A DNA stretch of 64,000 bases from Pseudomonadota bacterium. Lineage in GTDB: Bacteria > Desulfobacterota > Desulfovibrionia > Desulfovibrionales > Desulfomicrobiaceae. This document shows positions 1 through 64,000 of this stretch, one piece after another. The DNA lies in assembly GCA_018902545.1 (NCBI GenBank), contig JAHIQM010000005.1, positions 124,001 through 188,000 on the forward strand. The letters run 5' to 3'. How positions within the stretch are numbered: position 1 is the first letter of the stretch; every line of letters begins with the position of its first letter. The notes under the pieces were generated by a model, which saw nothing but the letters and a program-made list of their open reading frames with translations, did no database searches and was not told the DNA's origin. Both the position numbers and the translations under genes were made by a program.

Positions 1-213
1 TTTGGCTTCGCGGACCATGCCTTCGGCATCCAGGGCGATAACCTCCAGGCTGACCGGTCCCGGCACCAGTTTGCAGATTTCCCCGGCGATTTCGCGCCAG
101 TCGGCAGCTTCCTTGCTCATGAGCGTCGGATTGGTGGTCACCCCGTCCACAAGCCCCATATCCATGGCGGCCCTGATTTCGCTCAGGTTCGCGGTATCGA
201 TGAAAAATTGCAT
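1..213 (-). CDS. transaldolase / fructose-6-phosphate aldolase family protein, N-terminal part
   Basis: The gene runs off the left edge, so only the first 71 codons are visible. The protein begins [13 protein letters not shown] and continues with [16 protein letters not shown], the conserved opening of the small TalC/Fsa-type transaldolases (strand-1 Asp, then the TTNP motif). These are about 215-residue cytoplasmic TIM barrels that transfer dihydroxyacetone units or cleave fructose-6-phosphate; the Schiff-base lysine lies outside the window. A strong Shine-Dalgarno (AGGAGGG) sits 5 bases before the ATG at 213. The minus-strand neighbours 236-1012 lie just upstream and probably share its transcript. 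Family is secure. Whether it is a true transaldolase or an aldolase cannot be decided from this fragment. Confidence 0.9.
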
Positions 214-235
214 AATCCCTCCTGGGGTCGGGCTT

Positions 236-487
236 TTAGTCGACCATTTTCAGGTATTTGTCCCGGCATTCATAGCTGCAGAAACACTTGACCTCTTCGC
301 CTTCCTTGATCCTGATGTCCGACTCCTTGGAAACATACGTCCCGCAGACGGGGTCTTTGACCAGCACGCCCTCCTGGGCAAGTTTCTCTTCCTGCTTGTT
401 CTTGACATCGACTTTCTTCTTCTTGTCGTTGGTCACGAGTTTATAAAGAATAAAGCAGGCGACGGCCAGAATGACAAACTTGAGCAT
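236..487 (-). CDS. small membrane-anchored TRASH/YHS-like metal-binding protein
   Basis: An 83-residue protein with one N-terminal membrane segment (about residues 3-18), a lysine-rich linker and a C-terminal Cys motif: DPVCGTYV at about 45-52, then [11 protein letters not shown] near 68-78. This matches the TRASH/YHS domain found in proteins that bind heavy metals or accompany metal transporters. The domain probably faces one side of the inner membrane with the single helix as anchor. It ends 22 bases before the transaldolase gene and starts 3 bases after the folK stop, so it is part of a tight three-gene minus-strand operon. The metal and partner are not evident. Confidence 0.8.
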
Positions 488-490
488 TGT

Positions 491-1012
491 TCACCTCGAG
501 ATGACGTTTGTGGCCTGCAGGATCCGATCTTCTTTCAGTTCATACCGGAGCCGGGACAGCCACTGTGAAGGACAAAGATCCCGGATACGTATTTCCGGGG
601 CCAGGTGCATGAGCGGAACAAGCACGAATGCCCGTTCGAACATGCGCGGATGAGGAATCTGCAGACGCGGAGAATCCCACTGCAGGTCTCCGAAAAGGAG
701 GATATCTATGTCGATGGTCCGCGGACCCCAGCGTTCAGTGCGGACCCTGCCCATCTGTGCTTCGATGCCGGACAGGACATCAAGCAGCTCTTCGGGGGAA
801 AACGCGTCATCGACATTCACGCGCGCAACGCAGTTGGCGAACCAAGCCTGATCACGCATGCCCTGGGGCTCGGTGCGAAAAATCGGAGACACGGCGTCCA
901 CCGCCAGCCCCGCAGCATCATCCAGGGCTTTTACGGCATGTTGAATATTGGCCACGGGATCGCCCATGTTGGACCCCAAGCCGAGATATGCGCGGACGGT
1001 AAGTTTGGGCAT
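491..1012 (-). CDS. folK: 2-amino-4-hydroxy-6-hydroxymethyldihydropteridine pyrophosphokinase (HPPK)
   Basis: This 173-residue protein transfers pyrophosphate from ATP to 6-hydroxymethyl-7,8-dihydropterin, a cytoplasmic step in folate synthesis. The N-terminal YLGLGSNMGD motif, the pterin/ATP-loop region FRTEPQG, and the signature RWGPRTIDIDILLFGD (the two Asp of DIDIL bind Mg) are all present, followed by IPHPRMFERAFVLVPL. Length is normal for the family (about 160-175). It is the first gene of the minus-strand trio and is divergent from the recombinase gene at 1075, so both promoters should lie in the roughly 60 bases between them. Confidence 0.95.
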   Translation of the reverse strand: MPKLTVRAYLGLGSNMGDPVANIQHAVKALDDAAGLAVDAVSPIFRTEPQGMRDQAWFANCVARVNVDDAFSPEELLDVLSGIEAQMGRVRTERWGPRTIDIDILLFGDLQWDSPRLQIPHPRMFERAFVLVPLMHLAPEIRIRDLCPSQWLSRLRYELKEDRILQATNVISR

Positions 1013-1074
1013 TGATCTAAAAAGGTACCTTTTTCAGCTTGTGCAGGCAAGGGGCCAGATGTACCTTGGCGGGA

Positions 1075-1953
1075 ATGCACGAAGAAATCGACGCCTATCT
1101 CCAGCACCTGACCGTCATTCGCGGCCTGGCCGAAAAAACCGTGGAGGCCTATGGCTCGGACCTGCTCTTCTTTCGCGAATTTCTCTCCGAACTGGGCGGC
1201 AGTTTGCACGGCATCGACGAGCACGCCCTCTTCCTTTATATGGTTCACCTGCGCCGCAAGGGGCTCAAAAATACCTCCATGGCCCGCAATCTCTCCAGTC
1301 TGCGCGGCTTTTTCGAATTTATGGTCCAGGAACGGATCATCCCCAGTAGCCCCGCCGCTCTGCTGGACAGTCCCAAGCTGGTCCGTAAATTACCGGAAGT
1401 GCTGTCCCGGAGCGAAGTGACCGCCCTCCTGGCCCGCCCGATCATGACCGACCGCCTGGGATTTCGCGACCGGACCATGCTCGAACTCCTCTATGCCTGC
1501 GGCCTGCGCGTCTCGGAACTGGTGACCCTGGCCGTGCCCGATTTCGACCCCCAGGCCGGACTGCTGCGCGTGCTGGGCAAGGGCAGCAAGGAGCGTTACG
1601 TGCCTCTGCACGACTCTGCGGTGGGCTTTCTCATGGCCTATCTGCGCCAGTGGCGCCCCCTGTTTGGCCCCAAGGCTGACACTGTCTTTCTGAACCGCTC
1701 GGGCCTTGGCCTGTCCAGACAGGGAGTCTGGAAACTGCTGCGCCGCTATGCGCTGGAAGCGGGCATAAATCGGCCCGTCTCGCCGCACACCCTGCGCCAC
1801 TCCTTTGCCACACACCTGCTCGAAGGCGGAGCCGATCTGCGCACCGTGCAGATCCTGCTCGGCCACAGCGACATCATGGCCACGGAAATATACACCCATG
1901 TGCAATCGGCGCGCATGGCCGCCCTGCACCGCAAATTCCACCCCCGATCCTGA
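1075..1953 (+). CDS. tyrosine recombinase XerC/XerD
   Basis: A 292-residue tyrosine recombinase. The N-terminal SAM-like core-binding domain covers about residues 1-90 and the catalytic domain about 110-285. The catalytic set is complete: Arg in CGLRVSEL, Lys in GKGSKERYVPL, the HTLRHSFATH box (His and Arg), GHSDI and the nucleophilic Tyr in TEIYTHV. Size and an ordinary chromosomal setting fit dimer-resolution XerC/D acting at dif rather than a phage integrase. I chose the ATG at 1075 (MHEEIDAYLQ) over an upstream TTG because family members start at the core-binding helix. It ends 1 base before the next gene. XerC and XerD cannot be told apart by eye. Confidence 0.92.
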   Translation: MHEEIDAYLQHLTVIRGLAEKTVEAYGSDLLFFREFLSELGGSLHGIDEHALFLYMVHLRRKGLKNTSMARNLSSLRGFFEFMVQERIIPSSPAALLDSPKLVRKLPEVLSRSEVTALLARPIMTDRLGFRDRTMLELLYACGLRVSELVTLAVPDFDPQAGLLRVLGKGSKERYVPLHDSAVGFLMAYLRQWRPLFGPKADTVFLNRSGLGLSRQGVWKLLRRYALEAGINRPVSPHTLRHSFATHLLEGGADLRTVQILLGHSDIMATEIYTHVQSARMAALHRKFHPRS

Positions 1954-1954
1954 C

Positions 1955-4633
1955 ATGACCAAAGCCGCACCCCAGAAGACTGTCATCACCTGCCATGCCA
2001 ACGCGGATTTCGACGCCCTGGCCTCCATGATCGCTGTCAGCAAGCTCTATCCGGACGCGGTCCTGGTCTTTCCCGGCACCCAGGAAAGCTCGCTCAAGGA
2101 CTACTTCATCCAGAGCGCCATATACCTCTTTAATTTCAAGACCATGAAGGACATCAACCCGCAGGAGGTTGAACTGCTGGTAGTGGTGGACACCAGGCAG
2201 CGCTCGCGGCTTTCGCATGTCGAGCCCCTGTTCGAACTGCCGAAACTTGAAATTCACCTTTACGACCACCACCCGGCCACCGACGGCGCCCTGGTCGCAA
2301 GCGTGGACATCTTCCGCCCCTGGGGTGCGACCACGTCCATCATTATAGAAAGACTGCGCGAAGAATCCCTGACCGTCACTCCCGACGAAGCAACCATCAT
2401 GGGCCTTGGCATCTTCGAAGACACGGGCGGGTTCACCTTCAATTCGACCACCGAGCACGATTTCGCGGCTGCGGGCTGGCTGCGGACCATGGGCATGGAT
2501 CTCGACGTCATCCGCGACATCATGAGCCGCGAGCTGTCCACGGAACAGGTCGCCATCCTGTCCGAGCTCATCGACTCTGCCACCACGCACACCATCAACG
2601 GGGTGGACATCGTCATTGCCGAGGTCATCCTCGACGCCTATGTCGGCGACTTCGCCCTCTTGACTCACAAGCTCATGGACATGGAAAACATCCGCGTCCT
2701 GTTCGCCATCGGACACATGGGCGACCGCATCCAACTCGTGGCCCGCAGCAAGGTCCAGGAAGTCGACGTGGGGGTGGTCTGTTCGTCTTTCGGCGGCGGA
2801 GGGCACATTTACGCCGCCTCTGCATCCATCAAGGATCGCACGATATCTCAGGTAAAGGATGAGCTTTTTGCCCTGCTCTACTCCCTCATCAACCCGCAGA
2901 TGGTCGTGCGGGACTTCATGTCCGCGCCCGTGGTGCGCATCAAGGCGGCGCAGAGCGTGGCCCAGGCGGCGGAAGTGATGGTCAGGTACGGGCTAAAAGC
3001 CCTGCCCGTGGTTGAATACGGGGACCAGGTTTGCGGCATCATTGAGAACAGCGTGGCTGAAAAGGCCGTCGGGCACGGGCTGGGCGCGGAGCGGGTCACG
3101 GAATACATGCTGGAAGATTTCCTCTTCGTGACCGAGGAGCAGGATCTTTACCAGGTCATGGAGATCATCCTGGGACACCGCCAGCGCCTGGTTCCGGTGC
3201 TGCGGGAACAGGAACTGGTCGGGGTCATCACGCGCACCGACCTTATAAACCTCATGGTTCAGGAGCCGGCGCGCATCCCCGACTCCCTGCTTTCGGACAG
3301 GCGGCAGGAAAAGAACATCCGCCAACTTCTTCTCGAACGCCTGCCCAAGGACATCATCGCCCTGCTGCAGCTTGCCGGGCGAACCGGACAGGAGCTGGGC
3401 GTTGAGGTCTACGCCGTGGGCGGATTCGTGCGCGACATGCTGCTGGGCAATCCCAATGACGACATCGACCTTGTCGTGGAGGGGGACGGCGTCCTCTTCG
3501 CCCAGGATCTGGGGCGCAAACTCGGGGCGCGGGTGCGCCCGCACCTCAAGTTCCGCACTGCGGTGCTCATCCTGCCGGGCGGCCAGAAAATCGACGTGGC
3601 CACGGCCCGCCTGGAGTATTATGAGTACCCCGCCGCCCTGCCCATCGTCGAGCTGTCGTCCCTGAAGATGGACCTTTATCGCCGCGATTTCTCCATCAAC
3701 ACTCTGGCCATCCACATCTGCCCGCCCCACTTCGGGCGACTGGTGGACTTCTTCGGCGGCCAGCAGGATTTGAAAGACGGTGTGATCCGCGTCCTGCACT
3801 CACTGTCCTTCGTGGAGGACCCGACCCGCATCATCCGCGCCATCCGTTTCGAGCAACGCTTCCAATTCAAAATCGGCGGCCAGACGGAGCGGCTTATCAA
3901 GAACGCCGTGCGTCTGAACATCTTCCAGAAGCTTTCCGGGGCGCGCATCCGGCACGAACTGCGCCTGCTGACCGAGGACAGCGCCCCCCTCGATGCCCTC
4001 ATCCGCATGCGCGACCTGAGCCTTTTGCAGGAGATTCATCCCTTGCTGAGCTTCCCCCAGACCAAGGAAGCCCTGCTCGAAGAGATCGAAAAGATCATCA
4101 CCTGGTACAAGCTCCTTTTCCGCGAACAGTCGCCGGACATCTGGATCGTCTATTTCCTGGGACTGGTGTCCGGTTTCGACGCGCAGCAGGTCCGGGCCCT
4201 GACCACGCGCCTGCAGTTTGCGCCCAAGAGGATCGAGCTTGTGGAGTCCACCCGCCGCCAGTTGCGCTACGTGGCCATGCAGCTGGCGCAGTGGGAGAAA
4301 AACAAGGGCAAGCCCGCTGACCTGCACGAGATACTCTCCCCCCTGTCTCTGGAGGGGCTGCTCTACACCATGGCCAAGCAGCGCAAGCCGGGCCAGAAGA
4401 AGGCCGTCTCCCACTACCTGACCCACCTGCAGGATGTAGGCATCCAGGTTACGGGGGCGGATATAAAGGATATGGGGCTGGAGCCGGGGCCGCACTTCGC
4501 GAGCATCCTGCGCGCGGTGAAGCGTGCCGTCCTCAACGGCGAAGTGCGCACGCGGGATGAGCAGATGGGCTACGCCAGGCGCATGGGCAGGTCGCTGCAA
4601 GGCGGCAATCCTGCCCCCAAAGCCGTTTCTTGA
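1955..4633 (+). CDS. DHH phosphoesterase - CBS pair - tRNA nucleotidyltransferase/poly(A) polymerase fusion
   Basis: An 892-residue three-part protein. Residues 1 to about 310 are a DHH/DHHA1 phosphoesterase: CHANADFDALAS, the DHH motif in LYDHHPATDG, and GGGGHIYAAS, the DHHA1 nucleic-acid handle. About 320-440 are two CBS repeats (VRDFMSAPVV and VTEYMLEDFL) that would bind adenosine nucleotides. From about 470 onward is a class II nucleotidyltransferase, with VGGFVRDMLLG and the metal-binding DDIDLVV, then a head-domain RRDFSINTLA motif. Such fusions are known in deltaproteobacteria, where the C-terminal part is thought to add A (or CCA) to tRNA 3' ends. The DHH substrate is unknown. It starts 1 base after the recombinase stop, so the two are co-transcribed. 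Confidence 0.93.
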   Translation: MTKAAPQKTVITCHANADFDALASMIAVSKLYPDAVLVFPGTQESSLKDYFIQSAIYLFNFKTMKDINPQEVELLVVVDTRQRSRLSHVEPLFELPKLEIHLYDHHPATDGALVASVDIFRPWGATTSIIIERLREESLTVTPDEATIMGLGIFEDTGGFTFNSTTEHDFAAAGWLRTMGMDLDVIRDIMSRELSTEQVAILSELIDSATTHTINGVDIVIAEVILDAYVGDFALLTHKLMDMENIRVLFAIGHMGDRIQLVARSKVQEVDVGVVCSSFGGGGHIYAASASIKDRTISQVKDELFALLYSLINPQMVVRDFMSAPVVRIKAAQSVAQAAEVMVRYGLKALPVVEYGDQVCGIIENSVAEKAVGHGLGAERVTEYMLEDFLFVTEEQDLYQVMEIILGHRQRLVPVLREQELVGVITRTDLINLMVQEPARIPDSLLSDRRQEKNIRQLLLERLPKDIIALLQLAGRTGQELGVEVYAVGGFVRDMLLGNPNDDIDLVVEGDGVLFAQDLGRKLGARVRPHLKFRTAVLILPGGQKIDVATARLEYYEYPAALPIVELSSLKMDLYRRDFSINTLAIHICPPHFGRLVDFFGGQQDLKDGVIRVLHSLSFVEDPTRIIRAIRFEQRFQFKIGGQTERLIKNAVRLNIFQKLSGARIRHELRLLTEDSAPLDALIRMRDLSLLQEIHPLLSFPQTKEALLEEIEKIITWYKLLFREQSPDIWIVYFLGLVSGFDAQQVRALTTRLQFAPKRIELVESTRRQLRYVAMQLAQWEKNKGKPADLHEILSPLSLEGLLYTMAKQRKPGQKKAVSHYLTHLQDVGIQVTGADIKDMGLEPGPHFASILRAVKRAVLNGEVRTRDEQMGYARRMGRSLQGGNPAPKAVS

Positions 4634-4726
4634 CCAAAGCAAGGCAATTCTTTAACGATTTTTTGTCATTTTGGCTTGTCGGAAAACTTTTCGGGAAATC
4701 ATCATTTTACCAGGTTTGGAGGTCGT

Positions 4727-5467
4727 ATGCGTACACGAATTGCTCTTGTTCTGCTGGCTCTTTTCCTTATGGCCGGAAACGCTTTGGCCAAAGATGTCGT
4801 CTTTGCGGTGGATGCCACCTATCCGCCCATGGAAATGATCAACGCCGACAAAGACATCGTGGGCTTTGGTCCCGAAGTCGTCATGGCCATGGGCAAGGCC
4901 GGCGGCTTCAACCCGATCCTCAAGAACACCGCCTGGGACGGCATCTTCGCTGGCCTTGCCGCAGGCAAGTACGACGCCATCGCCTCCTCGGTCTCCATCA
5001 CCGAGGAGCGCAAGCAGAACATGGATTTTTCCGACCCCTACTTTGAAGTGAAGCAGGGCGTCATCGTTCCCAAGGGCTCCGCCATCGCTTCCGTGGCCGA
5101 CCTGGCCGGCAAGACCGTGGCTTCCCAGATGGGCACCACCGGCTATTTTGTGTGCAAGAAGATCGAAGGCGCCACCGCCAAGTCCTACGACGAGATCGGC
5201 CTGGCCGTGGAAGACCTTTATAATGGTCGCATCGACGCCGTCATCGCCGACGACACCGTGGCTTCCAACTACGCCCTGCAGCACGAGCAGTATTCCCAGA
5301 AGCTGACCCTGGCCTTCCTCATCGCCCCCGAATCTCCGGAATACCTGGGCTTCGCCGTGAACAAGGGCAACCAGGAAATCATCGACCTGCTCAACTCCGC
5401 CCTGGCCGCCATCAAGGCAAATGGCGAGTACGACAAGATCTACGCCAAATGGTTCGGATCCAGATAA
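4727..5467 (+). CDS. polar amino-acid ABC transporter, periplasmic substrate-binding protein
   Basis: A 246-residue SBP family 3 protein. A cleavable signal peptide (MRTRIALVLLALFLMAGNALA) is followed by VVFAVDATYPPMEMI, the opening strand of amino-acid binders, and by GLAAGKYDAIASSVSITEER and DFSDPYF, the ligand-contacting hinge region. It would capture a polar amino acid in the periplasm for the permease and ATPase encoded next. The exact ligand cannot be read from sequence. GGAGG 5 bases before the ATG at 4727 fixes the start. A terminator hairpin follows directly, so this abundant component is probably made in excess of the membrane parts. Confidence 0.93.
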   Translation: MRTRIALVLLALFLMAGNALAKDVVFAVDATYPPMEMINADKDIVGFGPEVVMAMGKAGGFNPILKNTAWDGIFAGLAAGKYDAIASSVSITEERKQNMDFSDPYFEVKQGVIVPKGSAIASVADLAGKTVASQMGTTGYFVCKKIEGATAKSYDEIGLAVEDLYNGRIDAVIADDTVASNYALQHEQYSQKLTLAFLIAPESPEYLGFAVNKGNQEIIDLLNSALAAIKANGEYDKIYAKWFGSR

Positions 5468-5473
5468 TGTCAT

Positions 5474-5503
5474 AAACCGGGGCCAACGCCCCGGTTTTCC
5501 TTT
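5474..5503 (+). terminator. Rho-independent terminator/attenuator after the binding-protein gene
   Basis: AAACCGGGG and CCCCGGTTT pair across a 6-base loop, followed by TTCCTTTTTC. It stands between the binding-protein gene and the permease gene of one transporter. Partial read-through is therefore likely and would set the usual excess of binding protein. Confidence 0.8.
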
Positions 5504-5533
5504 TTCTTTCCAGCGAGTACGACAAGGCCAGTC

Positions 5534-6340
5534 ATGAACCCACAATTTTCCAATAAACCCGTCAAGATCGACATCGGTGACGGCGCCGCCATCCCCCTCA
5601 AAAAGGATTCGGGCCTTTTCAACGCCTGGTGGCTGACGTTCTTCGGGGCCATAGGCATCATCATCTATCTCTGCGTGACGAAGCCCGATCCCTACTGGCG
5701 GATTCTGCAATTTCTTCCCGACGGAATCCTGGTCACGTTCCAGGTCACGATCCTGTCCATCCTGCTCTCGCTGGTAATCGGTCTCTTCACGGGCCTGGGC
5801 CGGCTGTCGCGCAACAAGGTCATCAACCTCATCGCCTCGACCTATGTCGAAGTCATCCGCGGCATCCCTCTTTTGGTGCAGCTGTTCTACATCTACTACG
5901 CCCTTGGTCGTCTCGAACTTTTCAAAGGGCTGCCGCCCATGACCGCAGCCGTGGTCGCCATGAGCATCTGCTATGGCGCCTACATGGGCGAAGTGTTCCG
6001 GGCCGGCATCGACTCCATCGACAAGGGCCAGGCTGAAGCGGCCAGATCCCTGGGCTTCACCCGCGCCCAGACCATGATCTATGTGATCCTGCCCCAGGCC
6101 TGGCGGACCATCCTTCCGCCCGTGGGCAACGAGTTCATCGCCCTTTTGAAAGACAGCTCCCTGGTCTCCATCCTGGCCGTGTCGGATCTGTTGCGCCGGG
6201 GCCGGGAATTCGCCAGTGAATCCTTTCTGTATTTCGAGACCTACACCATGGTGGCTCTTGTCTACCTGGTCATCACGCTCTTCCTGTCCAAGGGCGTCAG
6301 CAAAATGGAGCAGAGGTTGAACTATTATGAACGCGACTAG
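5534..6340 (+). CDS. polar amino-acid ABC transporter, permease
   Basis: A 268-residue HisM/GlnP-type permease. After a soluble N-terminal stretch of about 30 residues it has one extra membrane segment and then the family core. The EAA loop is clear ([22 protein letters not shown] is the coupling region, with EAARSLG and the ILPQA end), and [12 protein letters not shown] is the N-terminal family signature. It overlaps the ATPase gene by 14 bases, which implies translational coupling. It forms the membrane channel of the uptake system with the products of 4727-5467 and 6327-7067. Confidence 0.93.
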
Positions 6341-7067
6341 GCCCATCATCGAGATCAAGAACGTCTACAAGTTCTTTGGCCAGTTGCAGGCATTGCACGA
6401 TGTCAGCCTGTCCATCAATTCCGGGGAGAAGGTGGTCATCATCGGGCCCAGCGGATCGGGAAAGTCCACCCTGCTACGCTCCATCAACCGCCTGGAGACC
6501 ATCGACAGCGGCAGCATCCTGGTCGACGGCAAGGACGTGAACTCCAAGGTCAACGATATCAACCTGATCCGCCAGGAATTGGGCATGGTCTTCCAGAGCT
6601 TCAACCTCTTTCCGCACAAGACGGTCATAGGCAACCTGACCATGGCGCCCATGAAACTGAAAAAAGTGTCGGAGCTCGAAGCCAGGACGCGGGCCCTCAG
6701 CCTCTTGGACAAGGTCGGCATCCGGGAGAAGGCCGAGGTCTATCCGGCCATGCTCTCCGGCGGGCAGCAGCAGCGCGTGGCCATTGCCCGCGCCCTGGCC
6801 ATGAACCCCAAGATCATGCTCTTCGACGAGCCCACCTCGGCCCTTGATCCGGAAATGATCGGCGAGGTTCTGGACGTCATGGTCACCCTGGCACGGGAGG
6901 GCATGACCATGGTCGTGGTCACCCACGAGATGGGATTTGCCCGCGAGGTAGCCGACCGGGTCATCTTCATGGACCACGGGCAGATCGTGGAGACGGGCAC
7001 TCCGGAGCATTTCTTCACCAGCCCGGAACATCCGCGCACCCAGAAATTCCTGAGCCAGATCCTGTAG
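6327..7067 (+). CDS. polar amino-acid ABC transporter, ATP-binding protein
   Basis: A 246-residue ABC ATPase of the GlnQ/HisP type. Walker A is GPSGSGKST, the Q-loop lies in [11 protein letters not shown], the signature is [15 protein letters not shown], Walker B is [14 protein letters not shown], and the switch His is in [16 protein letters not shown]. It powers import through the permease whose gene it overlaps. Length and all motifs are normal for polar amino-acid transporters. The next gene begins 2 bases after its stop. Confidence 0.96.
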
Positions 7068-7069
7068 CT

Positions 7070-7558
7070 ATGAAGACAATCCACGCCCCCTGGCGCATCA
7101 ACTACATTCTGGGCCCCAAACCCGATGCTTGCGTCTTCTGCCTGCCCGAGTCCGCGGGCGGCGATGCGGAGCGCTTCGTGCTGCACCGCGCCGAACACTG
7201 TTTCGTGATCATGAACATCTTCCCCTACTCGAGCGGACACCTCATGGTCACCCCGTACCGGCACGTCAGCAACATCACCGCGCTTGATGCGAGGGAATGT
7301 CATGAGATTATGGACTATGTACAAAAGTGCGCTTTTATCCTAGAACAGGCGTTCAATCCGCACGGAATAAATATTGGGGTGAATATAGGCGAGGCGGCCG
7401 GTGCGGGGATCCGGGAACACCTGCATGTGCACCTGGTGCCGCGCTGGAACGGAGACCACTCCTTCATGGCCGTCATGTCGGAAACAAGCGTTCTGCCCGA
7501 ACATCTGCGTTCGACCTATGAACGGCTGAAGCCCTTTTTCAACAACCTTCAACGGTAG
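7070..7558 (+). CDS. HIT-family nucleotide hydrolase/transferase
   Basis: A 162-residue histidine-triad protein. The active-site motif HLHVHLVPRW gives the His-x-His-x-His triad, and NIFPYSSGHLMVTPYRHV is the conserved nucleotide-pocket strand. An N-terminal CVFC pair with later His residues suggests the zinc site seen in bacterial Ap4A phosphorylase-like HIT proteins. It probably acts on Ap4A or other dinucleoside polyphosphates. It begins 2 bases after the transporter ATPase stop and is followed closely by lapA, so it belongs to the same long rightward operon. Confidence 0.92.
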   Translation: MKTIHAPWRINYILGPKPDACVFCLPESAGGDAERFVLHRAEHCFVIMNIFPYSSGHLMVTPYRHVSNITALDARECHEIMDYVQKCAFILEQAFNPHGINIGVNIGEAAGAGIREHLHVHLVPRWNGDHSFMAVMSETSVLPEHLRSTYERLKPFFNNLQR

Positions 7559-7569
7559 AGGTGATACGG

Positions 7570-7917
7570 ATGCGATATCTCAAGGTGTTGGGGCTGGTAG
7601 CCCTTTTCTTCTTCTCCATGCTCTTCTTTGTTCAAAACCATGAGATCCTGATCCAGGAACTGGCACTGCAGCTCAAGGTCTTCGGCTGGCAGTACCAGAC
7701 CGAGGCCATGCCGTTCTACCTGATCATCCTCATGGCTTTTGTGATCGGTTCCCTGCTCTGCACCTGTTATTTCTTCCTGGAAAAGGTCCGCCTGTCCAAG
7801 CAGTGCCGCCAGTACAGGAAGGAAGTGGACGCCCTGGAGCGCGAAGTGGCCTCCCTGCGCCCCAAGACCATGGACGAGTACACCACTCAGGAATCCACCG
7901 AGAACATCCAGAATTGA
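7570..7917 (+). CDS. lapA: LapA-family (DUF1049) inner-membrane protein
   Basis: A 115-residue protein with two membrane segments (about residues 6-24 and 46-70) and a C-terminal coiled-coil tail (LSKQCRQYRKEVDALEREVA). This is the LapA layout; in enterobacteria LapA works with LapB in controlling lipopolysaccharide assembly. I use the ATG at 7570, preceded by AGAGGTG at 6 bases, rather than a GTG nine bases earlier. A LapB-like gene lies 1.2 kb downstream with an epimerase gene between them, which supports an envelope role. Confidence 0.82.
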   Translation: MRYLKVLGLVALFFFSMLFFVQNHEILIQELALQLKVFGWQYQTEAMPFYLIILMAFVIGSLLCTCYFFLEKVRLSKQCRQYRKEVDALEREVASLRPKTMDEYTTQESTENIQN

Positions 7918-8009
7918 GCATCCGGCACGATCCGTCGTTCCCTCTGCTGTCACGCGTCCCAAGGCTCATCGCTACGGGACGCAATTTTTTTCCTCATATC
8001 GGGTAAATC

Positions 8010-9026
8010 ATGAATCAACCATTCCCCTCTCTTGAATCCCAGCGCCATTGGCTGATCACCGGCGTGGCCGGATTCATCGGCTCTAACCTGCTGGAGACTC
8101 TGCTGTGCAACGGCCAGCAGGTCACCGGCCTGGACAATTTTTCCACCGGCCACCGCAAAAACCTCGACGAAGTCCGGCTGAGCGTCACGCCCGAACAATG
8201 GGCCAGCTTCCGTTTCATCGAAGGTGACATCCGCGACCCGCAAACGTGCGTGGATGCGTGCGGAGGGGTTGATTTCGTCCTGCATCAGGCGGCGCTTGGC
8301 TCCGTGCCGCGCTCCATCGTGGACCCACTGCTGACCAACGCCAACAACGTGACCGGCTTTTTGAACATGCTGGTCGCCGCCAAGGACTGCGGGGTTTCCC
8401 GGTTCGTATACGCGGCCTCAAGCTCCACCTACGGCGACCACCCCGGCCTGCCCAAGGTCGAGGAGCATATAGGCAAGCCCCTGTCCCCGTACGCGGTGAC
8501 CAAATACGTCAACGAGCTCTACGCCGAGGTTTTCGTAAAAACCTACGACATGGACTGCGTGGGGCTGCGCTACTTCAACGTCTTCGGCAAGCGCCAGGAC
8601 CCCGAGGGCGCCTATGCGGCGGTCATCCCCAAATGGTTCGCGGGCCTCCTGCGCGGGGAAACTGTCTGGATCAACGGCGACGGTGAGACCAGCCGCGATT
8701 TCTGCTTCATCGACAATTGCGTTCAGGCCAACATCCTGGCAGCTTGCGCCATGGCCCCCGTTGCCGGGGAAGTGTTCAACGTGGCCTTCGGACAGCGCAC
8801 CTCACTGAACGAACTGTTTTTCCTCATCCGTGACGAGGCCGCCAAGTTCGTTCCCGGCTGCGCACAGGCCCAACCCTCGCACCGTGATTTCCGGGCCGGG
8901 GACGTCCGCCATTCTCTGGCCGACATCTCCAAAAGCAGCCGACTGCTTGGCTACGACCCGGTCTGGGACGTCCGCCAGGGTCTGGCGCAGGCTGGCGGTT
9001 GGTATGCGAAGCATTTGGGGGCGTGA
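8010..9026 (+). CDS. NAD-dependent epimerase, WbpP-like UDP-N-acetylhexosamine 4-epimerase
   Basis: A 338-residue extended short-chain dehydrogenase. The Rossmann motif GVAGFIGSN binds [11 protein letters not shown] carries the catalytic Ser/Thr strand, and YAVTKYVNE is the YxxxK pair. The opening ([35 protein letters not shown]) resembles WbpP/TviC, which interconvert UDP-GlcNAc and UDP-GalNAc or their uronic acids for surface polysaccharide. Its place between lapA and lapB agrees with envelope sugar supply. Its stop codon lies inside a tandem repeat (9021-9075). The substrate assignment is by resemblance only. Confidence 0.88.
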
Positions 9027-9075
9027 GGCGTAATGCGTGATGCGTGAGGCGTAATGCGTGATGTGTGAGGCGTAG
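9021..9075. repeat. 21-bp tandem repeat, two full copies plus a partial third
   Basis: A 21-bp unit beginning GCGTGAGGCGTAATG occurs perfectly at 9021-9041 and 9042-9062, and a degenerate part continues to 9075. The first unit overlaps the last codons and stop of the epimerase gene. Related ATGCGTGA words recur at 31009-31140. No ORF or known family explains it. Confidence 0.9.
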
Positions 9076-9148
9076 TTTGTACGTTGAGAGGTTTTTGGAT
9101 GGGCCAGTGGCCTTGATTTTTTGATTGGTTCACCCTGGAGAATATTTC

Positions 9149-10240
9149 ATGCAATGGCTCAGATCCCTGTTGGGACTGCACGACCACGCCGATCTTTTTT
9201 CGCCCGTGCCGCCCAACCCGGCCCAGGACGCGCTGGCCGCCATCGACGACCTCTCGCGCGCCATGCGCAACCATCAGGGGGCCGTGGATATCTGCTCGGC
9301 CCTTGGCAACCTCTACCGCATGCGCGGAGAGCTGGATCGGGCCATTCAGATGCGCAGCTCCCTGCTGCACCGCGTGGACTTAAGCCGCGAGGATCAGGCG
9401 CGGGTCTGGTTCGAACTCGGACGTGACTATTCCCGGGCCGGGATTCTGGACCGGGCCCAGGAGGCCCTGCGCCAGTGCCGGGACATCGGGGGCGAGAATC
9501 CAGCCCTGGACCTGGAACTGGCCCTCTTGCACGCCAAAGGTGGAGATTTCCTGTCCGCCAGCCGTCAATACAAAAAGATGGGGCACAACCTGCAGGCGGC
9601 GCATTACCTGGTCCGCGCCGCAACGACCGGAAGCGGCGTGACGGACCTGGGGCTTCTGGCCGAGGCCAGGGAAATCCATCCCGCCTCCCCCGAGGCATGG
9701 CTCGAAGGGATCATGTTTCAGATCAACCAGGAGGCGTGGGACAATGTCCTAGTCCTTCTTGATCAGGGGCTTGGGGCCGTGGGGCCGAATCTGGGTTTTG
9801 TGCTGCTCGACCCGCTGCTTGATTTCGAGGACTCGGGGGTTCCCGTGAAGGCCATCATCCCGGCATCGTATCTGGATGGCCTGCTCGCCGTCATCGACAA
9901 GCACCCCCCGGATTTGGCCCCGCTGCATTACGCCGGTTGCCTGCTGCGCGCCCACGACCGTGTGGAGGAGGCCAAGACCTGGCAGGAGAAGACCCTGCTC
10001 ATGAGCCCGGCCTTCTGGCCCGCACGCCTGGAGCTTCTGACCATGTCCCTGCCCGAGCAGCACATGACTCCGGTCTTCGAACTGCAGTTGGAGTTTCTGC
10101 TGCGCCGGGCGCGGGAAGCCAAACGTTTTGTCTGCGGCCGCTGCGGGTTGAAACGCGGGCAGATCTTCTTCTGTTGCCCAAAGTGCATGTCCTGGCACTC
10201 CATCACTATCCGCCAGCTCTTAAGCGACGAGGGATCATGA
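9149..10240 (+). CDS. lapB: LapB-like TPR protein with C-terminal rubredoxin-type metal site
   Basis: A 363-residue helical-repeat protein. TPR-like motifs run from about residue 30 (GNLYRMRGELDRAIQ, ELGRDYSRAGILDRAQEAL) to about 320. The C-terminus has CGRCGLKRGQIFFCCPKCMSW, the two-CxxC rubredoxin-like knuckle that defines LapB/YciM. In E. coli LapB binds FtsH and LpxC and regulates LPS synthesis. Unlike E. coli LapB I see no clear N-terminal membrane anchor here, which may mean LapA or lipids recruit it. Start is the ATG at 9149 after GGAG. The last codons overlap mutS by ATGA. Homology is good; function is inferred. Confidence 0.82.
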   Translation: MQWLRSLLGLHDHADLFSPVPPNPAQDALAAIDDLSRAMRNHQGAVDICSALGNLYRMRGELDRAIQMRSSLLHRVDLSREDQARVWFELGRDYSRAGILDRAQEALRQCRDIGGENPALDLELALLHAKGGDFLSASRQYKKMGHNLQAAHYLVRAATTGSGVTDLGLLAEAREIHPASPEAWLEGIMFQINQEAWDNVLVLLDQGLGAVGPNLGFVLLDPLLDFEDSGVPVKAIIPASYLDGLLAVIDKHPPDLAPLHYAGCLLRAHDRVEEAKTWQEKTLLMSPAFWPARLELLTMSLPEQHMTPVFELQLEFLLRRAREAKRFVCGRCGLKRGQIFFCCPKCMSWHSITIRQLLSDEGS

Positions 10241-12855
10241 GCACGGTCAAGGTCACGCCCATGATGGAGCAGTTCCTGCGGGTCAAGGGAGAATATCCGG
10301 ACACCCTGGTCTTTTTCCGCATGGGCGATTTTTTCGAGCTGTTCTTCGAGGACGCCCAAATCGCGGCCCGGGAGCTGCAGATCACCCTGACCAGCCGTAA
10401 CCCCGGCGCGGAAAATCCCGTGCCCATGTGCGGCATGCCCCACCACGCCATCGACGAATACCTGCGCCAGCTTCTGGACAAAGGGTACAAGGTGGCCCTG
10501 TGCGACCAGGTCGAGGACCCCAAACAGGCCAAGGGACTGGTCAAGCGCGAAGTGACCCGCGTGCTGACCCCGGGCACACTGGTCGAGGACATCAGTCTCG
10601 ATGCCAAGGGCCACAATTTTCTCGGTGCCCTGTTCTGGGATGCCGATCTGGGCGGCGGCCTGGCCTGGGTCGATTTTTCTACGGGCGCATGGTCGGGCAT
10701 GCAGACCAAAAACGAAGCCGCGCTCTGGCAGTGGCTGGTCAAGATGAACCCGCGCGAGCTGCTCCTGACCGAGACCCAGGCCCTGCCCAAGGGTCTGGAG
10801 CAGTGGCAGTCCAGACTGTCGCGCTATCCGCAAAAATCCTATTTCGACGGCCGCGGGTCCGGAGATAAGATACTGCGCGCCCAGGGCGTACCCAACCTGC
10901 AGACCCTTGATCTCGATGACAAGCCCGCTCTGACCCGCTGTTGCGGCGCACTTTTGACCTATCTGGAGCTGACCCAGAAACGCGACCTGACCCACCTCGC
11001 CCCCTTCGTTCCCCTGGATCTCTCCGCCACCCTGCTCCTGGACGAGGTCACGGAACGCAACCTCGAGCTTTTCCGGACCATGGACGGCGGCAAGGGCCGC
11101 GGCACCCTGTGGCAGGTCCTGGACCAGACCCAGACCCCCATGGGCGGCAGGCTGCTGGAAACCCGCATGCACCAGCCCTTCAAGGATCTGGGAAGCATCC
11201 AGCCGGTACAGGAACTGGTGGCCTACCTGCATGACCGCGATACGGTCCGCGAGGACCTGCGCCGGGCCCTGGACACGGTCTATGACCTGGAGCGGCTGTG
11301 CACGCGCATCGTCGTCAACCGCTCCACGCCCAAAGACTTCGGTGCCCTGAAGGTGTCTCTGGGCGTTTTGCCCCGGCTGCGGCAATCCCTGCTGGCGCTG
11401 GAGTCTGCGCCGCCCAAGCTGACCGATCTGCTGCGCCTCTGGGACGACCTGGACGACGTGCACGGCCTGCTGGCCCGCGCCCTGGCCGACTCCCTGCCAC
11501 CGGTCATCACTGAAGGCGGACTGTTCCGGCCAGGCTACGACCCGGAACTGGATGAACTCATGGAGCTGACCGACCACGGCGAGGCGGCCCTCACCGCCAT
11601 GCTCGAACGCGAACGCGCGGCCTGTGATCTGCCCAAGCTCAAGATCGGATACACCAAGGTTTTCGGTTATTATTTTGAATTGAGCAAAGCCGTTGCCCTT
11701 GAGCCGCCGGCCCACTTCATCCGCCGCCAGACCCTGGTCAACGCCGAGCGCTACATCACCGAAGAGCTCAAAATCCTTGAGGACAAGCTTTTAAGCGCCT
11801 CGGACCGGCGCAAGACCCGTGAATACCAGCTCTTTCTCACCCTGCGCGAGGAAGTGGCCGGACACCGGGCCCGTTTCATGGGCATGGGCAAGATCCTGGC
11901 CGAGCTCGATTTCACCCAGGGACTCGCCCACGCCGCACGCAAATGGGAATGGAACAGACCCGAGCTGCACGACGGCCTGGACATCGCCATCAAGGGCGGT
12001 CGCCATCCCGTGGTCGAGGCGGTGCAGGGGCGCTCAAACTATATCCCCAACGACCTGACCCTCGACGACTCCGGCCGGGTGCTGCTCATCACCGGTCCGA
12101 ACATGGCCGGCAAATCCACGGTGCTTCGGCAGGTGGCGCTCATTTGCATCCTGGCCCAGATGGGCTCCTTTGTGCCCGCCGCCTCGGCCCGCCTGGGTCT
12201 GTGCGACCGCATCTTTTCCCGGGTCGGTGCATCGGACAACCTGGCCATGGGCCAGTCGACCTTCATGGTCGAGATGACCGAGACAGCCCGAATCCTGCGC
12301 CAGGCAGGCAAACGCTCCCTGGTCATCCTGGACGAGATCGGCCGTGGCACGAGCACCTTCGACGGGCTGTCCCTGGCCTGGGCCGTGGCCGAAGAACTGG
12401 CCAGGCGCCAGGGCGGCATCCGCACCCTGTTCGCCACGCACTACCACGAACTGACCGTGCTTGAGGAGCGCTTGCCCGGCGTGCGCAATTACAATATCGC
12501 CATCAAGGAATGGAAGGGCGACATCGTTTTCCTGCGCCGCATGGTCCCCGGACCCGCCGACCGCAGCTACGGTATCGAGGTCGCGCGCCTCGCGGGAGTT
12601 CCGGCCTCGGTCGTGGTCAGGGCCAAGGAAGTGCTGGAGGTGCTTGAGCGCCACGCCCCGGGCGGCGGGAGGCGCAGTGATATGATCACGCGGCAGGTTG
12701 CCCTGCCCGGCCTGGGCCGCACCCCGGCTCCGCAGAAGCAACCCGCGGAGCACAAAGTTCTCAGCGCCTTGAAAAAACTCAACGTCAACGAGCTTTCCCC
12801 CCTGGACGCGCTCACCCTGCTCCACCAGTGGAAAGCAATGGCAGGATCGTCATGA
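10237..12855 (+). CDS. mutS: DNA mismatch repair ATPase MutS
   Basis: An 872-residue MutS. The mismatch-binding N-terminus (MMEQFLRVKGEYPDTLVFF, FRMGDFFELF with the Phe-x-Glu type contact in family position) is followed by connector, lever and clamp domains. The ATPase has Walker A GPNMAGKST, the STFMVEM strand, Walker B LVILDEIGRGTSTFDG and FATHYHELT. Length is normal for MutS1. It recognises mispairs and, with MutL, starts repair. I start it at the ATG of an ATGA overlap with lapB; a much longer upstream reading in this frame is just overlap with lapB. It overlaps the lipoprotein gene by another ATGA. Confidence 0.97.
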   Translation: MSTVKVTPMMEQFLRVKGEYPDTLVFFRMGDFFELFFEDAQIAARELQITLTSRNPGAENPVPMCGMPHHAIDEYLRQLLDKGYKVALCDQVEDPKQAKGLVKREVTRVLTPGTLVEDISLDAKGHNFLGALFWDADLGGGLAWVDFSTGAWSGMQTKNEAALWQWLVKMNPRELLLTETQALPKGLEQWQSRLSRYPQKSYFDGRGSGDKILRAQGVPNLQTLDLDDKPALTRCCGALLTYLELTQKRDLTHLAPFVPLDLSATLLLDEVTERNLELFRTMDGGKGRGTLWQVLDQTQTPMGGRLLETRMHQPFKDLGSIQPVQELVAYLHDRDTVREDLRRALDTVYDLERLCTRIVVNRSTPKDFGALKVSLGVLPRLRQSLLALESAPPKLTDLLRLWDDLDDVHGLLARALADSLPPVITEGGLFRPGYDPELDELMELTDHGEAALTAMLERERAACDLPKLKIGYTKVFGYYFELSKAVALEPPAHFIRRQTLVNAERYITEELKILEDKLLSASDRRKTREYQLFLTLREEVAGHRARFMGMGKILAELDFTQGLAHAARKWEWNRPELHDGLDIAIKGGRHPVVEAVQGRSNYIPNDLTLDDSGRVLLITGPNMAGKSTVLRQVALICILAQMGSFVPAASARLGLCDRIFSRVGASDNLAMGQSTFMVEMTETARILRQAGKRSLVILDEIGRGTSTFDGLSLAWAVAEELARRQGGIRTLFATHYHELTVLEERLPGVRNYNIAIKEWKGDIVFLRRMVPGPADRSYGIEVARLAGVPASVVVRAKEVLEVLERHAPGGGRRSDMITRQVALPGLGRTPAPQKQPAEHKVLSALKKLNVNELSPLDALTLLHQWKAMAGSS

Positions 12856-13265
12856 AACGTACTCTTCTCCTGTGTCTCTTTCTCGTCCTCGCCGCCTGCG
12901 GCAAAAAGGAATGGCCCCAGCCCATCGTCACCGAAGAGATGATCCAGATCAATCATATGGAGGCCCGCCTGGAACAGGGCTGCGTGATGATCAACGCCAA
13001 ACTCGGCGGACGGCTCGTCAACCTGGAATATTTTATGGTCGAGATCGAGCAGGACGGTTGCCCCACCTGCCCGTTCACCCCGTCCTTTGTCCGCAAGTAC
13101 TACCCCTTCAGTTCCGGGGTGTATCGCCAGGAGAACAGCTACATCTTCACCATCTGCGAGCCCCTGCCGGCCCAGACCTTGCGCATTCGCCTCAAGGCGG
13201 ACAACACGCACCACATCATCGAGCCCGCGTTGTCCGAAATCATCACCCTAAGCCCAGCCCAATAA
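12852..13265 (+). CDS. small lipoprotein of unknown function
   Basis: A 137-residue protein with a lipoprotein signal peptide (MKRTLLLCLFLVLAAC, lipobox LAAC with Cys at about 16). The mature part contains a CPTC motif near residue 65 and a further Cys (FTICEPLP), so a disulfide or metal site in the periplasm is possible. I do not recognise the family. Its start overlaps the mutS stop (ATGA), and lysA follows after 19 bases. That is the arrangement expected when a small lipoprotein precedes lysA, similar in position though not obviously in sequence to LptM/YifL. Function unknown. Confidence 0.8.
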   Translation: MKRTLLLCLFLVLAACGKKEWPQPIVTEEMIQINHMEARLEQGCVMINAKLGGRLVNLEYFMVEIEQDGCPTCPFTPSFVRKYYPFSSGVYRQENSYIFTICEPLPAQTLRIRLKADNTHHIIEPALSEIITLSPAQ

Positions 13266-13284
13266 TCCCGACAGGAGAACGAAC

Positions 13285-14556
13285 ATGCATTATTTCCAAT
13301 ATAAGAATGGTCACCTTCACGCCGAGGACATCGCCGTGGCCGATCTGGTCAGTGAATACGGCACGCCGCTCTACATCTATTCCGCCACGACCCTCAAACG
13401 GCACTACAAAGCCTTTGATACCGCCTTTGACGGCATCGACCACCTGACCTGCTACTCGGTCAAGGCCAACTCCAACATGAGTTTTCTGAAAATTCTGGCA
13501 CAGGAAGGCGCGGGCACGGACATTGTCTCCGGTGGCGAACTTTTCCGGGCGCTGCGGGCCGGAGTGGATCCCAAGAAAATCGTCTATTCGGGCGTGGGCA
13601 AAAAGACTGTCGAGATCCAGGAAGCCCTCTTCGCCGACATCCTCATGTTCAACGTGGAGTCGGAGCAGGAGCTTGAGCGCATCAACAGCGTTTCCGCCGA
13701 TCTGGACAAGGTCGCGCGGGTGAGTTTGCGCATCAACCCCGACGTGGACCCCAAGACCCACCCCTATGTCTCCACCGGCCTCAAGGAAAACAAGTTCGGC
13801 CTGTCCCGGACCGACGCCCTCAAAGTCTACGCCAAGGCCATGAGCCTAGCCAATGTCGAACCCGTGGGCATTGATTGCCACATCGGCTCGCAGCTGACCC
13901 AGCTCTCCCCGTTCATGGAAGCGCTGGACAAGCTCAAGGAATTCCATGGCCAGCTGGTGCAGATGGGCATCACGATCAAATACCTGGATCTGGGCGGGGG
14001 GCTCGGCATCACCTACAACGAGGAAACGCCTCCGCATCCCGAAGAATTGGGCAAGGCGCTGGTCGAATCCCTCAAAGATCTGGATGTGACCCTTATCCTC
14101 GAACCGGGCCGGGTCATCGCCGGAAACACGGGTATCCTGGTGACCGAGGTGCAGTACACCAAAACCAACGAGGGCAAGAACTTCGTCATCGTCGACGCGG
14201 CCATGAACGACCTGGTCCGCCCCTCCCTGTACGGGTCCTATCACCGCATCGCTCCGGTGCGTGAAAGTAACGGCGAAGAGATGACCGCCGACGTAGTCGG
14301 CCCCATCTGCGAATCCGGCGACTTCCTGGCCAAGAACCGCACCTTCCCCAAGGTCGCCCAGGGCGACCTCCTGGCCGCCTTCTCCACCGGAGCCTACGGC
14401 TTCGTCATGTCCTCGCAGTACAATTCCCGTCCGCGGGCGGCGGAAATCATGGTCGAGGGCGACAAGCACGTGCTCATCCGCAAGCGCGAAGTCTACAACG
14501 ACCTTGTGGCCCTGGAAGAAGACGGTTTGGCGTGCATCGACAGGCTCAAAGGATAG
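13285..14556 (+). CDS. lysA: diaminopimelate decarboxylase
   Basis: This 423-residue fold-type III PLP enzyme converts meso-diaminopimelate to L-lysine, the last step of lysine synthesis. The PLP lysine is in CYSVKANSN (about residue 57), the phosphate-binding Gly segment is GGGLGI, and HIGSQL, LEPGRVIAGN and CESGDFLAKNR (the substrate-contacting Cys-Glu-Ser) are all present. Length is standard. A GGAG lies just before the start. It closes the long rightward operon and is followed at once by a strong terminator. Confidence 0.97.
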   Translation: MHYFQYKNGHLHAEDIAVADLVSEYGTPLYIYSATTLKRHYKAFDTAFDGIDHLTCYSVKANSNMSFLKILAQEGAGTDIVSGGELFRALRAGVDPKKIVYSGVGKKTVEIQEALFADILMFNVESEQELERINSVSADLDKVARVSLRINPDVDPKTHPYVSTGLKENKFGLSRTDALKVYAKAMSLANVEPVGIDCHIGSQLTQLSPFMEALDKLKEFHGQLVQMGITIKYLDLGGGLGITYNEETPPHPEELGKALVESLKDLDVTLILEPGRVIAGNTGILVTEVQYTKTNEGKNFVIVDAAMNDLVRPSLYGSYHRIAPVRESNGEEMTADVVGPICESGDFLAKNRTFPKVAQGDLLAAFSTGAYGFVMSSQYNSRPRAAEIMVEGDKHVLIRKREVYNDLVALEEDGLACIDRLKG

Positions 14557-14578
14557 ACCGCGCCATCCTGAAACCTTC

Positions 14579-14616
14579 ATCCCCCGGTCACTCGACGTGG
14601 CCGGGGGATTTTTTTT
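14579..14616 (+). terminator. Rho-independent terminator after lysA
   Basis: ATCCCCCGG and CCGGGGGAT form a 9-bp GC-rich stem with a 13-base loop and are followed by eight T. The 130 bases from here to the ATPase gene hold no gene I can support. Confidence 0.92.
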
Positions 14617-14747
14617 GACCAGGGCGGCCAGAACGGTGACAAGTCCGCCATCCTTGGCACCGGAGTCCGTCAGCCAGGCGTGCACTTCAAATCCCAGGGC
14701 CAGGTATAGGGGGTCGGCCGCTACCGCGCAGGCCAGAGGTTGAGTTG

Positions 14748-16937
14748 CTATCGCTTGATTTGTAACAGGCGCAAACCATTAAATATAACTAAAAGTGACG
14801 ATCCCAGGTCTGCCAGGATCGCGGTCCACAGCGTGGCCATTTGAAAAATAGCCAGCAGGAGAAATACGGCCTTGACGCCCAGCGCGAACCAGATATTCGC
14901 CTTGATTGTTCCCAGTGTCCGGCGTGAATGCCGGATGAGCCAAGGCAGCTTGGAAAGATCGTCGGACATCAGCGCCACGTCGGCGGTTTCAATGGCCACG
15001 TCCGTGCCGATGGAACCCATGGCGATGCCCAGATGCGAGGCTGCCAGGGCAGGAGCGTCGTTGACCCCATCGCCGACCATCCCCACCCGTTTGCCGGATG
15101 CCACTAACTCCGTCACCACCCGGGTCTTGTCCTCCGGCAAGAGATCGGACCTGTACTGCGTTACCCCGGCTTCCGCGGCGATCTTTGCCGCAGTCTTGGC
15201 ATTGTCACCGGTAAGCATGACAATCGTGTCTACGCCGAGCAAGGCGAGTTCTTTCAGGGCATCCCTGGATTGGGACCGCACTCTGTCTTCTACCGTGAGG
15301 CAGCCCAGCACCTTGCCTTCCGTCCAGACCAACACGAACGTTCCCGCAGACTGGGCATGGCGGTCGACGGCCTGCTCAAGCTCGTCTGTTCTGGCAACGT
15401 TCCCTGTCTCGGCCAGAAAACGCGGATTCCCGATAAAATACGTGGTCTCCCGGATGCGTCCCTGCGCTCCCAGGCCCGGCCGGGCCTGCGCGTCTTCAAT
15501 GTGTGACAGGGGGACTCCCATGGAAGAGGCGTGCCGCATGATGGCCTGGCCCACGGGGTGGCTACTGCGGGATTCCAGGGCTGCGGCCACGCCCAGCAGT
15601 TCTGATTCGGAGCTGCCGCTGAATGCCGTCACCTCGGTCACGGAAGGCCTGCCGTGGGTGAGCGTGCCGGTTTTGTCCAGGGCGATGGCATTCAGGGTAG
15701 CGGGTACTTCCAGAAATACTCCTCCCTTGACCAGCACACCGTTTCGGGCCGCCGAAGCCAGCGCTGCAACGATGCTCACCGGTGTGGAGATCACTAGGGC
15801 GCACGGACAGGAGATCACAAGAATGACCAGAGCTTCATAAAACCATTTGTCCCAGGCTCCACCAAAAAAAACAGGGGGGACCACGGCGAACAGAATGGCC
15901 ACTGCGACCATCACCGGCGTGTACACGGCTGCGAATTTTTCCACCCACTGCACGGCCTTGGCACGACGGGACTGAGCTTGCTCCACCATGCGCATGATCC
16001 TGGCCAGGGTAGATTCGGATGACAGCTTGGTGGTTTCCACTTCCAGTGCGCCGTCGGCGTTGATGGTGCCCGCGTAGACCACATCACCGACTGATTTTGT
16101 CACCGGCATGGACTCTCCCGTTATGGGTGACTGGTCCACGGCCGATATTCCAGAGAGCACGACACCATCCAAAGGGACACGGTCGCCGGGCCGAATCAGG
16201 ACGCGTGACCCGGTAGGGACATCCTGCACCGGGGTTTCAAGCGCAGAGGGAGACAACGGAGAAAAAACAAGCGCCGTGTCCGGGGCCAGGCTCATGAGGG
16301 CCTGGATGGCATTTCTTGCTCGGCCGATGCTCCAGGCTTCAAGTTGATTGGCCAGGGCGAAGAGGAAGGCCACGGAAGCCCCTTCAGAGTACTCGCCGAT
16401 AACCATGGCTCCACTCACGGCCAGTACCATGAGCAGATTCATGTCCGGACGCAGCGCGCGAAGCGAACGGATCGCCTTGGGCAGCACGTGCCATACGCCG
16501 ACGAGCACCGCCAGAACCCAGAGCAGCTTAGCGGCGAAGGGTGCTGCGGCGCTATCCTTGAAGGCGGCAAGGATGGAACCGTGCTCGGTCATCATAAGGG
16601 CCAGCCCACCCGCCCAGAGCAGCCCGCTGACCACGCAGAGCAGTTCGCGGCCGCGCCGCTCCCAGAGGCTTCCCTTGGTGGGGCACGTGCCACCGCAGCA
16701 TGCGCAGGACGGCAGTGCGTCCACAAAGGGCTCGGCCTTCATTCCCGTCGCATTGATGGCCTGCGCTACGTTCTCTGCGCTTTCGAGCAGGTCGGAGAGG
16801 TCCACGTGCAGCTTGCGGCCGAGCAGATCAAATTCCAAGCGGGAATCCTGGCCCACGATGGGTAGCAGCACCCTTTTAAGAATCGCAACCTCTTCGGAGC
16901 AGTCCATCTCCTTGATGACAAAGGTTATTTTTTGCAT
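14748..16937 (-). CDS. heavy-metal P1B-type ATPase, Zn/Cd/Pb exporter (ZntA/CadA-like)
   Basis: A 729-residue inner-membrane P-type ATPase. The N-terminal HMA-like domain has the metal motif MDCSEEV (Cys about 12), and a second Cys cluster CACCGGTC lies near 78-85. The transport motif is SCPCALVIS, the phosphorylated Asp is in ALDKTGTLTHGRP, TGES and MVGDGVNDAPAL are intact, and the final membrane pair carries Lys (ALGVKAVF) and Asp (ILADLGSS), as in Zn/Cd/Pb (P1B-2) pumps. It would export divalent soft metals from the cytoplasm. A CadC-like repressor gene lies upstream on the same strand, with a small ORF between. Confidence 0.95.
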   Translation of the reverse strand: MQKITFVIKEMDCSEEVAILKRVLLPIVGQDSRLEFDLLGRKLHVDLSDLLESAENVAQAINATGMKAEPFVDALPSCACCGGTCPTKGSLWERRGRELLCVVSGLLWAGGLALMMTEHGSILAAFKDSAAAPFAAKLLWVLAVLVGVWHVLPKAIRSLRALRPDMNLLMVLAVSGAMVIGEYSEGASVAFLFALANQLEAWSIGRARNAIQALMSLAPDTALVFSPLSPSALETPVQDVPTGSRVLIRPGDRVPLDGVVLSGISAVDQSPITGESMPVTKSVGDVVYAGTINADGALEVETTKLSSESTLARIMRMVEQAQSRRAKAVQWVEKFAAVYTPVMVAVAILFAVVPPVFFGGAWDKWFYEALVILVISCPCALVISTPVSIVAALASAARNGVLVKGGVFLEVPATLNAIALDKTGTLTHGRPSVTEVTAFSGSSESELLGVAAALESRSSHPVGQAIMRHASSMGVPLSHIEDAQARPGLGAQGRIRETTYFIGNPRFLAETGNVARTDELEQAVDRHAQSAGTFVLVWTEGKVLGCLTVEDRVRSQSRDALKELALLGVDTIVMLTGDNAKTAAKIAAEAGVTQYRSDLLPEDKTRVVTELVASGKRVGMVGDGVNDAPALAASHLGIAMGSIGTDVAIETADVALMSDDLSKLPWLIRHSRRTLGTIKANIWFALGVKAVFLLLAIFQMATLWTAILADLGSSLLVIFNGLRLLQIKR

Positions 16938-16960
16938 TCAAAAACTCCTGATTTCGACCG

Positions 16961-17062
16961 TCAGTTTCCGATACGTGCTGGGGCCAGCAGGTTGTCCATG
17001 GTAAGATGGGCGAGGGGCCTTTCGACCAGTATGTCCCAGCAGGCGTCCAGAAACTCCATCAT
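16961..17062 (-). CDS. 33-codon ORF coupled to the metal repressor gene
   Basis: Begins with the ATG that overlaps the ArsR-family stop (ATGATG) and encodes MMEFLDACWDILVERPLAHL plus 13 more residues. It ends 23 bases before the ATPase start. The overlap suggests translational coupling. It contains one Cys and an amphipathic start resembling the first residues of metal permeases, so it may be the stump of a deleted gene rather than a working peptide. No function can be assigned. Confidence 0.35.
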   Translation of the reverse strand: MMEFLDACWDILVERPLAHLTMDNLLAPARIGN

Positions 17063-17418
17063 GCCCCGCACCTCTGCCGGCAGTGATCAAGGGCCATGTC
17101 CATGAGCTTTTCGACGTGCTCGTCATGGATCGTATAAAAAATGATTTTCCCGTCCCGCCTGCCCCGCACCAGGCAGGACGTGCGAAGCAGGCGCAGCTGA
17201 TGGGAAATGGCGGACACGGACATGCCAAGCACCGCCGCCAGATCGCAGACGCACAACTCTCCCAGACGCAGGGCGTCCATGATCTTGAGCCGCGTCGGAT
17301 CGGAAATCACGCCCAGCAGCCTGGCGGCCTCCTCCAGCACGCCGTCATCGGTCCTGCCTCCAATCGCCCTGTTCACGCTGTCCTGGTGGATGCAGCGGAT
17401 TTGGCAGACATCAATCAT
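17059..17418 (-). CDS. ArsR/SmtB-family metal-responsive repressor, CadC-like
   Basis: A 119-residue winged-helix repressor. The alpha-3 region reads ELCVCDLAAVL, giving the Cys-x-Cys metal motif of CadC/ArsR proteins. Helix-turn-helix residues MSVSAISHQLRLLR follow, and the N-terminus has extra Cys (VCQIRCIH) as in the CadC Cd/Pb site. It should repress its own operon and the ATPase until Cd, Pb or Zn binds. The start is the ATG at 17418 behind GGGAGG. The perfect palindrome at 17446-17461, 28 bases upstream, is the likely operator. Confidence 0.92.
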   Translation of the reverse strand: MIDVCQIRCIHQDSVNRAIGGRTDDGVLEEAARLLGVISDPTRLKIMDALRLGELCVCDLAAVLGMSVSAISHQLRLLRTSCLVRGRRDGKIIFYTIHDEHVEKLMDMALDHCRQRCGA

Positions 17419-17445
17419 CGAGCCTCCCATGGCTTAAAACTATAA

Positions 17446-17461
17446 TTGAACAATTGTTCAA
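17446..17461. promoter_or_regulatory. probable ArsR/CadC operator
   Basis: A perfect 16-bp palindrome, TTGAACAATTGTTCAA, flanked by AT-rich sequence, lies directly upstream of the repressor gene. ArsR/SmtB repressors bind imperfect 12-2-12 palindromes carrying the same TGAAC/GTTCA core. Position and sequence both fit autoregulation. Confidence 0.8.
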
Positions 17462-17559
17462 ATATAGGCGTCCATTCTGGAGGTCAAGGGAAAGAATGGG
17501 CAAATTCAACTTTTCAAAAGACGTCACTTTTGCGTATCAACCTTATCTTCAGGACATCA

Positions 17560-17733
17560 GACGTAGGCTTGTCCGACTTCGGCAGGGTCACGATCAGCCT
17601 GGGGGTGGCGTCGAGCACGCCGGGCAAGGACCAGGGGCCAGCCGAACTGCTGCGGCTTGCCGACGGATCCCTGTATCGGGCCAAGTCCGAGGGGCAAAAT
17701 TGCATTCGGGGCATTTCCCCCTGGATTATTTGA
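17560..17733 (+). pseudogene. remnant of a GGDEF-domain C-terminus
   Basis: This stretch translates to FGRVTISLGVASSTP, then LLRLADGSLYRAKSEGQNC. That is the typical last part of a GGDEF (diguanylate cyclase) domain: the VTISLGVA strand and the ADxxLYxAK helix. The catalytic GGDEF half is absent and upstream sequence is unrelated, so this is a dead fragment. It lies between the metal repressor operator and the AraC gene, a 400-base stretch with no other gene. Its presence points to an old deletion or rearrangement next to the metal-resistance genes. Confidence 0.65.
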
Positions 17734-17853
17734 AATTTCCTGTCAGGATTTCAGACTTACGAGCACACACGCATGATTTAGGCGTGAAAAAACCGGGAGA
17801 AAGCGCAATTTTTTCCAAGACGCCCTCCCCCTCTCTGGTCTATCAGCTTGCCC

Positions 17854-18660
17854 ATGTCCTGCACGTCCATCAATTTCCTTCATGTTCAGCCCGGTCTTGA
17901 AATGAGCCGGGTAGCGCGCAGCAGCCATGTCTTCCCCCGCCATTTCCATGACGACCTTTACGCCATCGGACTCATGCATCAGGGAGCAAGCTACTGCCTC
18001 GGCCCATCGCATTCCGAGGCCACCGTGCGGCAGGGACAGGTATGTCTGATCAATCCCGGGCAGGTTCACTCCGGCGTGCCGATTTCGGATGAAACCATAT
18101 CCTACACCATGTTCTACCTGCGTGCGGATCTGGTGCGGAGCATGGCCGAGGACATGAGCCGCCAGCCCGAAGCGGCGCCCGAATTCACGACCCTGATCTG
18201 CGACCGGCAGGATCTTGTCATGTCCCTGTACGGGCTGGCTCAGACTCTGACCACGAGCAACGGACTGGCCCAGGAATCGGCGCTGGTCAGAACCCTGGGG
18301 GACATCCTTGATGCGCACTGCGGGGTAAAAAGCAAATCTCCGGCGCTTCCCCTGCTCGTCCGGCATGCCAAAGAAATGCTGCGCTCGAATCTGGAGCAAA
18401 AAATAACATTGCGGGACATGGCGGCCGAACTCGGAGTGAGCCAGTATCACCTGCTGCGAACCTTCAAGCGGCAAACCGGAATTCCTCCCCATGTCTTTCG
18501 CATCCAGCAGCGAGTGGAACGGGCCAAGTCCCTGATCCGGCAAGGCACGGCCCTGTCCGAAGTGGCTCAGGTCACGGGCTTTGCCGATCAATCCCATTTC
18601 AGCAACACGTTCAAGCTCTACACAGCGGCCACGCCAGGGCAGTACGCGCTGCTGCCCTGA
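17854..18660 (+). CDS. AraC-family transcriptional regulator
   Basis: A roughly 268-residue regulator. The N-terminal cupin-like sensing domain (HFHDDLYAIGLMHQG, VCLINPGQVHSG) resembles AraC proteins that respond to amino acids or small metabolites. The C-terminal double HTH is clear: ITLRDMAAELGVSQYHLLRTFK, then VTGFADQSHFSNTFKLYTAATPGQY. The start is uncertain; the ATG at 17854 lacks a good ribosome site. The EamA exporter gene begins 44 bases downstream on the same strand. This AraC-EamA/LysE-type pairing is common and suggests it controls that exporter. Confidence 0.88.
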   Translation: MSCTSINFLHVQPGLEMSRVARSSHVFPRHFHDDLYAIGLMHQGASYCLGPSHSEATVRQGQVCLINPGQVHSGVPISDETISYTMFYLRADLVRSMAEDMSRQPEAAPEFTTLICDRQDLVMSLYGLAQTLTTSNGLAQESALVRTLGDILDAHCGVKSKSPALPLLVRHAKEMLRSNLEQKITLRDMAAELGVSQYHLLRTFKRQTGIPPHVFRIQQRVERAKSLIRQGTALSEVAQVTGFADQSHFSNTFKLYTAATPGQYALLP

Positions 18661-18704
18661 AGCATTCCGGGCCCGCCCATCTTCATCAATCCCGAGGAGC
18701 CTGC

Positions 18705-19604
18705 ATGAAATCCGAATCCCTGGCCATCACCGCCGCCCCGGTCGCCCTTTTGCCACGCCTGGCGGTGGTTGGCGCGGTCCTGCTCTGGGGGGCCTCTTTT
18801 TCGACCATGCGCATCGCCCTTGAGGACCTGCACCCCTGGAGCGTGATGTGGCTGCGAATGATCATTGCCCTGGCCTGCATCCTGCCCCTGTACCGGACCA
18901 TAAACCTGTCCGCGTACCGTCAGGGTGACTGGAAGCTGCTCCTGCCCGCCGTCATTTTTCAGCCCTGCCTGTACTTCTGGCTGGAGTCTACAGCCCTGGG
19001 CCTGACCACTTCGGCCCAGGCCGGGATCATCTCCGCCTCGGTACCGCTCCTGGTCGCGGTGGCCGCCTGGATGATTTTAAAAGAGCCTTTGAGCGCACGT
19101 GTCACCGCAGGGCTTCTGTTGTCCCTGGCGGGAGTGGCGGTGCTGACCCTCGGCGGACAGGCCACAGAGTCCGCCCCCTCGCCGCTGCTGGGCAACAGCC
19201 TGGAATTTATGGCCATGGTCTGCGCGGCCTCGAACATGATCCTCATCCGCATCCTCGGCAGGCGCTACGACGCCTGGACCCTGACGGTCATGCAGGTCGT
19301 CACCGGCACCCTCTTCTTTTCACCGGGCCTGGGCTATCTGCTGGAGGTTCCGGCGGCCACCTTCGACCTGCAACTGGTGCTCATCCTCATTTTCCTGGGC
19401 GCGGGCGTGACTCTTGGCGCATTCTCCCTCTACAACTGGGCCATCACGCGCATGCCGGCGAGCACGGCCTCGGCGCACATCAATCTCATCCCCCTGGTGG
19501 CCGTGGGCTGCGGCTTCGCCTTCCTGGGCGAGACCATGAACCCCTTGCAGATGGCCGCCGCCTGCGTGGTCCTCTTCTCGGTACTCATGACCCAGAAATT
19601 CTGA
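18705..19604 (+). CDS. EamA/DMT-family membrane exporter
   Basis: A 299-residue drug/metabolite transporter with ten predicted membrane segments in two EamA repeats (first about 15-145, second about 165-298). Typical motifs are LLWGASFSTMRIAL in the first helix and LIPLVAVGCGFAFLGETM near the end. It should export a small metabolite or amino acid across the inner membrane. Start: ATG 18705 after GAGGAGC. It is probably controlled by the AraC regulator immediately upstream. The substrate cannot be predicted. Confidence 0.9.
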   Translation: MKSESLAITAAPVALLPRLAVVGAVLLWGASFSTMRIALEDLHPWSVMWLRMIIALACILPLYRTINLSAYRQGDWKLLLPAVIFQPCLYFWLESTALGLTTSAQAGIISASVPLLVAVAAWMILKEPLSARVTAGLLLSLAGVAVLTLGGQATESAPSPLLGNSLEFMAMVCAASNMILIRILGRRYDAWTLTVMQVVTGTLFFSPGLGYLLEVPAATFDLQLVLILIFLGAGVTLGAFSLYNWAITRMPASTASAHINLIPLVAVGCGFAFLGETMNPLQMAAACVVLFSVLMTQKF

Positions 19605-19614
19605 TTCTTCAAAT

Positions 19615-19647
19615 GAGAAGGGAGCCTTTCGGCTCCCCCCTTTCTCA
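19615..19647. terminator. bidirectional terminator between convergent genes
   Basis: GGGAGCC-TTTC-GGCTCCC forms a 7-bp tetraloop hairpin, extended by flanking TGAGAA and TTTCTCA that can pair around a small bulge. It lies between the exporter (+) and citrate synthase (-), so it can serve both. Confidence 0.75.
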
Positions 19648-20931
19648 GCGATCCTTCATCGGTATGTAGTCCCGCATGTTCGGCCCCACGTAAATCTGGC
19701 GGGGGCGGTGGATGCGGGTGTTCTCTTCGAGGTACTGCTCGTGCCAGTGCGCGATCCAGCCTGGCAGGCGACCGATGGCGAACATGACCGGGAACATGTT
19801 CACCGGGATATTCAGAGCGCGCAGGATCAGTCCGGAATAGAAATCCACATTTGGGTAGAGCTTGCGCGACAGGAAAAAATCGTCCTTGAGCGCGATCTCT
19901 TCGAGCTCCTGGGCGATGTCCAGGAAGGGATCATTGATGTTCAGGGTGGCCAGCAGGTTCTGGGCGCAGTCTTTCAAGACCTTGGCCCGAGGGTCGAAGT
20001 TCTTGTAGACCCGGTGGCCGAAACCCATGAGCCTGAATTCCTTGCGTTTGACCTTTTCGATGCACTCCTTGACCGTGAAATCCCCGTCGCGAATGTTTTC
20101 AAGCATGTGCACCACTGCGGAGTTGGCCCCGCCGTGCAGGCGTCCCCACAGGGCGCAGATGCCGGCCGAGACCGAAGCGAAGAGGTTGGCCTCGCTCGAC
20201 CCGACCATGCGCACCGTGGAGCAGGAGCAGTTCTGCTCGTGGTCGGCATGGACCAGCAGGAACTGCGAGAGGGCCTTTTGGGCTTCGGGGGTGGGCACGT
20301 GCTCCTTGTAGGGCACGGAGAACATCATGTGCAGCAGGTTCTCGCAGTACGAGCGGCTGGGGTCCGGGTAGATGATGGGCAGACCGGCGGACTTGCGGTA
20401 ACTGAAGGCCGCGATGGTGCGCACCTTGCTGACCAGCTTGGCCACGGCCTTGCGGAACTCCGCTTCGGTCTGGATGTCCAGCAGGTCGGGGTTGTAGGCG
20501 CCGAGGGAGTTGATGACCGCTGACAGGATGGCCATGGGGTGCCCGTTGGGCGGAAAACCTTCGAAGTGATGCATGAGGTCTTCATGCAGCAGGGCCGAAT
20601 CGCCGAGCATGGTACGAAACGCAGCCCGCTCCTCGCGGGTGGGCAGTTCGCCGAATACCAGCAGCATGACTGTTTCGACAAAGGAACTCTGCGTGGCCAA
20701 CTGCTCGATGGGATAGCCGCGATACCGCAGGATCCCCTTCTCCCCGTCCACAAAGGTGATGGCGCTGTAACACGAACCGGTATTGGCATAGCCCTGGTCC
20801 AGGGTGATAACCCCGGACAGGCTGCGCAGGCAGCTCACGTCAACCGCGACCTCGCCTTCGGTGCCGCGCACGATGGGCAACTCGTAGGTCTGGCCGTCGA
20901 TGGTCAGCGTGGCCGTATTCTTATCTTGCAT
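19645..20931 (-). CDS. gltA: citrate synthase (type II)
   Basis: This 428-residue enzyme condenses oxaloacetate and acetyl-CoA. The catalytic set is visible: His in RLHGGANSAVV, His in MGFGHRVYKNFDPRA, and Asp in LYPNVDFYSGLI. The N-terminal beta-rich segment (ATLTIDGQTYELPIVRG, then GYANTGSCYSAITF and GILRYRGYPIEQLA) is typical of NADH-sensitive hexameric GltA. In sulfate reducers it feeds glutamate synthesis or a partial TCA path. A paired palindrome region lies between this gene and the next minus-strand gene upstream. Confidence 0.97.
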   Translation of the reverse strand: MQDKNTATLTIDGQTYELPIVRGTEGEVAVDVSCLRSLSGVITLDQGYANTGSCYSAITFVDGEKGILRYRGYPIEQLATQSSFVETVMLLVFGELPTREERAAFRTMLGDSALLHEDLMHHFEGFPPNGHPMAILSAVINSLGAYNPDLLDIQTEAEFRKAVAKLVSKVRTIAAFSYRKSAGLPIIYPDPSRSYCENLLHMMFSVPYKEHVPTPEAQKALSQFLLVHADHEQNCSCSTVRMVGSSEANLFASVSAGICALWGRLHGGANSAVVHMLENIRDGDFTVKECIEKVKRKEFRLMGFGHRVYKNFDPRAKVLKDCAQNLLATLNINDPFLDIAQELEEIALKDDFFLSRKLYPNVDFYSGLILRALNIPVNMFPVMFAIGRLPGWIAHWHEQYLEENTRIHRPRQIYVGPNMRDYIPMKDR

Positions 20932-21065
20932 AAATCCTCCTGCAATCTTTCCCCTCGCCAGGAAAAAGACCAGTCTTGAACAAGCCTGCGAGCCTGCCCT
21001 TCGCTCACGCGGGGACAGGCTCGTTGACTTAAGGAAAATCGTTTAACGGAAATCGATTGAATTAT

Positions 21066-21097
21066 CCAGACGTCTGGAGTGCCTGAAATTTTCAGGC
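21066..21097. promoter_or_regulatory. two adjacent perfect palindromes upstream of gltA
   Basis: CCAGACGTCTGG (21066-21077) and GCCTGAAATTTTCAGGC (21081-21097, 8-bp arms) stand 3 bases apart in the 230-base gap between the Pat-like gene and gltA. They could be an operator for gltA or a terminator for the upstream gene. No T-run favours termination. A further hairpin built on GAGCCTG and CAGGCTC lies near 20980-21025. Confidence 0.45.
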
Positions 21098-21161
21098 GAC
21101 AAAGGCTCGAAGTGATTAGGGAATGAGTCACTCAGTCCGGAATGGATTCCGGATGTCCGCC

Positions 21162-23852
21162 TCAACGTCGCGGTTCCCACTCCCACAGCGGCAGCCGCAT
21201 CTCCACGAGTTCCTCTTCGTAGTTGTGGCTGACGGCCAGGCCGAAACGCTTGGCCAGTCCGATCATGCCCTTGTTGCGCGGCATGGTCTGGCCTTCCAGG
21301 TAGCGGGTGCCCCGCCCCTTGCAGTAGCGGATCATCTTTTCAAAAAGCACCGAGCCCAGTCCCGTGCCCTTCATCTCCGAAGCGATGATGATGGCGAACT
21401 CGGCGGCGGAGTTGTCGGGCTTGGTGGAAGTGCGCACCACGCCCAGGGTCTTGGGCTCGCCGTTCACGTTCCGGGTGGCGATGAAGGCCATCTCACGATC
21501 GTAGTCGATCTGGGTGAACTTGGGCATGTCGCTGAGCACAAAGTTCTGCACCAGCCCGAAAAAGCGCAGCCGCAGGTCTTCCTCGGGAAGGTTGTGGATG
21601 AAGTCGAGATGGGCCTGGGCGTCCTCGGGGCGGATGGGACGCAACAGAACCTGCTCACCGTCTTTGAGTCGCACGAATTCCTCAAGCTCCCGGGGATAGG
21701 GGCGGATGGCCAGCCGCTCCGGTCCCGAGACATGTGCAGTCTGGATCCAGATTCTGGCGCCAAGGGCCAGAACGCCGAGGTCATCGGCAAAGATGGGGTT
21801 CATCTCCAAGGTTATGATCTGAGGCAGGTCGATGACCATCTGACTGATCTGGATGAGCGCCAGGCAGATGTCATCGATGTCCGCCGCAGCCTGCCGCCGG
21901 GAACCCTGCAGCAGCTTGTAGATGCGCGTGCGGGAAATGAGATCTTTGGCCAGGCCCATGTTCAGGGGCGGCAGGGTCACGGAATGGTCGTTGATGACCG
22001 GCGCAGAGACGCCGCCGTGACCGAAGCGCAGCACGGGGCCGAAGATCTTGTCCGTGAACACGGAGATGAAAAGTTCGTGTGCTCCCGGCCTGCGGCCCAT
22101 CTTCTGGACGGTGAAACCCTCGATGTAAGCGTTGGGCACCTGGGCATGGACGCGGGCCGACATGTTCGCCGCAGCCTCGAAGACCAGGTCCGGAGTGGTC
22201 AGGTCGAGGGCGATGCCGCCGATGTCGAAGGGCTGGCTGATCTGCGGGGAGCGGATCTTGAGCGCCACGGGAAAGCCGATCTCCGAGGCCGCCTCTACGG
22301 CCTTCATGGCCGACTTGCAGATGCGCGTCTCGACCACGGGCACACCGTACGCGGCCAGGACCTGGCGGGACTCATCCTCGGTGAGGTGGTTTCGATCCTC
22401 TTCCAGGGCGGTCTTTATGATCTGCAGGGCGTGCTCGGTGTCTGGAAAGAAATCCGCCGGCAGGGAATCGGGGGTCTGCATCAGAATCTTCTGGGTGCGC
22501 TTGTAGCGCAGCATGTGCAGGTAGGCCATGATGGCCTTGCCCGGACGGTCGAAGACAGGGATGGACGCTTCTTCGAAGACCTCTTTGGTGTCCTGCACCG
22601 TCTCCTCGCCCAGCCAGTTGGCCAGCACCAGACAACGGCTGGTCTTGGCCACCTGGGTCACGGCTTGGGCGATTTCAAGGCTTGAGGTACCCTGGAAGGG
22701 CACGTGCAGGATCAGCACGCAGCCCACGTCCGCCGCACGCACAAGTACGCTTAAGACCCGGGCGTAGGTGTCGGGAGTGGCGTTGTAGGGCAGGGTCACG
22801 GGGTTGTCGGAGCACCGCTCATGGCCCAGGATCTCCTCCAGCTTGAGCTGGGTCTCCTCGTTGATGGCGGCCAGCTGCCCTCCTCCGTCGATCAGGGTGT
22901 CGGCGGCCAAGAGGCCGATGCTCTGGCCGTTGGTCATGATGGCCAGACCGTTGCCGCGCAAAGGCTTGTAATTGGCCAGGGTGCGCGCACCCTCGAACAG
23001 GGAGTCGATGTCGTCCACGCGCACCATGCCCGCACGGCGAAAAGCGGCGTCATAGATGTGGTCTTGGTCCACTTCCGTGAGATCGCTGGCCGCGTCGCGC
23101 AGGGCGCAGGGCAGGCGGCGCGGGCGGATGACCAGGATAGGTTTGTTGCGGGCGCTGGCGCGGGCCGCAGACATGAAACGGCGTGCATCCTGGATGTTTT
23201 CGATATATAAAAGAATAGCCTTGGTGGCCGGGTCGGAGCCGAGGTAGTCGAGGACACAGCTGAAATCCACGTCCAACTGGCGACCCAGGGAGACGCAGTG
23301 GGAAAAACCGACGTTGTTGGTCCTGGCCCAGTCCAGAACCGATTCGAACAGGCTGTCGGACTGGGTCACAAAGGCGATGCGTCCTTCCCTGGCACCCACC
23401 CTGGACAGGCTCGCGTTGACCCCGCTGGCCGGAACGATCATGCCAAGACTGCCCGGGCCGAGAACGCGCATATCCTTTTCGCGCAGCACTTGCCGGACCT
23501 GTTCATCGATCAGCGCTCGCTCTTTGGCTTCAAGCAGGGCATAACCGGGATCCATGATCATGGCCACATGAGTGCCGTTATCGGCCAGTTCGACCAGGCG
23601 GGCGGCGATCTCGTGAGCGGGGGAACAGATGATGGCCATGTCCGGCGTCAGGGGCAACGAGGCAACATCCACGTAGGACAGCACGCCGAAAATGGCTTCC
23701 TGGGCTCCGGAGACGGGCAGCACCGGTCCGAGGAATTTCCCGGACATGAGGTTACGCATGAGGATGGCGCTGACTGAGTTGGGATCACGGGTGGCACCGA
23801 TGATGGCCAGAGAATTTGGCTTGAACAACAGATCCAGGTGTTTGACGCTCAT
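21162..23852 (-). CDS. Pat-like protein: NDP-forming acyl-CoA synthetase domains fused to a GNAT acetyltransferase
   Basis: An 896-residue protein. Residues 1 to about 460 are the CoA-binding and ligase parts of an ADP-forming acyl-CoA synthetase (MSVKHLDLLFKPNSLAIIG, VLGPGSLGMIVP). About 480-700 are an ATP-grasp-like region (GFPVALKIRSPQISQPFDIGG). The last 160 residues are a GNAT domain (FIATRNVNGEPKTLGVVR, ASEMKGTGLGSVLFEKM). This is the layout of Salmonella Pat/YfiQ, which acetylates and shuts off acetyl-CoA synthetase. It is divergent from acsA across a 153-base gap, which strongly suggests Acs is its target. I start it at 23852; readings further upstream overlap the acsA side. Confidence 0.88.
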   Translation of the reverse strand: MSVKHLDLLFKPNSLAIIGATRDPNSVSAILMRNLMSGKFLGPVLPVSGAQEAIFGVLSYVDVASLPLTPDMAIICSPAHEIAARLVELADNGTHVAMIMDPGYALLEAKERALIDEQVRQVLREKDMRVLGPGSLGMIVPASGVNASLSRVGAREGRIAFVTQSDSLFESVLDWARTNNVGFSHCVSLGRQLDVDFSCVLDYLGSDPATKAILLYIENIQDARRFMSAARASARNKPILVIRPRRLPCALRDAASDLTEVDQDHIYDAAFRRAGMVRVDDIDSLFEGARTLANYKPLRGNGLAIMTNGQSIGLLAADTLIDGGGQLAAINEETQLKLEEILGHERCSDNPVTLPYNATPDTYARVLSVLVRAADVGCVLILHVPFQGTSSLEIAQAVTQVAKTSRCLVLANWLGEETVQDTKEVFEEASIPVFDRPGKAIMAYLHMLRYKRTQKILMQTPDSLPADFFPDTEHALQIIKTALEEDRNHLTEDESRQVLAAYGVPVVETRICKSAMKAVEAASEIGFPVALKIRSPQISQPFDIGGIALDLTTPDLVFEAAANMSARVHAQVPNAYIEGFTVQKMGRRPGAHELFISVFTDKIFGPVLRFGHGGVSAPVINDHSVTLPPLNMGLAKDLISRTRIYKLLQGSRRQAAADIDDICLALIQISQMVIDLPQIITLEMNPIFADDLGVLALGARIWIQTAHVSGPERLAIRPYPRELEEFVRLKDGEQVLLRPIRPEDAQAHLDFIHNLPEEDLRLRFFGLVQNFVLSDMPKFTQIDYDREMAFIATRNVNGEPKTLGVVRTSTKPDNSAAEFAIIIASEMKGTGLGSVLFEKMIRYCKGRGTRYLEGQTMPRNKGMIGLAKRFGLAVSHNYEEELVEMRLPLWEWEPRR

Positions 23853-24005
23853 CGTCCGAAAAGCTCCGTTTACCGACATGAAGGTGGTGGCGTTTCCGTT
23901 AACCGCCAATATCAGCCATTTACCAGAAAAGAGGGGAAAACAAAATCCATTTCTTCTACATCCTACTGACAGACAACGCCTATCAACAGCAAAGGAGGAA
24001 TCACC

Positions 24006-25979
<1,974 letters not shown>

Positions 25980-26003
25980 TCCACTACAACGGTCTTCCTT
26001 TGC

Positions 26004-26033
26004 AGGGCGTGTTCTCCGGGACACGCCCTTTTT
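26004..26033 (+). terminator. Rho-independent terminator after acsA
   Basis: AGGGCGTGT and ACACGCCCT form a 9-bp stem with an 8-base loop, followed by five T. Confidence 0.9.
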
Positions 26034-26090
26034 CTTGACGTGAATTGGAAATAAGTAAATACATACTCACGCACATAAGGAGGACCACCC

Positions 26091-26663
26091 ATGTCACGAC
26101 CAGTCATGAAGCGCGAGACCATAGAAGAATCGGCCATTCGTCTTTTCGCCACCAAAGGCCTTGCGCGCACCACCATCAAGGATATCGCGGCCGCGGCTGG
26201 TGTCACTGAAGGCGCTCTTTACCGTTATTATTCCGGCAAGGAGGAGATGGCCTGGAAGCTCTTCAACCGCGAGCTGGATGAATTCACCCGCCTGGTGTCC
26301 GAGGTGCTCTTCGACGAGCGCATGCCCTTCAACCTGCGACTGGGCCTGGCCATCAAGACCATTTACGATCATTACAAATATAACGGCGACCGGTTTGCCT
26401 TCATTCTGCTGACCCAGCATGGCTTTCCCGAGGACAAACTCTTAAGCCGTGATACGGAACCCATGGCCATGGCCGAACGTTTTGTCGGGCAGGCCATGGG
26501 CGCGGGAGAAATTCCGCCCTGCGACGCGGATCTCTACGCGGCCCTGCTCATGGGTGCCATCATGCAGCCGCTTGTGCTGCACCGTTACAACAAGCTCGAA
26601 ATCACCGCCCAGACCCACGCCCAGGTCACCGCGTCCTGTCTGCGCATGCTGGGGCTGTGCTGA
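26091..26663 (+). CDS. TetR-family transcriptional regulator
   Basis: A 190-residue TetR protein. The DNA-binding domain reads RETIEESAIRLFATKGLART and TIKDIAAAAGVTEGALYRYY, with the recognition helix in the second. The ligand domain is of no recognisable subtype. AAGGAGG precedes the ATG. A 5/6-matched inverted repeat TAAGTA-AATACA-TACTCA just upstream is a possible operator. The gene ends 3 bases before the large LplT-PlsC-ligase gene, so it probably autoregulates and controls that phospholipid gene, perhaps in response to fatty acids or acyl-CoA (inference). Confidence 0.9.
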   Translation: MSRPVMKRETIEESAIRLFATKGLARTTIKDIAAAAGVTEGALYRYYSGKEEMAWKLFNRELDEFTRLVSEVLFDERMPFNLRLGLAIKTIYDHYKYNGDRFAFILLTQHGFPEDKLLSRDTEPMAMAERFVGQAMGAGEIPPCDADLYAALLMGAIMQPLVLHRYNKLEITAQTHAQVTASCLRMLGLC

Positions 26664-26666
26664 ACC

Positions 26667-29600
26667 ATGGACACAAGCAGACAAAAAAGCCATCGGCGTT
26701 TGCTGGAGATGCGCGGTTTTCTGCCCTACATGCTGGTTGTGCTGATCAACGCCATGCTCGATCTCGGGCACAAGATCATCATTCAGAACACGGTCTTCAA
26801 ATGCTATGACGGCTCCACGCAGATCGGCCTGACCGCCTTGGTCAACGCCTGCATCCTGCTGCCCTTCATCATGTTCTTCACCCCGGCCGGATTCCTGTCC
26901 GACCGATTTTCCAAGCACCGCATCATGCGCTGGACCGCGAGTCTCGCCATTCCTCTGACCATACTCATCTACGGCAGCTACCTTTTGGGCTGGTTCGAAG
27001 CGGCCTTCGCCCTGACTCTTATCCTGGCCGCACAGTCCGCCTTCTATTCACCGGCCAAATACGGCTACATCAAGGAAATGGCCGGCAAGGACAATCTGGG
27101 CATGGCCAACGGCGTGGTCCAGGCCGTGACCATCGTGGCCATTCTCCTGGGCGGGGTCCTCTTTTCCGTGCTCTTTGAATTTCTGATCGGCGAGGCTGTG
27201 ACCAAAGAGGAAATCCTGCGCGCCATCGCACCTGCGGGCCTGCTTCTCATCGCCGGTGCCGTGGCACAGAGCCTTACCGCCCTGCGCATCCCGGAATACA
27301 AGCCCGGCGATTCGTCCCTGCGCCTTGACCCCAAAGCCTATGTCCGTGGCAAATACCTCAAGGATAACTTGAGTAAAATTCATGGCAACAAAACCATCTG
27401 GTTCTGCGTCCTCGGCCTTTCGCTCTTTTGGGCCGTCAACCAGGTGCTCTTTGCCGCCTTCGGGGCGCATCTGAAGGATTTTGCGGGAGTGACCTCCACC
27501 GTGGTGGCCCAGGGGCTGCTCGCCATCGGCGGCGTGGGCATCATCATCGGTTCCATCACGGCCGGACGGCTGTCGCGCACCTATATCGAGACCGGCATCA
27601 TACCCCTGGCCGCCCTGGGCATGACCGCGTGCCTTGCCGCCATACCCTCCATGAACAACACCGTGGCCCTCGGTGGCCTGCTGACCGTGTACGGATTTTT
27701 CGGCGGGCTCTATGTGGTGCCGCTCAACGCGCTGCTCCAGTTCAACGCCGACGATTCGGACCTGGGCACGATCCTGGCCGGGAACAATTTTCTGCAGAAC
27801 GTGTTCATGCTCTCCTTTCTGTGCGTCACGGTGCTGGCGTCCCTGACCGGGCTCTCAAGCATTCCCATCATCCTGACCCTGGCCGCCATCATGGCCCTGG
27901 GCTCGGTGCACACCCTGCGCAGGTTGCCCCAATCTTTCATGCGCTTTCTGCTGCGCATCGTCTTTGCCCAGCGCTATCGTCTGGCGGTCCGGGGCCTGAA
28001 CCACATTCCCTCCAAGGGGGGCGTGCTGCTGCTCGGCAACCACACCAGCTGGATCGACTGGGCCGTGCTGCACCTGGCCGTGCCCCGCCCTGTGCGCTTC
28101 GTCATGTCGCGCCATTATTACAACCGCTGGTATTTGCGCTGGTTCCTGGACCTCTACCGGGTCATCCCCATATCCTCCGCCGCCAGCAGTTCGGCTCTGC
28201 GCAAGATCACCGAATACCTGCAAGCCGGGGAATGCGTGGTCCTTTTTCCCGAGGGGGCCATCAGCCGCAACGGCCAGCTCGGGTCGTTCAGGCGCGGCTA
28301 CTCCATTCCGGCAACCCAGAGCGCCTGCCCCATCGTGCCCTTTTACCTGCGCGGTCTGTGGGGCAGCAGGTGGTCCGCCGTAAGCAGGCATTTCCGCCGC
28401 AACACCAACGGCGCGTTCGCCCGCGACATTAACCTGTGCTTCGGACCGCCCCTGCCCTCCTCGGCCACGGCCCAGGAGGTCAAGGACGCAGTGCACCGCA
28501 TGTCTATCCTTGCCTGGCAGGAGTTTGCCAAAACCCAAACATCCATCCCCGAAAAATGGCTGCGCGCGGTCAAGCGTTTCCCGGACCGGCTGGCCGTGGC
28601 GGATTCGGGCGGCCTGCAACTCACCGGCGAAGAGCTTTTTCTGGCCGCCCTGAGTTTTTCCCGGCATCTCAAACCTTTGCCTGCCAGGAATGTGGGTATC
28701 CTGCTACCGCCCGGGGCCCGGGGGGCAGTGGCCAACATGGCCGTGCTCCTGGCCGGAAAGACCGTCGTCAACCTTGATCCGGCCCTGCCTGCCCTGGCGT
28801 TCGGCAGTTGTCTGGAACAGGCCGGGATCGACGTGATCCTGACCACCCGCGAGCATCTCGATAAATTCAGTCTGAAGGAAGACCTCGCCGCTCATGGACA
28901 CGTCTCATTCCTGTTCGTGGATGCGCCCCGCTCCTTGCTGCCCGGTTCGGCCCCGATGCGGGTCCTGATCCGGCTGCTGCCCGTGGCCCTGCTGCGCTTC
29001 ATCCTGCCCCTGCGCGTCGAGCCAGACGCCACGGCCGCCATCGTCTTCGTGCCCCGGCAGGAGCCCATGCCCCTGGGAGTGCGCCTTGGACACGCCAACA
29101 TCATCACCAACGCCCGCCAGGTGGCGTCCCTGTTTCCGCCCCGGGGCGACGACGTGCTGCTGACCGCCATGCCCCTGCACGATTCCCTCGGCCTGACCAT
29201 GACCATGTTCCTGCCGCTGCTGGAATCCGTACCCATGGTCTGCGCCCTTGATCCCATGGATTTGCGCAGGATGGGGCGACTGTGCGTGGACTTCGAGGCG
29301 ACCATGCTCTGCGCCGATCCCCGAATGCTTGCAGCGTATGCGGCGAGCTCCGTCCTGCATCCGCTCATGTTCGCCTCGCTGCGCGCCGTGCTGTCCGGGG
29401 GCGAGGCTCTTTGCGACGACTGCGTGCAGGCCTTTCGGCACAAGTTCGGGCTCATCGTCCACGACGGCTACGGCACCACCGAGACCACGCCCGTAGCGAC
29501 CATCAACGCCCCCGACGTGCTCACCCCCCTGGATCTGAGCGTGCAGCAGGGCCGCAAGCCCGGTACCGTGGGCCTGCCTCTGCCCGGTTCGGCCCTGCGC

Positions 29601-29846
29601 ATTGTGGACCAGCAGACCCGTGCCGACGTGGCCCACGGCGAATGCGGCCTGATCCTCATTGGCGGCACCCAGGTCATGCAGGGCTATCTCGGCCGCGAGG
29701 ACCTGACCGCCAAATCCGTCATCGAAACCGAGGGCATCCGCTGGTTCGTGACCTCCGACCGAGGCCGCATGGACGAAGACGGCTTTCTGGTGCTGGAGTG
29801 CCAGGGTGCGGACAAATCCCGACAGAATAACTCCGAAAAGCCTTGA
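26667..29846 (+). CDS. LplT-like MFS / PlsC acyltransferase / AMP-ligase fusion (Aas-like), ligase end missing
   Basis: A 1059-residue inner-membrane fusion. About residues 10-410 are a 12-helix MFS permease like LplT (lysophospholipid flippase). About 430-620 are a PlsC/Aas acyltransferase with NHTSWIDW (HxxxxD) and FPEGAISRNGQ. About 640 to the end is an acyl-AMP ligase domain (GGEALCDD, HDGYGTTETTP). Together they would take up and re-acylate lysophospholipids. Oddly the ligase stops after TSDRGRMDEDGFLVLE: the A8 Arg/hinge motif and the roughly 110-residue C-terminal lid with the catalytic Lys are absent. The ORF ends beside a short-repeat block (29882-29914), suggesting 3' truncation. 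Transport and acyl transfer may survive while fatty-acid activation is doubtful. Confidence 0.9.
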   Translation: MDTSRQKSHRRLLEMRGFLPYMLVVLINAMLDLGHKIIIQNTVFKCYDGSTQIGLTALVNACILLPFIMFFTPAGFLSDRFSKHRIMRWTASLAIPLTILIYGSYLLGWFEAAFALTLILAAQSAFYSPAKYGYIKEMAGKDNLGMANGVVQAVTIVAILLGGVLFSVLFEFLIGEAVTKEEILRAIAPAGLLLIAGAVAQSLTALRIPEYKPGDSSLRLDPKAYVRGKYLKDNLSKIHGNKTIWFCVLGLSLFWAVNQVLFAAFGAHLKDFAGVTSTVVAQGLLAIGGVGIIIGSITAGRLSRTYIETGIIPLAALGMTACLAAIPSMNNTVALGGLLTVYGFFGGLYVVPLNALLQFNADDSDLGTILAGNNFLQNVFMLSFLCVTVLASLTGLSSIPIILTLAAIMALGSVHTLRRLPQSFMRFLLRIVFAQRYRLAVRGLNHIPSKGGVLLLGNHTSWIDWAVLHLAVPRPVRFVMSRHYYNRWYLRWFLDLYRVIPISSAASSSALRKITEYLQAGECVVLFPEGAISRNGQLGSFRRGYSIPATQSACPIVPFYLRGLWGSRWSAVSRHFRRNTNGAFARDINLCFGPPLPSSATAQEVKDAVHRMSILAWQEFAKTQTSIPEKWLRAVKRFPDRLAVADSGGLQLTGEELFLAALSFSRHLKPLPARNVGILLPPGARGAVANMAVLLAGKTVVNLDPALPALAFGSCLEQAGIDVILTTREHLDKFSLKEDLAAHGHVSFLFVDAPRSLLPGSAPMRVLIRLLPVALLRFILPLRVEPDATAAIVFVPRQEPMPLGVRLGHANIITNARQVASLFPPRGDDVLLTAMPLHDSLGLTMTMFLPLLESVPMVCALDPMDLRRMGRLCVDFEATMLCADPRMLAAYAASSVLHPLMFASLRAVLSGGEALCDDCVQAFRHKFGLIVHDGYGTTETTPVATINAPDVLTPLDLSVQQGRKPGTVGLPLPGSALRIVDQQTRADVAHGECGLILIGGTQVMQGYLGREDLTAKSVIETEGIRWFVTSDRGRMDEDGFLVLECQGADKSRQNNSEKP

Positions 29847-29881
29847 TCTCCTGTCCGCCTAGACTTAGGAGCAAACCTCCC

Positions 29882-29914
29882 AACGTAAAACCTGAAACCA
29901 AAAACGTAAAACCT
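29882..29914. repeat. two copies of AACGTAAAACCT at a 21-bp period
   Basis: The 12-bp word occurs at 29882-29893 and 29903-29914, with AAACC in between. It fills the gap between the shortened ligase gene and the sulfur-carrier gene and ends directly at the ATG at 29915. It is similar in design to the 21- and 22-bp period repeats at 9021 and 35528 but differs in sequence. Confidence 0.7.
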
Positions 29915-30112
29915 ATGATCACTGTCCGCCTTGAACCCGAGAACCGGGACCTGACCATTGACCGTGCCGCCACGGTCACCCAACTTTTGCACAAGCTTGG
30001 GCGCAAGCCCGGTCGCGCCCTCGTCATCCGTGACGGCGGGCTGCTCACCCCGGACCTGAACTTAAAATACGGCGACCACATCATCGTGCGCGACGTCGGA
30101 TCGAAGGGATAG
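29915..30112 (+). CDS. MoaD/ThiS-family sulfur-carrier-like protein (TtuB candidate)
   Basis: A 65-residue beta-grasp protein: MITVRLEPENRDLTIDRAAT, then TVTQLLHKLG, ending YGDHIIVRDVGSKG. The fold pattern and size match ThiS/MoaD/TtuB sulfur carriers, whose C-terminal Gly-Gly is thiocarboxylated. Here the end is Ser-Lys-Gly, so only a single terminal Gly is present. The TtuA-like gene begins 4 bases after the stop, the partner expected for a TtuB that donates sulfur for tRNA 2-thiolation. There is no good ribosome site because the start abuts the repeat; a longer start upstream in frame is possible. Confidence 0.78.
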   Translation: MITVRLEPENRDLTIDRAATVTQLLHKLGRKPGRALVIRDGGLLTPDLNLKYGDHIIVRDVGSKG

Positions 30113-30116
30113 CCCA

Positions 30117-31016
30117 ATGAAATGCAAACGCTGCCAGGTTCCCGCCGTCGTCGCGCTGCCGAGCCACCACACCGCCTTCTGCAAGGACTGCTTCCTCATT
30201 TTCGCCCGCCGCCTGGTGGAACGGGCCATCAAAGAGCACTCCATGTTCACCCTCGATGATCGCATCCTCATCGCCATCTCCGGCGGCAAGGACTCCCTGG
30301 CCCTGTCCTGGCAGTTGAAGGAGCTCGGGTACAACATCGAAGGGCTGCACATTGATCTGGGCATCCCCGAATCATCGCCCATCGCCCGCGCCTACACCGA
30401 ACGCTTCTGCGCCAAGACCGGCATCCCCCTGCACGTCATCGAGACGGCGTCTCTGGGTCTGGCCATGTGCGACGTCAAACGGCGGGTCAAACGCCCCATC
30501 TGTTCGGTGTGCGGGCAGACCAAGCGCTACCTGTTCAACAAGCACGCCCAGGAGAATGGCTTCACGGTTCTGGCCACGGGGCACAACCTTGACGACGAGA
30601 CCTCGCGACTGTTCGCCAACGTCATGCGCTGGGATGTGGAATTCTTGAGCGATCAGGGACCGGTCATGCCCGCTGAGAAGGGATTCGCCAAAAAGGTCAA
30701 GCCGCTTTTCCGCCTGACCGAGTTCGAGACCGCCAACCTCTGCTTCCTGGCCGGCATCGACTATGGCTACGCCCCGTGCCCCTACAGCTCCAAGGCCAGC
30801 TTCCCCATCTACAAGAAGCTGCTGGCCGACCTGGAGGACATCCAGCCGGGACGCAAGATCCGGTTTTACGACGGATTCATCAAGGATGGACGACCCGGAT
30901 TTGCTCCCCGGGGAGAAACCACGGTGGACATAGAGCCATGCACGACCTGCGGGTATCCGACCTCGGCCGGGGAATGCGGGGTTTGTAGGTTGAAGAACGT
31001 GATGCGTGATGCGTAA
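30117..31016 (+). CDS. TtuA/NcsA-like tRNA 2-thiolation enzyme
   Basis: A 299-residue TtcA-superfamily enzyme. It has an N-terminal zinc knuckle (Cys 3, 6, 22, 25), the PP-loop SGGKDS (55-60), three Cys (129, 132, 221) spaced like the [4Fe-4S] ligands of Thermus TtuA, GHNLDDE, and a C-terminal zinc knuckle (Cys 275, 278, 287, 290). Family members thiolate tRNA uridines, T54 in Thermus (TtuA) or U34 in archaea/eukaryotes (NcsA/Ctu1). The adjacent sulfur-carrier gene supports a TtuB-type donor. Which tRNA position is modified in this presumably mesophilic organism is open. The last codons merge into ATGCGTGA repeats. Confidence 0.88.
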   Translation: MKCKRCQVPAVVALPSHHTAFCKDCFLIFARRLVERAIKEHSMFTLDDRILIAISGGKDSLALSWQLKELGYNIEGLHIDLGIPESSPIARAYTERFCAKTGIPLHVIETASLGLAMCDVKRRVKRPICSVCGQTKRYLFNKHAQENGFTVLATGHNLDDETSRLFANVMRWDVEFLSDQGPVMPAEKGFAKKVKPLFRLTEFETANLCFLAGIDYGYAPCPYSSKASFPIYKKLLADLEDIQPGRKIRFYDGFIKDGRPGFAPRGETTVDIEPCTTCGYPTSAGECGVCRLKNVMRDA

Positions 31017-31140
31017 TGCGTTATGCGTGAGGAGAGGGGGCTTCGTTGGTTTTAGGGTTTTAGAGTTTTAGGGTGTTATGCGGGATGCGTGAGGAGAGGG
31101 AGCTTCGTTTGGTTTTAGGGTTTTAGAGTTTTAGGGTGTT
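31009..31140. repeat. 62-bp tandem duplication with ATGCGTGA and TTTTAGGG words
   Basis: A unit starting ATGCGTGAGGAGAGGG and ending TTTTAGGGTGTT occurs at 31023-31077 and again at 31085-31140, nearly identical. Within it TTTTAG recurs every 8-9 bases. The block begins inside the final codons of the TtuA-like gene and fills the convergent gap to the response-regulator gene. It shares ATGCGTGA words with 9021-9075. Confidence 0.85.
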
Positions 31141-31187
31141 ATGTGAGAGGCCGGAGGCGGGCTAGTCCACAATGGCCCGGGGTGCTC

Positions 31188-32195
31188 TCAGCGGCAAACT
31201 GTGGCGTTGCGGCCGCATCTCTTGGCCGCGTACATGTTCTGGTCGGCCCGGTCCACGAGGCTGGAGACGGATTCGCCGGGGCAATAGCTGGTCACGCCAA
31301 GGCTCAGCGAAACGTGGACTCCCTGCGCATCCTTGGGGTAAAAGGCGTGTTCGAAAAATGTGATCCGGATGCGTTCGGCCACCCTGGCGGCCTCTTCGCG
31401 GCTTGTTTCCGGCAGCACGATGATGAACTCCTCGCCGCCGTAACGGTAGGCCGAGTCCGCGTCGCGAATGAGTTTCTGGATGACTCGACCCAGCTCGGAG
31501 AGCACAGCGTCTCCGCTCAAGTGCCCGTAGGTGTCGTTGTACTGTTTGAAATTATCGATATCGATGACGCAAAGGGACAACGGGCTGTTGTAGCGCAAGG
31601 CCCGCTCCACCTCGGCCTGTACCTGCCGAAAGAAATGGCGTGCGTTGAAGAGCCCCGTGAGTTCATCGGTCAGGCTCAGTTCGCGATAGCGCATCTCGCT
31701 GCGGCGCAGGTCTTCCTCGGTGCGCTTGCGGGCGATGATCTCCTGGCGCAGCTCCATGGTCCGGCGCTGCACCTCCTCTTCCAGATGCTCGTGATACAGC
31801 CTGTTCTCGCGCCGCAGATGCACCTTTTCCAAGGCTCTGTTCACGGAGTGCAGCACGAATTCCAGGTTGAGGAAGGGTTTGACCAAAAAATCCCACGCGC
31901 CCCGGCGCAAGGCCTCGATGGCGTCATCAGTGGAACCGACCCCGGAAATTACGATAAGGCCGGTTTCTTCGTCCCGGGAGGAAATGTGCTTGAGCACGTC
32001 GAGGCCGGACAGGTCCGGAAGCTTGAGGTCGAGCAGCACCAAGTCCGGAAGCTCGGAATTGTAGAGGTCGAGAGCTTTGGTACCCGTGTCCGCCAGAATG
32101 ACATCGTGTCCTTGCTCACGCAGAAAATCGCCGAGCAGTTCGAGCAGCGTCGGCTCGTCATCGACAAGCAGGATGCGGGCGTTGTGTGGGCTCAT
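31188..32195 (-). CDS. response regulator with diguanylate cyclase (REC-coiled coil-GGDEF)
   Basis: A 335-residue PleD-like protein. The receiver domain (about 5-125) has the acidic pair VDDE, phospho-acceptor Asp in LVLLDLKLPD, and Lys in FLVKPF. A long coiled coil (about 125-170) leads to a GGDEF domain with YGGEEFIIVLPE. The RDAD inhibitory site sits exactly five residues before GGEEF, so product inhibition by c-di-GMP should be intact. Phosphorylation would drive dimerisation and c-di-GMP synthesis. No cognate kinase gene is adjacent. It is convergent with the TtuA-like gene. Confidence 0.94.
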   Translation of the reverse strand: MSPHNARILLVDDEPTLLELLGDFLREQGHDVILADTGTKALDLYNSELPDLVLLDLKLPDLSGLDVLKHISSRDEETGLIVISGVGSTDDAIEALRRGAWDFLVKPFLNLEFVLHSVNRALEKVHLRRENRLYHEHLEEEVQRRTMELRQEIIARKRTEEDLRRSEMRYRELSLTDELTGLFNARHFFRQVQAEVERALRYNSPLSLCVIDIDNFKQYNDTYGHLSGDAVLSELGRVIQKLIRDADSAYRYGGEEFIIVLPETSREEAARVAERIRITFFEHAFYPKDAQGVHVSLSLGVTSYCPGESVSSLVDRADQNMYAAKRCGRNATVCR

Positions 32196-32404
32196 ATTCA
32201 GGTCGGGGTTGTGTTGATGAATATGATGGAACGATAATCATTATTTTATGTAAGACACAAGTACCTTTTTTCGTCATGCCGATGTCCACGTCTGGCGGCG
32301 CTTTGCGGGATTTGAAAGGAAGCATCGCAAAAAACCGGCCCGACCGGACATTGACATCGACAAAATCAATAACTACTCCCTTTCCCACATCAAAGGAGGA
32401 TTCC

Positions 32405-32710
32405 ATGTTCGAACTTACGAAGGCTGCCAAAGAGCAGCTCGATATGCACTTCGCTGGCAAGGAAGTGTCCCCGATCCGCGTCTACATGGCCGCCGGTTGA
32501 GGCGGGCCACGCCTGGCGCTTGCTCTGGATGAGCAAAAAGACAACGACGTAGTACACGAAATCGACGGATACAAATTCCTGGTTGAAACCGCCCTGATGG
32601 AAGAATCGAAACCCATTGAAGTGGAATTCCACCCGCACATGGGCTTCAACATCAAGTCCGGGCTCAAAGCCTCTTCCTCAGGCTGCACTTCCTGCACTTC
32701 CTGCGGCTAG
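32405..32710 (+). CDS. HesB/IscA-like selenoprotein (UGA read as selenocysteine)
   Basis: A 101-residue protein if the in-frame TGA at 32498-32500 is read as Sec at residue 32. Upstream it reads MFELTKAAKEQLDMHFAGKE and ends MAAG; downstream it continues in the same frame GGPRLALALDEQKDN to a TAG at 32710. The Sec replaces the first conserved Cys of the HesB/IscA core (Gly-Cys-Ser-Gly in IscA), and the C-terminus is CTSCTSCG. HesB-like selenoproteins are an established family in deltaproteobacteria. A hairpin 20-36 bases after the UGA can act as SECIS. AAAGGAGG precedes the ATG, and a terminator follows. Role: probably Fe-S carrier or redox protein. Confidence 0.92.
32498..32536 (+). promoter_or_regulatory. 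UGA-Sec codon and candidate bacterial SECIS hairpin
   Basis: After the UGA (32498-32500), TTGCTC (32520-32525) and GAGCAA (32531-32536) pair perfectly around the 5-base loop TGGAT, which contains the G-rich apex typical of SelB-binding loops. The distance from UGA to loop, about 25 bases, fits the bacterial spacing. Confidence 0.75.
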
Positions 32711-32730
32711 AAAACGGTTTGTAGAAGATC

Positions 32731-32765
32731 AAAAAGGCTGTCCATCCCGGGCAGCCTTTTTGTTT
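32731..32765 (+). terminator. terminator after the HesB-like selenoprotein
   Basis: AAAAAGGCTG and CAGCCTTTTT form a 10-bp stem around an 11-base loop, ending in a T-run. Confidence 0.9.
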
Positions 32766-32847
32766 GCCCTCTCCCCCTACCCTGCCCCAGGCATTTCGGA
32801 CCAATTTGATGGCAATTCACTTATTTCCATTTTCCCCTAAAAAAGTC

Positions 32848-32875
32848 TTTGACAGCGGGCATGTGGCTCTATAAA
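32848..32875 (+). promoter_or_regulatory. promoter of the tRNA-Val/tRNA-Asp unit
   Basis: TTGACA (32849-32854) and TATAAA (32870-32875) are separated by 15 bases, slightly short of optimum. The tRNA-Val 5' end lies 25 bases beyond the -10. Confidence 0.65.
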
Positions 32876-32899
32876 GACTGTTTCTCGTTGGACGGGACA

Positions 32900-32975
32900 G
32901 GGCGGTTAGCTCAGCTGGGAGAGCGTCGGCCTTACAAGCCGAGGGTCATAGGTTCGATCCCTGTACCGCCCACCA
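32900..32975 (+). tRNA. tRNA-Val (anticodon TAC)
   Basis: Acceptor GGGCGGT pairs with ACCGCCC; D-arm GCTC/GAGC, anticodon loop CCTTACAAG region with TAC, T-arm GGTTCGATCC, and an encoded CCA end. It is 14 bases before tRNA-Asp and co-transcribed with it. Confidence 0.96.
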
Positions 32976-32989
32976 CGAAGACAAAATGC

Positions 32990-33066
<77 letters not shown>

Positions 33067-33075
33067 AAAGAAGAT

Positions 33076-33111
33076 AAGGGATTTCAGTTTAAACGCTGAA
33101 ATCCCTTTTTT
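33076..33111 (+). terminator. terminator of the tRNA unit
   Basis: AAGGGATTTCAG and CTGAAATCCCTT form a perfect 12-bp stem with an 8-base loop and a T-run. Confidence 0.93.
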
Positions 33112-33140
33112 CTGTTGTGGGTTCCGGTGTGGGTTTATGT

Positions 33141-33323
33141 GACTCCAGCAACCTCTTTTTCGACTTGGAAACAAAAGCCATCCGGTGACGGGTGGCTTTT
33201 GTTTTGCCTAATCTACCGACACAGCCCATGATGTTTCTGCATAAAATATGTATGACAAAAGAAGGACTTGCCGTTGATGCAACTTTTCTTGTAGCGGAGA
33301 TGCGAAAAGAAATTGCGCGGTAG
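33141..33323 (+). repeat. copy A of an island-specific short element with an MTKE mini-ORF
   Basis: The unit has a hairpin AAAAGCCA...TGGCTTTT (33173-33200) followed by a 23-codon ORF at 33252-33323 beginning MTKEGLAVDATFLVAEM. Copies with the same order or the same peptide occur at 34306-34350, 35868-36012 and, reversed, 38563-38607. The 512 bases between tRNA-Asp and the next gene hold this unit plus the ATTCAAGATTCAAGATCT motif at 33469-33486 and no convincing full-length gene. Confidence 0.7.
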
Positions 33324-33468
33324 AAAAAGGTGAAAGTCAATGCTGACTACGCCATCAGCATGAAGAAGGTGTGGCAGTGATAAAAAAAGCCAAAACGAAG
33401 TTTGGTCCTTTTCCCCGTCCAGGCTCGTACTATTCAAAAGGGAGTCAAATCATCCGTAAAATGGGATG

Positions 33469-33486
33469 ATTCAAGATTCAAGATCT
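33469..33486 (+). repeat. dispersed motif ATTCAAGATTCAAGATCT, copy 1
   Basis: Same 18-mer as at 36724-36741; reversed versions occur at 38502-38518 and 46893-46905. It looks like the end of a degenerate mobile unit. Confidence 0.7.
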
Positions 33487-33578
33487 AACCCTAAATTTTA
33501 CGCGCGAGATGTCTCGCGGTCCTTAGGTGTTTGATACTAGCCGAATAATCCTGACGTTATTGCGGATAGGAGATCAAA

Positions 33579-34091
33579 TTGGGAACAGCTAAAACAGCAA
33601 CATCTTTTGGTGTCGGTATTCTTGGTGTATATGCGGGGTTGTTTGCCCCAGATATAGACCTACTTCTGCTTCCTATTCTCCATCACCGCTCGATTATTAC
33701 TCACTCTATTCTTATTCCACTACTACTCAAACGCTGGCTGTCGACGCCAACATTCGCAGGATTTGCTGCGGGAATAAGTATACATCTTTGGGCTGATAGC
33801 TTGAATACATCCATGGGATTTGCTCAGGTCTACTTACCTGTTGTAAAAACCAGTCTCGGATCAAGCGCGTCGCTTGCCTGGATTTTTCTAAACGCATTTC
33901 TTGGATTTTTGATTGCGGTATCATCTTATCGTAAATTTGCATGGTGGATTATTTTAGCATATCTTATTATTGCATTACTTTATGCGATATTTAATGAAAG
34001 CGCTGTATTTATAGTATATGTTTTTATTGTGTTCAGTGTCTTTTTATTTATATTTAAATTTAAAAATATAAAATATAATAAAAACGAATAA
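33579..34091 (+). CDS. YdjM/DUF457-like inner-membrane putative metal-dependent hydrolase
   Basis: A 170-residue membrane protein with a TTG start behind AGGAG (6-base spacing). Motifs FAPDIDLLLLP, HHRSIITHS and HLWADSLN match the YdjM/LexA-binding inner-membrane hydrolase family, whose His/Asp residues probably bind metal at the membrane face. At least four membrane segments follow. The 3' end is extremely AT-rich, unlike core genes. It lies between tRNA-Asp and a partial copy of the tRNA-Asp 3' end, so it may be cargo of a small integrated element. Confidence 0.75.
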   Translation: MGTAKTATSFGVGILGVYAGLFAPDIDLLLLPILHHRSIITHSILIPLLLKRWLSTPTFAGFAAGISIHLWADSLNTSMGFAQVYLPVVKTSLGSSASLAWIFLNAFLGFLIAVSSYRKFAWWIILAYLIIALLYAIFNESAVFIVYVFIVFSVFLFIFKFKNIKYNKNE

Positions 34092-34272
34092 ATATGAATC
34101 ACACACTAAATATAATGTGAGCTTAGTCGTAATTTTAAATTTTAGGCCACAAGCGATGAGATATATTTGAAATGGGATAAGTCTAAGACGCTTGATGAAT
34201 TTAAGAAGTTACAGGTAGTACTTGAGAACAATAAGGGGCCGAGTCTGCTTTTGAATCTTCTTCGGACATTGA

Positions 34273-34294
34273 GTTCGAGTCCCATCGGGCCCGC
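34273..34294 (+). repeat. partial tRNA-Asp 3' end, candidate att site
   Basis: GTTCGAGTCCCATCGG plus GCCCGC matches 33043-33064 of tRNA-Asp with one mismatch over 22 bases. It is not a complete tRNA. A duplicated T-arm/acceptor is what integration into a tRNA gene leaves. The 388 bases between the YdjM-like gene and the hydrolase gene hold this site and copy C of the MTKE unit only. Confidence 0.7.
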
Positions 34295-34305
34295 TACTGG
34301 AATAT

Positions 34306-34350
34306 ATGTGACTAAAGAAACAGTTGCCGTTGACACATCCTTTCTTGTAG
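34306..34350 (+). repeat. copy C of the MTKE element (partial)
   Basis: Reads in frame as VTKETVAVDTSFLVVFF with GTG in place of ATG. It follows 12 bases after the tRNA-Asp fragment. The hairpin half of the unit is absent. Confidence 0.6.
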
Positions 34351-34479
34351 TTTTTTTTGGAACGGATTCTTAGGTGATCTGAGATTTTCTGCAAGACGTT
34401 TTGCATTCATGCTCTCTAGTTTTGTAGCCTTACCCATAAACAGATAAATATTATGAAAAGTATCTTAAAGGAACTCTTT

Positions 34480-35403
34480 ATGAATCACGATAATTTCTAC
34501 AAGAACATCACAAGATATTCAATAAACCTGATTGTCTCTTTTGCTTTCATCTTTTTCTTCTTAGCTCCAACCCACGCCAAAGCCGAATGGCCACGTCTCG
34601 CAATTTCTGCAGATGGGACCCCGATTTTCTTCGAAGCGTATGGTTCTGGAGAGCCGGCGCTCGTATTTGTCCATGGCTGGAGCTGTGATGCCCGCTACTG
34701 GCGTGAACAAATCCCCCATTTTTCGAAAAATCACCGCGTGATTGTGCTAGATCTCGCAGGCCATGGCCATTCGGGCATGGGGCGTACTCAGTACACCATG
34801 ATATCATTCGGAGAGGATGTGAAAGCGGTTACCGAAGCAAGCGGTAGTCGTAGCGTCATCCTGGTCGGACATTCCATGGGCGGTTCCGTGATCGCCGAGG
34901 CTGCCCGGCTCATGGCGGACCGTGTGATCGGGCTCGTCGGTATCGATACGCTTGAGAACATCGAATACTCCATGACTCGTGAAGAATTCGAAGGCATGAT
35001 CGCACCGCTCGAAAAGGATTTTCAGAACGGCTGTCGGCAATTCGTGGAGGCGATGATTTCGCCTCACACCGATGCGAAGCTTCGCGAATGGATCCTTGCC
35101 GATATGTCTGCCGCATCGCCGGATGTCGCCTTGAGTGCCATGAAAGACATGATGTCGCAGTACATCACAGGTGAAGCCGCAAGGATATTCGAGGACATCC
35201 GCATCCCCGTCATGACCGTGAACGGCGACATGTGGCCCATCAATTACGAAGCAAACCGGCGCCATATGTTTTCCTTCGATGCCATTGTCCTGAAGGATGC
35301 GGATCATTTTCTCATGCTGAATCGTGTAGAGGAGTTTAATTCCGCCTTGGAAAAATCGATCGGCACGTTTTCAACAAATCAAACGATAGGCATAAATGAC
35401 TAA
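34480..35403 (+). CDS. secreted alpha/beta hydrolase
   Basis: A 307-residue alpha/beta-hydrolase with an N-terminal signal or anchor (about residues 12-35, ending near THAKAEW). HGWSCDARYW forms the oxyanion turn, VGHSMGGS the nucleophile elbow, VNGDMWPIN is near the acid, and DADHFLML carries the catalytic His. The ATG at 34480 is preferred over 34453 because AAAGGAA stands 7 bases upstream. It would act outside the cytoplasm on an unknown ester or amide. It stands alone in the repeat-rich region. Confidence 0.85.
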   Translation: MNHDNFYKNITRYSINLIVSFAFIFFFLAPTHAKAEWPRLAISADGTPIFFEAYGSGEPALVFVHGWSCDARYWREQIPHFSKNHRVIVLDLAGHGHSGMGRTQYTMISFGEDVKAVTEASGSRSVILVGHSMGGSVIAEAARLMADRVIGLVGIDTLENIEYSMTREEFEGMIAPLEKDFQNGCRQFVEAMISPHTDAKLREWILADMSAASPDVALSAMKDMMSQYITGEAARIFEDIRIPVMTVNGDMWPINYEANRRHMFSFDAIVLKDADHFLMLNRVEEFNSALEKSIGTFSTNQTIGIND

Positions 35404-35527
35404 AACCAATCCCAACAGGCAAACGCAATCGAATTGGGTTTGTTGGTGGTTGCATGCGTGGACGTGGTTGGCGCCAGACGCCATGAACGCATCGAAGCGA
35501 TGTGGGACCCGTGTGGCGGTGCCTGTT

Positions 35528-35604
35528 AAATCCCAATTGTTAGAGCTTAAAATCCCAATTTGTTCGATAACAAATCCCAATTTGCAATTGGCAAAATCCC
35601 AATT
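35528..35604. repeat. four AAATCCCAATT words at an exact 22-bp period
   Basis: The 11-bp word starts at 35528, 35550, 35572 and 35594, each followed by a different 11-bp spacer. A period of two helical turns puts all copies on one DNA face. It lies 125 bases after the hydrolase stop. Confidence 0.9.
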
Positions 35605-36150
35605 TTAGATATCAATTCAAGCATGAATACAGAAACTTATCATCGATTTCTGACTGAGCGAATTGATGACGGATGCAGGATACGCCGGCATTCTTTACGA
35701 CGGTGCGGAAACATTCTCACTGGGGCCAGACCTCCTGGCCGCGCCGCTGTCGACTCTATGGGGGCGGTGATTCGACTGAAGCGCACCTATAGCACCGTCA
35801 GCCCCCCTACTCGCGTTACCAGTCGACTGGCCGAGAATAAGGTATTTTGGGTTTTGGTGGAAGTTTGTAAGAATAGACTGGCGATTGGAAATGAAACCAT
35901 CCGGTAACGGGTGGCTTTGTTTGTCCACGTACGTATGCCGGGGTAGTGCATACTGAAATTATGTATGACAAAATAACTAGTTGCCGTTGACGTTCGTTTT
36001 CTTGGCGACATTCCAAAGAATTTTTGTTCGAAAGCTGAAGTGGATTCAGGTGAAACTTTCATCAAAAGCAGACCCCATTGCCCGCATTGCCTCGACCGTC
36101 GAAAAACTGATCCAGCAGCTCCATGCATGGTATTTGAGGTCCGGCTTGTT
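35605..36150. other. 546-bp stretch without a full gene; contains element copy B
   Basis: A 34-codon ORF at 35666-35770 (MTDAGYAGILYDGAETFSLG then PDLLAAPLST) looks protein-like but is too short to name. Copy B of the MTKE element spans about 35868-36012 with the CCATCCGG...GGGTGGC hairpin and a frame-broken VAVDVRFLGDIP peptide. Nothing else is convincing. Confidence 0.5.
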
Positions 36151-36612
36151 TCACGCCTGGCCTTCCTGTTTGACATCTTTGGACGCCAAATATTCCTTAA
36201 TGAGCAGATCGCAGCTCAAAATGTGCCCCACAAGCCAATCCTTGAGCATTTCCCGAAGGAGACCAAACTCCACATTCTCTCCGATGAACACGGAATGCTG
36301 AAAATCCTTTACTCGTCTTTTAAGTATGTTGTGCTCTTCCATATGTTTGTTCAGATCAGGGTAGCCGATTGACCGCATATATTCTTCTTCATTGTTGAAA
36401 TGGAAAACGGTATATTCTCGCAACTCGTGCAGAATCTTTGCGAAATCGTTCTTGTTTCTGCCTTCCTGCATAGCCCGCAAGAGAGAGTTGGCAATGCGGA
36501 TAAGCTGCTTGTGCTCCGCGTCAATTTCCGTTTTTCCTATGGAAAGTGTATCGGACCAGACGATATTGGGCACGTTTCCCCCTTGATTATCAAACTTCGT
36601 TAAATCAGACAC
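36151..36612 (-). CDS. bacteriohemerythrin
   Basis: A 153-residue diiron O2-binding protein. The ligand set is complete: His 34 (DAEHKQL), His 71 and Glu 75 (HFNNEEE), His 90 and 94 (HMEEH), His 130 and Asp 135 (HILSCD). IVWSDTLSIGKTEID is the usual N-terminal family start. In anaerobes such proteins store, deliver or scavenge oxygen, or sense it. It is on the same strand as and downstream of the octaheme cytochrome, 287 bases away with a 17-bp inverted-repeat copy in the gap. Confidence 0.93.
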   Translation of the reverse strand: MSDLTKFDNQGGNVPNIVWSDTLSIGKTEIDAEHKQLIRIANSLLRAMQEGRNKNDFAKILHELREYTVFHFNNEEEYMRSIGYPDLNKHMEEHNILKRRVKDFQHSVFIGENVEFGLLREMLKDWLVGHILSCDLLIKEYLASKDVKQEGQA

Positions 36613-36726
36613 TCGGAATTAGAAGCAATCGGCATCCAGTTCGGCTATACTCAGGCGCAAGTCAGCCACCGCGACAGGTTTGCATTACTCGACGGTGAGC
36701 AAGATTATTCGCAAAGCGGAATAATT

Positions 36727-36743
36727 CAAGATTCAAGATCTGA
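36727..36743 (+). repeat. left 17-bp inverted repeat flanking the octaheme gene
   Basis: CAAGATTCAAGATCTGA is the exact reverse complement of 38502-38518. The pair brackets 1.76 kb that contains only the cytochrome gene. Confidence 0.9.
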
Positions 36744-36899
36744 TACCACTTTTCTTACTTTTCTTATTTGGACCATCAGGCCATTCAATAGGAAATAGCG
36801 GAGTTGCTTTCCACCATTTTTGCATGACCGGGCTTTGAATTAGTCCTCTTATTTTATGGTCACACCGATGAGTGATCATTGCGGATTCAGAATATCAGC

Positions 36900-38429
36900 C
36901 TATTCTTTCCCCTCTTGGCCGCCCTTGACCTTTTTTTGAGTGGTGAGCCATTCGTTGAGTTCCATGATCTCCTTGGTGATGTGGTATCGACCGTTGGCGA
37001 ATACCCCGTAATCTCCACCCCCGGCCATAGCTGAAGCAAAGCGGATATGGTTCGCATAAAACAGCCAGATGTCGCTCCAGCGCCTTTCGATCGCCTCATC
37101 AAACGGACTCCCTCCCGCCAGATGGTTGACAGCGTACCCGCTTTTCCAAATGTCTGTCATGATTTTAGTCGCTTCCAAGGTGTCCGCGTTGGTTGTCTGA
37201 ACCGTCTGCTCAAAGCGCTCCCAGAACACGTCCACCCAGGCGCTGCCGTGACAGGAACGGCAAACGGTTGACATGTTCTCTTTGCGCTCGGCCATTGTCG
37301 ACGCATTGATCAGAAAATCTTTGGCGGTCGTTCCATCAAAGTTGGTCGGTAGCGGCAGCCCTTCGTCATTGCGAATAATGCTCGTATCCGGGGAAACGGG
37401 ATGCGGATGGGCGTAGATCAGCCCAAAAATCCGCCACGGCAACCGATCCGTCATCTGGTGCGTCCGCGGCACAATTTCGTTTCCGGCCGGGTCCGCCAAC
37501 AGGCTGACATGACAGCTTGCGCAGGTGGGCGCGGTGAAATCCTCGCCCACGGTCCACGGGACGTTCGTGAAGTTCCATTCCTTGCCGTGGGTAGAAAACA
37601 TGTTCCCATGGCGACTGGCGGAATAAACCTTGTAAGCCGGGACGTCGGGGCCAACGTGGCATTTTTTGCAAGTATAGGGCTGTCTGGCCATTTCGATGGA
37701 AAACTGATGCCGGTTGTGGCAGGCTCCGCAGGTCCCCAAACTGTCATCCGTATTCTTCCGGCCTACGCCCTGGTTCGGCCAGCCGTTCACCACCGGAAAA
37801 TCCATCAAACCGTGGAGGGTGTCCCGTTCCTTGAAGCCCATGACCTCCAGTTTTGTTCCATGACAGTGCAGGCAGGACTCAGCCTGGGTTAACGGGTCGG
37901 CTGGGGTGAAATCGAGCTGCTGTCCTTTGCGCGCAACCCGGCCTTCGATAGTCCTGGCCAGATCCATGTAAAGGGGATTTTCAACAAGATTGCCTCGGGC
38001 GTGGGCCATCAGGTTGCGCGAGAACTGATCGGCTTCCTGCGTATGGCAGGTGGCGCAGTCTTTAGGGCTGACAGCCGTGTGCACTTCATATCCGCCGTGA
38101 TCGAAGGTCCCGGCATGGGCCTCGGCCCGCTGGGTGTGGCACTCGGCGCAGCCCACAGCCACGTTCAGGAAACGCTCCGGGATCTCCTTGCTTGAGACCT
38201 TCAACCCCAACCCCTGGACTTGCATCGCCTCACCAGGGGTGATCCGGGAGTGTCGACTTTGCCGCCAAGCCGAAACTATCCCGGGATGCAATTCTTCATG
38301 ACAGGAGAGACAATCCTGGGAGTCACTGCTGACCGGGACTGACTCCAATTCCACGAGCCCCGCATTGGACAGGGAAACCATTCCCGCGGCCACCGTCGCC
38401 AACAGCAAGACCATTACGCGGTTTAGCAT
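36900..38429 (-). CDS. octaheme c-type cytochrome, HAO-like
   Basis: A 509-residue periplasmic cytochrome with a signal peptide (about 1-23) and eight CxxCH motifs at Cys 40, 94, 125, 186, 234, 254, 303 and 390. Number, spacing and the C-terminal WLFYANHIRFASAMAGGGDY region resemble hydroxylamine oxidoreductase-type octahemes. Non-nitrifier members of that group reduce nitrite or hydroxylamine, or act on other N or S compounds. I start it at 38429, with AGAGGTG upstream, rather than 60 bases earlier. No membrane quinol oxidase lies next to it. Perfect 17-bp inverted repeats flank the gene closely. HAO-like is my call; octaheme nitrite or tetrathionate reductase is less likely. Confidence 0.88.
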   Translation of the reverse strand: MLNRVMVLLLATVAAGMVSLSNAGLVELESVPVSSDSQDCLSCHEELHPGIVSAWRQSRHSRITPGEAMQVQGLGLKVSSKEIPERFLNVAVGCAECHTQRAEAHAGTFDHGGYEVHTAVSPKDCATCHTQEADQFSRNLMAHARGNLVENPLYMDLARTIEGRVARKGQQLDFTPADPLTQAESCLHCHGTKLEVMGFKERDTLHGLMDFPVVNGWPNQGVGRKNTDDSLGTCGACHNRHQFSIEMARQPYTCKKCHVGPDVPAYKVYSASRHGNMFSTHGKEWNFTNVPWTVGEDFTAPTCASCHVSLLADPAGNEIVPRTHQMTDRLPWRIFGLIYAHPHPVSPDTSIIRNDEGLPLPTNFDGTTAKDFLINASTMAERKENMSTVCRSCHGSAWVDVFWERFEQTVQTTNADTLEATKIMTDIWKSGYAVNHLAGGSPFDEAIERRWSDIWLFYANHIRFASAMAGGGDYGVFANGRYHITKEIMELNEWLTTQKKVKGGQEGKE

Positions 38430-38501
38430 GTAACACCTCTCATGACGTGTCTTCGTTATTGGAGCGTTTGCGAAAAAGGCGAGGGTCAAAAAAGGCGAGG
38501 G

Positions 38502-38518
38502 TCAGATCTTGAATCTTG
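38502..38518 (-). repeat. right 17-bp inverted repeat flanking the octaheme gene
   Basis: TCAGATCTTGAATCTTG, preceded by two GGCGAGGGTCA words. It lies 73 bases upstream of the cytochrome start codon. Confidence 0.9.
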
Positions 38519-38562
38519 CCTTCATCCAGCTCTTTCTTCCTAACTAAAATTTTCTGTGATGA

Positions 38563-38607
38563 TGCTACAAGAGAAGCCGTGAAAACCGCAAGTGCTTCCT
38601 TTGTCAT
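38563..38607 (-). repeat. copy D of the MTKE element, reversed
   Basis: On the minus strand this reads MTKEALAVFTASLVA and the frame stays open toward the cytochrome gene for about 55 codons. It is the only copy on the minus strand. Confidence 0.6.
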
Positions 38608-38627
38608 ACGAGCAAAGGGGGCACATG

Positions 38628-38759
38628 AGCAAAGGGGTCACCCATCAAAAGGACCGAGGTCAAGAGAAAGTACTCCCATGGGCCAGAAAATCAGGTTTTC
38701 TCGCCTCGGACTAAACTACTTGATAATACCTTAAATTTCTTTGCTTTCTGCCTTTCTCG
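38628..38759 (+). repeat. 132-bp direct repeat, left copy
   Basis: Begins AGCAAAGGGGTCACCC and ends TTTCTGCCTTTCTCG. It matches 43853-43984 at 122 of 132 positions without gaps, in the same orientation. The two copies enclose the Crp, AprB-like, AprA-like and DASS genes. Confidence 0.92.
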
Positions 38760-39151
38760 TGAGGCAAAGGGGTCAAATCTTCTTTTGATAAACCTTGGCA
38801 CCAAGCACCAAGGGGATCACCCATTGGGATCTAACCCGCCGGAGCAACCCCGCCGTATAACGCCAGCCAGATAATCTTCGATCCCACGCCATGTCCGAAG
38901 TGTTGTTACAGAGTTACTGCTCTCATGGTTGTGAACCAACCTCGGAAACATTCGTGGATATGAAACAGAAGATTATTCCGTCTTTAAGTGCATTAAGTGC
39001 AGATGTCCTGGAGGAGTTTGAAAAAGAAAGCGTCACCTATTCTCGAATCTAGGATAGATTTTCCATTTATATATGGGCAACGTTCAGGTAGTTAAGAAGC
39101 ATTGGTTATGAGTTTTGCAGTGTTCTTGGGAAGAACTACGCTAACAGAACT
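38760..39151. other. 392-bp gap without a supported gene
   Basis: Contains degenerate GGGGTCAAATCTT and GGGATCTAACCC words like those near the other repeats. A 30-codon ORF at 38960-39052 (MKQKIIPSLSALSADVLEEF then EKESVTYSRI) may be the tail of a lost gene. Nothing else is visible. Confidence 0.5.
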
Positions 39152-39841
39152 TCACAATTCAACCATTTTAAGTAATCGTAAAGGGTTAAGTACGGTTATC
39201 TGCCTGCCTTTGACTATGATTATACCTTCCGCTTGATAGTTCTTGAGGAGTTCGCTGACGGTCTGCTGCGTTGAGCCAACCATTGATGCGAGTTGCTCCT
39301 GGGTCAGCTTCAGGGGAATAGTCAGGGGGCGTTGCCAGCCGGACTCGTCTGGTATGTATTCGTGGCAGAGATAGGCGAGGAGTTTGGCTAACCTTGTGCC
39401 AACGGTGCAAACCATCAGGCTGCCCGCAATTTCTCCGAGGTACCGCAGTCGGCGTCCCAATGTCCGGATGACTTGTCGTGCGGCAAGATAATTTTCAGCC
39501 AGAAAACGTTCAAAATCAGCACCAGACATTTCATAGACGATACATGGAGACAGCGCTTGGGCGTTGGCCTTGCGGTTTTCTCCGTCCATGACTTCAGCCA
39601 GTCCGAAGAGTTCACCGGACCGACGCAAGAAAAATATTGGCTCCTTTCCACACGGAGCTATCTGAAAAATTTTAATCAAGCCGGATTCGAGATAAAAACA
39701 GCTCTCTCCTGGGTCCTCTTCGAAAAAAATCATGTCCTTTTTTTGAAGGACACGTCTGCGTGCCCCAGACAAAAAACTCCTCCGCTCCTTCTCCAGGCCT
39801 TCAAAAAAATCATCTTCACCCAGATGCCAGTGCCTCTCCAT
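39152..39841 (-). CDS. Crp/Fnr-family transcriptional regulator
   Basis: A 229-residue regulator with a cyclic-nucleotide-type sensor domain (IFFEEDPGESCFYLESGLIK, GELFGLAEVMDGENR) and a winged HTH (LTQEQLASMVGSTQQTVSELL). There is no N-terminal Cys cluster as in oxygen-sensing FNR, so it more likely binds a small ligand or a haem. Start at 39841 follows a GGAG; a GTG 18 bases upstream is less likely. It follows the AprB-like gene on the same strand after a terminator-like hairpin, so it is the natural candidate regulator of the transporter/reductase operon. Confidence 0.9.
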   Translation of the reverse strand: MERHWHLGEDDFFEGLEKERRSFLSGARRRVLQKKDMIFFEEDPGESCFYLESGLIKIFQIAPCGKEPIFFLRRSGELFGLAEVMDGENRKANAQALSPCIVYEMSGADFERFLAENYLAARQVIRTLGRRLRYLGEIAGSLMVCTVGTRLAKLLAYLCHEYIPDESGWQRPLTIPLKLTQEQLASMVGSTQQTVSELLKNYQAEGIIIVKGRQITVLNPLRLLKMVEL

Positions 39842-39887
39842 GGGATATCTCCATGACACAATTGCCGGTTTGCTTGAAGAGTAGCGA

Positions 39888-39927
39888 AAGGCGGCCTACG
39901 TGTCGACGTGGATACGGAAGCCGCCTT
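39888..39927 (-). terminator. hairpin between the AprB-like and Crp genes
   Basis: AAGGCGGC and GCCGCCTT form an 8-bp stem around a 24-base loop that itself holds an ACGT-GTCG-ACGT palindrome. There is only a short T-run on the minus strand, so termination may be partial. Confidence 0.55.
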
Positions 39928-39941
39928 CATGCTGTTATTAG

Positions 39942-40268
39942 CTATTTGTCCATTCTGTTCCGGTATTTGTAGGTTTCTTCCTTGCCATTGATGTCCACAC
40001 ATTTCCAGGTGATGGTATTGGAACCCATAATTGGTTTTAGTGAGGCCTTATGGTAGCCGATCTGATACGGCACCCTCGTTTCTATTGCTTTAGTTGGGCA
40101 GGCTTTGGTGCAGGACATGCAATCCCAGCAGTCGCCGGCAAAACGCACATACGCCTTGTTGGTTCGAGGATCGACGGCCATCAGGTCGCCGGGACACGCC
40201 TCTTCACATTTAGATTCAGGCAACCCTTCACAACCGTTGCATTTGTTCAGATTTACGCGTGGGGGCAT
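39942..40268 (-). CDS. AprB-like ferredoxin subunit (two [4Fe-4S])
   Basis: A 108-residue iron-sulfur protein. CNGCEGLPESKC and CEEACPGDLMAVD match the unusual first cluster loop of APS reductase beta subunit, and CWDCMSCTKACPTKAIE gives the second cluster. True AprB is about 150-165 residues and has a long tail that wraps round AprA; here the tail is cut to about 40 residues (IMGSNTITWKCVDINGKEE region). AAAGGAGG precedes the ATG at 40268, 20 bases after the AprA-like stop. It should pass electrons to or from the AprA-like flavin. It is not the main APS reductase subunit. Confidence 0.87.
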   Translation of the reverse strand: MPPRVNLNKCNGCEGLPESKCEEACPGDLMAVDPRTNKAYVRFAGDCWDCMSCTKACPTKAIETRVPYQIGYHKASLKPIMGSNTITWKCVDINGKEETYKYRNRMDK

Positions 40269-40288
40269 AATTATCCTCCTTTGATGTT

Positions 40289-42079
40289 TTAGCTTTTGAA
40301 TCGTTCGCCGGGTACGAGTTGGACGTACGGGCGTGTAAAACACTCGACCTTTCCGGTGAGCGGGTCGCGACGAGTTTCGATGAAACAATCAAAATTTTCG
40401 TCGTCACGTTCTGGGTAATCGGTACGAGTCTGCCAACCCGCCCAACGTGTTTCCTTGCGCCCCTTGAGGTGATGAACCACAGCTTCGGCAACATCTACTC
40501 TGTCCATGGTCTCATTCGCCTGCATGAGTTCGTGCAGATCCGCAACCTTGAGGTATTTGAACTGGTCTTGAAGAATAGCAATGTGCTTGAGGGCGTAGTC
40601 CAGGCGTTCTTCGTTGGTTCGGTAGAACTGGGATGATCCGCCAGCGTATTCATCCATTAGACGCTGAAGTCGGTCTTTCATGGCTCGGGGGGCGATGCCA
40701 TCATAATCTCCGCCACGGAACAGAGGCGCGTAGACTCGTTCGAGCTCAATGCGTATCTGCTCTTCGTCCAGATCTTTTGGCAGAGAAATCTGATTTTCAT
40801 CCATGTACTTAATGGCACCGCGGGCAGCTATTTTGCCTTCTGCAGCACATCCACCCACGAATTTGTTCGGGTTTCCACCGGCGGTTTCACCTGCGGCGAA
40901 CAGTCCGGGCATGGTGGTCATACGGTCCAGGTTGACCCAGAATCCACCCATGGTGTGGCCGCCCATTATGTAGGGGTCGGAACCGAATATCTCAATGGGC
41001 TCCTTGGTTGGATCCTGCCCGCGAGCTGCGAGAAAGAGAACGAAGGATGGACGTTCGTTGAGATAGTCACACATCATTCGCCAGTTTGTCTCTTTATCCA
41101 TCCCGCGCGTGTCGCAGTACGTCGGCCCTCGACCTTGAAGCCATTCTTCCATAGGTGCATTAGCTCTTATATACCGGGGTGCAGAGTCGCCACCAAGGTG
41201 CTTGTAACGCACTTCCATAATTTTTTCATCTTTACAGTTGATGATTGGAGCCTTGTATCCTACTGAAATTGTATCAACAGGGCCGCAAAAATCTTTCGTT
41301 CTAGTGGCAACCCAGCGCTGTTCCAGGCTGGTAAGCTCAACACCATGGCGAAAACCCATAGCGTATCCTGATCCAACACAATAAGGACACATCCAAATCT
41401 GTGCGCCGGAATCAGTTGAATCTGCTGTGTATGATTTATATAGAGTTCCAGCACCGCCTGTAGAATTGACTGTCGCTTTAGAGCGGAAAACGTAGAAATC
41501 ACCAGTGCGAACATGTATGCCCATTGCACCAATGCAATATCCTTCACCGTCCTTGAGCAGACCTGTAGCGGCAATGCGGTTATAGACGTCGGCACCGCAT
41601 TCGATGGCCTTTTCAGCCATGATGGGTTTCAGCTGTTCGCCGTGAATGGAAATATCCCATTTGCCCCGGTATCTCACCGATCCATCTTCCTCGCGCAGAA
41701 CGGGCAATCCCCAGCGTTCCAGGTCGTCAACGGCTTCGTTGAGCTCCTTGGCATTGGATAGGGCGAGATCTTCGCGCAACGGTCCGCCTCCGACTTGATC
41801 TCGAGACCAGCGGACCAGGTCTTCAGGCGTCTTTCCATTCGGAATGTATGTATTGATGGCATCCATTCCGGCGGAGCATGCGCCGGAACGCATGATTTCG
41901 GCCTTTTCCATGATGACAACTTTCAGCTCAGGATTTATTTTCTTAGCTTCCACTGCAACGAAGCATCCGGCATTTCCGCCGCCAATAATCAGCAGATCGC
42001 AATCAACAATAATGGTTTTTACGTCGTCCACGCTCTTGGGCCGAAAGTCGATGGCCCGTTTTGCAGGTATGTTTGCCAT
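40289..42079 (-). CDS. AprA-like FAD-dependent oxidoreductase of unknown substrate
   Basis: A 596-residue flavoprotein of the APS reductase/fumarate reductase superfamily. The FAD motif is LLIIGGGNAGCF (29-40); RSGACSAGMDAINTY and EQRWVATRTKDFCGPV match the AprA-specific segments. By alignment with A. fulgidus AprA, Trp 229, Arg 260 and His 375 correspond to W234, R265 and H398 near the flavin. The next pair, Phe277-Leu278, thought to contact the APS adenine, is Ser-Val here. It is about 70 residues shorter than AprA at the C-terminus. It follows the DASS gene by 25 bases and precedes the AprB-like gene. A different imported substrate is my inference. Confidence 0.87.
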   Translation of the reverse strand: MANIPAKRAIDFRPKSVDDVKTIIVDCDLLIIGGGNAGCFVAVEAKKINPELKVVIMEKAEIMRSGACSAGMDAINTYIPNGKTPEDLVRWSRDQVGGGPLREDLALSNAKELNEAVDDLERWGLPVLREEDGSVRYRGKWDISIHGEQLKPIMAEKAIECGADVYNRIAATGLLKDGEGYCIGAMGIHVRTGDFYVFRSKATVNSTGGAGTLYKSYTADSTDSGAQIWMCPYCVGSGYAMGFRHGVELTSLEQRWVATRTKDFCGPVDTISVGYKAPIINCKDEKIMEVRYKHLGGDSAPRYIRANAPMEEWLQGRGPTYCDTRGMDKETNWRMMCDYLNERPSFVLFLAARGQDPTKEPIEIFGSDPYIMGGHTMGGFWVNLDRMTTMPGLFAAGETAGGNPNKFVGGCAAEGKIAARGAIKYMDENQISLPKDLDEEQIRIELERVYAPLFRGGDYDGIAPRAMKDRLQRLMDEYAGGSSQFYRTNEERLDYALKHIAILQDQFKYLKVADLHELMQANETMDRVDVAEAVVHHLKGRKETRWAGWQTRTDYPERDDENFDCFIETRRDPLTGKVECFTRPYVQLVPGERFKS

Positions 42080-42104
42080 AATTTTGTCCTTCTTAATGTT
42101 AAGG

Positions 42105-43652
42105 TTAGAACGGCCAAGGTGCGGTCGGGTCCCAAACAGGGATGCCTAAAAATGCATACCACGGAGCCATAACCAGTAACCCATAAGCAATTGCAATAAG
42201 GATGCAAACCCAGCCAGATTTGGCGTAGTCGGCCACGGAAAATTCATCCGATCCGGATGCAATGACTGCGGCAGTAATTTGGGTGGGAAGTAAATAGGCG
42301 AATGTATCGGTATCGCATACAAGTAGCGTAAACGCCACTGGGTGCACTCCGAGTTTAGGTGCCATTGCGAAGATTACAGGAGCTAGCATGGCTATTGCAG
42401 CTACATTTGAGAGCATTCCGATGCGGATGATGTGCGTTCCAACCATGAGTGCCAGTACGGCCTGCCACCAGTTCATATCCAAGACAAACGTGTGAATGTG
42501 GTGAGCAAGAAAGTCGGCAAGGCCGGATATTGTCATTGCTGATGTCATGGTGATGGCTCCTCCAAGCAACAGGAAGGTGCCCCAAATAGTGCGTTGCTGG
42601 ATCGCCTTCCAAGAGCAGGGAGTAATGCCGGGAATAAACAGAAACAAAATGCCGATGAGTCCAATGACGCCGAGTTGGTGATTGTGCAGTTCCATAATGG
42701 GACTGCCCTTGCCGGTCATGAAGAGAAAGGCGACGAGAACGAAAATACCGAGCAGAACCCACTCCGCCTTGCCCATGGGTCCAAGTTCTTTGTACTCTTT
42801 ATGGATGGCTTCGTGCCCACCACCGACGCTCACGCCTTTGGTCTTGAAATGGTATTTCACCCACCATTGGGTCAGTACGAACATGCCTAGGTAGGGAAAC
42901 TGGAGCAACATCCAGTCAAGGTACCCCAGATTACTGTATCCGTTCGCGTCGAATATGCCCAACATGATCATGTTTGGCAGATGTGCTGTCATGATAAACA
43001 CACCGCAAATCATAGTGCCGTATACCAGGGATTGAATGACGATGGCCTTGCGAGCTTCGCGTTCTCGTGGCGTATCCCCCATCAAGTTCGTGATACCTTT
43101 TACCACAGGAAGCAATGTTGCAGCGCGGGCGTTGGCCGCTGGAATGAGAAACGCCAGGATGATGTTGACGAAGAACATCCCCCAGATGACTCGTCCGACG
43201 GTCGACGCCTTGATTTTATCAAGGATGCCGAGTGCGATACGTCGGTCTAACCGGATAAGCTGCATAATCGCACCGACAAAGAACGCGAACAAACAAAGCC
43301 ATACGACATGTTTGGTGAAGCCTGAAAACACAATGTCCATGGGTGGCTTGCCTTTCACGTAGGGAATGCCTTCGGTCAGGATGAGCAGTGTTGGCACACT
43401 GATGCCGGTTATACCCACGGGCATGGCTTCGCTTACCCACATGATCGATGCCCAGACAACGATAGCTAAGACAGCCATGCCGTTGTCATTCAGTCCCTCC
43501 GGATTGGGCAGTACTTGCCAGATAAGGAAAAAGAACACCCAGGCGGCGACGAACCCCCCCAATGATTTGACAGGACTTTTCCCGCATTCCTCAAGGTTGC
43601 CGAGGATGTAACCGGTCAGTCCATTCCTGGCTTTTGGCAGAATTTTCTCCAT
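42105..43652 (-). CDS. DASS/SLC13-family anion symporter
   Basis: A 515-residue transporter with about 11-13 membrane segments. Family landmarks are AIVVWASIMWVSEAMPVGIT, the first hairpin AFLIPAANARAATLLPV (the place of the usual Ser-Asn-Thr), the second hairpin GMLSNVAAIAMLAPVIF, and LVCDTDTFAYLLPTQ. DASS proteins import di- and tricarboxylates, sulfate and related dianions, mostly with sodium. A near-perfect AAGGAGGTG site precedes the ATG. It is the first gene of the DASS/AprA-like/AprB-like operon, so it probably imports the reductase's substrate. The altered first hairpin could mean an unusual ligand. Confidence 0.9.
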   Translation of the reverse strand: MEKILPKARNGLTGYILGNLEECGKSPVKSLGGFVAAWVFFFLIWQVLPNPEGLNDNGMAVLAIVVWASIMWVSEAMPVGITGISVPTLLILTEGIPYVKGKPPMDIVFSGFTKHVVWLCLFAFFVGAIMQLIRLDRRIALGILDKIKASTVGRVIWGMFFVNIILAFLIPAANARAATLLPVVKGITNLMGDTPREREARKAIVIQSLVYGTMICGVFIMTAHLPNMIMLGIFDANGYSNLGYLDWMLLQFPYLGMFVLTQWWVKYHFKTKGVSVGGGHEAIHKEYKELGPMGKAEWVLLGIFVLVAFLFMTGKGSPIMELHNHQLGVIGLIGILFLFIPGITPCSWKAIQQRTIWGTFLLLGGAITMTSAMTISGLADFLAHHIHTFVLDMNWWQAVLALMVGTHIIRIGMLSNVAAIAMLAPVIFAMAPKLGVHPVAFTLLVCDTDTFAYLLPTQITAAVIASGSDEFSVADYAKSGWVCILIAIAYGLLVMAPWYAFLGIPVWDPTAPWPF

Positions 43653-43852
43653 GAAATCACCTCCTTCAAATTGTCAGAAACTGGGCCTCGTTTATGCAAC
43701 AAGCGTCCTTGTTGATACGATGCCTTATTTCAGAGCGAGGAGTTGTTTTCTATCGGAGCGACGATAAAAAAGTGAGATTCGTGGACGCGGATGTGACTCG
43801 CATGAATGGAGAGTTGAATTACGCGGACCCTAGCAAAGAGGCGTTACGCAAA

Positions 43853-43984
43853 AGCAAAGGGGTCACCCATCAAAAGGACCGAGGTCCAGAGAAAATTCTC
43901 CTGCGGGCCAGAAAATCAGGTTTTCTCGCCTCGGACAAAACTACTAGATAATACCTCAAATTTCTTTGCTTTCTGCCTTTTTCG
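43853..43984 (+). repeat. 132-bp direct repeat, right copy
   Basis: Ten mismatches and no gaps against 38628-38759. It lies in the 404-base gap upstream of the DASS gene, which has no supported gene otherwise; a GGGGTCAGATC word follows at 44021. Confidence 0.92.
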
Positions 43985-44068
43985 AAATATCAGCTTTGCA
44001 ATGTCGGCGAGCAAAGCCAGGGGTCAGATCGAAAGCGCCGGTAAACTTTTTGAAGGATGAGAAATAAC

Positions 44069-44680
44069 ATGCGACGTCCCCTTGATTTCCTCGCCTACAG
44101 CGTGGCGTTTCTGTCCGGCGGAGTACTGTTGGGGCTGCAAATTGTAGCCAGTCGAATACTGGCCCCGTATTTCGGCAATTCTGTTTATGTCTGGGGAAGC
44201 CTGATCAGCGTCTTTCTGCTGGGCCTCAGTATCGGCTACTGGCTCGGAGGCGTCCAGGCTGACAAACGTCCGAGTCTGGTGGTGCTGGCCAAGATACTGG
44301 CGACTGCTGCGGTTTGCATTCTGGTCCTTCCGCTAGTCTATCTGCCGGTCGGCAAGTACATCGCGGATCTTGGTCTTGAATTTCGGTTTTCCGTGCTCCT
44401 GATCAGCTTGCTGTTTTTTTTGGTGCCGTCGGTGCTCATGGGGATGGTTTCTCCTTTCGTGATCAAGTTGAGCGCCACTGGACTGGATGAAATAGGCCGA
44501 ACTGCTGGTCGTGTTTATGCGATCTCGACTTTGGGAAGCATTTCCGGAGCCATCGCTGTTTCGTTCTTTTTAATTCAATGGCTAGGAACTCGTGCAATAG
44601 TCGTTGTGCTCGGCATTATTCTTCTTGTTCTCGCTTTAATTTGTCTCGCTTTCGAAAGAAAATTTCGTGAGTCAATTTAA
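44069..44680 (+). CDS. stand-alone membrane domain of a spermidine-synthase-like protein
   Basis: A 203-residue protein with six or so membrane segments: FLSGGVLLGLQIVASRILAP, YVWGSLISVFLLGLSIGYWL, and RTAGRVYAISTLGSISGAIA. These are the hallmark motifs of the membrane half found fused to spermidine-synthase-like methyltransferase domains. Here the soluble half is absent and a stop follows directly, so it is either a natural single-domain form or a truncated gene. I chose the ATG at 44069 because AAGGAT lies about 10 bases upstream. It faces the opposite direction to its neighbours. Function unknown. Confidence 0.8.
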   Translation: MRRPLDFLAYSVAFLSGGVLLGLQIVASRILAPYFGNSVYVWGSLISVFLLGLSIGYWLGGVQADKRPSLVVLAKILATAAVCILVLPLVYLPVGKYIADLGLEFRFSVLLISLLFFLVPSVLMGMVSPFVIKLSATGLDEIGRTAGRVYAISTLGSISGAIAVSFFLIQWLGTRAIVVVLGIILLVLALICLAFERKFRESI

Positions 44681-44843
44681 AAACATCTGTAATTATCAAG
44701 TTAGTATTTTAACTTACGAATGTGATAGATTGGTCGAATTTATTTTGAAACCGGCAACGGATTTTGACATCATTCTACTCTAACAATCTGCGCCAAAAAA
44801 AAATTGATTCTGTAGCCCTCTCCAGCTGATGTTTCTCAGCGAT

Positions 44844-44870
44844 GCCTGTCCTGTATACATCAGGACAGGC
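44844..44870 (-). terminator. hairpin downstream of the His-rich/HupE operon
   Basis: GCCTGTCCTG and CAGGACAGGC form a perfect 10-bp stem with a 7-base loop, 14 bases after the stop at 44884. There is no clear U-tract on the minus strand, so its strength as a terminator is unsure. The 200 bases to the left hold nothing else. Confidence 0.6.
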
Positions 44871-44883
44871 GTGCTGATCTACA

Positions 44884-45633
44884 CTATATTACTCGCTTAA
44901 TTTCTTGATATTCGCCTGTGGTGGTAAGCTGAAGTGTGACATCTTTGTTGGTTCTGTTTCTCCAGAACCAGCCATGAGATCCGTCAAATGCCGCTACGAG
45001 GGTGCCGATGCTTTTTTGTATTTGGCGCTCCTTGCTGTAGCTGTGAGAAGAGCCTTTGGCGGGGGGCGTAGGCTCTCCATGAACATCAACGTTAACTGGC
45101 CCGTCAGATACCCACTCGTAGTCGGCAGCGGCATTTTCGCTCATAATCATTTTGATTTCAGCTCCCTGCCCAGGGCGTAGCGTAATTGTCATGGTATCCT
45201 GCTTTTTAGGCGTGATCTGCGATGCTGATACTTGTGGCGCAACAGTTTGTGATGCAGATTCCGGCACAGCAGCATGAGCCTCCGCGTCATGGCTGTGGCC
45301 GTGCTGACCCCATGATGCAATGGTTTGCGATACAGATTGCGGCGCGGCCTGCGGTGCTGGTACCTGGGGGGCTTCAGGGGCTGTTTGCGTTGAAGCCATA
45401 GACGTATCTTGCAAGGCGTCTGCTTTGGCTTCTTCAGCCAAGGCCACCTTGATTTCACCCATTTTAGTCAGGCCGAGAGTACCTCCGATCCCGGTAGGGT
45501 CAATGCCGTACTCTGAAGGCAAAACAACTGTTACAAGCAAAATGCAGGCGGCAATTAAGGCAAGGACAGTGGAGCGGACCAGTTGTTTTGAGCTGGGAAG
45601 TTCCGCACGGGAAGGTATATTGCTATTGTACAT
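44884..45633 (-). CDS. membrane-anchored protein with His-rich linker, HupE-associated
   Basis: A 249-residue protein with one N-terminal membrane helix (about 20-42), a long Ala/Pro/Gln-rich linker (45-150) containing WGQHGHSHDAEAHAA, and a C-terminal folded domain (about 155-249: TITLRPGQGAEIKMIMSE, GSHGWFWRNRTNKDVTLQ). The His cluster could bind metal ions in the periplasm. It starts 11 bases after the HupE-like stop behind AGGAGAAT. Such anchor proteins next to HupE/UreJ genes recur in bacteria without known function. A role in metal delivery to or from the HupE-like protein is inference. Confidence 0.8.
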   Translation of the reverse strand: MYNSNIPSRAELPSSKQLVRSTVLALIAACILLVTVVLPSEYGIDPTGIGGTLGLTKMGEIKVALAEEAKADALQDTSMASTQTAPEAPQVPAPQAAPQSVSQTIASWGQHGHSHDAEAHAAVPESASQTVAPQVSASQITPKKQDTMTITLRPGQGAEIKMIMSENAAADYEWVSDGPVNVDVHGEPTPPAKGSSHSYSKERQIQKSIGTLVAAFDGSHGWFWRNRTNKDVTLQLTTTGEYQEIKRVI

Positions 45634-45644
45634 TGTTTATTCTC

Positions 45645-46379
45645 CTAAGAAATAAAAAAACCGGTAAGTTGATAGCCCATAAGCATAAAACCCGCACTCA
45701 TCATGGCAACATTAGCTGTGTAGGCATGGCGAACAAAGCTGCCTGTGCGTCGCCAGTAGCCCATAAGGATAAGAATGGCGCCTAATGCCGTGAGCTGGCC
45801 CAGCTCTACTCCCACGTTGAAGGCAATCAGGTTCGAGAGCAGACCGTCTGGAGAAACTTCGTACTCCAGTATTTTTGTTGCCAGTCCAAAGCCGTGAAAG
45901 AAGCCGAAGACAAGGGTTGCGATTTTGGTGTTTGGCTGAAAACCAAACCAGCGCTGAAACGCACCGATGTTATCAAGAGCTTTGTAAACGACAGACAATC
46001 CAATGATTGCGTCAATTATATATGCGCTGACACTTATGCCCGTCAGAACACCGAGAATCATTGTTGTGGAATGCCCTATGGCGAACAGGCTGACATAAAT
46101 GCCGATGTCTTTAATTTTATAGAGAAAGAAAATAACCCCGAACAAAAATAGCAAATGGTCGTAACCTGTGACCATGTGCTTCGCGCCGAGATAGATAAAC
46201 GGCAGGATATGAACGCCGGTTATTTCCTGAATGTAGCCTTTGTCTCCGGCAGTTACACCGTGTGCAAAAGCATCGGTGCAAAAAACCAACAGACCCAAGA
46301 GCAGCGAGGTCAACAAGCAGAGGCTTTTGGGAAAAGCGCACCACCGCAAACCCTTGCTGCAAGCAAAGGAAATGGACAT
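45645..46379 (-). CDS. HupE/UreJ_2-family membrane protein
   Basis: A 244-residue protein with a cleavable signal or first helix (SLCLLTSLLLGLLVF, ending DAFAHG) and six further membrane segments. The family motifs YLGAKHMVTGYDHLLFLFG, FAIGHSTTMIL and FGFFHGFGLA carry conserved His and Asp, as in HupE/UreJ proteins that transport nickel or cobalt. AAGGA stands 7 bases before the ATG. It sits between two His-rich proteins in an operon, which supports a transition-metal role. The metal and direction are unknown. Confidence 0.86.
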   Translation of the reverse strand: MSISFACSKGLRWCAFPKSLCLLTSLLLGLLVFCTDAFAHGVTAGDKGYIQEITGVHILPFIYLGAKHMVTGYDHLLFLFGVIFFLYKIKDIGIYVSLFAIGHSTTMILGVLTGISVSAYIIDAIIGLSVVYKALDNIGAFQRWFGFQPNTKIATLVFGFFHGFGLATKILEYEVSPDGLLSNLIAFNVGVELGQLTALGAILILMGYWRRTGSFVRHAYTANVAMMSAGFMLMGYQLTGFFIS

Positions 46380-46431
46380 AAAAGAATCCTTCTTTATGTT
46401 AAGAATGCAAAGAGATTACCTTGCTACACTG

Positions 46432-46737
46432 CTACAGCAAGACGGATTCGGGTGGGCGCTCAATGGAAAAGATGGGGTTATCAAGAAGCACAAAACGATA
46501 GTTGTCAGGCAAAAGCAGCTTTTTTTCGTTTCTTTCCAGTATAAACTTGAAAGGAGTTTCCGCACTGCAGGTGTCTGCGGTGTGGCTATGCGTCGGCTTT
46601 CCATCATGGGTATGCATGACGTAAGAGCTAGAAGTGTCTGTATAAAAAGGAGTGACAGCCCAGAGCGACAAGCTCAGAAAAATGAGCCCCATCGCTAAGC
46701 ACATCAGAGAGCGAGAAGAAGAGAGCATCGGATACAT
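46432..46737 (-). CDS. small secreted/anchored His-rich protein
   Basis: A 101-residue protein with a hydrophobic N-terminus (LMCLAMGLIFLSLSLWAV) and a compact metal-binding-like motif HTHDGKPTHSHTADTC. It is similar in style to the small periplasmic proteins at the head of metal-efflux operons, though I cannot name a family. It is the first gene of the operon with HupE-like and anchor genes. A consensus promoter ends so close to the ATG that the mRNA would be leaderless. An internal ATG start (MCLAMG) is possible. Confidence 0.72.
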   Translation of the reverse strand: MYPMLSSSRSLMCLAMGLIFLSLSLWAVTPFYTDTSSSYVMHTHDGKPTHSHTADTCSAETPFKFILERNEKKLLLPDNYRFVLLDNPIFSIERPPESVLL

Positions 46738-46744
46738 TCTTGAA

Positions 46745-46772
46745 ATTATATATAATTTAAAGCCCCCGTCAA
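46745..46772 (-). promoter_or_regulatory. strong sigma-70-type promoter, apparently leaderless
   Basis: On the minus strand TTGACG (46772-46767), 16-bp spacer, TATAAT (46750-46745). Transcription would start about 7 bases on, at the ATG at 46737. Confidence 0.8.
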
Positions 46773-46892
46773 GTTTATATAACTATCTGGGATTTAGACA
46801 TTTTTACCACAAATTCGTGATCTTTAAGCAACATGCGAGACTCTGACCAGTCGAGCAGGGCTCGACACTTTCACGCGCAAAAGGCGAGGGTC

Positions 46893-46905
46893 AGATCTTG
46901 AATCT
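46893..46905 (-). repeat. dispersed motif AGATCTTGAATCT, reversed copy
   Basis: Preceded by AAGGCGAGGGTC, the same context as 38485-38518. It sits between the His-rich operon promoter and the HPF-like gene. Confidence 0.7.
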
Positions 46906-47003
46906 AGATTTTCGCCACGAAGGAAATCAAGATGCGTCCCACATCTTCCACTGAGTGCTTCCAGCCACGTTCTCGCGATCATGGGCCGCAACGCGCACAT
47001 ATA

Positions 47004-47372
47004 TCACTCCTCCGGGAAGTCCGGCCCAAGCGGAGGCGGATCAGTCCTGCCACTCTCCTGATCACTCAGTCGCCCAAGGGTGCTTTTGATCGATATGGTC
47101 AACTTTTCTGCAGCGCCATCAACGGCTTGATCCAAGGTCGCCGCCCGGTGCGTGACCGCGATGGGCTGGCGGCCTTCAACGCGGGCTTCCATCATGCAAC
47201 GTATGTCGTCATTGCCACCCTTTTTATTACTGTTCTCATCACTCAGGTGGACCTCCACTCGCGTAATGTGCTCGCTGATTCGGCTCAGGACACTCTGCAC
47301 TGCGCCACTAAACTGCACGGCCAGCGCTTCGTGACCTTCGATGTTACGGTCGACATTGATTTGGATCTTCAT
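47004..47372 (-). CDS. HPF/RaiA-family ribosome-associated protein, short form
   Basis: A 122-residue protein beginning MKIQINVDRNIEGHEALAVQ, with RVEVHLSDENSNK and the helix ATLDQAVDGAAEKL, the beta-alpha pattern of hibernation-promoting factors that bind the 30S decoding centre. It lacks the C-terminal dimerisation domain of long HPF. AAAGGAGAG precedes the ATG. It is an accessory-region copy, next to a ligD remnant; stress-gene islands often pair such proteins. The housekeeping HPF is expected elsewhere (inference). Confidence 0.8.
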   Translation of the reverse strand: MKIQINVDRNIEGHEALAVQFSGAVQSVLSRISEHITRVEVHLSDENSNKKGGNDDIRCMMEARVEGRQPIAVTHRAATLDQAVDGAAEKLTISIKSTLGRLSDQESGRTDPPPLGPDFPEE

Positions 47373-47459
47373 GGTGCTCTCCTTTGTAAGGGCGGTTGAT
47401 TTAATACCGGAAGGTGGCGGCCGGAGGCTACGGAGCCGGGCTACTGCAAAAGCGCTCTC

Positions 47460-47640
47460 CTAAGGGGCGTGCTCGTCGCGATGTTTGATCAGCTGCCACT
47501 TGTGCACGTACCGCCCAGGCTGTCCTTCTTCATGCGCGCAAGCACTTAGGAACCCCTGAGTCGCTCGCCTTCCAAGGTGAACTTCAACTCGCCGGGCTCC
47601 AATCCGACATGCGGATCGCCTTCGGCATCGCGGTGTGTTC
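47460..47640 (-). pseudogene. remnant of a ligD-type 3'-phosphoesterase domain
   Basis: Minus-strand frames give DAEGDPHVGLEPGELKFT and LEGERLRGS, a stop codon, then VLARMKKDS and, after a frame change, KWQLIKHRDEHA. This is the C-terminal half of the phosphoesterase domain of bacterial DNA ligase D (end joining). One stop and at least one frameshift prove decay. No Ku or ligase domain remains. The rest of the 305-base gap is empty. Confidence 0.7.
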
Positions 47641-47677
47641 CTGATTGTATTCCAGGGGTCAATGCTAATATTTGTAT

Positions 47678-47866
47678 TTAATCAAAAATTGTGTAGTGTT
47701 CTTCAGAATCATCCTTCTCTACATCGCCGTCTTCTTGCAACAGATCAGACTGCTTTTCTTGTTCTCTGCCGAACTCTTCAAACTCATCATCTCTCATTGT
47801 CTCCCACTGCTCTAACATCCCGCCTTTGTTCCCATGCAATTTTACTTTCCAAATATTTTTATTCAT
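47678..47866 (-). CDS. small acidic protein of unknown function
   Basis: A 62-residue protein, MNKNIWKVKLHGNKGGMLEQ then WETMRDDEFEEFGREQ and a strongly acidic tail. A textbook ribosome site (AAGGAGATACC) at the ATG at 47866 argues it is expressed. It has a basic, possibly beta-forming N-terminal part and acidic C-terminus. No family recognised. Confidence 0.65.
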   Translation of the reverse strand: MNKNIWKVKLHGNKGGMLEQWETMRDDEFEEFGREQEKQSDLLQEDGDVEKDDSEEHYTIFD

Positions 47867-48336
47867 ACGGTATCTCCTTCTAAACATATTTTAATGGCAG
47901 CTATGGAATATCATCAAAAAGAATTACAATAACATAGTCAATTTCGCAGAAGACGCAAAAAGTGCTCGTCCCTGTTTCAGTGAACTACGGTTTTGGCAAT
48001 TAGCGTGCCATCGAATATCTGCGGACGCTTCGACGCAACAGGCTGATTATATGAAATTAATAATAATGATCGCGCAGAAGGGAGGGGGATAGTCTTCAGC
48101 GGCATCCGACATATTTAACATAGCTGCCATATATAAAGGAACACGTTGTGGAGGAATTTTGTGCACGTGTTGCGACATGAGGATTCTAAGGCAGACTGAT
48201 CAAACCAACTCGCAGAAATTTATTGGCCGCTGATTGACACTGCCCTGAAAGCAAGCAAAAAATGTACAATCGTATTTTTAGCATTACCTATGTTGCATGA
48301 TGATTTTGTTGAGCAATAACCACAAGGAGTAGCATC
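47867..48336. other. 470-bp AT-rich intergenic region, no gene seen
   Basis: Multiple stops in all frames. The final 40 bases hold the cupin gene's AAGGAG site. A TTGTTGAGCAATAA near 48307 weakly resembles a Crp/Fnr half-site arrangement; I do not claim it as one. Confidence 0.5.
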
Positions 48337-48651
48337 ATGAAGAAAATCAACTTGTTCGAAGCCAACGGATTCAACGACCTTGGCCTGAAGAAGTTATTGG
48401 TCCACGAATCTCCCTATTTCAAAATCCTGAACTTCAACTTCCGGGCGGGACAGCAATTACCCATCCACTCGCATGAAATAGAGGGCCAGCTTTCCATTCT
48501 CATCCTGGAAGGCGAAGGAGAATTTTTGGCGAAAGACGGGACTCTGCCGGCCAAAGCCGGGGATGTTCTCGTCTGCGACATTGCCGTACCCCACGGCATC
48601 AAGGCGATCACCGACATGCGCACCGTGGTCACCATTGCCCCACCTATTTGA
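48337..48651 (+). CDS. single-domain cupin protein
   Basis: A 104-residue beta-barrel. FRAGQQLPIHSHEIEGQLSI supplies the first cupin motif (His-x-His and Glu), and AGDVLVCDIAVPHGIKAI the second His. Three His plus one Glu would bind a divalent metal. Size fits small anaerobe cupins annotated near redox stress genes. AAGGAG precedes the ATG. Substrate unknown. Confidence 0.85.
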   Translation: MKKINLFEANGFNDLGLKKLLVHESPYFKILNFNFRAGQQLPIHSHEIEGQLSILILEGEGEFLAKDGTLPAKAGDVLVCDIAVPHGIKAITDMRTVVTIAPPI

Positions 48652-48868
48652 ACGAAGACAAAGGGTTGCCGGCTGTCGATTTTGTGAAAAGAAAGCATTT
48701 GATTAAGGTCCTGGTGAGCGCGCCTCCATCCTCGATGTCGCGTGCCAGCAAGATCAGACCATCGCGCTGACGCAACCAATAAAAACGCTATCTCACAAGA
48801 GCCTACTGGCATGTACCAAAATCATGACAGCTGTTGGGAATAGGGTTGGGCAGGCAAACGAAGAAAAG

Positions 48869-48900
48869 AAAAAGGGCCTGGATTTTACATCCAAGCCCTT
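48869..48900 (-). terminator. terminator of tRNA-Arg
   Basis: On the minus strand AAGGGC-tt-GGAT and ATCC-ag-GCCCTT form a stem with a small internal bulge and 5-base loop, followed by a T-rich tract, directly after the tRNA. Confidence 0.8.
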
Positions 48901-48908
48901 GATTTCTT

Positions 48909-48985
48909 TGGTGCGCAATGCAAGAATCGAACTTGCGGCCTTTAGCTCCGGAGGCTAACGCTCTATCCAACTGAGCTAATTGCGC
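48909..48985 (-). tRNA. tRNA-Arg (anticodon CCG)
   Basis: Minus strand: acceptor GCGCAAT pairs with ATTGCGC, D-arm GCTC/GAGC, anticodon loop CTCCGGA gives CCG, T-arm GTTCGATTC, discriminator A and encoded CCA. It marks the right edge of the accessory region. Confidence 0.95.
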
Positions 48986-49080
48986 ACGGGGAATGACTGT
49001 CTATGCAGACGACCCGCGCTTGTCAAGCATTCGCGTCTGATATAGCCGGATGGCCCACACTGAAATTTTCGAGGTGACCC

Positions 49081-49647
49081 ATGAGCATTTCAAAGCGCAT
49101 CATTCTGGCCATATCCGGTGCCAGCGGCATGGCGTACGCCTGTCAGCTCGCCCGCTCCCTGGGCCAGGTTCCTGGGCTGGAGCTGCATGGGATCATCTCC
49201 AACGGTGCGCGGGAAGTCTTTCGGCACGAACTGGACTTAGACCCGCAGGAGCTTTTGTCCTGCTTTCATTTCCTGCACGAGCCCGCCAATATCGCGGCCC
49301 CTCCGGCCAGTGGGTCTTGGGAGCATTCGGGCATGATCGTCTGCCCGTGCTCCATGGCCAGCCTTGCCGCCATCGCAACCGGGGTCGGCACCAATCTGCT
49401 GCACCGCGCCGCCGACGTGACCCTCAAAGAGCGCCGCCCGCTGATCCTGGTGCCGCGCGAGACGCCTTTGAGCGAGATCCATCTCAGGAACATGCTGCGC
49501 GCCCATCGCGCCGGGGCCGTGATCATGCCGCCCTGCCCCGGGTTCTACCATCGACCCGGTTCCATCGACCAGTTGGTGGCCCAGTTCGCAGGCCGCATCC
49601 TGGAGCAGCTGGGCTTACCCCACGACCTCTACACCCGCTGGAGCTGA
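49081..49647 (+). CDS. ubiX: flavin prenyltransferase UbiX
   Basis: A 188-residue flavoprotein-fold enzyme that makes prenylated FMN for UbiD-type decarboxylases. It opens ISKRIILAISGASGMAYA (the Gly-rich FMN loop), has CPCSMASLAAIATGVGTNLL, and the signature LILVPRETPLSEIHLRNML. Length matches the family. GAGGTG precedes the ATG. In an anaerobe without ubiquinone it may serve menaquinone synthesis through MqnP/UbiD-like steps or other UbiD enzymes. Confidence 0.95.
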   Translation: MSISKRIILAISGASGMAYACQLARSLGQVPGLELHGIISNGAREVFRHELDLDPQELLSCFHFLHEPANIAAPPASGSWEHSGMIVCPCSMASLAAIATGVGTNLLHRAADVTLKERRPLILVPRETPLSEIHLRNMLRAHRAGAVIMPPCPGFYHRPGSIDQLVAQFAGRILEQLGLPHDLYTRWS

Positions 49648-49688
49648 AAGAAGTTGCCCGCCGGGACGCTTGATGATAGCCCCAGCCA

Positions 49689-50339
49689 ATGTTCGACATA
49701 AGCCAGACCCTCCACCACTTTTCCATCATCGCCCTGCCCTTCTTTCTTGGCATCACCTGCCACGAATTCGCGCACGGCTACGTGTCCTATTTGATGGGCG
49801 ATCCCACGGCCAAGAATGCCGGCAGATTGACCCTGAACCCCCTGAAACACCTCGACCCCATGGGCACCCTGGTCCTGGTGCTGACCCAGCTCATCGGCTG
49901 GGCCAAGCCCGTGCCCATCAACCCGGCCTATTACAAGGACTACCGACGCGGCATACTCTACGTGTCCCTGGCCGGTCCCATGGCCAACTACGCGGTGATG
50001 ATCTTCTTCGCCATCCTGCTCAAGATCATCATCATCGCGTCCCAGAACCCCGGCGCTGCCGAGTACGCCTACATCCTGCGGCCCATGATCAACATCGCCG
50101 CGGCCGGGGTGTTCATCAACGCCATCCTCGGCACCTTCAACCTGCTGCCCATCCCGCCGCTGGACGGCAGCAAGATCCTGGCCTGCCTTCTGCCCGGCCA
50201 CATGGCCGCGCGCTTCATGCAGCTTGAGCGCTACGGCTTCATCATCCTGCTTCTGCTGGCCTTTACCGGAGTACTGGGCATGATCCTGTCCCCGATCTCG
50301 GCCTTTGTGCAAAACATGATCATCAAACCCATGCTTTAA
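49689..50339 (+). CDS. site-2 protease family (M50) zinc metalloprotease
   Basis: A 216-residue integral membrane protease with five to six helices. The zinc site is ITCHEFAHGYVSYLMGD (HExxH-type with Phe, His-Glu-Phe-Ala-His) and the second motif NLLPIPPLDGSKIL carries the Asp ligand. No PDZ domain is present, so it is the short S2P class found widely, of unknown substrate, rather than RseP. It is in a run of plus-strand genes, 9 bases before trpS. Confidence 0.93.
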   Translation: MFDISQTLHHFSIIALPFFLGITCHEFAHGYVSYLMGDPTAKNAGRLTLNPLKHLDPMGTLVLVLTQLIGWAKPVPINPAYYKDYRRGILYVSLAGPMANYAVMIFFAILLKIIIIASQNPGAAEYAYILRPMINIAAAGVFINAILGTFNLLPIPPLDGSKILACLLPGHMAARFMQLERYGFIILLLLAFTGVLGMILSPISAFVQNMIIKPML

Positions 50340-50348
50340 GGTCCCGAC

Positions 50349-51362
50349 ATGAAGAAAATGACCGTCCTGACCGGAATCACCACTTCCGGCACGCCGCACC
50401 TGGGCAATTACGTCGGCGCCATCCGCCCGGCCATCGAGGCCAGCCGTGATGAAAACGTCAACTCCTACTATTTTCTGGCCGATTTTCACTCCCTGATCAA
50501 ATGCCACGACCCGGCCCGCATCCATCAATCGCGCCTGGAAGTGGCCGCCACCTGGCTGGCCCTGGGTCTGGATACGAACAAGAGCACCTTCTACTGCCAG
50601 TCCGATATCCCCGAGATCCCGGAGCTGACCTGGATTCTGACCTGCATGACGGCCAAGGGCCTCATGAACCGCGCTCACGCCTACAAGGCCTCGGTGCAGG
50701 AGAACGAGGACAACGGCAGCCCTGATCCGGACAAGGGCATCACCATGGGGCTCTACTCCTATCCCATCCTCATGGCCGCCGACATCCTCATGTTCAACGC
50801 CAATATCGTGCCCGTGGGCAAGGACCAGACCCAGCATCTGGAGATGACCCGCGACATCGCGCAGCGCTTCAACCACCACTTCGGCGAGCACTTCGTCATG
50901 CCCGAGGCCCGCGTGGACGAGTCCACGGCCGTGCTGACCGGTCTTGACGGCCGCAAGATGAGCAAGAGCTACAACAATTATATTCCACTCTTCGCCCCGG
51001 AAAAGAACCTGCGCAAGCTGATCATGAAGATCACCACCAACTCCCAGGCCCCTGAAGAGCCCAAGGAGACCGTAGGCTGCGCCCTGTTTGAAATGTACCG
51101 GGCCTTCGCCACGCCGGAGCAGGTCGCCCAGATGCGCGCCAAGTTCGCGGAGGGCATCGGCTGGGGCTACGTCAAGCAGGAGCTTTTCGAGGTCGTCAAC
51201 GCCCAGTTGGCCGAACCGCGCGAAAAGTACGCCGAACTGATGCTAAACCCGGCCTACATCGAAAAAGTGCTCAAGGAAGGGGCTGAAAAGGCCCGCACCC
51301 ACAGCCGTCCCTTTCTGGACCGCATCCGCCAGTCCGTAGGAATCAGGACGCTTACGGCCTAA
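50349..51362 (+). CDS. trpS: tryptophanyl-tRNA synthetase
   Basis: This 337-residue class Ic synthetase charges tRNA-Trp. TSGTPHLGNYVGAIRP holds the HIGH-like signature (PHLGN), GKDQTQHLEMTRDIA is the conserved dimer/ATP strand and GRKMSKSYNN the KMSKS loop. Length is standard. It starts 9 bases after the protease stop and appears co-transcribed with it. Confidence 0.97.
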   Translation: MKKMTVLTGITTSGTPHLGNYVGAIRPAIEASRDENVNSYYFLADFHSLIKCHDPARIHQSRLEVAATWLALGLDTNKSTFYCQSDIPEIPELTWILTCMTAKGLMNRAHAYKASVQENEDNGSPDPDKGITMGLYSYPILMAADILMFNANIVPVGKDQTQHLEMTRDIAQRFNHHFGEHFVMPEARVDESTAVLTGLDGRKMSKSYNNYIPLFAPEKNLRKLIMKITTNSQAPEEPKETVGCALFEMYRAFATPEQVAQMRAKFAEGIGWGYVKQELFEVVNAQLAEPREKYAELMLNPAYIEKVLKEGAEKARTHSRPFLDRIRQSVGIRTLTA

Positions 51363-51425
51363 TACCGGACTGGTCTTTGCAGCGTTTTTTGGGTAGAATT
51401 ATTTTTTCGAGCCACGGAGGATATC

Positions 51426-52097
51426 ATGGGCGCAGCCAAGAAAGTCGTTCAACTGGACAGCAAGGCCACCAGGAAGGAACCGGCCCGCAAAAAGGTCAAA
51501 AAGGTCGAACTGACCGAGGTCGTCAGGGAAAAGAAGCCCGAGCCCGCGTCATTCACTGAGTACACGGACCTGGCCAAAAGCCTGACCCGCGAAAAAGCCC
51601 TCAGCCATGACGAGGTCGAAGCCGCGCTTGGCGCCGCTCCCGCGCCCGCGAGCGAGCAACCCGAGGCAACGCTTTCGGCGACCCCGGCGGCGGATGCTCC
51701 CGGCATCAACGATACTTCGGTTATGCCCCCGCGCCGCGACATGAGCAAGATGGCCCTCTTTGCCTCCCTTGTGGCGGTGATTCTGCTGCTGGGCTTCTAT
51801 TTCAACCTGAATCAGAACATCAAGGATCTGACTCAGCAGGTCCAGGACCTCTCCGTCATCAAGACCACTGTTTCCAGCCTGGACACCAAGGTCGGGACCA
51901 TGGAATCCAAGGTGGCGGAGCTTGAAACCCTGCCCGCCAAGACCCGCGCGGCGCTGATGAGCTCCATTCTGCAGGAGATGACCCAGAAGACATCCTACAT
52001 GTCCACCCAGCTCCAGTCCCCGGAGCAGCAGGAAAAGCTGATGAAGGCCAAAGAGCTGATCCAGCAGGTGCAGACCGAACTGAATACCCTGAACTAG
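51426..52097 (+). CDS. membrane protein with periplasmic coiled coil, unknown function
   Basis: A 223-residue protein. The first 100 residues are charged and disordered-looking, with Lys-rich then Ala/Pro-rich parts. One membrane helix (about 114-134, MALFASLVAVILLLGFYF) precedes a coiled coil (LTQQVQDLSVIKTTVSSLD, then TKVGTMESKVAEL) up to about 220. GGAGG precedes the ATG. Topology suggests a cytoplasmic tail and periplasmic coiled coil, as in scaffolds of envelope machines. No family recognised. The stop codon is the first base group of the inverted-repeat element at 52097. Confidence 0.78.
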   Translation: MGAAKKVVQLDSKATRKEPARKKVKKVELTEVVREKKPEPASFTEYTDLAKSLTREKALSHDEVEAALGAAPAPASEQPEATLSATPAADAPGINDTSVMPPRRDMSKMALFASLVAVILLLGFYFNLNQNIKDLTQQVQDLSVIKTTVSSLDTKVGTMESKVAELETLPAKTRAALMSSILQEMTQKTSYMSTQLQSPEQQEKLMKAKELIQQVQTELNTLN

Positions 52098-52214
52098 GCC
52101 ATTGAAAAAAGGCGATCTGCTGCGTCAGCGAAAAATCCAGACCGCGCATCTGTCCAATACACTGCACGTCCTGGATTTTTCCGCTTCCTTGCATCTCACC
52201 ATTTTTGAACGGCC
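52097..52214. repeat. 118-bp imperfect inverted-repeat element (MITE-like)
   Basis: Arms of about 44 bp: left begins GGCCATTGAAAAAAGGCGA and ends GAAAAATCCAG (52140); right is CTGGATTTTT (from 52171) to TTTTTGAACGGCC (52214). The arms match at most positions and a 30-base loop separates them. It overlaps the preceding stop codon. Similar-looking palindromic units are common in deltaproteobacterial genomes. Confidence 0.75.
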
Positions 52215-52245
52215 TTTGAATTTCGAATTTTTTAAAAGTCTACTG

Positions 52246-52267
52246 GGCCCGGGATTCCGGGCCTTTT
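52246..52267 (+). terminator. terminator upstream of the oligopeptidase gene
   Basis: GGCCCGG-GATT-CCGGGCC followed by four T. Confidence 0.85.
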
Positions 52268-52367
52268 GCTTCCCGCGAGCAATGCGGATGCGAGCCCCGG
52301 CTTGTCCGCTCCCCCCGATTTTTGTACACTTTAGCCACCACCGCAACGATCCATGCCAAGGACTGCC

Positions 52368-54452
52368 ATGCACGACTCAAATCCCCTGCTGAACTGGGAA
52401 CTGTATCCCGATTTTTCCTCCATCGTCGCCGAACATGTCGTGCCGGCCATGCAGGAGGTCATCGCCAGGAGCAGCGCCGAGCTTCAGGGTCTGGAACAGG
52501 CCGCGCCCCGGACCTGGCATGGGCTGCTGGTCCCCCTGGAACGTCTGACCGACCGTGTGTCCAAGGCCTGGGGGCTGGCCACGCACCTGCACAACGTGAA
52601 AAACTCTCCGGCCATGCGCAAGGCCTACGCGCAGACCCAGCCCCTGGTCGTGGAATTCTACAACTGCCTCGGGCAGAGCCGTCCGGTCTACGAGGCGCTC
52701 CTCGCCCTGCAGGAGAGTCCGGATTTTCCCGCCTTGAGCCAGGCCCTGCGGCGCACCATCACCCTGCTCGTTCGCGACGCGACCCTGCAGGGCGTGGGGC
52801 TCTCTCCCGAAAAGCGGGAGCGCTTCAACGCCGTGAGCCAGGAAATGGCCGAGCTGTCCACCCGTTTCACCAACAATGTCCTGGACGCCACCCAGGCCTA
52901 CGCCCTGACCCTGACCGAAAATGATCAGGTAGCTGGCCTGCCGGGGGACTCCCTGCGCCTGGCCGCGAACATGGCCCGCGCACGCGGCCAGGACCAGGCC
53001 ACGGCGGAAAAGGGCCCTTGGTGCGTCACCCTCGATCTGCCCTCGTTTCTGTCCTTCATGCAGCACGCCTCCCGCCGCGACCTGCGCGAGGAGGTCTACC
53101 GGGCCTACATCACCCGCGCCGCAAGCGGGGAGCGCGACAACCTGCCGCTCATCCGGCGCATCCTCGAATTGCGCCAGGAGCTGGCCGCTCTGCTCGGTTT
53201 TGATAACTTTGCCGCCGTCAGTCTGGAGCGCAAGATGGCTCCGGGAGTGGATGGCATCGAAAGCCTGCTGCGCACCATCCAGGACGCGGCCACGGACCCG
53301 GCTTTAAACGACCTCATCGACCTGGGCGAGCTGGCCCGGACCCACGGCCAGTCCGAGGACATTGCACCCTGGGACGTGATGTACTGGGCTGAACGCCTGA
53401 GGGAGCAGCGCTTCGGCCTGCGCGACGAACTGATCCGCCCCTATTTCCCCCTGCCCGCCATCCTGCAAGGCCTTTTCGAACTCATCGGGGAACTCTTCGA
53501 GATCAGCATCGAAACCCGGGCCGATGTGCCGGTCTGGCACCCGGACGTGAGCTATTACCGGGTCAGAAACAGTGAGGGCCGCGAGATCGCTGGATTTTAT
53601 CTCGACCCCTATGCCCGGCCCGAAGAAAAACGCGGCGGCGCCTGGATGGATGAACTCTGCGGCCGCAGCACGGTCTGCGCCCCGTCCGGCCAGCCCGTGC
53701 GTCTGCCCGTGGCCTACGTGAACTGCAATCAGCGCCCGGGCCTGGACAACGCCCCGTCGCTGATGAGCTTTCAGGAAGTGACCACGCTCTTCCACGAATT
53801 TGGCCACGCCCTGCAGCATATGCTGACCACCGTGGACCACGGTTTTGTGGCCGGGATCTCCAATGTCGAATGGGATGCGGTGGAGCTTTCGAGCCAGTTC
53901 ATGGAAAATTGGTGTTACCACCCCCAAACCCTGTCCGGCCTGGCCCGCCACTACCAGACTGGCGAGCCCATGGATGCGGATCTTTTGGACAAACTCCTCG
54001 AAACCCGCACCTTCCGCGCCGGGTCCAACGCCCTGCGCCAGGTCTGTTTCGCGCTGACCGACCTGGCCCTGCACACCGCCGATCCGGACGGGCTCGACCC
54101 CACGGAAACGGCCCAGCGCATCGCGCGCGAAATCCTGCCCCTGCCGCCTCTGCCCGAGGACCGTTTCCTGTGCTCGTTCTCGCACATCTTCGCCGGTGGC
54201 TACGCGGCCGGGTACTACAGTTATAAATGGGCCGAAGTCCTGAGCGCCGACGCCTTCGGGGCCTTCGAAGAAGCCGGAACGCACGATCCGGCCCGCAGGC
54301 GGGAACTGGGCAGCCGCTTTCGGGACACGGTCCTGGCCCTGGGCGGCAGCCGTCATCCCATGGAGGTCTTTCACCTCTTCCGCGGTCGCGAACCCGACCC
54401 GCACGCCCTCCTGCGCCAGGAAGGCCTTTTGCCTGCAAACAAGGAAAACTGA
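52368..54452 (+). CDS. M3-family oligopeptidase (oligopeptidase A-like)
   Basis: A 694-residue cytoplasmic zinc peptidase. The active site is TTLFHEFGHALQHML (HExxH) with the downstream Glu in SNVEWDAVELSSQFMENW. Typical M3 features continue to FAGGYAAGYYSYKWAEV near the C-terminus. It degrades short peptides, including cleaved signal peptides in E. coli PrlC. Start: ATG at 52368 (MHDSNPLL); an ATG-like start 15 bases upstream is less likely. It overlaps the GTPase gene by one base (TGATG), which implies coupling. Confidence 0.95.
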   Translation: MHDSNPLLNWELYPDFSSIVAEHVVPAMQEVIARSSAELQGLEQAAPRTWHGLLVPLERLTDRVSKAWGLATHLHNVKNSPAMRKAYAQTQPLVVEFYNCLGQSRPVYEALLALQESPDFPALSQALRRTITLLVRDATLQGVGLSPEKRERFNAVSQEMAELSTRFTNNVLDATQAYALTLTENDQVAGLPGDSLRLAANMARARGQDQATAEKGPWCVTLDLPSFLSFMQHASRRDLREEVYRAYITRAASGERDNLPLIRRILELRQELAALLGFDNFAAVSLERKMAPGVDGIESLLRTIQDAATDPALNDLIDLGELARTHGQSEDIAPWDVMYWAERLREQRFGLRDELIRPYFPLPAILQGLFELIGELFEISIETRADVPVWHPDVSYYRVRNSEGREIAGFYLDPYARPEEKRGGAWMDELCGRSTVCAPSGQPVRLPVAYVNCNQRPGLDNAPSLMSFQEVTTLFHEFGHALQHMLTTVDHGFVAGISNVEWDAVELSSQFMENWCYHPQTLSGLARHYQTGEPMDADLLDKLLETRTFRAGSNALRQVCFALTDLALHTADPDGLDPTETAQRIAREILPLPPLPEDRFLCSFSHIFAGGYAAGYYSYKWAEVLSADAFGAFEEAGTHDPARRRELGSRFRDTVLALGGSRHPMEVFHLFRGREPDPHALLRQEGLLPANKEN

Positions 54453-55291
54453 TGTCCATCCAATGGTTCCCCGGCCACATGCACCGGGCCAGAAAACAGA
54501 TTGCCATAGTCATGACCAAGGTCGACGTGGTCATCGAGGTGCTCGATGCCCGTCTGCCCGGATACAGCGAAAACCCGCTGCTGCGCGAACTGCGCGGCCC
54601 CAGGCCATGCCTCAAGGTCCTGAACAAGAGCGACCTGGCCGACCCGGCCGTAACCGCCGCATGGATGGATTTCTACCGCGAGTGCGGCACCGTGCCCATG
54701 GAGATAAGCGCGACCGCCCCCAAAGATGCCAAGCGCATCCTGTCCGCTTTGCCGGGCATGGTCCCGCCGCGCAATTTCATCATGCAACCCGTGAACTGCC
54801 TCATCGTCGGCATCCCCAATGTGGGCAAGTCCACGCTCATGAACACCCTGGTCGGGCGCAAGGTCGCCCGTGCCGCCAATCAGGCCGCCATCACCACCAA
54901 GCAGAAGCGGGTCCATATCGGCGACGAGCTGACCCTGTACGACACCCCTGGCGTGCTCTGGCCCAAGATCGAGAACGCCACGGCCTCGTACATGCTGGCC
55001 GGGAGCGGTGCGGTGCGCGAGACGGCCATGGACAACGCCGAGGTCGCGGCCAAGGTAGGCGGATATCTTCTGCGTCAGTATCCGGAGCTGCTCATGGCCC
55101 GCTACAAACTGGCCGACCTGCCCGAGGACGGCCTGTCACTGCTGGAAGCCCTGGGCAAAAAACGCGGCTGTCTGATCAAGGGCGGCGAGGTGGACGTGAC
55201 CAAGGCTGCGGGCATCCTCCTGAACGAACTGCGCGCCGGACAGATCGGCCGCATCAGCCTGCAACGCCCTCCCGCGCCAAAGGCTGCGTAA
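54452..55291 (+). CDS. rbgA: circularly permuted GTPase, RbgA/YlqF family
   Basis: A 279-residue ribosome-assembly GTPase with permuted motif order: G4 NKSDLAD (about 54) comes before G1 GIPNVGKST (about 125), G2 and G3 DTPGVLWP. MSIQWFPGHMHRARKQI is the conserved N-terminal signature of RbgA/YlqF, which acts late in 50S maturation. Full length. It is coupled to the oligopeptidase gene and followed by a convergent gene. Confidence 0.94.
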   Translation: MSIQWFPGHMHRARKQIAIVMTKVDVVIEVLDARLPGYSENPLLRELRGPRPCLKVLNKSDLADPAVTAAWMDFYRECGTVPMEISATAPKDAKRILSALPGMVPPRNFIMQPVNCLIVGIPNVGKSTLMNTLVGRKVARAANQAAITTKQKRVHIGDELTLYDTPGVLWPKIENATASYMLAGSGAVRETAMDNAEVAAKVGGYLLRQYPELLMARYKLADLPEDGLSLLEALGKKRGCLIKGGEVDVTKAAGILLNELRAGQIGRISLQRPPAPKAA

Positions 55292-55393
55292 CCCCTCTCC
55301 CGCAAAAAAGGCCCCTTACGGACAGCCTTCCTTTCGACCAGACGGCAGGAGCCGTCATGGAAAAGCCAATCCACCCAAGGGTTGCCGGATCCT

Positions 55394-57010
55394 TCACTTC
55401 CCGTGATGCGGGGTTGCGTCGAGCCCTTTGATCAAGGCTTGGGCCTGGACCTGTCGCAAGGCGCAGCCCTGCGACAGAGCGGCGTAAAGCGAATTGTCCT
55501 CGGACTGCTCCGTGGAAACGGCCAGATACGTGTCCGCTGTATCATCGAAGGGTTCAAAATTTTTGATTATGTCATCAAAATGGATCAGCCGGGCGTCGGA
55601 CTCTCCGGAACTTGCCTCCCGATTCGCCAGGCGGGCTTTGATGGTCTGGGGCGAGCAGACGCAGTGCACGAAAATCAGCCCCGCATTCTGATCCTTGGCC
55701 AGCAGCATGGCCGACTCTCGCCATTGCGCACTGGAAAACGTGGCATCCAGAACCACGGAGCGCCCCTTGCGCAACTCTTCCTGGGCCAGATTGAGAAGTT
55801 TGGCATACACGCGGCCGCGCACCACGGGCCGGTATGCGCCGGTATTATACGCCACCACGCCATCAGCTGGAAAATCATGGTCCTCCTTTCTGACCGTGTC
55901 GGAAGCCAGATGGGACATGAACAGCGCCTTTGCCACCCTGCGCGCCAGGGTCGATTTCCCCGACGCGGGCAGGCCACAGAAGACCCACAGCACTGGTCTG
56001 CCAAATGACACGGCATAACGGTAGGCCTGATCCAGATAATCGCGGATTTCCCCCGCAGCGGCCGCCCGGTCCTCGGTGTGTTCAAGGGAAAAACAGGCGA
56101 CCTTGAGCCGCACGAAAGCGCGGTACGCCGCATAGAAATCCGTGAGCGCGTACACCTCCGCGTCCCTGGACGCCGCAGCATAAACCCGCAGCAGCCGCCG
56201 ACCGACCTCATCAAAGCCCAGGCGGTCCAGATCCATGATCAGAAAAGCCAGGTCGAGGGCGCAGTCGCCGTACCTGAAACGCTCGTTGAACTCGATGCAG
56301 TCGATAACCTGCACACCCTGATGAAAATAGACGTGCTCGGCCCGCAGATCCCCGTGTCCGTCCCTGCTCCTGCCTTCCCGCACCCGGTGCATGAAAAGCT
56401 CCCCATGATTGTTCAGAAAAGAGCGGCAGACCTGCCGGATGAACTCCCATTTCCGCAAATTCAAAAACCCATGCGCGAAAGGAAGGATCTGCGCGAAATT
56501 CTCCTCCATATTGAAGCGGACATGCTCCGGATCACCAAATGCATCGATGCCGTCTCCCCGCTCGGCGCTGTCGTGAAAGCTGGCCAGGGTCTCGCCGAGC
56601 CGTGTAATGTGCTCCTGCGTCACGGCCCCTGTGCGCAACAGGGTTTCAAAATTCACACCGTCAGGCAATCGCGTCATCTTCACGGCATATTCAAGGGCTC
56701 CTTCCACCGGCCCCAAAGCCATTACGCCTGCCTCGTCTTCGTGAATGCCGACCACCCCCTGATAGACCCCAAAGCTCAAGCGTTTGTTTAACTTCCACTC
56801 CTGCATGCAGTAATGAAGGCGGCGGACTGGATCGCGAAAATCCAAAAAACCCAGATCCTTGTGTTTCTTGAGCTTGTAGACCCACTCCCCGGCCAGAAAC
56901 ACGACGGAAATATGAGTCTCCCGCCGCTCAATGCTGGACGCAGGGTGCGGGTAAAATGAGGGTTCGGACATGGCCCGGCAAATGCGCTCGAATTGTTCTG
57001 CGGAATTCAT
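55394..57010 (-). CDS. kinase-like (APH fold) / P-loop ATPase fusion
   Basis: A 538-residue protein of two parts. Residues about 25-320 resemble aminoglycoside phosphotransferase-like kinases: the catalytic loop is GHGDLRAEHVYF and the DFG-like segment is DCIEFNERFRYGD. Residues about 345-510 are a zeta-toxin/gluconate-kinase-like P-loop ATPase with CGLPASGKSTLARR and a lid rich in Arg. Such fusions are widespread and annotated only as AAA ATPases; substrate is unknown. It is convergent with rbgA and divergent from the sensor kinase gene. Confidence 0.87.
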   Translation of the reverse strand: MNSAEQFERICRAMSEPSFYPHPASSIERRETHISVVFLAGEWVYKLKKHKDLGFLDFRDPVRRLHYCMQEWKLNKRLSFGVYQGVVGIHEDEAGVMALGPVEGALEYAVKMTRLPDGVNFETLLRTGAVTQEHITRLGETLASFHDSAERGDGIDAFGDPEHVRFNMEENFAQILPFAHGFLNLRKWEFIRQVCRSFLNNHGELFMHRVREGRSRDGHGDLRAEHVYFHQGVQVIDCIEFNERFRYGDCALDLAFLIMDLDRLGFDEVGRRLLRVYAAASRDAEVYALTDFYAAYRAFVRLKVACFSLEHTEDRAAAAGEIRDYLDQAYRYAVSFGRPVLWVFCGLPASGKSTLARRVAKALFMSHLASDTVRKEDHDFPADGVVAYNTGAYRPVVRGRVYAKLLNLAQEELRKGRSVVLDATFSSAQWRESAMLLAKDQNAGLIFVHCVCSPQTIKARLANREASSGESDARLIHFDDIIKNFEPFDDTADTYLAVSTEQSEDNSLYAALSQGCALRQVQAQALIKGLDATPHHGK

Positions 57011-57237
57011 GATGCCTGTACTCCTGACAAGTCTTTTACGAGTACGATAGCGTATCGGAAGACTCGTGTCATGTCAGGCGTGCACCCTCCGTCCTGATGA
57101 AATGCGCGGAATAGAAATTCAAAGGGTGGCCTGCTCGTCAATTTATTGATATGCAAACATATACTCGGCCCAGCGCCCCCGTGCCTTCCGAATGTGGATA
57201 TCCGTATACTTGAGCAACATGCTGAACGGAGCACCGA

Positions 57238-60357
<3,120 letters not shown>

Positions 60358-60413
60358 TGCCCACGATGCAGGAATGCCGAGCCCAGGCTGCCCGTTGCCC
60401 GGACAATCGCGCA

Positions 60414-60839
60414 TCACCTGGAAAAGAAGTCCGGGTTGTCGGGTACCCGGCGTGGCCGGCGATTTTCGTCCACTGCCACGTAGCGGAACACCCCTTCGGT
60501 CACCAGCTGGCGCTGGGCCTCGTATGCGCCGACCAGTTGCCTGGCCCAGACCTCAAGCTTGATGTCCATGGACGAATTGCCCACATGCAGAAGCTCTGCG
60601 TGCACGCAGATCGTGTCGCCCATGCGTACCGGCTTGTCGAAGCTCATCTTCTCCACGCTGACCGTCACCGTCCGGCCCCTGGATACCTCGGAGGCCATGA
60701 GCCCCCCGGCCACATCCATCTGGGCCAGGATCCAACCGCCGAAAATATCACCGCTGGGATTGGTGTCCTTGGGCATGGCCAGGGTGCGAAGAACCAGCAG
60801 CCCGTGGGGCTCTCTTCCGGTTTTTTCGTCTGAACTCAT
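60414..60839 (-). CDS. YciA-like acyl-CoA thioesterase (hotdog fold)
   Basis: A 141-residue hotdog enzyme. LRTLAMPKDTNPSGDIFGGW carries the catalytic Asp region typical of YciA, and GRTVTVSVEKMSFDKPV the central helix/strand. It hydrolyses short- to medium-chain acyl-CoA. The ATG at 60839 follows AAAGAGG; a longer form reaching 60911 is unlikely. It is convergent with the sensor kinase. Confidence 0.92.
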   Translation of the reverse strand: MSSDEKTGREPHGLLVLRTLAMPKDTNPSGDIFGGWILAQMDVAGGLMASEVSRGRTVTVSVEKMSFDKPVRMGDTICVHAELLHVGNSSMDIKLEVWARQLVGAYEAQRQLVTEGVFRYVAVDENRRPRRVPDNPDFFSR

Positions 60840-61082
60840 GACTACCTCTTTTCGGTGTCCGGCGGGTAAAGCCATCGACCGCCATTGTGTTGATTGTATT
60901 CCGGCGCGCATGCCGCAACGTCGAATCGTCTATTGGACTGTCTTGTATTTCCAGGATATTGGCAAGATCCCAAATCTTTGTTGGGGCCGCGAGGCACACT
61001 CGGCCGCCGCGAAAAAGCAGGAAAGCGCCACATTCGGGGGATATCAGAAAAGTCACCCTTGAAGAAAGCTCAAATTTCCTGG

Positions 61083-61195
61083 AGGATGGATTCCTGCCTT
61101 CGCGGGAATGACTGAACCTTCATGATAGCCGGAAGCCTTTTCTGAGGCCCCTCCCGATCTGCCCCCGGTGTCATCCCCGTGAAGAAGGGGATGAC
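61083..61195. repeat. two palindromic REP-like units
   Basis: GGATTCCTGCCTTCGCGGGA (61088-61107) is one arm-loop-arm of the widespread CCTTCGCGGGAATGAC type; GTCATCCCC...GGGGATGAC (61170-61195) is a second, with a T-run after it. Together with degenerate sequence they fill the 400 bases between the thioesterase and lipoprotein genes, where I see no gene. Confidence 0.65.
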
Positions 61196-61242
61196 GACTT
61201 TTTGCAGTGACGTCTGAAGTGGTAAAAATGGAGATTTGAACA

Positions 61243-61794
61243 ATGAAATACCTCATGATCGCTCTGCTGATCGCCTTCACCGCATCATGCGCTCCAAGCG
61301 TCAGGGAAAAGCCTGCAAAAGTGCCCGCAGAGTACCTGCACCTTGAAAAAAGATTCAAATCGGAAAACGCTGTGGAAAAGGTGAATCTCGGGCAAACGGG
61401 ATCAGTTTTTTTCTATGACAAGAAACTGTGGTCCGTAAAAAGCGCGTCGGACATGGCTATAGATTTCGAGACCAGAAGATTTACCAACGCAAAAATCTTC
61501 ATCTACAACGAATCCATACCCATGAAAGATATCTATAAAAATATTGCACAGCGCTATGACATGAAAGACGCCAGACTCATGGAATCGGAGTTTGTCAATG
61601 TCAACAGCTCTATTGTGATATTCAATGCCATGGAAGGGGTTATCAACAGAAGGGACGTCTCGATCCTGAGCTACGGATTTTCCGAGGGATCCAGTACGAT
61701 CATCGTACACTGCTTCCTCTACAAGGGCATGCTCAGGCCCGAAACCCGGCAGGAGATCATCGAATTCCTGAACGGGTTTGTCGCTAAGGGCTGA
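61243..61794 (+). CDS. lipoprotein of unknown function
   Basis: A 183-residue protein with a lipoprotein signal (MKYLMIALLIAFTASC, lipobox TASC, Cys about 16). The mature domain has mixed strands and helices with no recognised motif (SVFFYDKKLWSVKSASDM, VIFNAMEGVINRRDVS). AAATGGAGA lies upstream at a longish distance. Codon use is more AT-rich than its neighbours, hinting at a later arrival. It is alone, with a bidirectional terminator after it. Confidence 0.75.
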   Translation: MKYLMIALLIAFTASCAPSVREKPAKVPAEYLHLEKRFKSENAVEKVNLGQTGSVFFYDKKLWSVKSASDMAIDFETRRFTNAKIFIYNESIPMKDIYKNIAQRYDMKDARLMESEFVNVNSSIVIFNAMEGVINRRDVSILSYGFSEGSSTIIVHCFLYKGMLRPETRQEIIEFLNGFVAKG

Positions 61795-61835
61795 TCCGGT
61801 ACGCAGAAAATTCCTGCCGCGCGTGAACAAAAAAG

Positions 61836-61873
61836 AATCGCCATGACGAAGGACATCCGTCATGGCGATTTTT
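61836..61873. terminator. bidirectional terminator
   Basis: ATCGCCATGACG and CGTCATGGCGAT form a perfect 12-bp stem with a 9-base loop, A-rich before and T-rich after. It stands between the convergent lipoprotein and lutC genes. Confidence 0.93.
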
Positions 61874-61898
61874 GGCGATAAGGCAACGGGCGCGGGTT

Positions 61899-62612
61899 TC
61901 AGGAAGCGACGATGAAGAGATGCATCTCGCGCGGCCCGTGAGCCCCGTGTACCAGGGTGGCCTCGATGTCGGCGGTCTTGCTCGGCCCGGTGACGACCGT
62001 CATGTGAGACGGCAGGCTCCGGGCGCTCAGCAGGGAAAGCAGCTGACGGTACGAGGCGATGATGCGGCTGTCCGGGACCACCGCGATATGAATGGACGGC
62101 ACCAGGGATACGGTCCGCGTCCGGCCCGGGCCGCCCAGGAGCGCCAGGGAAGCCGTGTCCGCCAGCAGATAGTCGGCGGTGGTCACGCCGATGTAGGAAG
62201 CGATGACCTCGCGCCGGAACTCCTGCCGCTCGGACGGGCTGAAGCTGTCCGCCATCGGCACGGTCCTGACGGCGATGTCGCCGGCCAGGCGATGTTCAAG
62301 CCCCAGTTCGTCAAGAATGGGATCGCTCCAACGCATGATCTGCTTCAATGTGCCCCATTCCGGATCGCGTGCCCGGGCCAGGGCAGCCACTGCCTCGCCG
62401 CAGGCTTCCAGGTCCGGACTCTCATGCAAGTGCAGCTTAAGGGCCAAGGCCTCCCGGCGGATGCTCTCCATCCATCCGGCCCGCTCTTGCGCCGAGGGCT
62501 GCGCGACCGCGCACTCCAGAAACTCCCTGCTCTTGGCAAAAACCTGCCTGGCCCGGCCATCACCGGCCTGCACGCCCAGCGCCTGCCTGACACGTTCGAT
62601 GATCTGGCTCAT
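61899..62612 (-). CDS. lutC: LutC-family lactate utilization protein
   Basis: A 237-residue protein of the LutC/YkgG (DUF162) family: ASYIGVTTADYLLADTASLA, SLVPSIHIAVV, and VTGPSKTADIEATLVHGAHG are the signature segments. With LutA and LutB it forms the iron-sulfur lactate dehydrogenase that replaces LldD in many anaerobes. It overlaps the lutB stop by four bases (ATGA), so the two are coupled. In sulfate reducers this operon usually sits with lactate permease, pta/ack and pyruvate oxidoreductase genes, presumably outside the window. Confidence 0.93.
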   Translation of the reverse strand: MSQIIERVRQALGVQAGDGRARQVFAKSREFLECAVAQPSAQERAGWMESIRREALALKLHLHESPDLEACGEAVAALARARDPEWGTLKQIMRWSDPILDELGLEHRLAGDIAVRTVPMADSFSPSERQEFRREVIASYIGVTTADYLLADTASLALLGGPGRTRTVSLVPSIHIAVVPDSRIIASYRQLLSLLSARSLPSHMTVVTGPSKTADIEATLVHGAHGPREMHLFIVAS

Positions 62613-64000
62613 TCGCCCCTCCTTGCAGTGCTGCGACGGGCCCAACGCTGGGCGAAACTCTTTGCGGCCAGCGGCGGAAAATCCCGCCCCCTGGTCCAGC
62701 CGCCCAGCGGCCCCGGCAAGTGGCGAATCCACCCGTTCCTGCGTGGAAGCAGCCTCTGGCCTGCCCTCGCCAGCGCGGTCAACGCGTCGTACAAGCCCCT
62801 GTGGCTCATGACCACCGACCACGCGCCGAAAATCAGCTTCTCGATCCGGCTGTGCGGTTTCACGTTCCAGCGCCTGTCGCCGTCGGCCAGCTTGGAGCGC
62901 AGAAGCGAGAGCATGCGCGGCAGATCGTTGTCCACGGGGCAGACCTCTTTGCAGGCCCCGCACAGGGTCTCGCCCTGACAAAGATGATGGCAGGTGTTGA
63001 TGCCCCGGGTCAGTGGGGTAAAGACCGCGCCGATGGGCCCGCAGTACGGCGAGCCGTAGCTGTGGCCACCGATGCTCATGTACACGGGGCAGACGTTGAG
63101 GCAGCCGCCGCAGCGCACGCAATGCAGCACTTCCCGAAAATCCGGGTCGGCCAGGATGCGGCTGCGCCCGTTATCGACCAGCACTAGGTGGAATTCTTCC
63201 GGTCCGTCGGGCTCTGCATCGAGGCGCGGCCCGCCCACATAACTGACGTAGGTCGAAATCTTCTGCCCGGCTGCGGCGCGGGTCAGCATGCGCAGCAGGA
63301 TGTCGTGGTCCTCCAGGGTGGCCGCGACCTTCTCGATGCCCAGCAGCACGATGTGCACCCGGGGCATGGTCGAGGTCATGCGAATATTGCCTTCGTTGGA
63401 GACGATGGTCACGTGTCCGGTCTCGGCGCAGGCGGTGTTGCCGCCGGAGATGCCCATGTCGGCGGTCAGCATCTTCTCGCGCAGGGCCTTTCGCGCCATG
63501 GCGGTCAGGGTCGGCGGATCGCTGGTGTAAGGCACGCCCAGTTTCTCGGCGAAAAGCTCCCCGACCTGCTCGCGGGTGTAGTGGATGGCCGGAGCGATGA
63601 TGTGCGACGGCGCTTCGCCTTTAAGCTGCACAATGTACTCGCCCAGATCCGTTTCCACTGTCTCGATGCCTGCGGCCTCCAGGGCGTCGTTGAGGCGGAT
63701 CTCCTCGCTGAGCATGGACTTGCCCTTGACCACGCGGCGAACCTCAAACCGCTTGGCGACGGCCAGGCAGTATTCCACGGCGTCTGCGTCGGTCTCGGCC
63801 AGATGGACATGGCCGCCCCGGGCACGGATGCTCTCGATCAGGGTTTCAAGCACCACGTCCAGATTGTCCACGATCTTGCGCCGCACTTCTTTGGCGGCCT
63901 CACGGGACCCCGCGCCGGTAGGGAGCTCTTTGTAGAGCTTCACGGCGTTGCGGCCGACCTTGTCGCGCATCTTGCCCAGGGCCTTGTGCAGCTGCTTGTC
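62609..64000 (-). CDS. lutB: LutB-family iron-sulfur lactate utilization protein, N-terminus outside the window
   Basis: 463 codons are visible and the frame stays open to the right edge. The DUF162 part includes VVKGKSMLSEEIRLNDALEA and DMGISGGNTACAETGHVTI. The ferredoxin part has CVRCGGCLNVCPVY and, further on, CGACKEVCPVDNDLP with CHHLCQGETLC before it, giving two [4Fe-4S] sites. This is LutB/LldF; electrons from lactate would pass to the membrane carrier through it. The visible C-terminal tail (LLPRRNGWIRHLPGPLGGWT) is the usual family end. Confidence 0.93.
   Translation of the reverse strand, partial: DKQLHKALGKMRDKVGRNAVKLYKELPTGAGSREAAKEVRRKIVDNLDVVLETLIESIRARGGHVHLAETDADAVEYCLAVAKRFEVRRVVKGKSMLSEEIRLNDALEAAGIETVETDLGEYIVQLKGEAPSHIIAPAIHYTREQVGELFAEKLGVPYTSDPPTLTAMARKALREKMLTADMGISGGNTACAETGHVTIVSNEGNIRMTSTMPRVHIVLLGIEKVAATLEDHDILLRMLTRAAAGQKISTYVSYVGGPRLDAEPDGPEEFHLVLVDNGRSRILADPDFREVLHCVRCGGCLNVCPVYMSIGGHSYGSPYCGPIGAVFTPLTRGINTCHHLCQGETLCGACKEVCPVDNDLPRMLSLLRSKLADGDRRWNVKPHSRIEKLIFGAWSVVMSHRGLYDALTALARAGQRLLPRRNGWIRHLPGPLGGWTRGRDFPPLAAKSFAQRWARRSTARRGE

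Follow-up and report, generated by a model that had tools for sequence, protein, structure and literature searches.

What does an AprA-like flavoprotein do when its gene lies beside an anion importer, in a genome that also contains a separate, true AprA? This arrangement is found in the window, the whole stretch of 64,000 nucleotides that was analysed, which lies within contig C4 of the source genome (3.7 Mb, 22 contigs). The true AprA is encoded on contig C14. The locus in the window consists of four genes and a palindrome:

42105-43652, minus strand: DASS-family anion symporter (TIGR00785, 203.5 bits against a cut-off of 198.6; PF00939)
40289-42079, minus strand: AprA-like flavoprotein of 596 aa, hereafter FP (aprA model TIGR02061, 382.7 bits)
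39942-40268, minus strand: AprB-like ferredoxin of 108 aa, hereafter FD, with two [4Fe-4S] sites (eight Cys) and the electron-relay residue Trp48 (TIGR02060, 77.8 bits)
39152-39841, minus strand, with an alternative GTG start at 39859: Crp/Fnr-family regulator (PF00027 and PF13545)
43751-43766, no strand: palindrome TATCG-N6-CGATA, a predicted Crp/Fnr operator based on sequence conservation

Gene families of the window locus

The intergenic gaps are 25 bp between DASS and FP, 20 bp between FP and FD, and approximately 100 bp between FD and the Crp gene. The original prediction of a minus-strand block of DASS transporter, flavoprotein, two-[4Fe-4S] ferredoxin and Crp/Fnr regulator agrees, in its positions and in its 25- and 20-bp gaps, with the open reading frames and the family models. 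The block is not a chance arrangement, and the same arrangement is present in dozens of genomes. The regulator is a member of the Crp/Fnr family, with its cNMP_binding and HTH_Crp_2 domains both above cut-off.

The FP score for the AprA model is under the cut-off of 641.75, which places FP outside AprA. The match to the sdhA_frdA model TIGR01812 for fumarate reductases and succinate dehydrogenases is likewise under cut-off (147.1 bits, cut-off 567.3). Among solved structures, FP is most similar to the alpha subunit of MtPAPSR (586 bits), followed by the AprA of A. fulgidus (430 bits), the AprA of D. gigas (292 bits) and succinate dehydrogenase (100 bits). FD scores under the AprB cut-off of 135.65, and its alignment covers positions 1-102 of 132. 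Among 84 distinct relatives, at least 97% keep its eight Cys and W48. Both subunits had been described as lacking the long C-terminal parts of AprBA. This holds for FD, from which the AprB tail is missing, but not for FP, which has its C-terminus and is missing internal loops. A truncated AprA-type C-terminus in FP is ruled out because the alignment extends to residue 639 of 643 in A. fulgidus AprA. An AlphaFold model of FP built from a 10-row alignment has a mean pLDDT of 53 and was set aside as a basis for interpretation.

The palindrome precedes the DASS start by 98 bp and is the sole exact copy in the 3.7-Mb genome. Exact copies are present in 33 of the 85 loci of relatives, against 1.0 expected from mononucleotide shuffles, many of them 50-250 bp ahead of the operon's first gene, in loci with DASS and TauE carriers alike. 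The palindrome is rare in TctABC loci (2/19), and no common palindrome specific to TctABC-type loci was found. The standard Crp site TGTGA-N6-TCACA is not present upstream of the window DASS gene. From this conservation, the neighbouring Crp/Fnr protein is predicted to bind TATCG-N6-CGATA.

Two other features flank the block on the minus strand. An octaheme cytochrome with eight CxxCH motifs (36900-38489) is encoded about 0.66 kb past the Crp gene; it resembles HAO and hydrazine dehydrogenase (PF13447), and its NF052343 score of 62 bits is far under the cut-off. As a module partner it is rejected, since no such gene is near FP in 20 other loci. A HupE/UreJ_2 protein (PF13795; 45645-46379) adjoins a His-rich, probably secreted protein with no family match (44884-45633).

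Phylogeny, active site and distribution

In a quick IQ-TREE phylogeny of 66 proteins, with one distant flavoprotein (L025) as outgroup, AprA, the MtPAPSR group and FP form three separate groups with SH-aLRT support of 100, 95 and 90, respectively. FP thus branches outside the AprA clade, the check proposed with the original prediction, and also outside the PAPS reductase clade, in a tree made up of AprA, the MtPAPSR group and the single outgroup. The nearest neighbours of the window FP are sequences from the Desulfovibrionaceae.

Both neighbouring groups contain enzymes that share much with FP/FD. AprBA (A. fulgidus 1jnr/2fja; D. gigas 3gyx) has the same fold, FAD, two [4Fe-4S] clusters and relay Trp; FP/FD differs from it by scoring under both AprBA model cut-offs, by the absence of the AprB tail, by replaced pocket residues and by its occurrence in genomes without sat. 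MtPAPSR, the PAPS reductase of Methanothermococcus thermolithotrophicus (PDB 8a8o; PMC10322725), is also an AprBA-type pair with FAD, two [4Fe-4S] clusters and the sulfite-holding tetrad, but it belongs to the other clade and its nucleotide-pocket residues are replaced in FP. In most MtPAPSR-group loci inspected (e.g., L227-L234), ATP sulfurylase, APS kinase or CysDN-like genes can be recognised by eye, a setting consistent with assimilatory (P)APS reductases. None of these operon genes is found in the FP loci inspected, where the neighbours are instead an anion carrier, Crp and Hdr genes.

In the active site, 30 FP rows were compared with AprA and the (P)APS-reductase-like groups, using a published list of APS contacts (PMC2211403). 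In A. fulgidus AprA, N74, W234, R265 and H398 hold the sulfate group of APS (PMC2211403). The FP equivalents are N76, W229, R260 and H375; they are present in 30/30 FP rows, and the tetrad is invariant across all three groups, as is R317 (A. fulgidus numbering). The retention of W234, R265 and H398 noted from the sequence alone is thus located at definite FP residues. The contacts to the nucleotide part of APS are different. Q145, G274, F277, L278 and H446 of AprA are replaced in 30/30 FP rows and read D142, D269, S272, V273 and N405 in FP, which bears out the Ser-Val noted in place of F277-L278. AprA Y95 corresponds to W91, and F261 to W256. D142, D269, W91 and V273 are invariant in FP alone, and W256 (one Leu) and S272 (one Ala) are nearly so. 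Among the MtPAPSR residues K120, R121 and S122, which bind the 3'-phosphate, K120 is mostly kept and the other two correspond to W141 and D142. The FP pocket is read as one that keeps the sulfite chemistry of AprA but is smaller and acidic, so that APS would no longer fit. By every sequence sign examined, in a comparison that covered AprA and the MtPAPSR group, FP/FD would work like AprBA.

FP/FD is a real and widespread AprBA-type module that falls outside both AprA and MtPAPSR and is undescribed in the literature searched. Within the order, 46 of the 247 genomes, including that of the window, contain FP or an orthologue with at least 68% identity. Below these there is a clear gap, and the next matches (37% identity or less) belong to other families. 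Further orthologues in the phylum sample are 65-74% identical. A scan of named genomes with two short peptide patterns returned 69 loci with 52-81% identity to FP, a number that is not exhaustive. The FP loci come from Desulfovibrionaceae, other Desulfobacterota, Nitrospirota, Bacillota, one Chloroflexota MAG, one Burkholderiales MAG and one Euryarchaeota MAG, and the orthologues occur as a conserved block in at least six phyla. Cultured carriers are Desulfovibrio piger and the Bacillota Moorella stamsii, Desulfoscipio geothermicus and Desulfovirgula thermocuniculi. Among the 22 genomes searched from the GTDB family of the source genome, only the source genome itself has a close FP orthologue. 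Together with the Desulfovibrionaceae sequences that stand closest to it in the tree, this makes transfer from a Desulfovibrionaceae-like donor the probable origin of its FP.

Carriers, Hdr proteins and sulfite reductase genes near FP

The neighbourhood survey covers 85 loci, with a few organisms counted twice. FD nearly always follows FP, and a Crp/Fnr gene is nearby in most loci. The carrier is DASS in 48 loci (two divergent groups), TctA in 19, TauE/SafE in nine and unclassified in nine. A divergent DASS is accompanied by a PhnD-type binding protein in some Nitrospirota and deltaproteobacterial loci. The importer link is therefore widely conserved and not unique to the source genome. DASS as the partner of FP is real and recurrent, but three types of carrier (DASS, TctABC and TauE/SafE) can take this place, and their interchange rules DASS out as an essential partner. 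In a 79-row alignment, the window DASS has PAANARAA and SNVAA where VcINDY has its SNT carboxylate-binding motifs, and both FP-linked DASS groups are without the two VcINDY motifs. The families that replace DASS in FP loci have known sulfonate or sulfite transport, as in the TauE/SafE proteins and in SlcHFG, the TctABC (TTT) system for sulfolactate (PMC5812351); in FP loci this is a candidate role.

Except in most Desulfovibrionaceae, the gene after FD encodes an HdrA with an FlpD/MvhD domain, often with HdrB or HdrC as well, and one locus extends into an NAD-binding Flx-like set. This resembles the Hdr-Flx and QmoABC-type (HdrA/QmoA) systems, Qmo being the counterpart for AprBA. In contrast to these systems, the window operon has no Hdr gene, as is the case for most Desulfovibrionaceae FP loci, and coupling of FP to Hdr proteins is a proposal drawn from gene order.

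A dsrA gene above cut-off is present in 39 of 43 FP genomes, from several phyla. The remaining four comprise one genome with a weaker match of dsr type and three possibly incomplete MAGs. True AprA above cut-off is missing from 13 of the 43 genomes and ATP sulfurylase from 11, although several FP carriers are MAGs, in which a missing aprA or sat may reflect incompleteness. Seven genomes have dsrA and are missing both AprA and ATP sulfurylase (G629, G654, G655, G656, G659, G660 and G661). They include an isolate, Moorella stamsii (G659), and Cand. Bilophila faecipullorum. In these seven, FP is therefore not the APS reductase. In the phylum of Moorella (299 genomes, with FP carriers defined by an FP score >930 bits), dsrA is present in 9/9 FP carriers and in 32/290 other genomes (Fisher p = 7.5e-9, a value that ignores relatedness).

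The module adjoins dsr genes in two genomes. A Chloroflexota MAG (G657) has DASS-FP-FD-HdrA and, about 5 kb further on the same strand, dsrA-dsrB-dsrD-dsrC and a dsrM-like gene. In G669, the order Crp-DASS-FP-FD-HdrA-HdrC-HdrB is followed on the same contig and strand by dsrK-, dsrO- and dsrP-like genes (by eye) and dsrA. The co-occurrence with Dsr is evidence of company and not of product, and most carriers are sulfidogens by ancestry.

Other proteins recur in these neighbourhoods. In L165, a PF03601 (YeiH-like) membrane protein (9500-10627) separates the module from the dsr genes, and proteins that resemble it by eye are near dsr or FP genes in L180, L215 and L220. An 806-aa protein without a Pfam match (L174, 2304-4721) and a similar fragment (L177, 1-566) are near the module in two distant lineages. 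A sulfotransferase-like protein, similar by eye, is near the module in two genomes (L092, 11766-12911; L178, 1486-2625).

Proposed function and alternatives

Taken together, the sequences suggest that the FP module probably supplies DsrAB with sulfite that it frees from an imported sulfur anion. The original prediction, that the enzyme reduces (or oxidises) some imported anion distinct from APS, is borne out in part. The separation of FP from the AprA and PAPS reductase clades and the conserved importer link are consistent with it, and the two outcomes named beforehand as refuting it, a place inside AprA and a DASS linkage confined to one genome, are both contradicted; the unspecified anion is narrowed to a sulfur anion that yields sulfite, and the direction is one that we infer. 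The narrowing is made because of the near-universal company of DsrAB, the frequent HdrA/B(C) and the invariant sulfite-binding residues. The module would be an import-and-cleavage unit under Crp/Fnr control that feeds sulfite respiration. Its carrier would import a small sulfur-bearing anion, probably a dianion. As in AprBA chemistry, N5 of the reduced FAD would attack the sulfonyl sulfur and a leaving group other than AMP would depart. The N5-sulfite adduct would then free sulfite, which DsrAB would reduce to sulfide. FD would pass electrons on to FAD and, in genomes that encode HdrA/B(C) complexes, would receive them from these.

The identity of the anion is a more tentative matter. The diversity of carriers suggests an anion that three unrelated families can import. 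FP/FD may represent a third AprBA-type enzyme class, one of flavin-based reductive desulfonation in which C-S cleavage of an imported organosulfonate gives sulfite for DsrAB, but this is a possibility of below-even likelihood. A small carboxylated sulfonate such as sulfoacetate is the best single substrate class and is, as a specific choice, rather doubtful. The glycyl-radical sulfite-lyases (IslA/IseG, HpsG) and SuyAB also supply DsrAB with sulfite from organosulfonates (PMC12890257), but they are unrelated to FP in both enzyme and chemistry.

Taurinivorans muris bears on the choice of substrate. Taurine, sulfolactate and thiosulfate all support its respiration, and it possesses AprAB while Sat and Qmo are missing (PMC10507020). 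Its AprAB is transcribed but is undetected as protein on any of these three substrates, and it does not grow on sulfate, sulfite, isethionate, cysteate or DHPS (PMC10507020). In G119 (L235), the sole full-length match to the AprA model is FP, in a Crp-TctC-TctB-TctA-FP-FD locus (TctB by position). G119 is very probably T. muris, and its annotated AprAB is very probably the FP/FD of the module. In that case, thiosulfate, sulfolactate and taurine become less likely as substrates.

Two of the alternatives concern thiosulfate and the oxidative direction. With the same bond chemistry and sulfide as the leaving group, FP/FD could be a cytoplasmic thiosulfate reductase that splits imported thiosulfate to sulfide and sulfite, with HdrA giving low-potential electrons. 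DASS and TauE-type carriers would suit this dianion, but thiosulfate import by TctABC is not known to us. M. thermoacetica, in which DsrAB is expressed, is a user of thiosulfate (PMC10504309), and T. muris respires thiosulfate without PhsABC (PMC10507020). Against this, the probable FP/FD of T. muris is undetected on thiosulfate (PMC10507020), and thiosulfate use in D. alaskensis proceeds via PhsAB and perhaps DsrAB (PMC4215793). A thiosulfate reductase is therefore considered unlikely. Running oxidatively, FP/FD would consume sulfite, either to detoxify or to disproportionate it, and form a sulfonated or thiosulfate-like product. In favour of this are the reversibility of AprBA, the export function common among TauE/SafE members, and the Burkholderiales MAG carrier, which has AprA and DsrA with no ATP sulfurylase match. 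TctABC and PhnD-type binding proteins, however, imply uptake, and genomes without AprA and Sat would need another source of sulfite, which leaves this direction improbable.

The other two alternatives are a non-sulfur substrate and a second APS or PAPS reductase. TctABC and DASS are also classical carriers of plain carboxylates, and the fold of FP is that of the fumarate reductase superfamily. A non-sulfur anion, e.g., an unsaturated carboxylate, might thus be reduced, as it would be by a fumarate or cinnamate reductase, with the Dsr company reflecting lineage only. This is distinctly unlikely given that the MtPAPSR and AprA scores are far above those of succinate dehydrogenases, the SO3-holding tetrad is invariant, the FP-linked DASS groups are without the SNT motifs, and dsrA is nearly always present and in two genomes adjoins the module. 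A second APS or PAPS reductase would agree with the homology to AprBA and MtPAPSR and is the least credible reading, with very little probability. It is rejected because of the separate FP clade, the pocket, in which the five AprA residues and R121/S122 of MtPAPSR are replaced, and the missing sat; the FP blocks inspected contain no recognised Sat, APS kinase or Qmo gene, and the seven dsrA-bearing carriers have neither AprA nor ATP sulfurylase.

FP/FD can easily be mistaken for APS reductase in annotation, with sulfate reduction wrongly credited to the organisms that carry it. This seems to have happened with the published AprAB of T. muris, which has neither Sat nor Qmo, and an AprAB label would then be no sign of sulfate reduction there. 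Organisms that respire sulfite but do not activate sulfate must obtain their sulfite from other sources, several of which are unexplained. Reductive desulfonation, if true, would be a non-radical alternative to the glycyl-radical sulfite-lyases, and an organosulfonate substrate would mean a new route to hydrogen sulfide, the gut included.

The compound 3-sulfopropionate was also weighed as an FP substrate. Its route in B. wadsworthia is unknown (PMC12890257). The named-genome scan, with its two peptide patterns, returned no FP from B. wadsworthia and did return the FP of Cand. Bilophila faecipullorum.
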